Shown here: piece by piece, positions 1 to 44,102 of the stretch
Layout of the letters: each line of letters starts with the position of its first letter
Position numbering within the stretch: position 1 is the stretch's first letter
DNA from: Thermoflexus sp.
GTDB taxonomy: Bacteria > Chloroflexota > Anaerolineae > Thermoflexales > Thermoflexaceae
DNA length: 44,102 nucleotides
Assembly: GCF_025055495.1 (NCBI RefSeq)
Contig: NZ_JANWXB010000130.1
Location: 1 to 44,102 of the forward strand
Direction: 5' to 3'
Notes under the pieces: generated by a model
Databases searched by the model: none
Told to the model about the DNA's origin: nothing
The model's input: the letters and a program-made list of their open reading frames with translations, nothing else
Translations under genes and position numbers: made by a program

Positions 1-302
1 CCCTTCCACCCCCCCTTCTCCCGCGCCTCCCCATCTGGCCACCCATCACGAGTTCCACCCGCTGGGTCCACCTTCGGCCCCCCCCCGGGGTTTTTGGGGG
101 GGGGGCGCCGCCTGCGGCGGCGCCCCCCAGAGCCCTGGGGGAGGGGCCTAGTTGACTTCCCTCCCAAAGGCGCCTGGACCGGAATTGTCGCCCGAAATTC
201 CACATAGCGTAATATTTAGGATAGCAACCCCGCTGGCCTCGCCAAACTCATCGCCTCCATCGCCCTCCCGGGAAAGGGATCCATCATCGATTCCCCTTCC
301 CT
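1..302. other. Gene-free window edge with GC-rich hairpin
   Basis: No convincing coding region lies here. The stretch is downstream of the last gene of the efflux operon. It holds runs of C and G and a perfect 13-bp inverted repeat (100-112 with 116-128, loop TGC). The block before it, C-run, GGGG, five T, G-run, resembles the border of the hairpin element at 9700-9760. It may end the leftward operon, although there is no clean T-tract. Confidence 0.5.
100..128. repeat. Perfect GC hairpin
   Basis: GGGGGGCGCCGCC at 100-112 is exactly complementary to 116-128 around a TGC loop. All 13 pairs are G-C. It sits about 175 bp beyond the stop codon of the adaptor gene. Confidence 0.6.
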
Positions 303-1538
303 TCAAGGTAAAATTTGCACGTCCGCCGGCATCCCTATCTTGAGACGGCCCTCGGGATTCGGGACTCGCACGGTTACGGCGAAGACCAGCACCTGACGTT
401 CCTCGCGGGTCTGGACGTTCCGCGGGGTGAAAGTGGCCTCGGGCGCGATCCGGGCGATGACTCCTGGGAACTGTTCCCCCGGGAATGCATCGACCTGGAC
501 GACCGCGGGTTGTCCCACCCGAAGACGACCCAGAAGGCTCACAGGCACAAAAATGGTAGCCTCCAGGGGATCCACCGCGCTCAGGCTGAGCACCGGTTGC
601 CCGGCTCGAACGGTCTCCCCTTCATGAGCCAGGCGCTCGGAGACCGTCGCGGTAAAGGGAGCCGTCAGGCGGAGTCGTTCCACCTGTAGCCGCAACAGGT
701 CCCGTCGGGCCTCGGCCAGGGCCACGGCCGCCCGCGCCTGATTCCGTTCCCACAGGGTCGGCCCGTTCCGCGCGCGATCCAGACGGGCCTGCGGGGCGCG
801 AAGGGCCGCCTCGGCCGCCTGGATCTGTGCCTCCGCCGCGTGAACCTGCGCCAGCAGGGCTAGGGGGCGCTGGCGCATGGCGATCAGGCCCTCCAGGCGA
901 GCGCGGGCGGCGTCTCGCTCCGCCTCCGCCGCCCGCCACGCAGCCTCCGCGGCGGCCACCTGCCGGTCGGCGATCTCGCGCTGCCCAAACGGCAGGCGGT
1001 CCCGATCCGCCCGCGCTTTTTCCAGCTCCGCCCGTGCCCGCTCGACTCCCTGCTCCGCCATCGCCAGCGCAGTTTGCGCCTCCAGGATCTGGCGCTCCAG
1101 ATCCTGGGGCTCGCGAAGCTGCCGCAACAGCGCCTGATAGCGGCGCTCCGCCGCTTCGACCTCCGCCGCGGCCTGTCGGACCTGGGCGGCCAGCACCGCT
1201 TGTTGCTCCGGCGACATCCCAGCCTCCAGCGCGGCCGCTTCCGCCTGGGCCGCGGCCAGGGCCGCCTCCGCCTCCATCAGCTGCTGAGACAGGACCGGGT
1301 CCTCCAGCTCGGCCACCCGTTCGCCCGACCTCACTGTCGTTCCCTCCTCCGCCAGCCATCGGACGATCCCGCTCACTTCCGCGGAGAGCTGGACCCTTCG
1401 CCCTGTCAACGTGCCGGAAAACATCATGCTTCCCCTGAATCCGCTCGCTGCAGGCCGGGAGAGCCACCATGCGCCGGCCAGGGCTGCGATCCCACCGATC
1501 GCAATCACCAAAATACCTGCACGAAGGGGTTTGCGCAT
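303..1538 (-). CDS. HlyD/YbhG-type membrane-fusion adaptor (copy 1)
   Basis: Adaptor protein of an ABC efflux system, 411 aa, expected to bridge the inner-membrane transporter to the cell exterior or outer layer. The N-terminus has a short basic stretch and one hydrophobic segment (about residues 7-27), that is, a membrane anchor. A biotinyl-lipoyl-like half follows ('SAEVSGIVRWLAEEGTTV'). A long Ala/Glu/Arg-rich alpha-helical hairpin spans about residues 75-290, and a beta-barrel domain ends with 'GRLKIGMPADVQI'. A GGAGG Shine-Dalgarno lies just upstream of the chosen ATG. It is the last gene of the operon and is clearly paralogous to the next adaptor: both share the block around 'ATFTPRNVQTREER' / 'ASFTPRQVQTQEER'. 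The substrate cannot be told from the sequence. Confidence 0.88.
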   Translation of the reverse strand: MRKPLRAGILVIAIGGIAALAGAWWLSRPAASGFRGSMMFSGTLTGRRVQLSAEVSGIVRWLAEEGTTVRSGERVAELEDPVLSQQLMEAEAALAAAQAEAAALEAGMSPEQQAVLAAQVRQAAAEVEAAERRYQALLRQLREPQDLERQILEAQTALAMAEQGVERARAELEKARADRDRLPFGQREIADRQVAAAEAAWRAAEAERDAARARLEGLIAMRQRPLALLAQVHAAEAQIQAAEAALRAPQARLDRARNGPTLWERNQARAAVALAEARRDLLRLQVERLRLTAPFTATVSERLAHEGETVRAGQPVLSLSAVDPLEATIFVPVSLLGRLRVGQPAVVQVDAFPGEQFPGVIARIAPEATFTPRNVQTREERQVLVFAVTVRVPNPEGRLKIGMPADVQILP

Positions 1539-1652
1539 TCAGAGGCCTCCATGCGACGGCTGGAAGGATCCTGCGGCATCGTCTTTTGATCGCTGCAGAA
1601 CAGATTCAGGACACTCAACCGAGGAACGATCCATCCGGGCATCCCAGCCGCG

Positions 1653-2912
1653 TTATGGCACTTCCACATCGGCCGGCATGCCGGGCTTCAGACGGCCCTC
1701 CGGGTTCTCCAGCCGAATGCGAGCCGCAAAGGTCAGATGGACCCGTTCTTCCTGGGTCTGGACCTGGCGAGGGGTGAACGAAGCCTCCTCCGCGATGTGG
1801 GTGACCAGACCTTCAAAACGCTCGTCGGGAAATCCTTCCACCATCACCGGAACGTTCATGCCCGGGCGCACCCGACCGAGCGCCGTCTCCGGAATGTAGA
1901 CGGTCAGCGTGAGGATTCGCAGGTCCATCAGCTGCATCACCCGGGTGCCCGGCGCAACCAGCTCGCCCGGCTCGACGGCCCGCAAGGCCACGATCCCATC
2001 CTGCGGCGCTTGTAACGTGTATCGTCCGCGCCGGGCCTTCAGGGCCTCCAGGGCGGCTTCGGCCTGGCGCAGGCGGGCCCGGGCAGCTTCCCGCTGTTCC
2101 CGCGTCGCTCCTGCCCGAAGCGCGACCAGTCGAGCCCGGGCCGCTTCGAGGGCCGCCTCCGCCGCCCGATAACGGCCCTCCGCCTCCACAACCTGGATCC
2201 TCAACGTCAGTGGATCCTGAACTACCGCATCCAGGTAATCCCGCAGGGCGCGGCTGCCGTCATAGGCCACCCCGGCCCGGTTCACCTCGGCCCAGGCGGC
2301 CCAATAAGCGTAAGGTGCATCCCGCACCTCGCCTGGCAGTGGGGGGCGCAGGTTGGGGGGGAGCTGCTCCCAATCCCGAATCGCTGCCTCCGCGCGGTTC
2401 TTGAGGATCTCCGCGATCTCCTTCATCGCCACGGCCTGCTCCAGTCGGGCCTGAGCCGCGCGAGCCTGGGCGGCGGCCACCGCCCGCTGGATCTGCAGCT
2501 CCTGAGGCTCTCGCCACATCACCAGCGCATCCTGCCAGGCTTGATAGGTGCCATCCCGCAGCGCCTGGGCCTGATCCACCAGCGCCATCGCTTCCCGCAC
2601 ATCCTCGTCCCGAGGGCCAGCCTCCAGGGCCTCCAGGGCGGCCCGAGCCTGGGCCACCTGGGCCTCCGCCATCCGGATCTGGGCTTCCAGGAAGGCCGGA
2701 TCCAGCTCCATCAGAGGCTGGCCCGCCTGGACAGCCTCGCCTTCCTCCACCCACACCTGAAGCACGCGACCGCCTTCCACAGCGATGACATCGATCGTCT
2801 GGGCCTCCAGATAGCCGGAAGCCCGCAAAGGCCGCTCGATCCCAGGCTGACATGCGATGGCGAATGCGAGGAGGCTGAACAAAAACGCACGCAATTTCCC
2901 CCTGATCCTCAT
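1653..2912 (-). CDS. HlyD/YbhG-type adaptor, lipoprotein (copy 2)
   Basis: Second membrane-fusion adaptor of the efflux operon, 419 aa. The N-terminus 'FSLLAFAIAC' is a lipobox-like type II signal with the cysteine near residue 21, so this copy is probably lipid-anchored, whereas copy 1 has an uncleaved membrane anchor. The order is lipoyl-like half-domain ('VEGGRVLQVWVEEGEAVQAG'), long Ala/Arg/Glu coiled-coil hairpin, second lipoyl half ('DGIVALRAVEPGELV') and a C-terminal barrel. A GGAGGA Shine-Dalgarno precedes the ATG by about 7 nt. It follows the ATPase genes on the same strand. Two adaptors with different anchors for one exporter is unusual; they may form a hetero-oligomer or be used alternatively. 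Confidence 0.88.
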   Translation of the reverse strand: MRIRGKLRAFLFSLLAFAIACQPGIERPLRASGYLEAQTIDVIAVEGGRVLQVWVEEGEAVQAGQPLMELDPAFLEAQIRMAEAQVAQARAALEALEAGPRDEDVREAMALVDQAQALRDGTYQAWQDALVMWREPQELQIQRAVAAAQARAAQARLEQAVAMKEIAEILKNRAEAAIRDWEQLPPNLRPPLPGEVRDAPYAYWAAWAEVNRAGVAYDGSRALRDYLDAVVQDPLTLRIQVVEAEGRYRAAEAALEAARARLVALRAGATREQREAARARLRQAEAALEALKARRGRYTLQAPQDGIVALRAVEPGELVAPGTRVMQLMDLRILTLTVYIPETALGRVRPGMNVPVMVEGFPDERFEGLVTHIAEEASFTPRQVQTQEERVHLTFAARIRLENPEGRLKPGMPADVEVP

Positions 2913-3014
2913 TCACCATTCCTCCATTCTGAAGTGCGGATCTCAGACGCGGCAGGGTTGATGTTTTCTCTCTGATCTCCGAAGCGTATGGCCAGCGCGA
3001 TCTGCGGGATCATC

Positions 3015-3959
3015 TCAACCGGCCGGGTCAAAGCGCTCCCGCTCGATCACCCACAGAAAGATGTCCTCCAGGGATGGGGCCACGGGTTCCACGGAGATGG
3101 ACTCCAGGCCCGCGGTTTCCAAGCGCCTCCGGATTTCTTCTAGGGAAACCTCAGGCGCGCGAAGGTAGACATGGATGCGAGCCCCATGGAGCGTCACATA
3201 CGGAAAGATCGACCATCCCCGTAGCAGAGCCAGCGCGCGATCCAGCGGCGTCGCCGCGATCTCCAGCACACGCCCCATATCGGCCATCGCCTTCAATTCG
3301 GTAGGTGCCCCCTGCAGAATCAGGCGGCCGTTATGGATGAGGGCCAAGCGAGAACACTGTTCCGCCTCATCCATGTAATGGGTGGTGACAAACACCGTGA
3401 TCCCCTGTTCCGCCAGCCGATACAGTAAGGACCAGATCTCCCGCCGCGCTAACGGATCCATCCCGGCCGTCGGCTCATCCAGAAACACGATCTCCGGCTC
3501 GTGAAGCAAAGCGACCGCCAGGGCCACCCGCTGCCGCCATCCCCCCGCCAGATGTCGAACCAGGCGCCGCTCCTGTCCGGTCAAGCCCAGGAGCTCCAGC
3601 AACGCCGGGATGCGATCCGCCAGCCGGGGGAAAGACAGCCCATACGCCGCTCCATAAAACCGCAGCGTCTCCTCCACCGAAAGATCCGGATACAGGCTGA
3701 AGCGCTGGCTCACATAGCCAATTCGCGGACGGATCCGCGCGGTCTCTCGCGTCGCATCGTGCCCCAGCACCCAGGCGCGACCCTCGGTCGGCTCCAGAAG
3801 CCCCAGCAGCATCCGGATGGTTGTCGTCTTCCCCGCCCCATTCGGGCCCAGAAACCCGAAGATCTCCCCCCGGCGAACCTCAAAGGAAACATGATCCACC
3901 GCCGTGAACGTCCCGAAACGGCGGGTCAGCCCCTCGGCGCGAATCACCGCCTCATCCAT
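3015..3959 (-). CDS. ABC transporter ATP-binding protein (A)
   Basis: ATPase subunit of a DrrA/CcmA/YbhF-like ABC-2 exporter, 314 aa. Walker A 'GPNGAGKTT' (about residue 39), Q-loop 'YVSQRFSLYP', a signature region that reads 'LAGGWRQRVALA' instead of LSGGQ, Walker B 'EIVFLDEPTAGMDP' and the switch His in 'TTHYMDEAE' are all visible. The C-terminal ~90 residues are the accessory domain of this subfamily. AGGAGA lies upstream of the ATG. The start overlaps the end of the preceding ATPase gene by 8 bp, so the two are probably translationally coupled and pair as the two nucleotide-binding sites. The Trp in the signature loop is a deviation worth noting but does not by itself imply inactivity. 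Confidence 0.92.
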   Translation of the reverse strand: MDEAVIRAEGLTRRFGTFTAVDHVSFEVRRGEIFGFLGPNGAGKTTTIRMLLGLLEPTEGRAWVLGHDATRETARIRPRIGYVSQRFSLYPDLSVEETLRFYGAAYGLSFPRLADRIPALLELLGLTGQERRLVRHLAGGWRQRVALAVALLHEPEIVFLDEPTAGMDPLARREIWSLLYRLAEQGITVFVTTHYMDEAEQCSRLALIHNGRLILQGAPTELKAMADMGRVLEIAATPLDRALALLRGWSIFPYVTLHGARIHVYLRAPEVSLEEIRRRLETAGLESISVEPVAPSLEDIFLWVIERERFDPAG

Positions 3960-4881
3960 CGGCCGTCTCCTGATGCATCAGGTGGGCGAAAACCTCCTCC
4001 AGGCGCGGCGCGGCCCACCGCGCCTCTTGAACGATGGCGCCGGGGATCCCTCGCGCCGCTTCTTCCACGTCCTCCGGGGAAAGGCTTCCCTCCCGCACCA
4101 CCAGCCGGATCCGATCGCCCAGGATCACCGCTTCCAGAACCCCGGGATGATCCCTCAGCGCGGCGTGGACCCCCATGATCGGCTGGGCGATGATCTCGAT
4201 CACCGGATGGCCCAGCGAGGCGCGAAGTCGATCCGGGGCATCGATCGCCAGCATGCGCCCGCGATGCATCAGCGCCACCCGCGTGCAACGCTCCGCCTCG
4301 TCCAGATAGGGCGTGGTCACCAGGATGGTCACTCCCTGAAGATGAAACTCACTGAGCAGATCCCATAGCTCCCGCCGTGACACTGGATCCACACCCGTCG
4401 TAGGCTCATCCAGCAACAGCAGGCGAGGCCGATGGATCATCGCCCCGATCAGGGCCAGTTTCTTCTGCATCCCCCCCGAAAGTTGGACCGCGCGGCGGTC
4501 CAGGAATCGCTCGAGGCGGGCAAAATGAAGCAGGCGCTCCATCCAGGCGGGATCGGATGCTCCATACATTGTGGAAAAGAAAAGCAGGTTCTCCCGCACC
4601 GTGAGGTCTCCATACAGGCTGAAGTTCTGAGGCATATATCCGAGCAGCGGGCGAACTCGTTCCAGCTCCCGGAGCAGATCCCGGTCGAAAAGCCGCAGGG
4701 AGCCCGCGTCGGGGCGTATCACCCCCGCGAGGATCCGCAACAGGGTCGTCTTCCCGGCGCCGTCCGGACCGATGATCCCGAAGATTTCGCCCTCATCCAC
4801 CATGAAAGACAGATCCATCAGAGCCCGGACAGGACCGAAGCGCTTTTCCAGATGTTCAACCCGCACAATCGCCCGGTTCAT
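3952..4881 (-). CDS. ABC transporter ATP-binding protein (B)
   Basis: Second ATPase of the exporter, 309 aa from the chosen ATG at 4881, which follows a GGGGGTGGA Shine-Dalgarno. An ATG six codons upstream lacks one. Walker A is 'GPDGAGKTT', the Q-loop 'YMPQNFSLYG', the signature 'LSGGMQKKLALIG' and Walker B 'LLLLDEPTTGVDP'. The H-loop reads 'VTTPYLDEAE': the switch histidine is replaced by Pro, whereas ATPase A keeps its His. In heterodimeric ABC exporters one site is often degenerate, so A and B together probably form one full and one impaired site. In the E. coli YbhF family these two units are fused in one protein; here they are separate genes. Confidence 0.91.
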   Translation of the reverse strand: MNRAIVRVEHLEKRFGPVRALMDLSFMVDEGEIFGIIGPDGAGKTTLLRILAGVIRPDAGSLRLFDRDLLRELERVRPLLGYMPQNFSLYGDLTVRENLLFFSTMYGASDPAWMERLLHFARLERFLDRRAVQLSGGMQKKLALIGAMIHRPRLLLLDEPTTGVDPVSRRELWDLLSEFHLQGVTILVTTPYLDEAERCTRVALMHRGRMLAIDAPDRLRASLGHPVIEIIAQPIMGVHAALRDHPGVLEAVILGDRIRLVVREGSLSPEDVEEAARGIPGAIVQEARWAAPRLEEVFAHLMHQETADG

Positions 4882-4969
4882 TCCACCCCCTGCAGCCATG
4901 TTTGAGAAAAGGCTCTGGGTGGGGCTCCTTAGCCATTAAGTGAACAGGGGTGAACGCAATGACCTCACC

Positions 4970-6091
4970 CTACTCCAGACGCTTCCGGAAGCGACGGGCT
5001 GCAAGGCCCATCACAGCGAACCCGAAGAGCGTCAGCGCCAGCGCTTCATCCCACAGGGGTTCAATCCCCACCCCTTTCACGATGATTGCGCGCAGGATGA
5101 TCAGCATGTATCGTAGCGGGATCAAGTAGCTCACCCATTGGAGCACCGTGGGCATTGCCTGAATGGGATAGAGGAGACCTGAAAGGAAAATCGCCGGTAA
5201 AAGGAGAAAATAAGTCAGCAACATTGCCTCCCGCTGGGTGGAGGCGACTGTTGAAATCAGCAGGCCGAAGCCCAGAGAGGAGATCAAGAAGAGACTGGAC
5301 AGAGCAAACAGCAACCCCATATCGCCACGGATCGGCATGCGAAACCAGATGGCTCCCAAAGCCAGCACAATCCCGAAGTCCACGAAGGCAATCACGACAT
5401 AAGGGGCCACCTTGCCGATCACCAGCTCCATAGGGCGGATAGGGGTGACGATCAGCTGTTCCATCGTCCCCTGCTCTCGCTCCCGCACAATCGCTTGAGC
5501 CGTGAGCAGCATCGTGAGGAATTGAAGGATCGCACCGATCAGCCCCGGGATCATGTAGTTCGCGCTGCGCAGCTCCGGGTTATACCAGACGCGCGGACGC
5601 GGATCCAGCCCAGGCATCTGCTGGGGATCCAGGTGGAGGGTTTGACGCAGGATCTCCGTGGAGTGATGCTGCGCGATCGAAAGCGCAGCCGCGTAAGCAT
5701 TGTTGGCGACCGTGGGATCGCTGCCATCGATCACCAGCCCTACTACCGCCCGGCGCCCTGCGATGACATCCGATCCATATCCTCTTGGGATCAGCAGCGC
5801 CGCCTGGGCTGTCCCCGCATCCAGCAGGCGGGCGAGATCCTCCTGCCGCTCCACATACCCGATGATCCGGAACGCATCCACAGCGCGGTAGGCATCGATC
5901 AGCTCCTGGCTCTGGGCGGTTCGGTCCCAATCCAGGATCACCATCGGCACACGCTTGACATCGGTAGTGGCCGCGTAGCCCAGGAGGAACAGCTGAACCA
6001 CAGGGATCAGAAACATCACCGCCAGCGTCCGGGGATCCCGCAGGATGTGCAGCACTTCCTTGTAGCTCACCGCGCCGATCCGGCGAAGCAT
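4970..6091 (-). CDS. ABC-2 type permease
   Basis: Membrane subunit of the exporter, 373 aa, YbhR/YhhJ-like. One N-terminal transmembrane segment ('LAVMFLIPVVQLFLLGYAA') is followed by a large extracytoplasmic domain of about 150 residues and then five hydrophobic segments in the C-terminal half. The signature 'QAIVREREQGTMEQLIVTPI' before the second helix is typical of ABC-2 permeases. The ATG at 6091 has GGAGGAAGG about 7 nt upstream; a GTG at 6124 in the same frame lacks such a site. It is the only permease in the operon, so it presumably homodimerises, unlike the YbhS/YbhR pair. Confidence 0.92.
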   Translation of the reverse strand: MLRRIGAVSYKEVLHILRDPRTLAVMFLIPVVQLFLLGYAATTDVKRVPMVILDWDRTAQSQELIDAYRAVDAFRIIGYVERQEDLARLLDAGTAQAALLIPRGYGSDVIAGRRAVVGLVIDGSDPTVANNAYAAALSIAQHHSTEILRQTLHLDPQQMPGLDPRPRVWYNPELRSANYMIPGLIGAILQFLTMLLTAQAIVREREQGTMEQLIVTPIRPMELVIGKVAPYVVIAFVDFGIVLALGAIWFRMPIRGDMGLLFALSSLFLISSLGFGLLISTVASTQREAMLLTYFLLLPAIFLSGLLYPIQAMPTVLQWVSYLIPLRYMLIILRAIIVKGVGIEPLWDEALALTLFGFAVMGLAARRFRKRLE

Positions 6092-6148
6092 AGAGCCCTT
6101 CCTCCAAAGCCGAGACCTGAGCACAGAAGGACGATGCAGCCCAGCACC

Positions 6149-6808
6149 TCAGAGCCGCTCCTCGCCGCTCGCCCGGGCCAGAATCCCGTGCAGATATATC
6201 TCCAGCGCCTCCGCCAGCAATCGGTCTATTGATACCGGAGCACGGATCCGGAACAGACAGACCAGAAAGATCTGGGATAAAAGCAGGCCCATCCACAACT
6301 GCGCCATCACCCATACGTTCCCACGCCGGAGATGACCGGCAGCCTGCTGATCGGCCAGATACGCTGTTACCGCCTGCAGGCCAGGGCGGATCGCGCGGGC
6401 AACGAAAATCCGTCGAACCCGTTTATCCCGCATCGCTTCCGCTAGCAACAACTGGATCGCCGTCAGAACCTTCGGATCCCGAGCCATCGCTGTTGCCAGC
6501 TCGACCGTCCTTGCCAGGAACTCACCGGGCGTGGTATCCCGCATGGCCCGTGCTATCTGCCGAAGGGGAAGGATAAACGACTTGGTCTCCACCACTGCTC
6601 GAAACAGATCCTCTTTGCTGTGGAAGTACCAGTAGATGAGGCCTGGGGAGATCCCCGCCTCCTGGGCGATCTCCCGGTTTGTAGTCCCCCGGAAGCCCCG
6701 CCGCGCAAACACCCGAAAGGCTGCCTCGACGATGTGCCGGCGGGTTTCCTCGCGCTGCTGCTCCCTGAAATTCGACTTCTTTTCCCTCTTCCTCCGCCCC
6801 ATCTTCAT
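6149..6808 (-). CDS. TetR/AcrR-family repressor
   Basis: Transcriptional regulator, 219 aa. The N-terminal TetR helix-turn-helix spans about residues 20-68 ('REIAQEAGISPGLIYWYFHS' covers the recognition region). The C-terminal ligand domain is unrecognised in detail. The ATG at 6808 has GAGGTGG five bases upstream; a GTG at 6817 is the alternative. As first gene of the leftward operon, with an exact-length palindrome between its promoter and start codon, it very probably represses itself and the downstream exporter, as CecR does for the ybhG-ybhFSR genes in E. coli. The inducer is unknown. Confidence 0.92.
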   Translation of the reverse strand: MKMGRRKREKKSNFREQQREETRRHIVEAAFRVFARRGFRGTTNREIAQEAGISPGLIYWYFHSKEDLFRAVVETKSFILPLRQIARAMRDTTPGEFLARTVELATAMARDPKVLTAIQLLLAEAMRDKRVRRIFVARAIRPGLQAVTAYLADQQAAGHLRRGNVWVMAQLWMGLLLSQIFLVCLFRIRAPVSIDRLLAEALEIYLHGILARASGEERL

Positions 6809-6835
6809 TTGAGCCACCTCGGCGAATTCATGAAA

Positions 6836-6851
6836 TTGACCGATCAGTCAA
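6836..6851. promoter_or_regulatory. TetR-type operator palindrome
   Basis: TTGACCGATCAGTCAA is a 16-bp inverted repeat with one mismatched pair: arms TTGAC/GTCAA around a GATC centre. It begins 28 bp upstream of the tetR ATG and lies just downstream of a minus-strand -10 box, so bound repressor would cover the transcription start. The length and TTGAC arms are typical of TetR-family operators. Confidence 0.75.
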
Positions 6852-6854
6852 TCA

Positions 6855-6882
6855 ATTATCATCAATAGATCTTCGACGTCAA
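6855..6882 (-). promoter_or_regulatory. Sigma-70-like promoter for the efflux operon
   Basis: Read on the minus strand, TTGACG (6882-6877), a 16-bp spacer and GATAAT (6860-6855) form a good -35/-10 pair. The predicted start of transcription falls within or at the edge of the operator at 6836-6851. Confidence 0.6.
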
Positions 6883-7067
6883 GATCCATTGGAAAAGCTG
6901 TGTCCGGCCCGAGATTGTCCATCCTCTATCTCACAGCAAATTGAGGTATCATAACAGAGCAGCCAGGTAGCACTATGGAGTGTCAAGGCCTTCGAGAGGG
7001 ATGAACCAAAATCCATGTTTATTTTGCGCTATCCAGAGGACAATCCCCAGAGCTACGCGAGGATATC

Positions 7068-8378
7068 ATGGCGCTGCATTCGCTGGAAGCGGAAGTCATC
7101 GTTGTGGGCACAGGACCCGGCGGAGCCACTGTGGCGCGGGAGCTGGCGCGCGCCGGGCACCGGGTGTTGCTGCTGGAGCGCGGCCGCCCGGAACGCCATC
7201 GCCCCCTCTATGGGACCCATCTGGGCGCCCTACGTTACACCGAGCGCGGGGGGCTCTTCTTCACCCCCGAGGGAATCCAGGTGGTGGTCCCCTCCATGGT
7301 CGGCGGGGCGACCGGGATGTTCGCCGGATGCGCGGCGCCGCCGCCTCCGTGGCTTCGGGAGAAATACGGGATCGATCTCCGCAACGAGGTCGCTGAAACC
7401 ATAGAGGAGCTGGGGATCGCGCCCCTGCCGCCGGAGCAGCGCGGCGCAGCCTCCACCCGCTTAGCCGAAGCCGCCCGCGCCCTGGGTTACGCCGTTTATC
7501 CTCAGCCGAAGTTCATCCGCCCGGAGCGATCCCCCCGGTTCCGCTGCGGAGCACACTGCCTGCTGGGGTGCCGCTGTGGAGCGAAGTGGAGCGCCGCGGA
7601 ATTCGTGGAAGAAGCCGTGCAGGCCGGCGCGCTCCTCTTCACCCAGGCCCATGTGGAGCAGGTGCGGATTGAGGATGGCCGCGCGGCGGGCGTGATCGGT
7701 CGCCTCGCCGGCCGCCCCTTTGTCGCCCGGGCGGAACGCGTAGTGCTGGCGGCGGGTGGGCTGGGCACACCTCGCATCCTCCAGGCCTCCGGGTTGCGAG
7801 GAGCGGGCGAGCGGATGGCGATGGATCTCACGGTGATCGTTTACGGTATCGCAGGGGAAGCGGGAAACGCCCAGGATCCTCCCATGACCTGGTCGTGGGA
7901 AGATCCGGAGCTGGGAGTGATGTTCAGCACGCTGGTGGATCCCTGGCTGCTCTACCCTGTGATCGCCGGGATGCGGGATCTGCGCTATGTGCTTTCCTGG
8001 CCGCGCTGGAGGCATCTGCTCGGGGTGATGATCAAGCTGAAGGACAACCTCTCCGGGCGCCTCCTCCCGGATGGAAAGCTCTCCAAGCCGCTTCTCCCGG
8101 AGGACCGCGATCGTTTGCAGGAAGCGGAGCGCGTTGCGCGACGCATCCTCCGCGAGGCGGGAGCAAAGCCCGATTCGATTTTCTCCTCCCCACTGCGGGG
8201 AACTCACCCCAGCGCCACCGTCCGCATCGGAGAACTGGTTGGCACCGATCTGCAGACCGAGATCCCAGGCCTGTATGTCTGCGATGCCAGCGTGTTCCCG
8301 GAAGCCCTGGGACGGCCCACGGTGCTGACGATCATCGCCCTGGGCAAACGCCTGGCCCGCCAGATGTTAAGGGTTTAG
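7068..8378 (+). CDS. GMC-like FAD-dependent oxidoreductase
   Basis: Flavoprotein of 436 aa. The N-terminus carries the Rossmann dinucleotide motif GTGPGG (residues 14-19) with the usual acidic strand end 'RVLLLERG'. The C-terminal block 'GLYVCDASVFPEALGRPTVL' is the GMC-family FAD-contacting end. A cysteine cluster at C160, C164, C168 and C170 before 'GAKWSA' corresponds to the Cys-rich loop seen in cholesterol-oxidase/alcohol-dehydrogenase-like GMC proteins. 'GTHPSATVRIG' holds the likely active-site His. GAGG lies about 6 nt before the ATG. It is short for the family, which usually has more than 500 residues. The substrate is unknown. It is followed at 86 bp by a PLP enzyme on the same strand and may be co-transcribed with it. 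Confidence 0.8.
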   Translation: MALHSLEAEVIVVGTGPGGATVARELARAGHRVLLLERGRPERHRPLYGTHLGALRYTERGGLFFTPEGIQVVVPSMVGGATGMFAGCAAPPPPWLREKYGIDLRNEVAETIEELGIAPLPPEQRGAASTRLAEAARALGYAVYPQPKFIRPERSPRFRCGAHCLLGCRCGAKWSAAEFVEEAVQAGALLFTQAHVEQVRIEDGRAAGVIGRLAGRPFVARAERVVLAAGGLGTPRILQASGLRGAGERMAMDLTVIVYGIAGEAGNAQDPPMTWSWEDPELGVMFSTLVDPWLLYPVIAGMRDLRYVLSWPRWRHLLGVMIKLKDNLSGRLLPDGKLSKPLLPEDRDRLQEAERVARRILREAGAKPDSIFSSPLRGTHPSATVRIGELVGTDLQTEIPGLYVCDASVFPEALGRPTVLTIIALGKRLARQMLRV

Positions 8379-8464
8379 CTTTCCCGGGACTGCGCCGTCG
8401 GCCTCTGTCCGGAAGAGACTTCGGGGCCCAGTCCCAAAACCCACAGGACAAAGAGGTGCGCGCG

Positions 8465-9505
8465 ATGGATGCCGAAGCGCTCGCCCGACGTCTGGAGGCG
8501 ATCCCTCGCGTTCCGCTGGTGAACGAGCCCACCCCGCTGGAATACCTCCCCCGCTTCAGCGCAGCGATCGGTCGGCCGATTTACCTGAAGCGGGATGATC
8601 ACATCGGCCCGGCCATGGGCGGGAACAAAGCGCGCAAGCTGGAGTATCTGCTGGCCGACGCCCTCCGCTGGGGCCACCATCGGGTGGTCACTTATGGAGG
8701 GCTTCAATCCAACCACGCACGGATCACCGCCGCCGCCGCCCGACGCCTCGGCCTGGAACCCCATCTGTTCTACTTCGCCCCTCGTCCCTCGCGTCTGACA
8801 GGGAACCTTCTGGTAAACGATCTCCTGGGAGCCCACATGCACTTTCTTCCCTTTGGAGGCGGCACCCGGCCTCGTTCCCTGGCCTGGACCGATTTCCTGG
8901 TCCACCTTCTGGCCTGGGTGCGGGTCGGCCGGCATTATTTCATTCCCGTCGGCGGACGTTCGGTCCTGGGCGGGCTAGGCTACGTGCGGGCGGCTCTGGA
9001 GCTACATCGACAGGCACAGGCGGAGGGCCTGGAAAACGCATGGGTCGTGATGGCGGTCGGAACCGGCGGGATGCTGGCGGGATTATGGGCGGGGTTTACT
9101 TTACTGCGATCGCCGCTGCGCTTGCTCGGCATCGACATCGGGGCGCTATGGAAAAATTTCCCCACCACCGTCGCCCGTCTGGCGGAACGGATCTGTGCCC
9201 GCTTAGGAGAGCCCCATCGATTCTCCGCCACGGAGGTCCCCCTGATCGAGCGGACCTACGCCGGCCCCAGCTATGGCGTGCCTTCCCCGGAGGGGAATGA
9301 GACATTGCGACGGCTGGCTCGAATGGAAGGAATCCTCCTGGATCCGATTTACACCGCCAAGGCCTTCGCTGGAATGCTGAAACAGATCGAAAAGGGACAG
9401 CTGGGCAAGGGGGAGCCGGTGATCTTCCTCCACAGTGGGGGATTGCCGGCGCTGTTTGCTTTTGAGGAACAGGCGCAGGATTCCGCGCTGGGAGAACCGG
9501 GTTGA
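8465..9505 (+). CDS. D-cysteine desulfhydrase/ACC deaminase-family PLP enzyme
   Basis: Fold-type II PLP-dependent enzyme, 346 aa. The motif 'GGNKARKLEYLLADAL' contains the Schiff-base lysine (K55). 'TYGGLQSNHARITAAAARRL' is the family's substrate-carboxylate loop, and 'VVMAVGTGGMLAGLWAGF' is the phosphate-binding glycine loop. Length matches the 330-350 residues of D-cysteine desulfhydrases and ACC deaminases. The two activities differ by a few active-site residues that I cannot assign safely, so the exact substrate is open. I chose the ATG at 8465 because the frame upstream runs through the end of the flavoprotein gene and carries no family similarity. Confidence 0.85.
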   Translation: MDAEALARRLEAIPRVPLVNEPTPLEYLPRFSAAIGRPIYLKRDDHIGPAMGGNKARKLEYLLADALRWGHHRVVTYGGLQSNHARITAAAARRLGLEPHLFYFAPRPSRLTGNLLVNDLLGAHMHFLPFGGGTRPRSLAWTDFLVHLLAWVRVGRHYFIPVGGRSVLGGLGYVRAALELHRQAQAEGLENAWVVMAVGTGGMLAGLWAGFTLLRSPLRLLGIDIGALWKNFPTTVARLAERICARLGEPHRFSATEVPLIERTYAGPSYGVPSPEGNETLRRLARMEGILLDPIYTAKAFAGMLKQIEKGQLGKGEPVIFLHSGGLPALFAFEEQAQDSALGEPG

Positions 9506-9647
9506 TCGTCCCTGGCTGAGCCTGCCCGGCGCCTCCTCCGCATTTCCTCAACCGCAACCGGTCAGCCTGCCAGTGCTTTGTCCAGTTATCCACTGATGGT
9601 TTGAGGAACCGAAGCCTGTTCGGAAGGCCATGGTCCCTCCTCCCTTT

Positions 9648-9690
9648 CTCTCCTCTCCCCACGGCCTAGAGGGCCGTGGGGAGGGGAGAG
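9648..9690. repeat. GC-rich hairpin, family 1
   Basis: A 19-bp stem (9648-9666 with 9672-9690) with one mismatch. Its core CTCCCCACGGCC pairs with GGCCGTGGGGAG. The same core recurs at 15961-16001 and 36443-36481, so this is a dispersed intergenic family. It could act as a terminator or mRNA-end stabiliser. Confidence 0.75.
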
Positions 9691-9699
9691 CAAAACATC

Positions 9700-9747
9700 T
9701 TTCGGGGGCGGTGCGAGGGCCAAAGGCCCCCCGCACCGCCCCCGAAA
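9700..9747. repeat. GC-rich hairpin, family 2
   Basis: TTTCGGGGGCGGTGCG (9700-9715) pairs perfectly with 9732-9747, and an inner GGGCC/GGCCC stem (9717-9721 with 9725-9729) extends it. The outer border, read in the reverse direction from about 9759, closely matches 44076-44100 at the window end. Confidence 0.75.
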
Positions 9748-10129
9748 ACCCCCAAATGCAAAGATGGACAAAGCCCCAGTCTCTCCTTCGATGGATCCCC
9801 GCTTTTCGCCCTCGCTCCTACCCCCGATGAAACCGGACTCCGGACAAACCTGCAATAAACGGAAGTCGCGGAGAAGGGGGAGAGGACCGGTCGGAACAGA
9901 GAACTCGTCGAACGGGCTCCACCGTAACCCCCTTCCCCGGGCAGGCCACGGGCTTTTTTGGCCGGAGCCCGAGCGCCCCGCGCTGCCCGGCTATCCTTCG
10001 AGCCGCATGTTATGAAGTCTTAATGCTCGCACAACTGACCGATAACGGCCCTCCGATATGCTGACCTATGGATGGAAGCGGGGGAAGCCGTGACTTCCCC
10101 CACCACAACCTGAAGCGGAGGTGCGTGCG

Positions 10130-10678
10130 ATGCGTCGATGGTGGCTGTTTGTTCCCCTTCTCCTTCTGGCCCTGCTGGCCGGCGCGTTCGGCCTAGGCGC
10201 CCTGGGTCGGGCCCAGGCGGCCACCGCCGTGCCCTTTGGTAGTTTTCTGGGCCACCGCGGGTGGGGGTTCGGCCGAGGGCTCTGTGGCCAGGCCGGACTG
10301 GAGGCGGCCGCGAAGGCCCTCAATATGACCCCCGAGGAGCTCTCCACCCAGCTGTGGGGCGGCCGCACGCTGGCGGAACTCGCGGACAAGGCCGGCGTGG
10401 ACCTTCAGAAGGTCCGCGACGCGGTGAACCAGGCCTGCGTCCAGGCGATCAAGAACGCCATCGAGCAGGCCGTTCAGGCGGGTCAGCTGACCCGTGAGCA
10501 GGCGGACTGGCTGCTTCAGGGGCTGGACCGCGGCTACTGGGGCCCAGGGAGCGGCTGGTGGGGCTTCCGGGGCTTCTGGGGCCGCGGATGGGGGGCTCCG
10601 AAGGCGCCGGCCACACCCACCCCCGGCGGCACGAGCTTCCCACGCCCGCGGTTCCTCGTTCCCGGTCGCTCGGCCTGA
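10130..10678 (+). CDS. Secreted Gly/Trp-rich protein, function unknown
   Basis: A 182-aa protein with an evident signal peptide (basic start, Leu/Ala-rich core, 'AQA' cleavage-like site near residue 31). The mature part has a conserved-looking helical segment 'ALNMTPEELSTQLWGGRTLA' and 'VQAGQLTREQADWLLQGL', a pattern seen in small exported proteins of Chloroflexota and Firmicutes (DUF2680-like). A Gly/Trp/Phe-rich run and a Pro/Thr-rich tail follow. The ATG at 10130 has GGAGG eight bases upstream; a GTG at 10121 overlaps that site and is less likely. It stands alone, and the role is unknown. Confidence 0.65.
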   Translation: MRRWWLFVPLLLLALLAGAFGLGALGRAQAATAVPFGSFLGHRGWGFGRGLCGQAGLEAAAKALNMTPEELSTQLWGGRTLAELADKAGVDLQKVRDAVNQACVQAIKNAIEQAVQAGQLTREQADWLLQGLDRGYWGPGSGWWGFRGFWGRGWGAPKAPATPTPGGTSFPRPRFLVPGRSA

Positions 10679-10995
10679 CTCTCCCAGCAGCCTGATCCAT
10701 GAAGATCGGGCAATCAAACCGTTGCCTGATCGAGCAAGGACCCCGCGACAGGGCCTTTAGGGGTGCAGGAGACGTTTATGGACAGGATGCGGGCCGCCTT
10801 TGGCGGCCCGCATCCAATGAAACAGGGAGGTGGAATCCATCGGCTGGGGGAGATAGGGCCACTTTTGCAGTCCTACCTATCCCAAAGCCCTTGGAGGAGG
10901 AAATCGGTTTTCGGGCGGTAGGGCTGATGCCCTTCAGCCCTCCATCCTACCCCTTACCTTATCGAAGAGGGACGAGATTGCCAACGGAGGACGGG
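10679..10995. other. Intergenic region upstream of htrA-like gene
   Basis: About 315 bp without a supported gene. The in-frame extension of the protease upstream of its ATG has no signal-like or domain content. It contains the perfect hairpin at 10785-10815 and a weaker GGGCTGA/TCAGCCC stem at 10921-10940. I do not see a clear promoter. Confidence 0.6.
10785..10815 (+). terminator. Terminator-like hairpin
   Basis: GGATGCGGGCCGCC (10785-10798) pairs perfectly with 10802-10815 around TTT. No T-tract follows, so it may be an mRNA-end structure for the preceding gene rather than a full intrinsic terminator. Confidence 0.5.
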
Positions 10996-12174
10996 ATGAA
11001 TGCCTTACGATGGATTCGAAGGATGGGCCTGGGGGTTCTGCTCCTGCTCGCCGCCTGCCAGGCGGTCCGAACGCCTCCCTCCTCGCAGCCCGCGGCGACG
11101 CCTCCCCGCGAAGGCCAGTCATCGGCTCCGGTCGCCGGCCTCGCAACGCCGATCCAGGTTGCCGCCCAGGAGGCCGGCAGCCCGGTGGAAGCGCTGGAGC
11201 AACACCTCGAGGCCATCTATCAGCAGGTGAACCCTTCCGTGGTGCATATCCGCGTCCGTAGCGGTCGAGGCGTATTCCAGCAGGAGAGCACCGGATCGGG
11301 GTTCGTTTACGATTCCCAGGGTCATATTGTCACCAATTATCACGTGGTGGAGGGGGCCAGCGCGATCGTCGTCACCTTTGCGGATGGGACGGAAAGCACC
11401 GCTCAAGTCGTAGGTGTGGATCCGGATAGCGATCTCGCGGTCATCCGGGTGGATGCGCCCACCGCTCCGTTGCGTCCGATCGCGTTAGGGGATTCCGGGA
11501 GCGTGCGGCCGGGGCAGCTGGCGATCGCCATCGGCAACCCCTTCGGGCTGGAGGGGACTATGACCTTGGGGATCGTCAGCGCCGTGGGGCGGGTGATCCG
11601 GCCAGGCGCCCGGCCGTTCAGCATCCCCAACATGATCCAGACGGACGCGCCGATCAACCCGGGGAACTCCGGCGGCCCGCTACTGGACAGCGAGGGGCGG
11701 GTGATCGGAGTGAACACGATGATCTTCTCTCAAAGCGGAACCTCCTCCGGGGTCGGATTCGCCGTTCCCGTCAACACGGTGAAGCGGGTGGTGCCGGAAC
11801 TGATCGCGCGGGGCCGTTATGATCACCCATGGCTGGGGATCTCCGGGTTCTCGGTGACGCCACTGGCAGCGAAAGAGCTGGGGTTGCCCGCTGAACGCGG
11901 CGCTCTGATCCTCGAGGTAGACCCGCGGGGTCCTGCCGCTCAGGCCGGCCTGCGCGGCGGCACGCAACCAGCCAACTACGAAGGAGAGACGATCGCTCTG
12001 GGCGGCGATCTCATCGTGGCGATCGACGGTCAACCGGTTCGCAGTATGGAGGATCTCATCGCTTACCTGGAGGAGAAACGAAAACCAGGGGATGAGGTGG
12101 TGCTGGCGATCCTGCGCGACGGAAAAACCCAGGAGGTCCGGGTGCGTCTGGCCTCTCGCCCCTCGGGGGCATAA
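10996..12174 (+). CDS. HtrA/DegP-type S1C serine protease, lipoprotein
   Basis: Envelope quality-control protease, 392 aa from the ATG at 10996 (GGAGG five bases upstream). The N-terminus 'MGLGVLLLLAAC' ends in a lipobox cysteine, so it is probably membrane-tethered outside the cytoplasm. A Pro/Ala/Ser linker leads to the trypsin-like domain. The catalytic triad is visible as His116 ('NYHVVEG'), Asp146 ('DSDLAVI') and Ser225 ('NPGNSGGPL'). One C-terminal PDZ domain starts near 'YDHPWLGISG' and includes 'GALILEVDPRGPAAQAGLRG'. Length and domain order fit single-PDZ DegS/HtrA proteins. A strong terminator follows, so it is probably monocistronic. Confidence 0.93.
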   Translation: MNALRWIRRMGLGVLLLLAACQAVRTPPSSQPAATPPREGQSSAPVAGLATPIQVAAQEAGSPVEALEQHLEAIYQQVNPSVVHIRVRSGRGVFQQESTGSGFVYDSQGHIVTNYHVVEGASAIVVTFADGTESTAQVVGVDPDSDLAVIRVDAPTAPLRPIALGDSGSVRPGQLAIAIGNPFGLEGTMTLGIVSAVGRVIRPGARPFSIPNMIQTDAPINPGNSGGPLLDSEGRVIGVNTMIFSQSGTSSGVGFAVPVNTVKRVVPELIARGRYDHPWLGISGFSVTPLAAKELGLPAERGALILEVDPRGPAAQAGLRGGTQPANYEGETIALGGDLIVAIDGQPVRSMEDLIAYLEEKRKPGDEVVLAILRDGKTQEVRVRLASRPSGA

Positions 12175-12195
12175 GGTCAAGGACTTGATCCCCGA

Positions 12196-12239
12196 CGCAT
12201 GGACGGCGCGCCTTAAGCGCCGTCCATGCGTTCTTCTTT
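12196..12239. terminator. Intrinsic terminator after htrA-like gene
   Basis: A perfect 14-bp stem, CGCATGGACGGCGC (12196-12209) with 12217-12230, loop GCCTTAA, is followed by TTCTTCTTT. It lies between convergent genes and could serve both strands. Confidence 0.85.
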
Positions 12240-12255
12240 ATGCCACTGGGAGCGC

Positions 12256-12576
12256 CTAACCCCCGGTTTGACGCTGACGCTCCAGCAACTCACGGATGTC
12301 CGTCAGGGTCTCGCTGATCCGAAAGGCCACCATCAGAAGCTCCGCGTAGATTCTCGAGGCCAGGACTCCCAGAACGACCACTAAGGGGCTCACGCAGATC
12401 GCCGCGAGAACTGCGCCTGCGCCCTCGCGACCTCCAGCGATCCCTGCCCCGCTGATCCCGCTGACCAGCACGGCGCAACCGCTCAGCAGGCTGAGGGCCA
12501 CGCCGATCCAGAAAAGCACCTGAATGATGTAGGGGGTGATCATCCGGCGGAAGGTGAGGAAATCGCTCCAGTTCAT
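12256..12576 (-). CDS. DUF4282-family small membrane protein
   Basis: A 106-aa protein. The N-terminus 'DFLTFRRMITPYIIQVLFWI' fits the DUF4282 pattern, followed by two transmembrane segments and a soluble tail 'LMVAFRISETLTDIRELLER' predicted to be helical and cytoplasmic. AGGAGGG lies upstream of the ATG. It is convergent with the protease gene and divergent from the DUF4190 gene. Function is unknown for the family. Confidence 0.75.
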   Translation of the reverse strand: MNWSDFLTFRRMITPYIIQVLFWIGVALSLLSGCAVLVSGISGAGIAGGREGAGAVLAAICVSPLVVVLGVLASRIYAELLMVAFRISETLTDIRELLERQRQTGG

Positions 12577-12733
12577 GGCTGCCCTCCTGTCAGACGATGT
12601 TCACCGGACACAGTATACAATCGACGCATCCATCGGTTCCAAATGGCAAAATATAGGAGTTCATATAGGGGTTACGGGTAGGCCTGTGGATGAACTCAAC
12701 GGTTGAGGGGCGCCATCGGAAAGTTAAATCCGA

Positions 12734-12739
12734 TATAAT
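12734..12739 (+). promoter_or_regulatory. TATAAT -10-like box
   Basis: A perfect TATAAT stands about 75 bp upstream of the DUF4190 gene in an AT-rich patch. I find no good -35 at 16-18 bp, so the promoter call is tentative. Confidence 0.4.
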
Positions 12740-12814
12740 TAGCTATGTGGCATGACCTCCAACGACCGTCTGATAGACTCAGAACGGGGAACACGAACTT
12801 AGGAGGTGTTTCAG

Positions 12815-13165
12815 ATGACAGAAGCGCCCTCTCCCACCCCGACCGCGAGAACCAATGGCAAGGCGATCGCCAGCTTGGTGCTGAGCCTTCTGGGCCTGGT
12901 GGGGGTCCTCCCAATCATCGGTCCGATCATCGGGATCATCCTGGGCAATCAGGCGAAAGCAGAGATCGCTCAAAGCGGCGGCGCTTTCACCGGAGAAGGG
13001 CTGGCCCAGGCAGGGGTCATCCTGGGATGGGTGGCTCTTGGGCTGAGCGCGCTGGGGGTGATTTGCGCGGTGCTGGCCTTCGGAGGCGTTCTGGGATTAG
13101 GGGTCTGTTCCGCCCTTCAGCAGTCCTCCCAGCTCTTCCCTCAGGCCTTCGTCGCCTGGAGATAA
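12815..13165 (+). CDS. DUF4190-family small membrane protein
   Basis: A 116-aa protein. A Pro/Thr-rich cytoplasmic N-terminus ('TEAPSPTPTART') precedes 'NGKAIASLVLSLLGLVG', the typical DUF4190 opening, and two hydrophobic segments flank the polar 'GNQAKAEIAQSGGAFTGEGL'. The C-terminus contains another hydrophobic stretch. A perfect AGGAGG is 8 nt before the ATG; a GTG at 12806 overlaps it and is rejected. Function is unknown. Confidence 0.75.
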   Translation: MTEAPSPTPTARTNGKAIASLVLSLLGLVGVLPIIGPIIGIILGNQAKAEIAQSGGAFTGEGLAQAGVILGWVALGLSALGVICAVLAFGGVLGLGVCSALQQSSQLFPQAFVAWR

Positions 13166-13240
13166 GGCGCCCGACTCTTCAAACCGACGCGGAGGGCTTT
13201 GATCCGCGGCTCCTGAGACGGATCGACAGGCTGCGTCCTT

Positions 13241-13275
13241 GGCTGGGAAGGCCGCCTTCGGGGGCCTTCCCAGCC
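13241..13275. terminator. Hairpin between convergent genes
   Basis: GGCTGGGAAGGCC (13241-13253) pairs perfectly with 13263-13275, loop 9 nt. It lies between the DUF4190 gene (plus) and the MFS gene (minus). It is probably a shared transcript-end structure; there is no T-tract on either side. Confidence 0.6.
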
Positions 13276-13333
13276 CCCAACCCTTCTCTCGATCTTCCCC
13301 CTCCCCCATCCCATCGAAGGGCGAACCGATTCG

Positions 13334-14707
13334 CTACCCCAATCGGCGGATTTCCGGGTAATGCTGATGCACCCAGAGCATATAGCCCAGGCTGGCCACA
13401 GCGCCTAAAGCGACCGTGGCAGGCGCGCCCAGCCAGCCGGCCATCAGGCCAGCCTGCAACCCACCCAGGCGCATCATCGCCTGAAACGAAAGCGTATAAA
13501 CCCCCATCACCCGTCCCCGCACCGAATCCTCCACATGCGTCTGAATCAGCGTGTTGGCCAGCGCGTTCTGCCATACGAAAGCGATCCCAGTGAGCACCAG
13601 AAAGATCAGGGCGATAAAAAAGGATCGGGAGAGGGAGAACCCCAGCAACGCCACCGGAAAGCCCAGATTCCCCCACGTCAGCATGCGTCCCCGCTGGCCC
13701 GCATCCCCATATGCCGCCGCCAGCAACGCCCCGGCGACCGCGCCCACCCCCACGGCTCCCATCATCAGCCCATAGGCAACGGCCTCCGGCTGAACGCACG
13801 AGAGAAGGGCTCCTCCCAAGGGGTTCTCCACAGTTGCCCGGCAAAGGGCCTCCACCACTGGCACTGCGCTGTCCCAGAGGGAAGTGCGAGCGAAAACCGG
13901 GAGAAGCGTGGTGTAGGGCATGGACAAAAAGGCGGAAACGCCCACCATGCCCACCAGGCCCTGTAGGATGGCATCCGATCGGATCCGCGCCAGCCCGGCC
14001 AGGGGATCCGCGGAAAGGTTAGACAAGCGCCGTCGTGCGGTCGATGAAGGCAGCCGCATGATCAGCAGGCCGGCGATCACCGCAAGGAACGAGAGGCCGT
14101 TCAGGAAGAAGGCCATCGCCTCCCCCAGCGTGGCCACCACCAGCCCGGCCAGGGAGGGACCAAGGATCCGGGCGAAATTGAAGAGGGAGGAGTTCAGGGC
14201 GATGGCGTTCCCCAGATCCTCCTCGCCGACCATCTCCACCACGAAGGCTTGGCGCGCGGGCATATCCAGCATCTGCAGGGCCGCCAGGAGCATGGCCATC
14301 CCCCAGACATGCCAGACCTGGACACGGCCGCTCCAGGTCAGCCAGGCCAGGAGGAAGGCCTGGCCCATCATGAGCGATTGCGTGATCACCACCAGCCAGC
14401 GCCGGGGGAAGCGATCGGCCAGGCTCCCGCCGAAGAGGGCCAGGGGCAAAAGCGGCAGAACCGAGAGGCCGTTCATGATGCCCAGGCTGGCCGGCGACCC
14501 GCTGAGCCGATAGACCAGCCAGTTCTGGGCGATGGTTTGCATCCAGGTCCCGCTGAGGGAGATCAGCTGGCCGAAGAAATACAACCGGTAATTCCAGTGA
14601 CGAAGCGCCCGGAACGGGGAACGCGCGCGATGATTGGACATTGCCGGCATCCATCCCCATCGGTGGATCCGGAGGTGTGTTGAGGCCACCTTCGGCGGCC
14701 CCATCAT
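13334..14707 (-). CDS. MFS exporter (MFS_3/EntS-like)
   Basis: Major facilitator protein of about 430-457 aa with roughly twelve hydrophobic segments. The opening 'SPFRALRHWNYRLYFFGQLI' and 'GTWMQTIAQNWLVYRLSGSP' are typical of the MFS_3 (enterobactin-exporter-like, DHA3) branch. The loop 2-3 motif is 'GGSLADRFPRRW'. Substrate unknown. The start is ambiguous: the ATG at 14707 overlaps the galK stop as TGATG, suggesting coupling, but has no Shine-Dalgarno and adds a 22-residue leader; ATGs at 14650 and 14641 give more family-like N-termini. Being downstream of galK does not by itself imply sugar transport. Confidence 0.86.
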   Translation of the reverse strand: MMGPPKVASTHLRIHRWGWMPAMSNHRARSPFRALRHWNYRLYFFGQLISLSGTWMQTIAQNWLVYRLSGSPASLGIMNGLSVLPLLPLALFGGSLADRFPRRWLVVITQSLMMGQAFLLAWLTWSGRVQVWHVWGMAMLLAALQMLDMPARQAFVVEMVGEEDLGNAIALNSSLFNFARILGPSLAGLVVATLGEAMAFFLNGLSFLAVIAGLLIMRLPSSTARRRLSNLSADPLAGLARIRSDAILQGLVGMVGVSAFLSMPYTTLLPVFARTSLWDSAVPVVEALCRATVENPLGGALLSCVQPEAVAYGLMMGAVGVGAVAGALLAAAYGDAGQRGRMLTWGNLGFPVALLGFSLSRSFFIALIFLVLTGIAFVWQNALANTLIQTHVEDSVRGRVMGVYTLSFQAMMRLGGLQAGLMAGWLGAPATVALGAVASLGYMLWVHQHYPEIRRLG

Positions 14708-15876
14708 CAGATCGCATGGAGATGCACGGTGGCGCCCTCGTCCGGCGCCACTGCGAACAGAGCCGGCCGTCGGCCGAAGCGAGCCTCATAGAGACGGGCC
14801 ATGGCCTCGCTGGCCGCCTGAACCGCTTCCCGTTGAACCACCGCGAGAATGCTGCCTCCGAAGCCAGCCCCTGTCAGCCGGGCTCCATATACGCCGGGAA
14901 CCGAACGGGCTGCCTCCACTAAGGTGTCCAGCTCCGGGGCGCTGACCTCATAATCCAGCCGCAAGCTCTCGTGAGAGGCGTTCAGCCCTTCCCCAAAGGC
15001 CAGGAGATCCCTGCGTTCCAGCGCGGCCACCGCCGCCAGGACCCGGTCGTTCTCCGTCACCACATGCCGGGCCCGCCGGTAGATCAGCTCCGGAAGCTCC
15101 GCCCGGGCCTCTTCCAACTGCGCTGGGGATACATCTCGCAACGCGCGAATTCCGGGGTATCGCCGCTGAAGCCGTCGCACGGCCTCTTCGCACTGGGCCC
15201 GGCGCTCATTGTATCCGGAGGCCGCCAGCTCCCGGCGCACCCCGCTGTCGGCCACCAAGACCACTACCTCTTCCGGGATGGCGATGAGGCGGGTTTCCAG
15301 GGAGCGGCAATCGATGAGCAGGGCATGGCCGCGTCGGCCGAACAGGGCCGCCATCTGGTCCATGATCCCACATCGCACCCCTACAAACTCGTTCTCCGCC
15401 CGCTGACACAGACGCGCCAGCTCCAGGCGAGGCATTTCGCGGCCGCTGAGGGTGAGCCAGGCCACCGCGAAGGCCACCTCCAGCGCGGCGGAAGAGCTCA
15501 AGCCACTGGCGATCGGCACATCCCCTGAGATCACGGCGTCCAGCCCCGGGAGATGAACACCGGATCGCTCTAAGGCCCATGCCACCCCCGCCGGATAAGC
15601 CGCCCATCCCCGCAAGCTCCCCGGCCGCAGCCCATCCAGCGAGAAGCCGGCCTCCTCCCCGAAATCCGCTGCGATCAGATACGCCTGCCGATCCGGACGC
15701 GGACGAGCCGCCACCCAGACCGCCCGGTCGATGGCGATCGGAAGGACGAAGCCATCGTTGTAATCCGTATGCTCTCCGATCAGATTCACCCGGCCGGGGG
15801 CCCGGGCCCGTAGGGATGGTGGTTCACCGAACCGTTCTCGAAACACGTGGATCGCCCGCGCCTCAGCATGGATCAT
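14707..15876 (-). CDS. galK: Galactokinase
   Basis: Phosphorylates D-galactose at O-1 using ATP, the entry step of the Leloir pathway, in the cytoplasm. At 389 aa it matches the family. The galactokinase signature 'GRVNLIGEHTDY' is at residues 28-39, the GHMP phosphate loop 'PIASGLSSSAA' at about 121-131 and the catalytic Asp in 'CGIMDQ' (D173). The C-terminal motif 'GARLTGAGFGGSILAV' is present. GAGG lies 8 nt before the ATG. No galT, galE or galM lies nearby, so the rest of the pathway must be elsewhere. The gene overlaps the MFS gene by one base. Confidence 0.93.
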   Translation of the reverse strand: MIHAEARAIHVFRERFGEPPSLRARAPGRVNLIGEHTDYNDGFVLPIAIDRAVWVAARPRPDRQAYLIAADFGEEAGFSLDGLRPGSLRGWAAYPAGVAWALERSGVHLPGLDAVISGDVPIASGLSSSAALEVAFAVAWLTLSGREMPRLELARLCQRAENEFVGVRCGIMDQMAALFGRRGHALLIDCRSLETRLIAIPEEVVVLVADSGVRRELAASGYNERRAQCEEAVRRLQRRYPGIRALRDVSPAQLEEARAELPELIYRRARHVVTENDRVLAAVAALERRDLLAFGEGLNASHESLRLDYEVSAPELDTLVEAARSVPGVYGARLTGAGFGGSILAVVQREAVQAASEAMARLYEARFGRRPALFAVAPDEGATVHLHAI

Positions 15877-15960
15877 CCCAGGATCCTCAAAGAACGGAGT
15901 TCAATCACCACGATTCTATGTCAATAGGAGTCACGCAGCTCCTCACCCCCAAATGTTTGG

Positions 15961-16001
15961 ATCCCCCTCCCCACGGCCCGAAGGGTCGTGGGGAGGGGGA
16001 T
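15961..16001. repeat. GC-rich hairpin, family 1
   Basis: A 19-bp stem (15961-15979 with 15983-16001) with one G-T wobble. It has the same CTCCCCACGGCC core as 9648-9690 and 36443-36481 and lies between the divergent galK and hypA. Confidence 0.75.
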
Positions 16002-16122
16002 AAGGAGGGGCATCCCGCTTCGCTTAGCCGGCTTCCCACTGCGTAATTCCTATAGTGAAACGGGAATCTCAGAATGGCAAGATATCCGGCTGAAGCCGGC
16101 CTTCCCTCTGAAAACCCTGCGC

Positions 16123-16128
16123 TATACT
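16123..16128 (+). promoter_or_regulatory. -10-like box before hypA
   Basis: TATACT lies 21 bp upstream of the hypA ATG, which has a purine-rich CAGAGGGGGA ribosome site. I cannot see a good -35, so a regulated or alternative-sigma promoter is possible. Confidence 0.4.
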
Positions 16129-16149
16129 TAAGCAGAGGGGGACATCCAT

Positions 16150-16539
16150 ATGCACGAGCTGGCGATCACCCAGGGGATCCTCTCCGTGGTCCTGGAGGCG
16201 GCCGAGGCCGCAAGGGCGCGACGGGTGCTCGCGATCGATCTCATTGTGGGCGCCCTCACGGGTTACGTGGATGATTCCATCCGCTTCTATTTCGATTTGC
16301 TCAGCCAAGGGACACCCGCCGAGGGCGCCATCCTGAGGATCCGACGGGAGCCTGGACAGGGACATTGCCAGACGTGCGGAGCCACGTTCCGGGTGGAACC
16401 TCCGCTGTGCCCGACCTGTCCTTTCTGCGACAGCCCCCAGATCCAGATCACCGGTGGAGCCCGCTGTTTCGTTGAGCGCATCGAGGTGGACGATGAGGAT
16501 GAGCATACCGGTAGTGAAGGCGATCCTCCAGGCGAATGA
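16150..16539 (+). CDS. hypA: Hydrogenase nickel-insertion protein HypA
   Basis: Delivers Ni to the [NiFe]-hydrogenase large subunit together with HypB; cytoplasmic. At 129 aa it is slightly longer than the usual ~115. The N-terminal 'MHEL' supplies the Ni-binding His2. The zinc site is Cys73-x2-Cys76 and Cys87-x2-Cys90, with an extra Cys93. The C-terminal tail 'HTGSEGDPPGE' is polar. It is the first gene of the hyp-hydrogenase island and overlaps hypB by about 40 bp. Confidence 0.95.
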   Translation: MHELAITQGILSVVLEAAEAARARRVLAIDLIVGALTGYVDDSIRFYFDLLSQGTPAEGAILRIRREPGQGHCQTCGATFRVEPPLCPTCPFCDSPQIQITGGARCFVERIEVDDEDEHTGSEGDPPGE

Positions 16540-17167
16540 GGCGGTGGCCTCGGAAAACCGAGCCGCCTTTGATGCCGCTGACCTCCTTGCGGTCAACCTG
16601 ATGTCCTCCCCCGGCGCAGGCAAAACCAGCCTGATCCTCGCCACTATAGAGCGCCTGCCCGCTTCCCTTCGGGCCGGGGTCATTGAGGGAGACATCGCCT
16701 CGACGCTGGATGCGGAGCGGATCGCCGCCCACGGGATCCCCGTGGTGCAGATCAACACAGGCGGCGCATGCCATCTGGATGCCCCTATGATCCGCTCCGC
16801 GCTTCCCCATTTACCCCTGGAAACGCTCGATGTGCTATTCATCGAAAATGTGGGGAACCTGGTCTGCCCGGCGGAGTTCGACCTGGGCGCCCATCTGAAC
16901 ATCGTGATCGCCAGCGTCCCGGAAGGCCACGACAAGCCCTATAAATACCCCGGGATGTTCCAGAAGGCCGATGGAATCGTGCTGAACAAGGCAGATCTGA
17001 TGGATGTGCTGGAGTTCGATTTGGAAGCTTTCCAACACGGTGTGGAGATCCTCCGGCCGGATGTTCCGCTTTTCATCGTCTCCTGTCGAACCGGCCACGG
17101 CTTGGAGGCCTGGACCGAATGGCTATTCGAGCAGCACCGGCTGCGACGGAAGCGCTATGAGCGATGA
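16499..17167 (+). CDS. hypB: Hydrogenase nickel-insertion GTPase HypB
   Basis: GTPase partner of HypA in Ni insertion, 222 aa. The P-loop is 'SSPGAGKTS' (residues 36-44), the metal-binding motif at the dimer interface is 'GGACHLDAPM' (C91, H92), and 'LNKADL' is the NKxD element. There is no N-terminal His-rich stretch and no CXXCGC high-affinity Ni site, so it is the minimal form and probably does not store Ni. The ATG at 16499 gives 'MSIPVVKAILQANE', matching the family start; an ATG two codons upstream is possible. It overlaps hypA at its 5' end and hypF by 11 bp. Confidence 0.95.
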   Translation: MSIPVVKAILQANEAVASENRAAFDAADLLAVNLMSSPGAGKTSLILATIERLPASLRAGVIEGDIASTLDAERIAAHGIPVVQINTGGACHLDAPMIRSALPHLPLETLDVLFIENVGNLVCPAEFDLGAHLNIVIASVPEGHDKPYKYPGMFQKADGIVLNKADLMDVLEFDLEAFQHGVEILRPDVPLFIVSCRTGHGLEAWTEWLFEQHRLRRKRYER

Positions 17168-19541
17168 GATCCGACGGCTTCGTGTGGAGATCCAAGGCGC
17201 GGTGCAGGGGGTGGGATTCCGGCCCTACATTTATCGGCTGGCCGCCGAACTCGGCCTCGCCGGATGGGTTCTGAACGACTCCCGTGGCGTCTTCATCGAG
17301 GTGGAAGGGCCTGTATCCCGGCTGGAACGCTTCCTGGAACGCCTCCCCCGCGAAATCCCCCCTCGAGCCCGAATCTATTCTCTTCAGGCGGGCTGGCTGG
17401 ACCCCGTCGGCTACCCTCGCTTTGAAATCCGCCACAGCGAGAGCGAGGGCGAGAAAACCGCCCTGGTCCTCCCGGACATCGCCACCTGCGCTCGATGCCT
17501 GGTCGAGATCCTGGATCCCAAAGATCGCCGGTATCGCTATCCGTTTACGAATTGCACGGATTGTGGCCCCCGATTCACCATCCTGGAGGCCCTCCCTTAC
17601 GACCGGCCCAACACCACGATGCGTCGCTTCCGGATGTGCCCGACATGCCAGGCCGAATACGAAAACCCCCTGGACCGACGGTTCCACGCCCAGCCCAACG
17701 CATGTCCGGAATGCGGTCCCACCCTGGCGTTCTACGCCCGCGTGTCCGCCCTCGAGGAGAGGGGGGAAGATCATCCGGATTTCCCTCAGAGCATAGGGGA
17801 GTTCGGACGAGTGGCGATGGGAGAGGCAGCGCTGCGGGAGGCTGCCCGGGCCCTGCGCGCAGGCCAGATCGTGGCCGTGAAGGGGTTGGGCGGCTTCCAC
17901 CTGATGGTGGACGCGCGGAACGAAGCGGCCATCGCCCGGCTGCGGGCTCGCAAGCCCCGCCGGGATAAGCCCTTCGCCCTGATGGCGAAGGATCTCGCCC
18001 AGGTCCGCACCCTGTGCGAGCTTGCGCCGGAAGCAGAAGCCCTGCTCGCAGGGCCGGAGGCGCCCATTGTGCTCCTCCCCCGCCGGGCCGACGCGCCGGT
18101 CGCGCCGAACGTGGCGCCGGATAACCCTTATCTGGGCGTGATGCTGCCCTACACGCCGCTTCACCATCTGCTGTTGCGGGAGCTGGATTTTCCGGTTGTG
18201 GCCACCAGCGGGAACCTCACCGATGAGCCGATCTGCACCGATGAGCGGGAAGCCTTCCAGCGGCTGGCCCGTGTGGCGGACGCCTTTCTGATCCACAACC
18301 GGCCGATCGCCCGCCATGTGGATGATAGCGTGATGATCGTAATGGACGGAGAGCCCCGCCTGTTGCGACGAGCCCGGGGCTTCGCGCCTTTGCCGATCTT
18401 GGTGAATCGTCCTCTCCCTCCCATTCTGGCCGTGGGAGGCCATCTGAAAAACACCATCGCCCTCAGCGTCGGACGACAGATCTTCCTCAGCCAGCACATC
18501 GGGGATCTGGATACGGCGGAGGCGCTGGGGGCTTTCGAGCGCGTGATCTTTGATTTCCTGCGCCTGTATGAGGCGGAGCCCGTGGCCATCGCCCACGACA
18601 TGCATCCGGATTACATTTCCACCATCTGGGCGCAACGGGCGGCGGCCGGCGATCTTCCCCAACCCCTGAGCTCGCGAGCACCCCTGCCGTTGATTCCGGT
18701 CCAGCATCACCACGCGCACCTGGTCGCGTGCCTGGCAGAGCATAACGTGGAAGGGCCTGCCCTGGGGATCACCTGGGACGGCACCGGCTATGGCCTGGAT
18801 GGAACAATCTGGGGCGGCGAGTTCCTGGTGGGAGACGCTTACGGATTCCATCGGGTGGCGTCCCTCCGACCATTCCGCCTGCCCGGGGGGGATGCGGCCA
18901 TCCACGCACCGTGCCGCGTGGCGTTCGCGCTGTTATGGGAGCTCGCTGGCGACATGGTGATTGAATGGGAAGACCTGGCTCCTGTGCGGGCCCTGCGGCC
19001 CATCGAACGCCAGGTGCTGGCCCGGATGATCGCGCGAGGGGTGAACGCGCCGCTCACCTCCAGCATGGGACGGTTATTCGATGCGGTCGCGGCGCTCCTG
19101 GATCTCCGGCAGGAGATCACGTTTGAAGGCCAGGCGGCCATGGCCCTGGAGTTCGCCGCGGATCCCTCGGAGACGCGCGCTTATCCGTTTCCGTTCTGCG
19201 AAAATCCGTCGGGGGAGCCAGCCCAAGTTCTGGACTGGCGTCCTCTGCTGGAGGCGATCCTGAAGGATCTCCGACGCGGGGTCGAGCGGGAGAGGATCGC
19301 AGCCCGGTTTCACAATGCCCTGATTGAGGGTATGATCACGATAGCCCGGGAGATCGGGGAAGGCCGGGTTGCCCTGAGCGGGGGCTGTTTCCAGAACCGC
19401 CTGCTGACGGAGCGGGCCGCCCGGCGCATAAGGGAGGGAGGGTTCACCGTCCTGATCCACCGCCAAGTTCCCCCCAACGACGGGGGGATCAGCCTGGGCC
19501 AGATCCGGATCGCCGCTGCCTATCTGGAGCGTTTTCCCTGA
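17157..19541 (+). CDS. hypF: Carbamoyltransferase HypF
   Basis: Makes the carbamoyl group that becomes the cyanide ligand: uses carbamoyl phosphate and ATP and transfers the group to the HypE C-terminal Cys. It has 794 aa. Domains in order: acylphosphatase-like ('VEIQGAVQGVGFRPYIYRLA', about 8-95), two zinc-finger modules ('CARCL', 'CTDCGPRFT', 'CPTCQAEY', 'CPECGP', about 110-190), YrdC-like ('GQIVAVKGLGGFHLMVDARN' onward) and a Kae1-like domain with 'HHHAHLVACLAEH' and 'LSGGCFQN'. The ATG overlaps the end of hypB by 11 bp. A complete protein with no missing block seen. Confidence 0.95.
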   Translation: MSDEIRRLRVEIQGAVQGVGFRPYIYRLAAELGLAGWVLNDSRGVFIEVEGPVSRLERFLERLPREIPPRARIYSLQAGWLDPVGYPRFEIRHSESEGEKTALVLPDIATCARCLVEILDPKDRRYRYPFTNCTDCGPRFTILEALPYDRPNTTMRRFRMCPTCQAEYENPLDRRFHAQPNACPECGPTLAFYARVSALEERGEDHPDFPQSIGEFGRVAMGEAALREAARALRAGQIVAVKGLGGFHLMVDARNEAAIARLRARKPRRDKPFALMAKDLAQVRTLCELAPEAEALLAGPEAPIVLLPRRADAPVAPNVAPDNPYLGVMLPYTPLHHLLLRELDFPVVATSGNLTDEPICTDEREAFQRLARVADAFLIHNRPIARHVDDSVMIVMDGEPRLLRRARGFAPLPILVNRPLPPILAVGGHLKNTIALSVGRQIFLSQHIGDLDTAEALGAFERVIFDFLRLYEAEPVAIAHDMHPDYISTIWAQRAAAGDLPQPLSSRAPLPLIPVQHHHAHLVACLAEHNVEGPALGITWDGTGYGLDGTIWGGEFLVGDAYGFHRVASLRPFRLPGGDAAIHAPCRVAFALLWELAGDMVIEWEDLAPVRALRPIERQVLARMIARGVNAPLTSSMGRLFDAVAALLDLRQEITFEGQAAMALEFAADPSETRAYPFPFCENPSGEPAQVLDWRPLLEAILKDLRRGVERERIAARFHNALIEGMITIAREIGEGRVALSGGCFQNRLLTERAARRIREGGFTVLIHRQVPPNDGGISLGQIRIAAAYLERFP

Positions 19542-19639
19542 GACCAGGAGTGAGGACGGAAAATTTTCGCGAGCAGGGGGGAGGCCATCGCCTTCTGGGC
19601 TGGCCTCGGAAAGCAGACCGTTCGATCAGGAGGCCAAAT

Positions 19640-19921
19640 ATGTGCCTTGGGGTTCCCGGGAAGGTGGTGGAAGTGAACGACATGACCGCCCTGGTGGACT
19701 TCTGGGGGGTCCGCAAGCCGGTGATGCTCCATACCGTCGACGAACCGGTGGCCCCGGGGGATTACGTGCTGGTCCACGTGGGCTTCGCCATCCGGCGCAT
19801 TCCCCCCGAAGAGGTCGAGGAAACCCTGGCCTTCTATGAAGCGCTTCTGCGGGCGGCGGAGGAGGATTTGATGGCCGCCGAGGTGCAGAGCGAGATCCGC
19901 ACGCCGGAGGAGAGCCCATGA
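19640..19921 (+). CDS. hypC: HypC/HybG chaperone
   Basis: Small chaperone, 93 aa, that carries the Fe(CN)2CO unit with HypD to the immature large subunit. The start 'MCLGVPGKVVEV' provides the essential Cys2. 'VDFWGVRKPVMLHTVDEPVAPGDYV' (in two parts around residue 30) is the OB-like barrel core. CAGGAGG is 6 nt before the ATG; the longer upstream frame is rejected because Cys2 must follow the initiator. It overlaps hypD as ATGA. Confidence 0.95.
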   Translation: MCLGVPGKVVEVNDMTALVDFWGVRKPVMLHTVDEPVAPGDYVLVHVGFAIRRIPPEEVEETLAFYEALLRAAEEDLMAAEVQSEIRTPEESP

Positions 19922-21057
19922 ATCGATTGCGCTCCCCCAAACCCTCGGAACGCCTCGAGTTCCGGGACCCCGAGCGGGTGCAGGCTTTTCGGCGCGCCCT
20001 GGAGCGGCTTTGCGCGGATCACCAGGAGCCGATCTCCGTGATGCACGTCTGCGGCACCCACGAGCAGAGCATCGCCCGGTTCGGGCTCCGGAGCCTCCTC
20101 CCGCCGAACCTCCACGTCATCATGGGGCCGGGATGCCCGGTGTGCGTGACCGATATGCCCGAAGTGGACGAGGCGGTTTACCTGGCCGAACAGGGCATGA
20201 TCATCGCGACCTTCGGGGATATGTTCCGGGTCCCGGGGACCCTCAAATCGCTGGCGGAGGCCAAGGCGGAAGGAGCCGACGTGCGGGTGATCTACAGCCC
20301 CTGGGAGGCCCTCCAGATCGCCCGGGAGACCGATCGGGAGGTGGTTTTCTTTGCTACCGGCTTTGAGACCACCGCGGTGGCGACCGCCGCGGTGATCCTC
20401 TCCGGCCCGCCGAAAAATTTCTCTGTGCTTTCCGCCCACAAATATATCCCCCCCGTAATGGAGATCGTGGCCGAGATGCCCCAAACCCGGGTCCAGGGCT
20501 TCCTGGCCGCCGGCCACGCCGCCACCATCACCGGATGGAAGATCTTCGAGCGCTTCGTCGAGCGCCACGGCATCCCGGTGGTGGTCGCGGGCTTCGAGCC
20601 GCTGGACATCCTGGGCGCGCTGGTCCAGCTGGTGGAGCTGATCCGGCGGGGGGAGAAGCGCGTGGTGAACGCCTATCCGCGATGCGTCACGCCGGAAGGC
20701 AACCGCAACGCCCAGCGGCTGTTGTGGGAGGTCTTCGAAACCGAAAGCGGGGTCTGGCGCGGCATCGCCTACGTCCCCAACGGGAATCTACGGCTGCGCC
20801 GCAAATACGCCTGGGTGGACGCACGGGTTCGCTTTGAGATCCGCCTGTCGGAGTGGCTGCGCGACGCGCCGCCCCGCCTCACCCAGGAGTGCATCTGCGG
20901 CAACATCATGGCCGGCATCGCCACGCCCTACGATTGCCGGCTCTTCGGCAAAGAATGCACGCCGGAAACCCCAGTGGGCGCCTGCATGGTCAGCAGCGAA
21001 GGCGCCTGCCGGATCTGGTATGAATACGGAGGGCATATCACCGGACCGAACATGTAG
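19918..21057 (+). CDS. hypD: Fe(CN)2CO assembly protein HypD
   Basis: Scaffold for assembly of the Fe(CN)2CO moiety with HypC and HypE, 379 aa. Active-site elements are visible: 'CGTHEQ' (C45) and 'GPGCPVCVT' (C73, C76). C-terminal cysteines ('CICGNIMAG', 'FGKECTPETPVGACM', 'GACRIWYEY') bind the [4Fe-4S] cluster. The start is coupled to hypC. A GGGGCGAAAA inverted repeat begins on the last base of its stop codon. Confidence 0.95.
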   Translation: MNRLRSPKPSERLEFRDPERVQAFRRALERLCADHQEPISVMHVCGTHEQSIARFGLRSLLPPNLHVIMGPGCPVCVTDMPEVDEAVYLAEQGMIIATFGDMFRVPGTLKSLAEAKAEGADVRVIYSPWEALQIARETDREVVFFATGFETTAVATAAVILSGPPKNFSVLSAHKYIPPVMEIVAEMPQTRVQGFLAAGHAATITGWKIFERFVERHGIPVVVAGFEPLDILGALVQLVELIRRGEKRVVNAYPRCVTPEGNRNAQRLLWEVFETESGVWRGIAYVPNGNLRLRRKYAWVDARVRFEIRLSEWLRDAPPRLTQECICGNIMAGIATPYDCRLFGKECTPETPVGACMVSSEGACRIWYEYGGHITGPNM

Positions 21058-21078
21058 GGGCGAAAAGTTTTTCGCCCC
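21057..21078. repeat. Short inverted repeat after hypD
   Basis: GGGGCGAAAA (21057-21066) pairs with TTTTCGCCCC (21069-21078), starting on the final base of the hypD stop. There is no T-tract beyond the stem and the operon continues, so it may be a processing or stabilising element, or a copy of a small dispersed palindrome. Confidence 0.55.
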
Positions 21079-21119
21079 CACCCATTCGGACCCAATCCGC
21101 CAGGCCCGGAGAGCGTCCG

Positions 21120-21974
21120 ATGGAACCTGTGGTCCTTGAGCTCTATCACATTCGAATGCAACGGAAAGGCGCGGTTGGGATCATCCAGCTGGACCGGCCG
21201 GAGCGTTTCAACGCACTGGATGTGGCGATGGCCCGGGATCTCCGGAAGGCGGCCCTTCAGCTCGCCCGGGATCCAGAGATCCGATGCGTGATCCTCGCCG
21301 GAACCGACCGGGTCTTCTGCAGCGGGGCGGATCTGAAATACATCCGGGAGCGGGAGCACCCGGAAGACTTCTCGTATTTGCAACCGGAGGCGCGTGAGAT
21401 CGAGGGGGGGTATGGGCGCAGTTTCAAGGAGATCCTAGAATACCTTCACAGCACGATCTCTGAGATCCGCCGCGCGCCCAAGCCGTTCATCGCAGCGGTC
21501 AAAGGGGTGGCCGCCGCAGGCGGCCTCGGCCTGGCTATGGCATGCGATCTGGTCTTTGCCTCCGATCGCGCCAGCTTCGAGTGGGCCTACTCCAAGACCA
21601 GCCTCACCGGGGCAGAGAGCACCACTTTCCTCCTCCCCCGCCTCATCGGCCTGCGGCGGACCATGGAGATGGTCTTTCTGAATCCGCGCCTCGACGCTCA
21701 GCAGGCCCTGGAGTGGGGCCTCATCAACGGGATCTTCCCCTTTGAGACCTTCGATCAGGAAGTCGAGGCGGTCGCCCATCGCCTGGCTCGGGGGCCTACT
21801 CGGGCATGGGCCATCACCAAGGCCCTCATCAACGAAGCCCTGGGGATCGATCGCCTGGATGTCCACATGGCGAAGGAGCTACGCCACCTGGTGGAGATCG
21901 CGGAGACACCGGATTTCGCGGAGGGCCTGGCCGCCTTCTTTGAAAAGCGAGAACCCGACTTCCGAGGAGCGTGA
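21120..21974 (+). CDS. Crotonase-fold (enoyl-CoA hydratase/isomerase-like) protein
   Basis: A 284-aa acyl-CoA-binding-type protein. The oxyanion-hole motifs 'FCSGADLKYI' and 'GVAAAGGLGLAMACD' are present. However, the positions of the two catalytic glutamates of classical enoyl-CoA hydratase (GGGCE and FGQPE regions) read GGLGL and FEWAY here, so both are missing and simple hydratase activity is unlikely. Isomerase, decarboxylase, hydrolase or non-catalytic roles remain possible. It lies between hypD and hypE and its stop overlaps a possible GTG of hypE, so it is co-transcribed with hydrogenase maturation genes. No known role there. Confidence 0.88.
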   Translation: MEPVVLELYHIRMQRKGAVGIIQLDRPERFNALDVAMARDLRKAALQLARDPEIRCVILAGTDRVFCSGADLKYIREREHPEDFSYLQPEAREIEGGYGRSFKEILEYLHSTISEIRRAPKPFIAAVKGVAAAGGLGLAMACDLVFASDRASFEWAYSKTSLTGAESTTFLLPRLIGLRRTMEMVFLNPRLDAQQALEWGLINGIFPFETFDQEVEAVAHRLARGPTRAWAITKALINEALGIDRLDVHMAKELRHLVEIAETPDFAEGLAAFFEKREPDFRGA

Positions 21975-21979
21975 ACCTT

Positions 21980-23032
21980 ATGGCGACAATGGAGAGCCTG
22001 GGGTCCTGCCCAATCCCGTCCCTCTCTTATCGCACCGTGTTGCTGGGGCATGGAAGCGGGGGGCGGCTGATGCACGAGTTGATTGAGAAAGTGTTCCGTC
22101 CGCTCCTCCTGCCGCCCGAAACCCGGGTGCTGAACGACGCGGCCGTCCTCAACGTGGACGGATTGCGGCTGGCCTTCACCACGGACGCCTTCGTGGTAGA
22201 TCCCATCGTGTTCCCGGGCGGGGACATCGGCCGGCTGGCGGTGAACGGGACCATCAATGACCTGGCCGTCAGCGGAGCTCACCCGCTGTTCCTGAGCGCC
22301 GCCTTCATCCTGGAAGAAGGGCTGCCGATGGACACCCTGTGCCAGATCGTGGATTCCATGCGCCAGGCGGCGGCAGAGGCCGGAGTTCCCATCGTCACCG
22401 GGGACACCAAAGTAGTGAACCGGGGTAAGGCGGACAAGGTGTTCATCACTACGACCGGGATCGGAATCGTGGAATACGAAGGCACGCTGTCTGCCGATCA
22501 GGCGCGGCCCGGAGATCTGGTGCTGCTCAACGGGCCGATCGCCGCCCATGGGATCACCGTGATGCTGGCCCGCGAGCAGATCGAGTTCGAACAGCCGGTT
22601 CGTTCGGATACGGCGCCGCTGCACACGCTGGTCGCTGCGATGCTGCGGGCCAGCTCCCGGATCCGCTGCATGCGCGATGCCACCCGGGGCGGCCTGGCCA
22701 GCGCCCTCAACGAAATCGCAATGAATTCCCGGGTGGGCATTCATCTCGATGAAGACCGGATTCCCATCCAGGATGAGGTGAAAGGCGCCTGCGAGATCCT
22801 GGGCCTGGACCCCCTCCACGTGGCCAACGAGGGGAAGCTGGTGGCCATCGTCGCCCGCGAAGACGCGGAGCGGGTCCTGGAGGCTATGCGGGCTCATCCC
22901 CTGGGGCGGGAGGCCGCCATCATTGGGGAAGTAGTGGAAGATCCCCGCCACCTGGTCCTGCTCCGCACCCGGATCGGCGGGTTCCGGGTGGTCAGCATGC
23001 TGGCCGGCGAACAGTTGCCCCGTATCTGCTGA
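21980..23032 (+). CDS. hypE: Hydrogenase maturation factor HypE
   Basis: Dehydrates the carbamoyl group received from HypF to a thiocyanate on its own C-terminal Cys and passes cyanide to HypCD-bound Fe. About 350 aa. The PurM-like ATP-binding domain shows 'LLGHGSGGRLMHELI', 'TTDAFVVDP' and 'GDTKVV'. The C-terminus ends '...EQLPRIC', the required PRxC tail. GGAG lies ten bases before the ATG at 21980; a GTG at 21971 overlapping the crotonase stop and an ATG at 21989 are alternatives. A CRP-like palindrome begins three bases after the stop codon. Confidence 0.95.
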   Translation: MATMESLGSCPIPSLSYRTVLLGHGSGGRLMHELIEKVFRPLLLPPETRVLNDAAVLNVDGLRLAFTTDAFVVDPIVFPGGDIGRLAVNGTINDLAVSGAHPLFLSAAFILEEGLPMDTLCQIVDSMRQAAAEAGVPIVTGDTKVVNRGKADKVFITTTGIGIVEYEGTLSADQARPGDLVLLNGPIAAHGITVMLAREQIEFEQPVRSDTAPLHTLVAAMLRASSRIRCMRDATRGGLASALNEIAMNSRVGIHLDEDRIPIQDEVKGACEILGLDPLHVANEGKLVAIVAREDAERVLEAMRAHPLGREAAIIGEVVEDPRHLVLLRTRIGGFRVVSMLAGEQLPRIC

Positions 23033-23034
23033 TC

Positions 23035-23048
23035 GTGAAATATATCAC
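23035..23048. promoter_or_regulatory. CRP/FNR-family operator-like palindrome
   Basis: GTGA-AATATA-TCAC is a perfect match to the core GTGA-N6-TCAC of CRP-family sites. Its centre lies about 64 bp upstream of the start of transcription predicted from the TATAAT at 23094-23099, close to a class I activator position. A global CRP-like protein could thus control the structural hydrogenase genes. Confidence 0.6.
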
Positions 23049-23093
23049 AAAACCGGATGAGCAAACTCAGCAGCCCACTCCGCGCGCTACGAA

Positions 23094-23099
23094 TATAAT
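23094..23099 (+). promoter_or_regulatory. TATAAT -10 box, hydrogenase structural genes
   Basis: A perfect -10 hexamer with no recognisable -35, as expected for an activator-dependent promoter given the CRP-like site upstream. The hexamer at 23161-23166 is an alternative. Confidence 0.5.
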
Positions 23100-23373
23100 G
23101 ATGACAAAAATAACCTGAATTATCCCGGAGCTCCCCCGAAGGGCTTTTCAGGTGCTCGGTTATAATCCGAATGATCCCGGCTGGGGATTCGGGACTTGTC
23201 CCTCCGCTCTAATCTTCTCTTCCACGCCGCGAGGCAGCGCTGGAAGGAGGGTAAGAAAAGCGGCCCCAAACCCCAAGTTTGCAACCGAGCATTTCTCAGA
23301 TCATCCTGCTGGACAGCGCTCGAACACCCTGGCATCCAGCGGGGAAGCGCTGTGGGTCTATGAGGAGGCGGCT

Positions 23374-24525
23374 GTGGCGAGCCTGGAATCTGCGATTCCG
23401 ACCCCTGGCCAGGCCTGGCGGATGGAAAAGGCGCGGCTCCAGGAGCTGCTCGATGCCTTGAACCGCCAAGGCTACACCGTCATCGGCCCTCGCATCCGGG
23501 AGGGCGCCATCGTCTACGATGAACTCCAGCGCCTCACCGATCTCCCCATCGGATGGACGGATGAGCAGGAAAAAGGATATTACCGGCTGAAGCGCCGCGA
23601 GGATGAAGCCTACTTCGGCTTCGCCGTCGGCCCCCATTCCTGGAAGCAGTTTCTTCATCCTCCGGTCTTCCTCCTGGGTCGGGCCCGTCGGAACGGCCAG
23701 GGGTTCGAGTGGATCCCCCCAACGGATCCGCCACCCCGGTATGCCTTCCTCGGGGTCCGGGCCTGCGAGCTGCACGCCATCGCGATCCTGGACCGGGTCT
23801 TTATGGGCGGTCCCTATGTGGATCCCGTCTACCGGGCCCGCCGCGAGGCGGTTTTCCTCATTGCCGTCCAGTGCACCGTTGCGGGGGGAACCTGCTTCTG
23901 CGCCTCGATGGGAACAGGACCGAAGGCCCCACCCGGCGCGGACCTGGTCCTCACGGAACTCCCGGACGCCTTTGTGGTGGAAATCGGCACCGAACGGGGG
24001 GCCGCGGTGATGGCGGGGATCCCCTGCGCGCCCGCCACCGAAGCGGATCGGGCCGCCGTCGAAGCCCGCCTGGAGGAGACCGCCCGCGCGATGGGCCGAC
24101 GGCTGGATACCACAGACCTCCCCGCCCTGCTCTACCGCAACCTAGAACACCCCCGCTGGGAAGAAGTTGCCCAACGCTGCCTGACCTGCGGGAATTGCAC
24201 GATGGTCTGCCCAACCTGCTTCTGCTTCACCGTGGAGGATGCGAGCGACCTGTCCGGAACCCAGGCGGAACGGGTGCGTCGCTGGGATTCCTGCTTTACC
24301 ACTGCCTTTACTTACACCGCAGGACATCCGATCCGCCAGAGCGCGAAGGCCCGCTATCGTCAGTGGCTGACCCACAAACTGGCTTCGTGGTGGGATCAGT
24401 TCGGAACCTCCGGTTGCGTGGGTTGTGGGCGCTGCATCACGTGGTGCCCGGTAGGTATCGATCTGACCGAGGAAGTTCATGCAATCCGACAGACGGATGG
24501 CACCATAGCGGGCGAGAGGAGGTAA
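23374..24525 (+). CDS. hydB: [NiFe]-hydrogenase group 3b beta subunit (Fe-S)
   Basis: Electron-transfer subunit of the soluble NAD(P)-linked hydrogenase (sulfhydrogenase HydB type), 383 aa. The C-terminal third has two ferredoxin-like clusters: C269-x2-C272-x2-C275-x3-C279 with extra C282 and C284, and C348-x2-C351-x2-C354-x3-C358. The N-terminal ~250 residues are the Fer4_22-associated domain, with an internal '[13 protein letters not shown]' Cys group. I chose the GTG at 23374 because AGGAGG precedes it by 5 nt; the ATG at 23422 is the alternative. It is followed after 4 bp by the CNB-domain gene. The same family includes anaerobic sulfite reductase subunit A, but the neighbours fix the assignment. 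Confidence 0.9.
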
Positions 24526-24529
24526 GCCG

Positions 24530-25009
24530 ATGTCGAAAGCCGAGATACTGGAAGCGCTTCGTCAGCATCCCTTCACCCACCATATGGATGAGGCCTGGAA
24601 AGAGAGCCTGGCGGAGATGGCCCGGTTGCAGACCTACGCTCCGGATACGCTGCTCTTGCGGGAAGGCCGGGCTGCGGACGCCTTTTTCCTGATCATCGAT
24701 GGCATCGTGGCGATTGAGATGTTCATCCCCCAGCGTGGCCCCGTGCGCCTGCAAACCGTGAGCGCAGGGGAGATTGTGGGCTGGTCATGGGCCCTTCCCC
24801 CCTACCGATGGGAATTCGACGCTCGGGCCCTGGTGGAGACCCGGGCGGTGGTTCTGGACGCCGCCGCGTTGCGAGCCCGCATGAGTCAGGATTGCGCTCT
24901 CGCGGCCTGGATCCTGAGCCGGCTGCTCAGCGTGGTCGCCGGACGGCTCAAGGCCACCCGGTTGCAGCTGCTGGATATTTATGCCTTGCCGGAAGGGAGG
25001 TTGGCATGA
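24530..25009 (+). CDS. Cyclic-nucleotide-binding-domain protein without HTH
   Basis: A 159-aa protein made almost only of a CNB/cupin-like beta-roll (about 35-125) plus flanking helices. It is far shorter than Crp/Fnr regulators, and no DNA-binding winged helix follows. The ligand cassette reads '[20 protein letters not shown]' and 'ARALVE'; the usual phosphate-binding R-[ST]-A is not evident, so cAMP binding is uncertain. GAGGAGG precedes the ATG. The stop overlaps the gamma-subunit ATG as ATGA, so it is made with the hydrogenase. It may be an allosteric or structural accessory of the enzyme. Confidence 0.88.
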
Positions 25010-25875
25010 TCGCGGCCACCGGCCCCGAAGCGCCTGTCGCCGTAGAACAGGACCTTTTCACTCCCCTTCCCTTCCAGGTCACAGCGGTCCGACGGGAGAC
25101 GGCGGACACGTTCACCCTGCGCCTCCGCCCTCCGGATGGAAGGCCTTTCTCCTTCCGACCCGGCCAGTTCAACATGCTGTATGTCTTCGGGGTAGGCGAG
25201 GTGGCCATCTCCATCAGCGGCGTCCACCCCCGAACCCATGACCTCGAACACACCGTGCGGGCTGTCGGCTACGTCACCCGCGCGCTGGTCCGCCTGCACC
25301 GGGGGGATATGGTGGGCGTGCGGGGACCTTATGGGCGCGGGTGGCCCGTGGAGGAGGCCCGTGGCCGTGACGTCCTGATCATCGCTGGAGGGATCGGCCT
25401 CGCCCCGTTGCGGCCAGCCCTGCGGCACCTGATGGTCCACCGCTCGAATTATGAGCGGATCGTCCTCCTGTATGGGGCGCGAACCCCGAGGGATCTCCTC
25501 TACCGGCTGGAGCTGGAGCGCTGGCGCGGTCGCTTCGATCTCCATACTTTTGTGACGGTGGATCGCGGGGATGAGGCATGGCGCGGTCATATCGGCGTGG
25601 TCACGACCCTGCTTCCGCTGGCGGAGCGACTGCTGGATCTGCGACACGCTTTCGTCATGATGTGCGGCCCGGAGATCATGATGCGCGTGGCCGCCCGGGA
25701 GCTCGAAAATCGAGGGGTCCCGCCGGATCAGGTGTTCGTCTCCCTGGAACGCAATATGAAGTGCGGGGTGGCTATGTGCGGGCATTGCCAGCTCGGCCCG
25801 CTGTTCATCTGCCAGGATGGGCCGGTGTTCCCCCTCTCGCAGGTATACACCTTCATGGAGACGCGGGAGTTCTGA
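25006..25875 (+). CDS. hydG: [NiFe]-hydrogenase group 3b gamma subunit (FAD/NAD(P), 2Fe-2S)
   Basis: Diaphorase subunit, 289 aa, that passes electrons between the Fe-S chain and NAD(P)(H). It is a ferredoxin-NADP-reductase-like fold: FAD domain 'TFTLRLRPPDGRPFSFRPGQ', NAD-binding 'IIAGGIGLAPLRPAL' and a terminal 'MMCGPEIMM'. A C-terminal [2Fe-2S] site is formed by C253, C258, C261 and C269, as in PyrK/dihydroorotate-dehydrogenase electron-transfer subunits. GGGAGG precedes the ATG. The start overlaps the CNB gene by 4 bp. Preference for NADP or NAD cannot be read safely. Confidence 0.93.
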   Translation: MIAATGPEAPVAVEQDLFTPLPFQVTAVRRETADTFTLRLRPPDGRPFSFRPGQFNMLYVFGVGEVAISISGVHPRTHDLEHTVRAVGYVTRALVRLHRGDMVGVRGPYGRGWPVEEARGRDVLIIAGGIGLAPLRPALRHLMVHRSNYERIVLLYGARTPRDLLYRLELERWRGRFDLHTFVTVDRGDEAWRGHIGVVTTLLPLAERLLDLRHAFVMMCGPEIMMRVAARELENRGVPPDQVFVSLERNMKCGVAMCGHCQLGPLFICQDGPVFPLSQVYTFMETREF

Positions 25876-25899
25876 AGCTTTTAATCGGAGGCATCGCGA

Positions 25900-26703
25900 A
25901 TGGCCCGACGCCGCAAACCCAAACTGGCGGTCTGGAAGTTCGCCTCGTGCGATGGCTGCCAGTTGACGTTGCTGGATTGCGAGGACGAGCTGCTCGCGCT
26001 GGCCGGAGAGGTGGAGATCGCTTACTTCCTGGAGGCTTCGCGAGCGGTTGTGCGTGGACCTTACGATCTCTCTCTGGTGGAGGGAAGCATCTCCACCCCC
26101 GAGCAGGTTGAGCAGATCCGCGAAATCCGGCGACAGAGCCGGTTCCTGGTCACCATCGGGGCCTGCGCCACCGCCGGCGGGATCCAGGCCCTGCGAAACT
26201 TCGCGGATGTGCGGGGCTTCCTGGATCTGGTCTACGCCCGCCCGGAGTATGTCAGGACCCTGGAGAAATCCCTCCCGGCGTCCGCTTACGTGCCGGTGGA
26301 TTTCGAGCTGCGGGGCTGCCCCATCGGGAAAGGGCCTTTGCTGGAGCTCCTCAGCGCTTTCCTGAACGGCCGGCGCCCCAACATTCCGAACCACAGCGTG
26401 TGCATCGAATGCAAGCGCCGCGGGATTGTCTGCGTGATGGTCGCTCAGGGGACCCCATGCCTGGGCCCGGTCACCCACGCCGGTTGCGGGGCCTTGTGCC
26501 CGGCCTATCGACGGGGATGCTATGGCTGCTTCGGTCCGATGGAGACACCCAACCCGACCAGCCTGGGGAACTGGCTGCTCACGCACGGGATGTCTTCCCC
26601 TGATCTGGTTCGGCTGTTCCGGACTTTCAACACCTACGCCCCCGCTTTCAAAGAGGCAGGAGAACGCTATGCAGAAGCCGCGGACGTTGACCGTGCGCGT
26701 TGA
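25900..26703 (+). CDS. hydD: [NiFe]-hydrogenase group 3b small (delta) subunit
   Basis: Carries the proximal and further Fe-S clusters next to the NiFe site, 267 aa. Proximal-cluster residues: 'CDGCQ' (C17, C20), 'GACATAGG' and 'GCPIGKGPL'. Additional clusters come from '[11 protein letters not shown]' and '[20 protein letters not shown]' / 'GCYGC'. There is no Tat signal, so the enzyme is cytoplasmic. GGAG lies ahead of the ATG. The 3' end overlaps the large-subunit gene by 35 bp. Confidence 0.95.
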
Positions 26704-27967
26704 CCCACTGACGCGGGTGGAGGGAGAAGGCGCCCTGCACGTTCGGGTTCGGAACGGGCAGGTGCATGAGCTGCGCCTGGAGATCTATGAGCCGCCTCGC
26801 TTCTTCGAGGCGTTCCTGCGCGGGCGCCGTTTCGAGGAGGCGCCGGATATCACCGCCCGCATCTGTGGGATCTGCCCGGTGGCCTATCAGATGAGCGCGT
26901 GCAACGCGATCGAGAGCCTTCTTGGATTCTCGGCGACAGGCCCTCTGCGGGATCTGCGGCTGCTCCTGTATTACGGCGAGTGGATCGAGAGCCACGCGCT
27001 CCATGTCTTCTTCCTCCATCTGCCGGATTTTCTCGGCTACGATAGCGCGCTTCACATGGCCCGCGATCACCCGGAGTGGGTGCAGAAAGGCCTGCAGATC
27101 AAAAAGGCAGGAAACGCCCTGCTGGCCCGGATCGGCGGCCGCGAGATCCATCCGATCAACGTCCGGATCGGGGGCTTCTATTCCGTCCCCTCTCGAAAAG
27201 CTCTGCTGGAGCATCGAGAGGAGCTTGCCCGGGCTCGCGATTTCATGGTGGAAGCGCTCCGCTGGATGGCCACGCTGGAATTCCCGGATTTTGAAGAAGA
27301 TTATGAATTCGTAGCCCTTTATCACCCTGAAGAATACGCGATCCTGGATGGCCAGATCCGTTCCAGCAAAGGCATCCTGGTCTCCGTTTCCGGATTCGAG
27401 GAGGTTTTCGAAGAATTCCAGGTCCCCTACAGCCACGCCCTGCATTCCATCATCCGGGGGCGCGGCAGTTACATGGTCGGTCCCCTGGCCCGCTTCAATC
27501 TGAACTTCTCTCAACTTGCCCCGGTCGCCCGGGAAGTCGCGGTTTCCCTTGACCTGACCCCGCCCGTCCGCAACCCCTTCCGGAGCCTTCTGGTCCGCGG
27601 GATCGAGGTCGTCCACGCCTGCGAGGAGGCGCTGCGTCTGATCGAACGCTATGAGCCGCCTCACCGCCCCTGGGAGCCAGTGGAGGTTCGCCCTGGGATC
27701 GGCCATGGCGCCAGTGAGGCTCCGCGAGGGCTCTTGTATCACCGCTATCGGATCAACCCGGAGGGCCTGATCGAAGAGGCGAAGATCGTCCCGCCCACCT
27801 CGCAGAATCAGCGGCGCATCGAGGACGATCTGCGGAAACTGGTGCCTCGCCTGCTCTCCCTTCCGAAGGATCAAATCACGTGGCGCTGCGAGCACGCGAT
27901 CCGAAACTACGATCCGTGCATCTCGTGCGCCACGCATTTCCTGCGGCTGGAGATCGATTTGGAATGA
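26669..27967 (+). CDS. hydA: [NiFe]-hydrogenase group 3b large (alpha) subunit
   Basis: Catalytic subunit holding the Ni-Fe(CN)2CO centre, 432 aa. Ligand motif L1 is '[13 protein letters not shown]' (C66, C69) and L2 is 'DPCISCATH' (C417, C420, H423). The nine residues after His423 form the short tail presumably removed by the protease encoded next door. Length and motifs match group 3b (bidirectional, NADP-linked, sulfhydrogenase-like) enzymes. The ATG at 26669 has AGGAG upstream. The stop overlaps the protease start as ATGA. Confidence 0.95.
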
Positions 27968-28446
27968 GGCCACTGCTGGCGCTCATCGGCCTGGGGAACG
28001 CCTGGCGGCGGGATGATGGGGTCGGCCTGTGGGTGGCTGAGCAGATTCAAGCCCGTAACCTCCAGGGATTGAAGGTGGCCCCCCTGAGCATCCCGGATCC
28101 CGTCGCGCTGGCCCGAGCATGGGAAGGGGCACGGATCGTCTGGATCGTCGATGCGGTAAGGGCCGGGAGGCCCCCGGGAACTGTCCTGCGGCTCCGGTGG
28201 GATCGCCTCCCGGATCCGCAGGAGCGCTGGTGTTCCACCCATGGGATTCCCATCCAGGAGGCGATCCCCCTGGCTCGCGCTCTGGGAGATCCCCCGGCAT
28301 CCATCACCGTGTATGGGATCGTGGGTCGGGACTTCGGTCACGGCGAGGGTTTCACGCCGGAAGTAGAGGCGGGCGCTCATCGGCTGCTCCGCCGATTGGA
28401 GCGTCTCATCCCCCATGTTCTCCGCTGCCTGGACCATTCCGCATAG
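27964..28446 (+). CDS. Hydrogenase maturation protease (HycI/HoxW/FrxA-like)
   Basis: Cleaves the C-terminal tail of the large subunit after Ni insertion, closing the active site; 160 aa. The N-terminal '[20 protein letters not shown]' is the family signature, in which the Asp of 'RRDDG' reads Ni. The downstream 'VDAVRAG' supplies a second metal-binding acid and '[17 protein letters not shown]' the C-terminal element. The ATG overlaps the hydA stop. It is the last gene of the island. Confidence 0.93.
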
Positions 28447-28507
28447 CGCATGCTGTGCTCGTATACCCAGCAGGAGCCCCGCCTTCAACCTCCCTTCCGG
28501 CTGGTCC

Positions 28508-28537
28508 TTGCTCTCCCCATCGGATCGGGCGTATAGT
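28508..28537 (+). promoter_or_regulatory. Sigma-70-like promoter before MBL gene
   Basis: TTGCTC (28508-28513), an 18-bp spacer and TATAGT (28532-28537) lie about 60 bp upstream of the metallo-hydrolase ATG. This supports a new transcript starting after the hydrogenase island. Confidence 0.5.
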
Positions 28538-28599
28538 GTTCTTGAGGAACTCGCGCTTTGGGCACGCGCACTCCCAAAGATGGTCATGGGAGGTCTCCC

Positions 28600-29232
28600 A
28601 TGGAACAGCATCCTCGCCTGTTGAGCCGGATCCACTGGCTGGGCCATGACGCCTTCCGCATCGACGGGCCACCGGTGATCTACCTGGACCCCTGGCAGGT
28701 CCCTCCCGATGCACCGAAGGCAGATCTCATCCTGATCAGCCATGAGCACTTCGATCATTGCTCGCCGGAGGATATCGCCCGGCTGCGCAAGCCGGAAACG
28801 GTGATCATCGGCAGCCCAGCCGCCGCTGCCAAAATCAAAGGCGCTCGCGCGATGCGCCCCGGCGAACGGCTCTCCGTGCTGGGTGTGGAGATCGAAGCGG
28901 TGGCGGCCTATAACATCAACAAGCGCTTCCATCCCAAAGAGGCCGGCGGGCTGGGGTTCATCCTCACCATTGAGGGGGAACGCCTCTACTTCGCAGGGGA
29001 CGCCGATTTCATCCCCGAGATGAAAGAGATCCGCTGCGACATCGCCCTGCTCCCGGTCAGCGGCACCTATGTGATGACCGCGGAGGAGGCTGCCCAGGCG
29101 GCGGCCGCTATCGCGCCCAAGGTCGTGATCCCGATGCACTACGGCGCGGGAGTGGCCGGCACGGAGGCCGACGCGGAGCGGTTCCGCTCTCTGTATTCCG
29201 GCACGGTGGTGATTCTAAAGCCGGAGCGATGA
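28600..29232 (+). CDS. MBL-fold metal-dependent hydrolase (UPF0173/UlaG-like)
   Basis: A 210-aa metallo-beta-lactamase-fold protein. Metal ligands: 'SHEHFDH' (H48, H50, D52, H53), 'FAGDAD' and the C-terminal 'PMHYG'. Compact, lacking an extra domain, it resembles the UPF0173 hydrolases and UlaG. Substrate unknown. The ATG follows GGGAGG by 6 nt; upstream codons in frame have no similarity. It is separated from the hydrogenase genes by its own promoter. Confidence 0.87.
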   Translation: MEQHPRLLSRIHWLGHDAFRIDGPPVIYLDPWQVPPDAPKADLILISHEHFDHCSPEDIARLRKPETVIIGSPAAAAKIKGARAMRPGERLSVLGVEIEAVAAYNINKRFHPKEAGGLGFILTIEGERLYFAGDADFIPEMKEIRCDIALLPVSGTYVMTAEEAAQAAAAIAPKVVIPMHYGAGVAGTEADAERFRSLYSGTVVILKPER

Positions 29233-29281
29233 CTCAGAATCTGGGTTCCCTGGGGGAACTCTGCCCGGGCGAGTAGAAGCC

Positions 29282-30412
29282 ATGGATCGTCAACAGGAGG
29301 CAAAACGCTACGCTCGGCTTCGCCGTCGTTTGTGGCTGGCGGAGACAGGCCTTTTCCTGGCCTACGCCCTCCTCTGGCTCGGGTCAGGCCTCGCCCGCTG
29401 GGTTGGGGAGGCCTTGGCCCAATCGCTTCCCTTTCCCCTGGATGCGATGGGGATGGCCGTGCTGTTCGGCGGCGGCTGGGCGTTGCTTTCGCTCCCCCTG
29501 GATTTTTACGGCGGGTTCCTTCTGCCTCACCGTTTCGGTCTCTCCACGCAGACCCGGACCGGATGGCTATCCGATCGCCTGAAGGGCTGGGGGATCGGGA
29601 CCTTGATCGGATTGCCGTTGCTCGGAGGGCTTTATTGGGCCTTTCGGCACTGGCCTCAAACCTGGTGGATGCCGGTGGGCCTTTTCTGGATCCTCTTTTC
29701 GGTTCTCATCGCTCAACTGGCCCCGGTGCTGCTCGTCCCTCTGTTTTATCGGTTCCGCCCGCTGGAGGATCCGGAGCTCATCGCCCGGTTGACTCGCTTG
29801 GCCGCCCAGGCGGGCGTGCAGGTCCGTGGCGTCTTCACGATCGATATGAGCCGCCGGACCCGCGCCGCTAACGCCGGGTTGATGGGGTTGGGCCCCACCC
29901 GACGGATCGTGGTGGGGGATACTTTGCTTCAAGGCTATGCGCCGGAGGAGATCGAAGCGATCCTGGCTCACGAACTGGCCCATCATCTCCACCGGGATAT
30001 CCCGCTGGCACTGGTCGTGGGGAGCCTCCTGAACCTGATCGGCTTCTTCCTGGGAGCCCAGATTCTGCCCCGGATCCTTCAAGGCCTGGGTCTCCCGGGC
30101 CTGGATCACCCCTCCAGCCTGCCGGTCCTGGCCGTGGGAGCCTTCCTGTTCAGCCTGGGAACGATGATCCCGGCGAACGCCTGGTCCCGCTGGCGGGAGT
30201 GGAAAGCAGATCAGGAAGCGATCCGGCTGTGTGGGCAACCCCTTGCGCTGGCTTCCGCCCTGCGTAAACTGGGAGAACAGAACTTGGCGGAGCTTGATCC
30301 CGAGCCGTGGGTGGAATGGATTTTCTACACGCATCCAGCCCTGGGGAAACGGATCCGCTTTGCCGAGGCTGTGGCGCAGCGTAGCGCTTCCATGCAGGAT
30401 ATGCTAAACTGA
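29282..30412 (+). CDS. M48 family membrane metallopeptidase (Ste24-like)
   Basis: Integral membrane zinc protease, 376 aa. The zinc motif HELAHH is at residues 230-235 and the third ligand is probably E306 in 'EWKADQEA'. There are several hydrophobic helices before the motif and two after it, as in Ste24/CAAX protease I. 'PLFYRFRPLEDPELIARLTR' precedes the catalytic domain, as in HtpX/Ste24 relatives. It may have a role in membrane-protein quality control. The ribosome site is weak. Confidence 0.9.
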   Translation: MDRQQEAKRYARLRRRLWLAETGLFLAYALLWLGSGLARWVGEALAQSLPFPLDAMGMAVLFGGGWALLSLPLDFYGGFLLPHRFGLSTQTRTGWLSDRLKGWGIGTLIGLPLLGGLYWAFRHWPQTWWMPVGLFWILFSVLIAQLAPVLLVPLFYRFRPLEDPELIARLTRLAAQAGVQVRGVFTIDMSRRTRAANAGLMGLGPTRRIVVGDTLLQGYAPEEIEAILAHELAHHLHRDIPLALVVGSLLNLIGFFLGAQILPRILQGLGLPGLDHPSSLPVLAVGAFLFSLGTMIPANAWSRWREWKADQEAIRLCGQPLALASALRKLGEQNLAELDPEPWVEWIFYTHPALGKRIRFAEAVAQRSASMQDMLN

Positions 30413-30446
30413 GTCGTGTGGCCACATCGCCTGGCAGGAGGCCTTG

Positions 30447-31514
30447 ATGCGCAACCTTTCCCATGAAGACCAGGAGGCTTTGCGCGCGATCCTTCGAAAG
30501 AGGTTCGAAGAAGCAACAGTGGAAGCGCTTCTCGAGGCGTTGGATCGACTGGCCACCCGTCAGGAGGAAAAAGCAACCGACCTTCGGCAACTGGTTGAAA
30601 CCCTGGAGGGGGCTGTTCGAGGCGTGCGAGAGAACGTCCGTCAACTGGCCGATAGCTATCAGCACGTGGTCCAGGGATTGGCGCGTTTAGCGGAAATCCA
30701 AGCGCGAACCATTGAGGGCCTGAGCCGTCTGACAGAGGCTCATGCGCGTATAGAGAACGCCCTGACCCGCCTGGCGGAAGTTCAGGTTAAAGCTGAGGAG
30801 CGCCTGGCTCACCTCGAGGAAACCGTCGCCCGCCTGGCCGAAGCCCAGGCCAAAGCCGAAGAACGCCTCGCCCGCCTCGAGGAAACCGTCGCCCGCCTGG
30901 CCGAAGCCCAGGCCAAAGCCGAAGAACGCCTCGCCCGCCTCGAGGAAACCGTCGCCCGCCTGGCTGAAGCCCAGGCCAAAACCGAAGAGCGCCTGGCTCG
31001 CCTGGAGCAAACGATCGAACGATTGGCTCGCCAAGTTGGCGGTCTGAGCGATCTCATCGGAGGCGACCTAGAAGACACCGCCTACATTGTCATCCACGAC
31101 AGCTTCGAACGGGAACTGGGATGGGAAGTGGATGTTCTGGAGCGCGCCTTTCTTCGCTGGGATGATCGCGAGCTGGAAATCGACATTTTCGGGAAAGCTT
31201 TCGATCCTAATCGGCCTAAACACGAAATCTGGATTGTTGGCGAAACGAAATATAACATTACCATCAGCGAAGTGGATCGGTTTGCCCAAAAGTTGGGTAT
31301 GGTTGAGGAATATTTGAAATGGGAGCGAGGTGAGAAAGGGGGGCGCTTGATCATCCCGGTGATCTTCTGCTATCGCGCTCGCCCCGAGGTGCAACAGAAG
31401 ATCCACGACCTGGGTTTTCATCTCGTCTTCTCTTATGGGCGAATCCGATGGGGAAAGGAAGGTCCTCCGATCTCCGGGCGTAAGAGGGCACCCTCCCGGA
31501 AGACCCGTCGCTGA
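30447..31514 (+). CDS. Coiled-coil protein with PD-(D/E)XK nuclease-like domain
   Basis: A 355-aa protein of unknown function. Residues about 35-195 form a long coiled coil built partly of near-identical 21-residue units of the type 'LEETVARLAEAQAKAEERLA'. The C-terminal ~140 residues look like a restriction-endonuclease fold: Asp246 in 'ELEIDIFG' and E266-x-K268 in 'VGETKYNI' match D...ExK. This architecture (coiled coil plus DUF3782/PD-(D/E)XK-like end) occurs in thermophilic and cyanobacterial genomes. CAGGAGG is 5 nt before the ATG. No target-recognition domain or methylase is nearby. Confidence 0.8.
   Translation: MRNLSHEDQEALRAILRKRFEEATVEALLEALDRLATRQEEKATDLRQLVETLEGAVRGVRENVRQLADSYQHVVQGLARLAEIQARTIEGLSRLTEAHARIENALTRLAEVQVKAEERLAHLEETVARLAEAQAKAEERLARLEETVARLAEAQAKAEERLARLEETVARLAEAQAKTEERLARLEQTIERLARQVGGLSDLIGGDLEDTAYIVIHDSFERELGWEVDVLERAFLRWDDRELEIDIFGKAFDPNRPKHEIWIVGETKYNITISEVDRFAQKLGMVEEYLKWERGEKGGRLIIPVIFCYRARPEVQQKIHDLGFHLVFSYGRIRWGKEGPPISGRKRAPSRKTRR
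30768..31019 (+). repeat. 63-bp in-frame tandem repeat (4 units)
   Basis: Four 63-bp units encode 21 residues each. Units 30831-30893 and 30894-30956 are identical base for base; the flanking units are diverged at synonymous and some non-synonymous sites. The period equals three heptads, so changes in copy number keep the coiled coil in register. Confidence 0.9.
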
Positions 31515-31577
31515 GGATCGCCATCCAGGAGACGCAAATTAGGAGCTCGAGGCTCGCCCACCGACTCGCCCACCGAC

Positions 31578-31622
31578 GGATCTCCTTCCCCGCGTCCTGA
31601 AGAGATGCGGGGAAGGAGATCC
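31578..31622. repeat. Hairpin between nuclease-like gene and aminotransferase
   Basis: GGATCTCCTTCCCCGC (31578-31593) pairs perfectly with 31607-31622, extended inward by three more pairs. It is similar in style to the family 1 hairpins and may end the preceding transcript. Confidence 0.65.
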
Positions 31623-31691
31623 GCGTAGCCAAGCGCCCGGCTCCACCTCTAATACCCCTCAGATGGAATGTAACTCTCATCGAGGAGCCTA

Positions 31692-32867
31692 ATGATGGTG
31701 TCCCGCACGCTGTTGATGATCCCCGGCCCAGTGGAAGTGGACCCTGAGGTCCTGGAAGCCATCGCCCGGCCTCCGCTCAGCCATATGTCTACCGCCTTTG
31801 CGGCCCTGATGCAGGAAGCTCTCGCAGGTCTTAAGGAAGCCTTCGATGCCCTGGATGGCCAGCCGTTCCTGATCGCGGGATCCGGGACTCTGGCGATGGA
31901 GATGGCCCTGGCCAACCTGGTCGAGCCCGGCGATCGCGTGGTGGTGGTGGACACTGGCTATTTCGCGGCGCGGATGGCCGAGCTCGCCGAGTGGCTGGAG
32001 GCCCAGGTCATCCGGGTAGCTGCCGAACCCGGAGCCCTCCCCGACGACGCCCAGATCGAGTCGGCGCTTCGGGGCGGGGCCAAAATCCTGACGATCACCC
32101 ACGTCGACACCTCAACCGGGGTGGTGGCGCCCGTCGAGCGCTGGACAGCCCTGGCCCATCGCTACGGCGCCCTGGTCGTCGTCGACGGGGTTTGTGCGGT
32201 GGGAGGGCAGCGCTTCCACCAGACCCCATGGGAGGTGGATGTCGCCCTGACTGGCTCCCAGAAGGCGCTGGCGGTGCCACCGGGGCTGGCGATCGTGGTG
32301 GCCCGCCCGGCTGCGCTGGAGGTCTACCATCAACGACGGACCCGAACCCGCTCCTACTATGTGGACTGGGGGAAATGGCTTCCGGTGATGGAAGCTTATC
32401 AGGCCGGACGGCCCGCCTACTTCGCGACGCCAGCAGTGAACCTGGTTGCGGCGATGGTCGCTTCCCTTCGCCGCATACGGGTCGAAGGGATGGAAGCCCG
32501 ATGGGCCCGCCACGAACGGATCGCCCGTTCCTTCCGGGCTGGGCTTCGGGCGATGGAGCTCGAGCTGGTGCCCCGGGATCCCTCCTGGACGGCCGTCACC
32601 TTGAGCGTGATCTACTACCCGGATGGGATCGATGATCGCCTGCTGCGGGAAATCGAGGCGGCAGGGGTGACGGTGGCGGGCGCCATCCATCCGGCGCTGC
32701 GGGGCCGCTCGTTCCGGGTCGGCCATATGGGGGAGATCGGCCTGCCCGCCCTCCTCCAGACGCTCAGCGCCATCGAAATCGCCTTGCGCCGCCTGGGCCA
32801 TGCGGTCTCCCCCGGCGCGGGGGTTGCCGCCGCCCAGGCCGAATGGACACGCGAAGCGGGGGCGTAA
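31692..32867 (+). CDS. Class V aminotransferase (alanine/serine-glyoxylate type)
   Basis: PLP enzyme of 391 aa. 'LLMIPGPVEVDPEVLEAIAR' and 'PPLSHMS' open the protein as in alanine-glyoxylate aminotransferases; the Schiff-base lysine is K191 in 'LTGSQKALAVPPGLA'. 'VVVDGVCAVGG' supplies the PLP-pyridine Asp. The substrate could be alanine, serine or phosphoserine with glyoxylate or pyruvate; not resolvable by eye. Two adjacent ATGs (31692, 31695) follow GAGGAG; the second has better spacing. It ends before a bidirectional terminator. Confidence 0.88.
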   Translation: MMVSRTLLMIPGPVEVDPEVLEAIARPPLSHMSTAFAALMQEALAGLKEAFDALDGQPFLIAGSGTLAMEMALANLVEPGDRVVVVDTGYFAARMAELAEWLEAQVIRVAAEPGALPDDAQIESALRGGAKILTITHVDTSTGVVAPVERWTALAHRYGALVVVDGVCAVGGQRFHQTPWEVDVALTGSQKALAVPPGLAIVVARPAALEVYHQRRTRTRSYYVDWGKWLPVMEAYQAGRPAYFATPAVNLVAAMVASLRRIRVEGMEARWARHERIARSFRAGLRAMELELVPRDPSWTAVTLSVIYYPDGIDDRLLREIEAAGVTVAGAIHPALRGRSFRVGHMGEIGLPALLQTLSAIEIALRRLGHAVSPGAGVAAAQAEWTREAGA

Positions 32868-32942
32868 CCATTCAAGCGCTCTTACAAAGGGGAGGCTTTC
32901 TTCCCCCTCCTTCCAACGTTCTCCGAGCCGACCGAAATTCAA

Positions 32943-32979
32943 AAAAGGTGGGGACGGCCAAAGGCCGTCCCCACCTTTT
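32943..32979. terminator. Bidirectional intrinsic terminator
   Basis: A perfect 17-bp stem (32943-32959 with 32963-32979, loop AAA) with A-run on the left and TTTT on the right. It lies between the convergent aminotransferase and nitrilase-like genes and can stop transcription from both sides. Confidence 0.85.
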
Positions 32980-33006
32980 GAATGGGATATCCTCTCCCCT
33001 CTCCTG

Positions 33007-33051
33007 CAAAGCGGAGGGCAAGGCGAGGACCTTGCCGCCTCCGCTGCTTTG
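33007..33051. repeat. Imperfect long hairpin
   Basis: GCAAGG (33018-33023) pairs with 33030-33035, CGGAGG with CCTCCG (33038-33043) and CAAAG with CTTTG (33047-33051), with small bulges. It is downstream of the nitrilase-like gene on the minus strand and may be an additional transcript-end structure. Confidence 0.5.
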
Positions 33052-33086
33052 TGTCCACCTGCAGGAAAACCCTAGGGAAGAGCCGA

Positions 33087-34652
33087 TTATCCGAGGAGCC
33101 CCTGAAAGATCTCTGGCCTCCGGCTGAACACCACGTGGGACCCGGGAGCCATCTCTTTATGACGCGTTAGCGGGCGAAATAAGGAGACGAAGAGCCCGTG
33201 CTCCACACCGGGAACCCCCGTGGCTAAGGGTTGGCCCAGCGGGTCGAAAACGGCAGATGCGACGCCTCCGGCCTCCCCAGGTGGAGCCGCCAGGGCGACG
33301 AACACCCGGTTCTCATCGGCTCGGGTTCGGGCCAGCACATATAGGGGGGGCTCTGCGGCGGAGACCCACCACACCAGAAGCTCGGCCCCTCGCAACATCG
33401 CGCCGCGGGCGATCTCCGGGGCCCATCCGTCGGAATCCAGAAGCACCCCGACGGTCCATCCGCGGAGGGAATACACCGGGGAGTCTCCCTGCTCGCTCCC
33501 ACGATACCGGCCTATCCATCGCCCACGATCCAGGAGATAGAGGGCCAGACGCCCTGAACGGTTTTCCCCCTCCTCCAGAAACGGAACGACCAGCCCGCAC
33601 GGCCAGCGGGCGCTGAGCGCCTCAAGAGCGTGCAGAGTGGAGGGGTCAGAGGGCGAAGGAGGCCCGGACACGACCAGGATGGAAGCTCCCTGGCGGATCA
33701 GGATCTCCCCGAGCGTCGCGATGCGCTGGATCCATTCCGCTGCTACGGGATAGGGCCGGAGCTGGAGCAAGCCCATTCGGACATAGAGATCGTTGGGAGG
33801 GATCAGCTCCTGGAGCTTCTGGACCACCGGCAGATCCTCGATGGGGGCGGTCAGCAGAGGATCCGACGCCGGCCGAATCCGCGGGCCGGAGGCCATCTCT
33901 AGATCGACCTCCGCCAGCACGATCTCCTCCCGGTCCGGGCTTCCCATCGCTCGATACTGCCCGTCGGGCGCGATGACCCCGCTGCGGCCGCAATAGAGGA
34001 CGCTGTCTGCCTCCATTCCCACCTTGTTGGCCACCGCGATCCACACCCTGTTCTCCATCGCCCGCGCCGGAAGCATATAAAGCACCTGGGGGTTGGTGCG
34101 GGCCTCCGGGGTGCCGATGGAGGTCACCAGAGCGGTCGCATCCAGGATCAGCTGAGCTCCCTGTAAAGCCAGGGCGCGGGCGATCTCCGGCATGCGTCCA
34201 TCCGCGCAGATCATTAAGCCCACGCGTCCGAAGGGGAGATCGAAAATCGGCAGAGCTGACCCCGGCTCGAACCACTCACCGTCAAAGTGCCACAGGAAGA
34301 TCTTGTCATAAAAGCCCAGGATCTCTCCCTCTGGATTGAGGAAGGCGATGGAGTTGCATAATCGCCCGGAGGGAGCCAGCCGGGCCAAGCCGAGGGCGAT
34401 ATAGGCTCGATGCTGGCGGGCTTTCTCCCCGAACCTCCGCAGGATCTCCTCGGTTGAGCGCAGCCGGGATCGATGGTAAGCCTCGCGGGCGTGCAGATAA
34501 TAGGCCGGATAAGTGCATTCCGGGAGAAGGATAATCTCTGGCCGATAGCGGCCTGCCTCGTCCACACGCTCAAGCGCCCGCCCTAGGGCCTCCTCAGCCT
34601 GTCCCAGATCTCTTGCTTCCAGCTGCACACAGGCCACGCTAATGCGCGCCAT
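33087..34652 (-). CDS. Tandem nitrilase-fold protein, second domain degenerate
   Basis: A 521-aa protein with two carbon-nitrogen hydrolase domains. The N-terminal one (about 1-280) has the full Glu-Lys-Cys set: E45 ('LPECTYPA'), K117 ('FYDKIFLWHF') and C149 ('LMICADGRMPE'). The C-terminal one (about 310-510) keeps the fold pattern 'VGVLLDSDGWAPEIARGAML', but the Cys position is Asp and the Lys position Arg ('IGRYRGSE'), so it is probably non-catalytic. Single nitrilase-family proteins are usually 260-340 aa. AAGGAGGAAGG precedes the ATG. Amidase-like activity is likely; the substrate is unknown. Confidence 0.85.
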   Translation of the reverse strand: MARISVACVQLEARDLGQAEEALGRALERVDEAGRYRPEIILLPECTYPAYYLHAREAYHRSRLRSTEEILRRFGEKARQHRAYIALGLARLAPSGRLCNSIAFLNPEGEILGFYDKIFLWHFDGEWFEPGSALPIFDLPFGRVGLMICADGRMPEIARALALQGAQLILDATALVTSIGTPEARTNPQVLYMLPARAMENRVWIAVANKVGMEADSVLYCGRSGVIAPDGQYRAMGSPDREEIVLAEVDLEMASGPRIRPASDPLLTAPIEDLPVVQKLQELIPPNDLYVRMGLLQLRPYPVAAEWIQRIATLGEILIRQGASILVVSGPPSPSDPSTLHALEALSARWPCGLVVPFLEEGENRSGRLALYLLDRGRWIGRYRGSEQGDSPVYSLRGWTVGVLLDSDGWAPEIARGAMLRGAELLVWWVSAAEPPLYVLARTRADENRVFVALAAPPGEAGGVASAVFDPLGQPLATGVPGVEHGLFVSLFRPLTRHKEMAPGSHVVFSRRPEIFQGLLG

Positions 34653-34773
34653 TGAGCAACCTTCCTCCTTGAGGTGGGGACACCGCCTTCCCATGTTGCA
34701 ATCATGATGCGTGGGGAATGGGAGAGCGGCGCGCCGTAAAACCACCGGTCATCGCTCCCTCAGCGCGGCGCAT

Positions 34774-35229
34774 TCATGAAGAGGCCTCACAAGCGATCTC
34801 AAGCTGCCGGATTTTCTCCAGGCGGCGCGCGTGGCGCCCTCCTTCGAAGGAGGTGCGCAGCCAAGTCTCCAGGATCTCGATCGCCAGCCCTGGCCCCACC
34901 ACCCGCCCTCCCAGACACAGGATGTTCGCATCGTTATGGGCGCGGCTCATTCGGGCGGAATACACATCCGACACGGCCGCAGCGCGGATCCCGGGTACCT
35001 TGTTGGCGGCGATGGACATCCCGATGCCTGTGCCACAGATCAGAACGCCGAAGTCCGCTCCTCCGCCGGCGACCGCCTCCGCCACCACCCGGGCATAGTC
35101 CGGGTAATCCACCGAATCCGGCCCATGGGTTCCGAAATCGATAACCTCTATCCCATGCTCCCGCATGTAAGCCACAAGCGTTTCTTTTAACGTATAACCC
35201 GCATGATCCGCACCGATCGCGATCCGCAT
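34774..35229 (-). CDS. rpiB: Ribose-5-phosphate isomerase B
   Basis: Interconverts ribose 5-phosphate and ribulose 5-phosphate (pentose phosphate pathway), 151 aa, the normal RpiB length. 'IGADHAGYTLK' (H9), 'CGTGIGMSIAANK' with catalytic Cys65 and 'VSDVYSARMSRAHNDANIL' are characteristic LacAB/RpiB motifs. AGGAGGG is upstream of the ATG. It could also act on other aldose phosphates, such as allose 6-phosphate. It is about 90 bp downstream of prmC on the same strand. Confidence 0.93.
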   Translation of the reverse strand: MRIAIGADHAGYTLKETLVAYMREHGIEVIDFGTHGPDSVDYPDYARVVAEAVAGGGADFGVLICGTGIGMSIAANKVPGIRAAAVSDVYSARMSRAHNDANILCLGGRVVGPGLAIEILETWLRTSFEGGRHARRLEKIRQLEIACEASS

Positions 35230-35317
35230 CCTTTCCCTCCTGTGCTCCCCAATGATACGTCGAGGAAACGAAAGCCATGATGCTGCGTCCGCCACCCCAG
35301 ATCCCTATCCCACCCGT

Positions 35318-36193
35318 CTAATGCGTGATCGCCACGACCCGATCGAGGCCGGCGCTGTCTTTCAGCAAACGGATCACAGCCCGCGGGAAGGCGGAGCGGG
35401 CCAGATCGAGAACCGCCGCCCCCTGCCCGGCTCCGATCTCCAGGAACACCGCCCCCATCGGCCGAAGATAATCCGGCGCCTGGGCCAGAAAGCGCCGGAT
35501 CACCTGCAACCCATCCGCTCCCCCATCCAGGGCCAGGATCGGCTCATATTCCCGGATCGCCAGGTCCAGATCCTCCCATTCCGAGCGAGCGACGTAGGGC
35601 AAATTGGCGACCAGAAGGTCCACTGGCTCCGGCAACGGGGCGCAAAGATCACCCTCCAGGAAGCTCAGCCGGTGGGCGACGCCATGACGAACCGCGTTCT
35701 CCCACGCCACCTCCAGGGCCTCTGAAGATAGATCCGTGGCATAGCCCCGGCTGTTCGGCAGATAAACCGCGAGGGTTACCGCGATGCATCCGGATCCTGT
35801 GCCGATGTCCGCAAAGGTGAGAGGGGAGTAAGTTCGATAGGCCCGGCTTCGGGCCCACTCCAGGGCTGCATCCACCAGATGCTCCGTCTCCGGCCGGGGG
35901 ATCAGGACGGCCGGGGTGACCTTAAAGGGCATCCCGTAGAACTCCCGCTCGCCGATCAGGTAAAACAGCGGCTCCCCACGGGCGGAGCGCGCCACCAGCT
36001 GGGCAAAGGCTTCCCACTCCGAATCCGTCAGGACACGCTCCGGATGGGTCAACAGATGCACCCGCGAGACCCCCAGGATGTGCGCCAGCAACACCTCCGC
36101 TGCCAGCCGGGGCTGGGTCGCCCGGACCCGCTGGGCTGCCCAGGCGATCGCCTCTCGAACAGAAAGGGCACGAATCTGTGTCTGATCCATCAT
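35318..36193 (-). CDS. prmC: Release-factor glutamine methyltransferase PrmC
   Basis: Methylates the Gln of the GGQ motif of release factors with SAM, 291 aa. N-terminal helical domain followed by 'VLIPRPETEHLV' (about 97-108), SAM motif I 'ADIGTGSGCIAVT' (131-135 GTGSG) and the substrate-binding motif, here 'NLPY' (197-200) where most PrmC proteins have NPPY. The L-for-P change is conspicuous but keeps the Asn and Tyr. Two consecutive ATGs start the frame and the ribosome site is weak. No prfA lies next to it. Confidence 0.9.
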   Translation of the reverse strand: MMDQTQIRALSVREAIAWAAQRVRATQPRLAAEVLLAHILGVSRVHLLTHPERVLTDSEWEAFAQLVARSARGEPLFYLIGEREFYGMPFKVTPAVLIPRPETEHLVDAALEWARSRAYRTYSPLTFADIGTGSGCIAVTLAVYLPNSRGYATDLSSEALEVAWENAVRHGVAHRLSFLEGDLCAPLPEPVDLLVANLPYVARSEWEDLDLAIREYEPILALDGGADGLQVIRRFLAQAPDYLRPMGAVFLEIGAGQGAAVLDLARSAFPRAVIRLLKDSAGLDRVVAITH

Positions 36194-36550
36194 CTGGATC
36201 GTTCACCCCAGGCTGCGATCATGGCCTTGAGATCCTGCTCGGATCTCCGAGCTGTGGGCGAGCAAACCGGAAATCTGCGATTCGCTGAAATCGGCAAGTT
36301 CGCCCGCGTTCACATGCTCCCAGCATAGCCTGAAGATCGGGCTCCGGCCAATTTTGCAGGAGGCTATGCTTCGTTAAAGAATTAGAAATCATGCGATTGG
36401 GAGCCGGTCGGACGAAGGGGAAGGGCCCCATCTTCCCCTCCCCCCCTCTCCCCACGGCCCTTGGGGCCATGGGGAGAGGGGAGAAAAGACTCCGCGAGGA
36501 CAGGTCGTCACTCCGGATCGGAGGCGCGGGAAGACCGTTATGGAGGTCGC
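36194..36550. other. Intergenic region between prmC and aroE
   Basis: About 355 bp between divergent genes with no supported gene. The middle is relatively AT-rich (36330-36400) and could hold promoters in both directions, but I see no strong hexamer pair. It contains the family 1 hairpin at 36443-36481. Confidence 0.6.
36443..36481. repeat. GC-rich hairpin, family 1
   Basis: An 18-bp stem (36443-36460 with 36464-36481) with one mismatch and the core CTCCCCACGGCC shared with 9648-9690 and 15961-16001. It is upstream of aroE, so here it is not at a transcript end for the plus strand. Confidence 0.75.
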
Positions 36551-37411
36551 ATGAGGATCCGTGGCACAACCCGTCTGGTTGGTCTTTTGGGATGGCCGGT
36601 GGCGCACAGTCGAAGCCCCCAGATGCACAACGCCGCCTTCTCCGCCCTGGGCCTGGATTGGGCCTACGTGCCCCTGCCGGTGGCACCTCCCGCGCTGGAG
36701 GATGCCATGCGAGGGTTGCGGGCCATGGGCTTCGCTGGGGCGAACGTCACGGTGCCGCACAAAACCGCTGTGATCCCCTATCTGGACGAGATCTCCCCGC
36801 TGGCCCGGGCGATCGGGGCGGTGAACACGCTGCGGGTGGTGGATGGGCGATGGATCGGGGAGAACACAGATGTAGAAGGGTTCCGCCGCGCCTTGGCCGA
36901 GATCGGGCTGTCCGCCCGAGGACAGGCTGTGGTCGTTCTGGGGGCCGGCGGGGCCGCCCGATCTGTCCTGGCTGCCCTGGCGATCGAGGAGGCCCGAGAG
37001 ATCTTCCTGATCAACCGAAGCTACGAGCGGGCTGCCCGCTTGATCGCCGAACTGAGCGAAACCTTCCCTCCAGCAGGCCTTCGTCTGCCGCCGGTTCATG
37101 TGCTCCGCGTGGAAGAGCCTCCTCCTGAAAGCGTCGCCCTGCTGATCAACACCACGCCGGTCGGCATGGCGCCGGAGATCGAGGCATCCCCATGGCCGCC
37201 GGATCGTCCATTCCCCTGGGGCCTGCAGGGCGTCATCGATCTCATTTACGAGCCCCCGCGAACCCGCCTGATGACCCTAGCGGAGGCCGCTGGGATCCCC
37301 GCCTTCAATGGCCTGGGGATGCTCCTCCACCAGGGAGCGATGGCGTTCACCCTGTGGACAGGCCAGGAAGCTCCCCTTGAGGTGATGCGGACAGCGATCC
37401 TGGAACAGTGA
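36551..37411 (+). CDS. aroE: Shikimate dehydrogenase
   Basis: NADPH-dependent reduction of 3-dehydroshikimate in aromatic amino-acid synthesis, 286 aa. Substrate-binding 'AHSRSPQMHN' (about 18-27), catalytic Lys in 'NVTVPHKT', 'GAVNTL', the NADP loop 'VLGAGGAARSVLAAL' and the terminal 'GLGMLLHQGA' are all present. GGAGG lies 4 nt before the ATG. No other shikimate gene is adjacent. Confidence 0.94.
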   Translation: MRIRGTTRLVGLLGWPVAHSRSPQMHNAAFSALGLDWAYVPLPVAPPALEDAMRGLRAMGFAGANVTVPHKTAVIPYLDEISPLARAIGAVNTLRVVDGRWIGENTDVEGFRRALAEIGLSARGQAVVVLGAGGAARSVLAALAIEEAREIFLINRSYERAARLIAELSETFPPAGLRLPPVHVLRVEEPPPESVALLINTTPVGMAPEIEASPWPPDRPFPWGLQGVIDLIYEPPRTRLMTLAEAAGIPAFNGLGMLLHQGAMAFTLWTGQEAPLEVMRTAILEQ

Positions 37412-37501
37412 TCTTTTCCGTTGATTCACACCAGGATTGGGGGAGCAGGCCTGGTGGATACCCAGTTGCAGTAAACCCCGGATCGCCCCCCTGGAGGGCT
37501 T

Positions 37502-37540
37502 TCGAGGGCCGGGCGGGCCCTCGAGGACAGTCCGCCCGGC
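37502..37540 (+). terminator. Alternative hairpins after aroE
   Basis: TCGAGGGCC (37502-37510) can pair with 37516-37524; GCCGGGCGG (37508-37516) can instead pair with 37532-37540. The stems share bases and exclude each other. The second is followed by TTCTCCGTTTCTTC. It may be the aroE terminator or an attenuator. Confidence 0.45.
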
Positions 37541-37652
37541 TTCTCCGTTTCTTCACTGTGCCTTTCTCGAGATCGTTCAAAAGCCCAATCCTGCCCTGCA
37601 GAAGATGCGCAGGGATAGCCAATTGCGTTAAAATAAAGTGATTAAGGGATCA

Positions 37653-37717
37653 GCCCCCTGGACCGGTCCCCCTATCCTTTCAGGGGCAGGTCATCCCAAC
37701 GGATGGCCCCAGGGGGC
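37653..37717 (+). ncRNA. Candidate structured leader RNA (three-way junction)
   Basis: P1: GCCCCCTGG (37653-37661) with 37709-37717. P2: CCCCT/AGGGG (37669-37673 with 37682-37686). P3: GGTCATCC (37689-37696) with GGATGGCC (37701-37708), one wobble, loop CAAC. P3 abuts P1 directly, as for coaxial stacking; junctions are 7, 2 and 0 nt. It ends 38 nt before the ATPase start. I cannot match it to a known riboswitch class. Confidence 0.45.
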
Positions 37718-37755
37718 ATGCCCTGAATCCTGATGGGAGGAGCGTCAGCATAAGG

Positions 37756-39426
37756 ATGACACAATTTCAGATCACAGACGACCTGGAAGCGTTGCTAAGT
37801 GTTCTGCCTCCGGACATCGCCCGGGCTGTGCGGGATCGCAATCGAAATGAGGCCTTGCTGGAGGTCGTCCTGGACCTGGGTCGATATCCGGAGGCCCGAT
37901 ACACCGATGGTGAGGCAACTCTTTGCCCCCGTGAAGTGACCGAAGCAGACCTGCAATATGTCGTCTCCCGCATCGGGGAGTTCGACGCCGACAACCGAGC
38001 GGGGATCCAGCGGACCCTGCACCGGATCAGCGCGATCCGCAACCGACGCGGCAACATCATCGGGCTCACCTGTCGGGTCGGCCGCGCGGTCTACGGCACC
38101 ATCGAGATCATCAAAGACATCATCCTCTCCGGGAAGAGCATCCTCCTGCTGGGCCGCCCGGGCGTCGGCAAGACGACCATGCTGCGGGAGGCAGCGCGGG
38201 TCCTGGCCGAGCACAAGCGGGTGATCATCGTCGACACCTCCAACGAGATCGGCGGCGATGGGGACATCCCCCATCCGGCGGTCGGCCGCGCGCGCCGTAT
38301 GCAGGTCCCCAAGCCCAGCCTCCAGCACGAGGTGATGATCGAGGCGGTGGAAAACCATATGCCGGAGGTCATCATCATCGACGAGATCGGACGTGAGCTG
38401 GAGGCAGTGGCGGCCCGCACGATCGCCGAGCGCGGGGTGCAACTGATCGCCACCGCCCACGGGAACACCTTGGAGAACCTCCTGATGAACCCCACCCTGT
38501 CCGATCTCGTCGGCGGGATCGAAAGCGTCACCCTTTCCGACGAGGAGGCCCGGCGACGCGGCACCCAGAAGACCGTCCTGGAGCGGCGGGCGCCGCCCAC
38601 CTTCGATGTGCTCATCGAGATCCAGGACCGCCAGCGGTTGCTGGTCCATCACGATGTGGCGGCCAGTGTGGATGCGCTCCTGCGGGGCCAGCAGCCGGAC
38701 GTGGAGTTGCGCTATCGAGATGAGGAGGGACGCATCCATATCGAGAAGCCTCGCTTCCGGCGGGCGGTGATGGTGGGGAAATCTCCCCTTCCCTTCTGGC
38801 GCGGGGAGATCATCTCCACCACGCCGATCGCCGCCGGGGAACCCCTACCCGCCCCGGCACGGGTGACCGTCGAACGGGTGGGGACCTTCGAGGAGGAAGA
38901 GCTGGAGGAAGCCTCATGGCAGGCCCCGCCGCTCCCTTCCGGCAACGGGCCGCGGCGTCCCCTGCGGGTATATCCCCTGGGCCTGGCCCGGAACCGCCTT
39001 CAGCGGGCGGCCAGCGTCTTCGGAACTCCCATCCAGTTCGTAGAGCAAATCGGGGAAGCCGATGTGGTGATCACCACCAAGGCCCACTACCGCCGCCATC
39101 CTCGGGTGCTCCACGAGGCAGAAGGCCGGGGGATCCCGATCTACGTGGTGCGCTCCAACACCGTGACCCAGATCGAAAGCTGTCTGGCGGATATCCTGAA
39201 CTTGACGCCGGCAGAGGGAGAAGAAGAAGATCGCCTGGCCCAGGCGCTGGAAGAAGCCGAGGCGGCCATCCGGAAGATCCTCCACGGGGAAGCGAAATAC
39301 GTCGATCTATCCCCCCAGAACGCGTATATCCGGCGCCAGCAACATCTCCTGGCCCGCCAGTATAACCTGATCTCCCACAGCTACGGGAAGGAGCCGAACC
39401 GCTACGTTCGGATCTACGCGGAGTGA
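37756..39426 (+). CDS. R3H-domain AAA ATPase (Ycf45/SpoIIIAA-like)
   Basis: Nucleic-acid-binding ATPase, 556 aa. The N-terminal part resembles SpoIIIAA/Ycf45 ('LSVLPPDIARAV'), Walker A 'GRPGVGKTT' is at residues 133-141 and Walker B 'EVIIIDEIG' has D209/E210. 'TAHGNTLENLLMNPTLSDLV' is the conserved sensor region. A middle region ('ADVVITTKAHYRRHPRVL') and a C-terminal R3H domain with R526-x3-H530 follow, implying single-stranded nucleic-acid binding. The cellular role is unknown; homologues occur in cyanobacteria, plastids and Chloroflexota. The mRNA leader is predicted to be highly structured. Confidence 0.88.
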   Translation: MTQFQITDDLEALLSVLPPDIARAVRDRNRNEALLEVVLDLGRYPEARYTDGEATLCPREVTEADLQYVVSRIGEFDADNRAGIQRTLHRISAIRNRRGNIIGLTCRVGRAVYGTIEIIKDIILSGKSILLLGRPGVGKTTMLREAARVLAEHKRVIIVDTSNEIGGDGDIPHPAVGRARRMQVPKPSLQHEVMIEAVENHMPEVIIIDEIGRELEAVAARTIAERGVQLIATAHGNTLENLLMNPTLSDLVGGIESVTLSDEEARRRGTQKTVLERRAPPTFDVLIEIQDRQRLLVHHDVAASVDALLRGQQPDVELRYRDEEGRIHIEKPRFRRAVMVGKSPLPFWRGEIISTTPIAAGEPLPAPARVTVERVGTFEEEELEEASWQAPPLPSGNGPRRPLRVYPLGLARNRLQRAASVFGTPIQFVEQIGEADVVITTKAHYRRHPRVLHEAEGRGIPIYVVRSNTVTQIESCLADILNLTPAEGEEEDRLAQALEEAEAAIRKILHGEAKYVDLSPQNAYIRRQQHLLARQYNLISHSYGKEPNRYVRIYAE

Positions 39427-39452
39427 GACTCTGTTCAAGATCGGAGAGCCTT

Positions 39453-39492
39453 GGGGGCGAAGCCGGGCGTGGAAGAAGCCCGCTTCGCTCCC
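39453..39492. terminator. Hairpin between convergent ATPase and purH
   Basis: GGGGGCGAAG (39453-39462) and CGGGC (39464-39468) pair with GCCCG (39478-39482) and CTTCGCTCCC (39483-39492), with one bulged C and one wobble. It lies between two converging genes and probably ends both transcripts. Confidence 0.65.
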
Positions 39493-39512
39493 CGTTGCGT
39501 GGCTCCTTTCCT

Positions 39513-41030
39513 CTAATGACGGAAGCAACGCCTTCCGGTGAAGGCCATGGCCATCCCGTAGCGGTCGGCCACCTCGATCACCTCGGGATCCCGGATGGAG
39601 CCGCCAGGCTGGATGATGGCCGTCACCCCAGCCGCCGCGGCGACCTCCACCCCATCGGGGAACGGGAAGAACGCGTCGGACGCCAGCACGGCGCCCCGGG
39701 CCCGCTCCCCTGCCTTCTGGATGGCGATCCGCACGGCGTCCACCCGGCTCATCTGCCCTGCCCCGATCCCCACCGTCTGCCTCCCCCGGGCCAGCACGAT
39801 CGCGTTGGAACGGACGTGGCGGACCACCCGCCAGGCGAACCGGAGATCCTCCCACTCCGATGCCGCCGGCGGCCGGCGGGTGACGACCTGCCAGGCGCCC
39901 TGATCGTCTTCCTCGCGATCCGGGGTCTGAACCAGGAACCCGCCGAGGACGCTCCGGATCTCCAGGCATGGGACCGCTGGTTCCTGCATACGGATCACCC
40001 GGCATGCTTTCTTCCTCGCCAGATGGGCCATCGCCTCCGGCCGATAGGCGGGCGCGGCGATGACCTCTAAGAAGATCTCCCGGAGCGCTTCGGCGGTTTC
40101 CTCGTCCACCTCGGCATTGAAGGCGACGATCCCCCCGTAGGCGCTCTCCGGATCGCCCGCCAGGGCGCGCCGGAACGCGCGGGCCGGGGTGTCCGCCACC
40201 GCCGCGCCGCATGGGTTGTTGTGCTTCACGATGACGGCGGCGGGCGGGGGGAGATCCTGGGCCGCCCGCCAGGCCGCCTCCAGATCGAGCAGATTGTTGT
40301 AGGAAAGCGGCTTTCCCTGGAACACCTCGAACGGAAGGGAGCGGAAAGGATCCAGATAAAACGCTCCGGCCTGATGGGGGTTCTCACCGTAGCGCAAGGC
40401 GATCACCGGCCGGGCGGAGAGGAGCAACATCTCCGGCAGCGGACTGGAAGGCGCGTCCGCCCCCTCCAGGTAGCGGGCGATCATCGCGTCATACCACGCC
40501 GTTAACCGGAACGCCTGGGCCGCCAGGCGCCGTCGCAGTTCCAGAGGGACCTCCCCCTCCTGACGGAGCGCCTGCAGCACGAGGGGATAATCCGCGGGGC
40601 GACTGCACACGATCACCCGGGCGAAGTTCTTCGCCGCGGCCCGCAGGAGGGCCACGCCGCCGATGTCGATGGCCTCCACCGCCTCCTCCATGCTTCCCCG
40701 GCGGGCCGCTTCCTCAAAGGCATACAGATTCACCGCCACCAGATCGATCGGCCTTCCCCCGATGGCGGCGAGCTCCGCCCAATCCGCCTCCGTAGGCCGG
40801 GCTAGGATCCCCGCGTGCACCAGGGGATGGAGGGTCTTCACCCGCCCGCCCAGGATCTCCGGGGCACCTGTCCACTCCTCCAGTGGGGTCACGGGGATCC
40901 CTGCAGCGGCGAGGGCGCGGGCCGTCCCCCGCGTGGCGAGGATCTCCCAGCCCAGCCCCACCAGCCCCCGGGCGAAGTCTTCCAAGCCTGTTCGGTCAGT
41001 CACGCTGAACAAAGCATAACGTCTCACCAT
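39513..41030 (-). CDS. purH: Bifunctional AICAR formyltransferase/IMP cyclohydrolase
   Basis: Last two steps of de novo IMP synthesis, 505 aa. The N-terminal MGS-like cyclohydrolase has 'FSVTDRTGLEDFARGL' and the signature 'GGRVKTLHPLVHAGIL' (KTLHP at 65-69). The C-terminal AICAR transformylase shows 'VIVKHNNPCGAAV', 'SAYGGIVAFN' and ends 'FTGRRCFRH'. Full length with no break. It is isolated from other pur genes in this window. Confidence 0.95.
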   Translation of the reverse strand: MVRRYALFSVTDRTGLEDFARGLVGLGWEILATRGTARALAAAGIPVTPLEEWTGAPEILGGRVKTLHPLVHAGILARPTEADWAELAAIGGRPIDLVAVNLYAFEEAARRGSMEEAVEAIDIGGVALLRAAAKNFARVIVCSRPADYPLVLQALRQEGEVPLELRRRLAAQAFRLTAWYDAMIARYLEGADAPSSPLPEMLLLSARPVIALRYGENPHQAGAFYLDPFRSLPFEVFQGKPLSYNNLLDLEAAWRAAQDLPPPAAVIVKHNNPCGAAVADTPARAFRRALAGDPESAYGGIVAFNAEVDEETAEALREIFLEVIAAPAYRPEAMAHLARKKACRVIRMQEPAVPCLEIRSVLGGFLVQTPDREEDDQGAWQVVTRRPPAASEWEDLRFAWRVVRHVRSNAIVLARGRQTVGIGAGQMSRVDAVRIAIQKAGERARGAVLASDAFFPFPDGVEVAAAAGVTAIIQPGGSIRDPEVIEVADRYGMAMAFTGRRCFRH

Positions 41031-41246
41031 CGAACCTTCTGACCTCTTGTGTTCTGTGGAGATTTGGGAAATCCCCTCCTACCGAACAGAAGAAGAAACC
41101 ACATCGCATAACGGTCGATCCACGAGCAATTTCCCAGGCTACTAATAAGGCTTCTGCCTCATCAATGAATATCACGACCCACAGCTTTTGAAGAGTTTCA
41201 TGAAAGATTTGCTCTAAATGTCGCTCAGGTTCCTGCGGAAGCGCCC

Positions 41247-42269
41247 TCACCCCTTCAGGAACTCCTCGATCGCCGAGCGGCTGATGCGATAGGTGGCGCC
41301 GATCTTGCGGGCCTTCAACTGGCCGGACTCGATGAGCCGAACCACGTCGTCCGGCGACACCTTGAGGTAAGCCGCCGCCTCCTCCACCGTCATCACCTCG
41401 GGTGCCGCCGCGGGAGCCGCCGGCCGGGCCGTCATCCCCTGAAAGAGCTGGGTGAAGAACTGGGCCAGCCCGAAACCGGCCCCGGCACCCACCCCCGCCG
41501 CCGCCAGCCCGCCCAGCTCTTGCTGCGCCGCCTCCCGCAGGGCATCCGCCGCCTGCAATTGCGCATACGTCTGCACATCCAGCAGCCCCATCGCCCGCAA
41601 CTCCTCGATCGTCTTCGAGGAGGGCCGGAGCGATTGCACGTAGAACGCCTTCAGATCCAGCCCCAGGGCCTGGAAATCCTCCTGGGCTTTCGCCCGCACC
41701 GCCGCGCCCAGCTCCTCGAAGAAGCCCGCCAGATCTACCACCGGCCGGTTGAAGTTCCCCACCCCATCCGCCAGTTTGCTCACCAGGATGCTGCGCAGGT
41801 AATCCACAATGCGCTCGGTTTCATAGAGATGCTGGATCCCCACGATCTTGTTCACGAAAAGCTGCGGATCCCGGACCTGGATGGCAAAGGTCCCGTGTCC
41901 CTGAAGCAGGACCACCCCCAACCCCATGCCGGGGTTGCGGACCACGATGGGCTCGGGGGTGCCCCATTTCAAATCCACGAACTCGCGGGTGGAGACGAAA
42001 TAGACCTCGGCGGTGAAGGGGGAACGGCCGCCGAAGAACGGCCCCAGCAGGTTGATCAGGAGGGGGATATTTGCCGTCGTCAGGGTATGGCGGCCAGGGC
42101 TGAACACATCGAGGGCTTTCCCATCCCGGAAGAAGACGGCCACCTGACTCTCCCGCACGATGAGCTGGGAGCCCAGGCGGAAATCCCCCGCCCCTTCCTC
42201 CGGGAACCGTTTCACGATCTCCCGCCCCGTGTCGTCGGCCCATTCGATCACGTCGAAGATCCGCGGCAT
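41247..42269 (-). CDS. SPFH-domain protein with C-terminal excisionase-type HTH
   Basis: A 340-aa protein. Residues about 1-240 are the SPFH/YdjI-type domain: 'LIVRESQVAVFFRDGKALDV', 'FSPGRHTLTTANIPLL', 'VYFVSTREFVDLKWGTPEPI'. An Ala/Gly-rich segment (about 245-290) links to a MerR/excisionase-like helix-turn-helix 'VMTVEEAAAYLKVSPDDVVR' / 'GATYRISRSAIEEFL' (about 291-338). Related SPFH proteins usually end in a zinc ribbon or disordered tail, so the HTH is an unusual partner. AAAGGAG precedes the ATG by 7 nt. The role is unknown; membrane-microdomain scaffolding coupled to peptide or DNA recognition is conceivable. Confidence 0.86.
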   Translation of the reverse strand: MPRIFDVIEWADDTGREIVKRFPEEGAGDFRLGSQLIVRESQVAVFFRDGKALDVFSPGRHTLTTANIPLLINLLGPFFGGRSPFTAEVYFVSTREFVDLKWGTPEPIVVRNPGMGLGVVLLQGHGTFAIQVRDPQLFVNKIVGIQHLYETERIVDYLRSILVSKLADGVGNFNRPVVDLAGFFEELGAAVRAKAQEDFQALGLDLKAFYVQSLRPSSKTIEELRAMGLLDVQTYAQLQAADALREAAQQELGGLAAAGVGAGAGFGLAQFFTQLFQGMTARPAAPAAAPEVMTVEEAAAYLKVSPDDVVRLIESGQLKARKIGATYRISRSAIEEFLKG

Positions 42270-42335
42270 CTTCGCGCTCCTTTCTTTAGATCTTTCTGAG
42301 CTCGTTTAGCCAATCGCCGGATGACTTTCCCCAGT

Positions 42336-43085
42336 CTAATGGAAGAACGACCGGAATGCCACCAGGAAGCCGATCGCCACCACGGTCCGCCGCACCCAGA
42401 TGCGATCCACCCGATGCGCAATGAAGGCCGCCGCGTATCCCCCGGCCAGCGCCCCCATCGCCATCCACAACACATCCCCCCAGAGCACCGCGCCGGACTG
42501 GACGAAGTAGAGCGCGGCGATCCCGTTGATGGTGAACGCCAGGACGTTCTTCAGCCCGTTCATCTGATGGATGTCCTCCAGCCCCATCAACTCCAGGGCG
42601 GCCAGCATCAGGATGCCGATCCCGGCTCCGAAATAGCCGCCGTAGAACGCCACCAGAAGCTGGAAGAAGACGAGGGCGGCCCACCGCCGGGCGGAGATCG
42701 AAACCGTGGACCGCGGCAGCCATCGCTGGAGGCGTGGGCCGATCAACAGGAGGATCGTGGCGAACAGCAACAAATAGGGGATGATCTCCCGGAACATCTG
42801 CTCCGGGGTGTGGAGCAACACGTAAGACCCGAGGAATCCGCCGATCAGGGAGGGCCAGAGCAGGATCAGCAACCAGCGGCGGATCCTTTTCAACTCCTGA
42901 CGGAACCCGAAGGCCCCAGCGAGGGATCCCGGCAGAAGGGCCACCGTGTTGGTGGCGTTGGCCAGGATGGGCGGGCGGCCCAGCCATAGCAGCGCGGGGA
43001 ACGATACCAGGGTTCCCCCACCTGCGATGGCGTTCATCGCTCCAGCGATGAAGGCAGCAATAAAAACCACAGGGGCATCTCGCAT
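42336..43085 (-). CDS. TauE/SafE-family membrane permease
   Basis: A 249-aa integral membrane protein with about seven to eight hydrophobic segments. The N-terminal 'AGAMNAIAGGGTLVSFPALL' and the repeat-like 'GGYFGAGIGILMLAAL' in the second half are the internal duplicated motifs of the TauE/SafE (sulfite/organosulfonate exporter) family. GGAGGG lies 5 nt before the ATG at 43085; earlier codons in frame are unsupported. The substrate is not determinable from the sequence. Confidence 0.9.
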   Translation of the reverse strand: MRDAPVVFIAAFIAGAMNAIAGGGTLVSFPALLWLGRPPILANATNTVALLPGSLAGAFGFRQELKRIRRWLLILLWPSLIGGFLGSYVLLHTPEQMFREIIPYLLLFATILLLIGPRLQRWLPRSTVSISARRWAALVFFQLLVAFYGGYFGAGIGILMLAALELMGLEDIHQMNGLKNVLAFTINGIAALYFVQSGAVLWGDVLWMAMGALAGGYAAAFIAHRVDRIWVRRTVVAIGFLVAFRSFFH

Positions 43086-43145
43086 GCAATCCCTCCACCC
43101 AACAATTCGATGATGTTTCCTTAACATCACATCTAAGCGGTGATT

Positions 43146-43562
43146 TTACCGAATGATCGCCGGACGCACTCGAGGCCACAGGTGGATCACGAAGGCGAGA
43201 ACTCCCAACGCCTCCAGCCCAACCCCCAGAGCGATCCCGATGCCCCAGCCGGTCGCTCCGGCAAGGCCGGCGCCGAGGACGCCAGCGTTCAACCATCCCA
43301 TGGAAGCCCATGCCCACCCGGTCCGCCCCCGTGGATCTTCCGGTCGCTCCAGGGCAAATCGAGGGAAGATCCAGTAAGCCACCCCGAAGGCCAGCTGGAC
43401 CGTCCAGCCGATGAAGAGGCTGTGGATGTGCCAGGGGAGCAAGCGCATCACCCACGGCGCATACGGAAACGCCTTGTGAGCCAGCATCAGGCCTCCAATG
43501 AGGAAACCGAAAGCCAGATGCCATAGGGCCATACGGATCATATAACGGCTCAACGGCGGCAT
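43146..43562 (-). CDS. Small haem-copper-oxidase-subunit-I-like membrane protein (copy 1)
   Basis: A 138-aa protein with four hydrophobic segments. The block 'PWHIHSLFIGWTVQLAFGVA' followed by 'YWIFPRFALERPEDPRG' resembles a short piece of cytochrome oxidase subunit I/NnrS-like proteins, with His residues in helices 1 and 2 (H15, and HIH near residue 45) that could bind haem or copper. It is clearly paralogous to the next gene. The start lies 2 bp beyond the neighbour's stop, so the pair is an operon. Function unknown. Confidence 0.7.
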   Translation of the reverse strand: MPPLSRYMIRMALWHLAFGFLIGGLMLAHKAFPYAPWVMRLLPWHIHSLFIGWTVQLAFGVAYWIFPRFALERPEDPRGRTGWAWASMGWLNAGVLGAGLAGATGWGIGIALGVGLEALGVLAFVIHLWPRVRPAIIR

Positions 43563-43563
43563 C

Positions 43564-43983
43564 TCACTTCCCCTTCACGCGAGGCCAGAGCAATCCCACG
43601 AAGATCCACCCGGCGGCCACCAGGGCCAGAGCGCTCAGCCCCAGCCCCCAGCGAGCGATCGGCCGAGGATCCACCGCCACCCACGGTTCACAGATCGCCC
43701 GAAGGATCAGCCCTCCATTCAACAGGAAGAACACCGCCCACGCCAGCGTCTCGTTCCCCCGCGGGCGCTCTTTCGAGAGCGGTGGGAACATCCACCAGGC
43801 GACTCCGATGATAAACTGGGCGATGCCGCCCAACATGAACAGATGGAAATACACCGGGTTGGTTGCGAGCAGGATCGGGGGCAACGCAACGATCCGCCCC
43901 AGACCCAGGATCCACCCCAGAAGCAGGGCGGCGATCAGATGGATCAGCGCGGCGCGGATGAACCAGCGAGTTAATCGCGGCAT
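43564..43983 (-). CDS. Small haem-copper-oxidase-subunit-I-like membrane protein (copy 2)
   Basis: A 139-aa protein with four hydrophobic segments and the same layout as copy 1: 'PRLTRWFIRAALIHLIAALL', then 'YFHLFMLGGIAQFIIGVAWW' and 'MFPPLSKERPRGNETLAW'. The ATG at 43983 is chosen because copy 1 starts in the same way (MPxLxR); no clear Shine-Dalgarno is present and the frame is open to 44073. Conserved His in helices 1 and 2 suggests a haem or metal role. It is the first gene of the pair. Confidence 0.7.
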   Translation of the reverse strand: MPRLTRWFIRAALIHLIAALLLGWILGLGRIVALPPILLATNPVYFHLFMLGGIAQFIIGVAWWMFPPLSKERPRGNETLAWAVFFLLNGGLILRAICEPWVAVDPRPIARWGLGLSALALVAAGWIFVGLLWPRVKGK

Positions 43984-44075
43984 GTCGGGCAGGGCCGTCC
44001 ACGAATGGAGCACGAATGCACGAATGATGGCTATCATCATTATGGAGGCAATCTGAAGAGGAGCAAAGGGCAAAC

Positions 44076-44102
44076 CATTTGGGGTTTTCGGGGGCGGTGC
44101 AG
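44076..44102. repeat. Partial copy of family 2 hairpin element at window end
   Basis: CATTTGGGG followed by TTTTCGGGGGCGGTGC matches the reverse complement of about 9734-9759 with one G fewer. The window ends inside the element. Confidence 0.65.

Follow-up and report, generated by a model that had tools for sequence, protein, structure and literature searches.

The E. coli ompA leader, a structured 5' untranslated region (UTR) that acts as a stabiliser, carries stable stem-loops near the mRNA 5' end followed by the ribosome-binding region. The autoregulatory ribosomal protein leaders collected in Rfam are short junction RNAs located directly 5' of genes for nucleic-acid-binding proteins, and the riboswitches among the Rfam cis-regulatory families are compact multi-helix leaders. 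Few cis-regulatory RNAs have been characterised from the Chloroflexota. The leader RNA described here, found in a 44,102-nucleotide stretch of DNA from a member of the genus Thermoflexus (class Anaerolineae, phylum Chloroflexota) and referred to below as the window, shares these features and, as in riboswitches, contains one invariant internal loop. It differs from the ompA leader, to which its sequence is unrelated, in forming a three-way junction rather than separate hairpins. It differs from ribosomal protein leaders in having no Rfam match, in its confinement to one clade and in that no mimicry of a known target is shown, and from riboswitches in having no family match, a single locus per genome, a hypervariable arm and junction strand, and no terminator-type expression platform. 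The element belongs to no named family and would resemble structured 5' UTRs in its action.

The element lies between aroE, which ends upstream of the leader at 37411, and a gene for an ATPase with a C-terminal R3H domain (Table 1). Orthologues of this R3H ATPase are present in 57 of 60 relatives and the gene is held by eight of nine Thermoflexus genomes, with orthologues at 91-96% identity on named Thermoflexus contigs; a literature search returned nothing on the leader and nothing on the R3H ATPase. Downstream of aroE an inverted repeat at 37509-37539 (CCGGGCGG...CCGCCCGG) is followed by a T-rich stretch and could be the aroE transcription terminator, in which case the R3H-ATPase gene would be left with its own promoter. 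In the matching gap the related genome G005 has a GGGCG...CGCCC hairpin, and none is obvious in G001. Since a promoter scan found no sigma-70 consensus pair, the conserved TAAAAT is treated as a putative -10 region, from which transcription would very probably start at about 37641-37646, a few bases 5' of the outermost helix, P0. No terminator-like site was found, making transcription attenuation unlikely.

Table 1. Coordinates of the leader element and adjoining features in the window
Feature	Position	Strand	Description	Source
-10-like TAAAAT	37629..37634	+	found in all 8 Thermoflexus leaders; TAGAAT in one relative; conservation starts here	
P0 5' strand AGGG	37645..37648	+	partner 37721-37724 (CCCU); flanking 37641-37643 also paired in the window sequence	
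P0/P1 internal loop AUCA	37649..37652	+	faces AUG 37718-37720	
P1 5' strand GCCCCCUGG	37653..37661	+	partner 37709-37717; 97.8% of cells paired	
P2 hairpin	37669..37686	+	37669-37673 with 37682-37686; C-run/G-run arm whose length and register vary; 80% of cells paired	
P3 hairpin GGUCAUCC-CAAC-GGAUGGCC	37689..37708	+	37689-37696 with 37701-37708; 100% of cells paired	
P1 3' strand CCAGGGGGC	37709..37717	+	partner 37653-37661; evidence shared with P1 5' strand	
P0 3' strand CCCU	37721..37724	+	partner 37645-37648	
Shine-Dalgarno GGGAGGAG	37735..37742	+	13 nt upstream of ATG	
Downstream gene	37756..39426	+	556 aa ATPase: Spore_III_AA-like AAA, PF25516, C-terminal R3H domain	Pfam, NCBIfam

A first-pass annotation had drawn three nested helices of 9 (P1), 5 (P2) and 8 bp (P3) at 37653-37717, and refolding gave an exact match, reproducing the CAAC loop on P3, the 7-nt J1/2 strand, the absence of any nucleotide between P3 and P1 and the end of the element 38 nt upstream of the ATG. 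The drawing had overlooked an enclosing helix, P0, and the internal loop between P0 and P1, and although the 5 bp of P2 are present in the window, their exact pairing is not kept among relatives. The minimum free energy of the 65-nt stretch is -39.2 kcal/mol, with a z-score of -3.53 and none of 200 dinucleotide shuffles as good, values to be read with the stretch having been picked because of its folding; z is -2.0 with 151 nt of context and -3.4 for the 93-nt element. In each of the five leaders that carry the element, P0 has a predicted pair probability of approximately 0.9-1.0 at 37 C, and in silico both P0 and P1 are still formed at 70 C. Directly 3' of P1, at 37718-37726, the sequence AUG CCC UGA, with AGGGGG just before it, is invariant in all five leaders; it is a possible two-codon upstream open reading frame (Met-Pro-stop), or may merely be the P0 strand plus internal loop.

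The shape of the element is kept in five related hot-spring bacteria, whose leaders are 80-100% identical, and five of the eight Thermoflexus genomes with the gene retain the block from TAAAAT (37629) to the ATG (37756). These five form one clade, and the other three (G003, G004 and G006) its sister clade. For G001, G002 and G005, BLAST alignments run out where aroE ends (37403-37417), restart at 37618-37629 near TAAAAT and continue into the gene, and in three of four comparisons the intergenic DNA just 5' of the block could not be aligned. The 117 nt preceding the ATG have diverged by 3.4, 8.5, 11 and 23% in the four comparisons, against 12, 32, 35 and 36% at the four-fold sites of the gene, so that in three of the four the leader diverges some 3-4 times more slowly. 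The distance from P0 to the ATG is constant among the five. Variable sites number 5 of 42 in the P0, P1 and P3 stems versus 15 of 21 in loops and junction strands (Fisher p 4e-6, with sites treated as independent). P0 varies at none of its 8 positions and the AUCA/AUG internal loop at none of 7, no other unpaired nucleotides of the element being invariant, whereas all 4 positions of the P3 tetraloop and 6 of 8 in the P2 loop vary. P2 is hypervariable, appearing in G001 as a shifted 7-bp version, as is the J1/2 strand. Forcing P1 and P3 to form costs 0, 0, 0, 0.6 and 2.8 kcal/mol relative to the optimum of each species. These data indicate that the stems, the internal loop and the ribosome-binding site are under constraint in the five species.

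Direct covariation is thin because only five sequences are available. Within the three-way-junction helices there is a single clean compensatory pair, at 37659/37711 in P1, where U-A becomes A-U in G001; P3 shows two one-sided G-U changes and P0 no covariation, and one P1 pair is broken in G002. With five closely related sequences, the overall covariation score was reached by 35 of 500 column shuffles. In G001, positions 37659, 37688 and 37711 change together from U/A/A to A/U/U, involving the P1 pair and the base ahead of P3, a co-change compatible with an alternative CCUG/CAGG pairing of P1 with J2/3. A chance structure in GC-rich DNA, kept merely through close kinship, would accord with the small number of sequences and changes, with the 7% of shuffles that match the covariation and with the whole leader of G002, whose fold is no more stable than those of its shuffled versions (z -0.7). 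This account is nevertheless unlikely given the slow divergence of the leader in three of four comparisons, the unalignable neighbouring intergenic DNA in three of those comparisons and the stem versus loop contrast.

In the sister clade the leader is approximately 40 nt shorter and lacks P2, P3 and the P0/P1 internal loop. At nearly the place of P1 these leaders carry the hairpin GCCUUCAGG-5 nt-CCUGAAAGGC or a related version, separated from the -10 by 26 nt in two leaders and by 17 nt in G006, and from the ATG by 37 nt, versus 24 and 38 nt in the five-species leaders. When aligned to P1 by hand, with the 5-nt loop standing for the 47-nt P2/P3 insert, the hairpin shows two-sided changes at pairs 19, 20 and 22 (C-G/U-A twice, U-A/A-U/G-U). 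Compared with shuffles the three sister hairpins gave p 0.03, 0.18 and 0.69, clearly above chance in one of three. If the hairpin is homologous, up to two further double changes in P1 would be added, and the arrangement would suggest that P1 is ancestral and that P2/P3 were inserted or lost.

A covariance model built from the five leaders scored these at 97-117 bits, all five loci lying before the R3H-ATPase gene. Beyond these it detected no convincing copy in the genus, where the highest-scoring remaining match reached 24.7 bits (E 0.007), no copy of note in 396 Anaerolineae genomes (best other match E 0.03) and no further members among 97 more distant orthologue leaders and the three sister-species loci. 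The weak matches resemble one another only as orthologous pairs, and none is located at an R3H leader. At the gathering threshold Rfam 15 gave no match in the window, and a relaxed Rfam search produced chance-level matches only, to eukaryotic or archaeal families (E 0.2-1.1); the first-pass annotation, too, could not match the RNA to a known class. A structured leader as a class-wide trait of the R3H-ATPase gene was also considered and rejected; the mean z was -0.9 versus -0.1 for random controls, arising partly from a few unrelated inverted repeats. Approximately 115 nt 5' of the orthologue, two Anaerolineae leaders, L024 and L053, carry a very strong inverted repeat made up of units resembling GGTAGATTGGTA/TTTACCAGTTACCA, with z -8.1 and -5.6. 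These two leaders are identical in sequence, probably representing one contig in two collections, and the repeat is unrelated to the element.

GGAGGAG is found in all eight Thermoflexus species at an identical and unusually long 13-nt spacing from the start codon (37735-37755). In the window a small hairpin, CUGAUG/CGUCAG, has it in its loop. Predicted accessibility of the ribosome-binding site and AUG followed no consistent pattern between species, and a specific on/off translation switch is therefore not supported. In optimal folds the Shine-Dalgarno pairs with codons 18-19 (CCUCC), a possibility that was rejected as the native sequence was more accessible than synonymous recodings in three of four species tested. 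Reading the leader as an N-terminal coding extension was likewise rejected; 38 codons are open in frame, but lack an ATG, GTG or TTG start, and most of the G001 changes would alter the amino acid if read this way.

The proposal of a conserved cis-acting leader is supported by selection on the stems, by the conserved block running from a promoter-like -10 to the start codon and by at least one compensatory change. The element would be a cis-acting structured 5' UTR of the R3H-ATPase mRNA in one Thermoflexus clade, acting on stability or translation, a reading to which we assign a probability of roughly 55%. It occupies the same place before the R3H-ATPase gene in all five species having it, its location in the 5' UTR following from the predicted start. 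Transcription from about 37641 would make P0-P1 the 5'-terminal structure, and with a start only a few bases before P0 the RNA 5' end would be tied up in P0-P1-(P2,P3). The chief effects would be to shield the 5' end from degradation and to keep the C-rich leader packed away from the GGGAGGAG ribosome-binding site, the outcome being steady expression in a thermophile. Such 5'-end protection and ribosome-site insulation is the simplest inference from the sequences, and most likely the element does nothing more unusual than control or stabilise the mRNA of one gene in one lineage. The invariant P0/P1 internal loop is most likely where any protein contact would be made.

That loop also bears on autoregulation, in which AUCA/AUG would be the site where the R3H ATPase, or a different RNA-binding protein, binds and represses translation of its own mRNA. 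The encoded ATPase carries the nucleic-acid-binding R3H domain, the element is single copy and adjacent to its gene, and the loop holds its only invariant unpaired nucleotides; however, orthologues across the class lack the element, as do three sister species whose R3H ATPase is approximately 91-94% identical in protein sequence and whose leaders are without P2/P3 and the internal loop. We consider autoregulation improbable, and a long shot the more elaborate form of the idea, an undescribed protein-responsive leader family in which the R3H ATPase senses its own level via the P0/P1 loop, possibly with P3 switching to the start codon.

A DNA-level signal, either an operator or an extended promoter whose inverted repeats only resemble RNA helices, would account for the -10 region inside the conserved block and for GGGCATGCCC, a perfect invariant palindrome. 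It is quite improbable, as the P1 arms lie 47 nt apart, the stems stay while the loops diverge, U-A has changed to A-U on both sides of P1 and there are no further copies in the genome.

In a start-codon switch the P3 5' strand GGUCAUCC would pair with the start region GGAUGAC(C) instead of with the P3 3' strand, hiding the AUG. A 7-8 nt Watson-Crick complement is present in four of the five species, with one G-U in the fifth, and the three species without the element carry GAATG rather than GGATG. Against this, 3.8% of shuffles also contain a complement of at least 7, adopting the start-paired state costs the window sequence 12 kcal/mol and P3 would fold first during transcription, making such a switch very unlikely.

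A small-molecule riboswitch, of which, or of a protein-binding leader, the first-pass annotation had thought the compactness typical, is extremely unlikely despite the compact three-way junction and invariant internal loop, because the element is single copy in five species of one genus with no further copy in 396 Anaerolineae genomes, has variable to hypervariable J1/2 and P2, no alternative terminator and no Rfam match, and is linked to no metabolic target gene.

We know of no RNA target for the R3H-ATPase family, and protein binding by the element, if true, would provide the first. Read as a structured 5' UTR, the element is as it stands a lineage-specific regulatory detail, real but modest, that adds one well-delimited conserved leader RNA, on a widespread R3H-domain ATPase, to the Chloroflexota.
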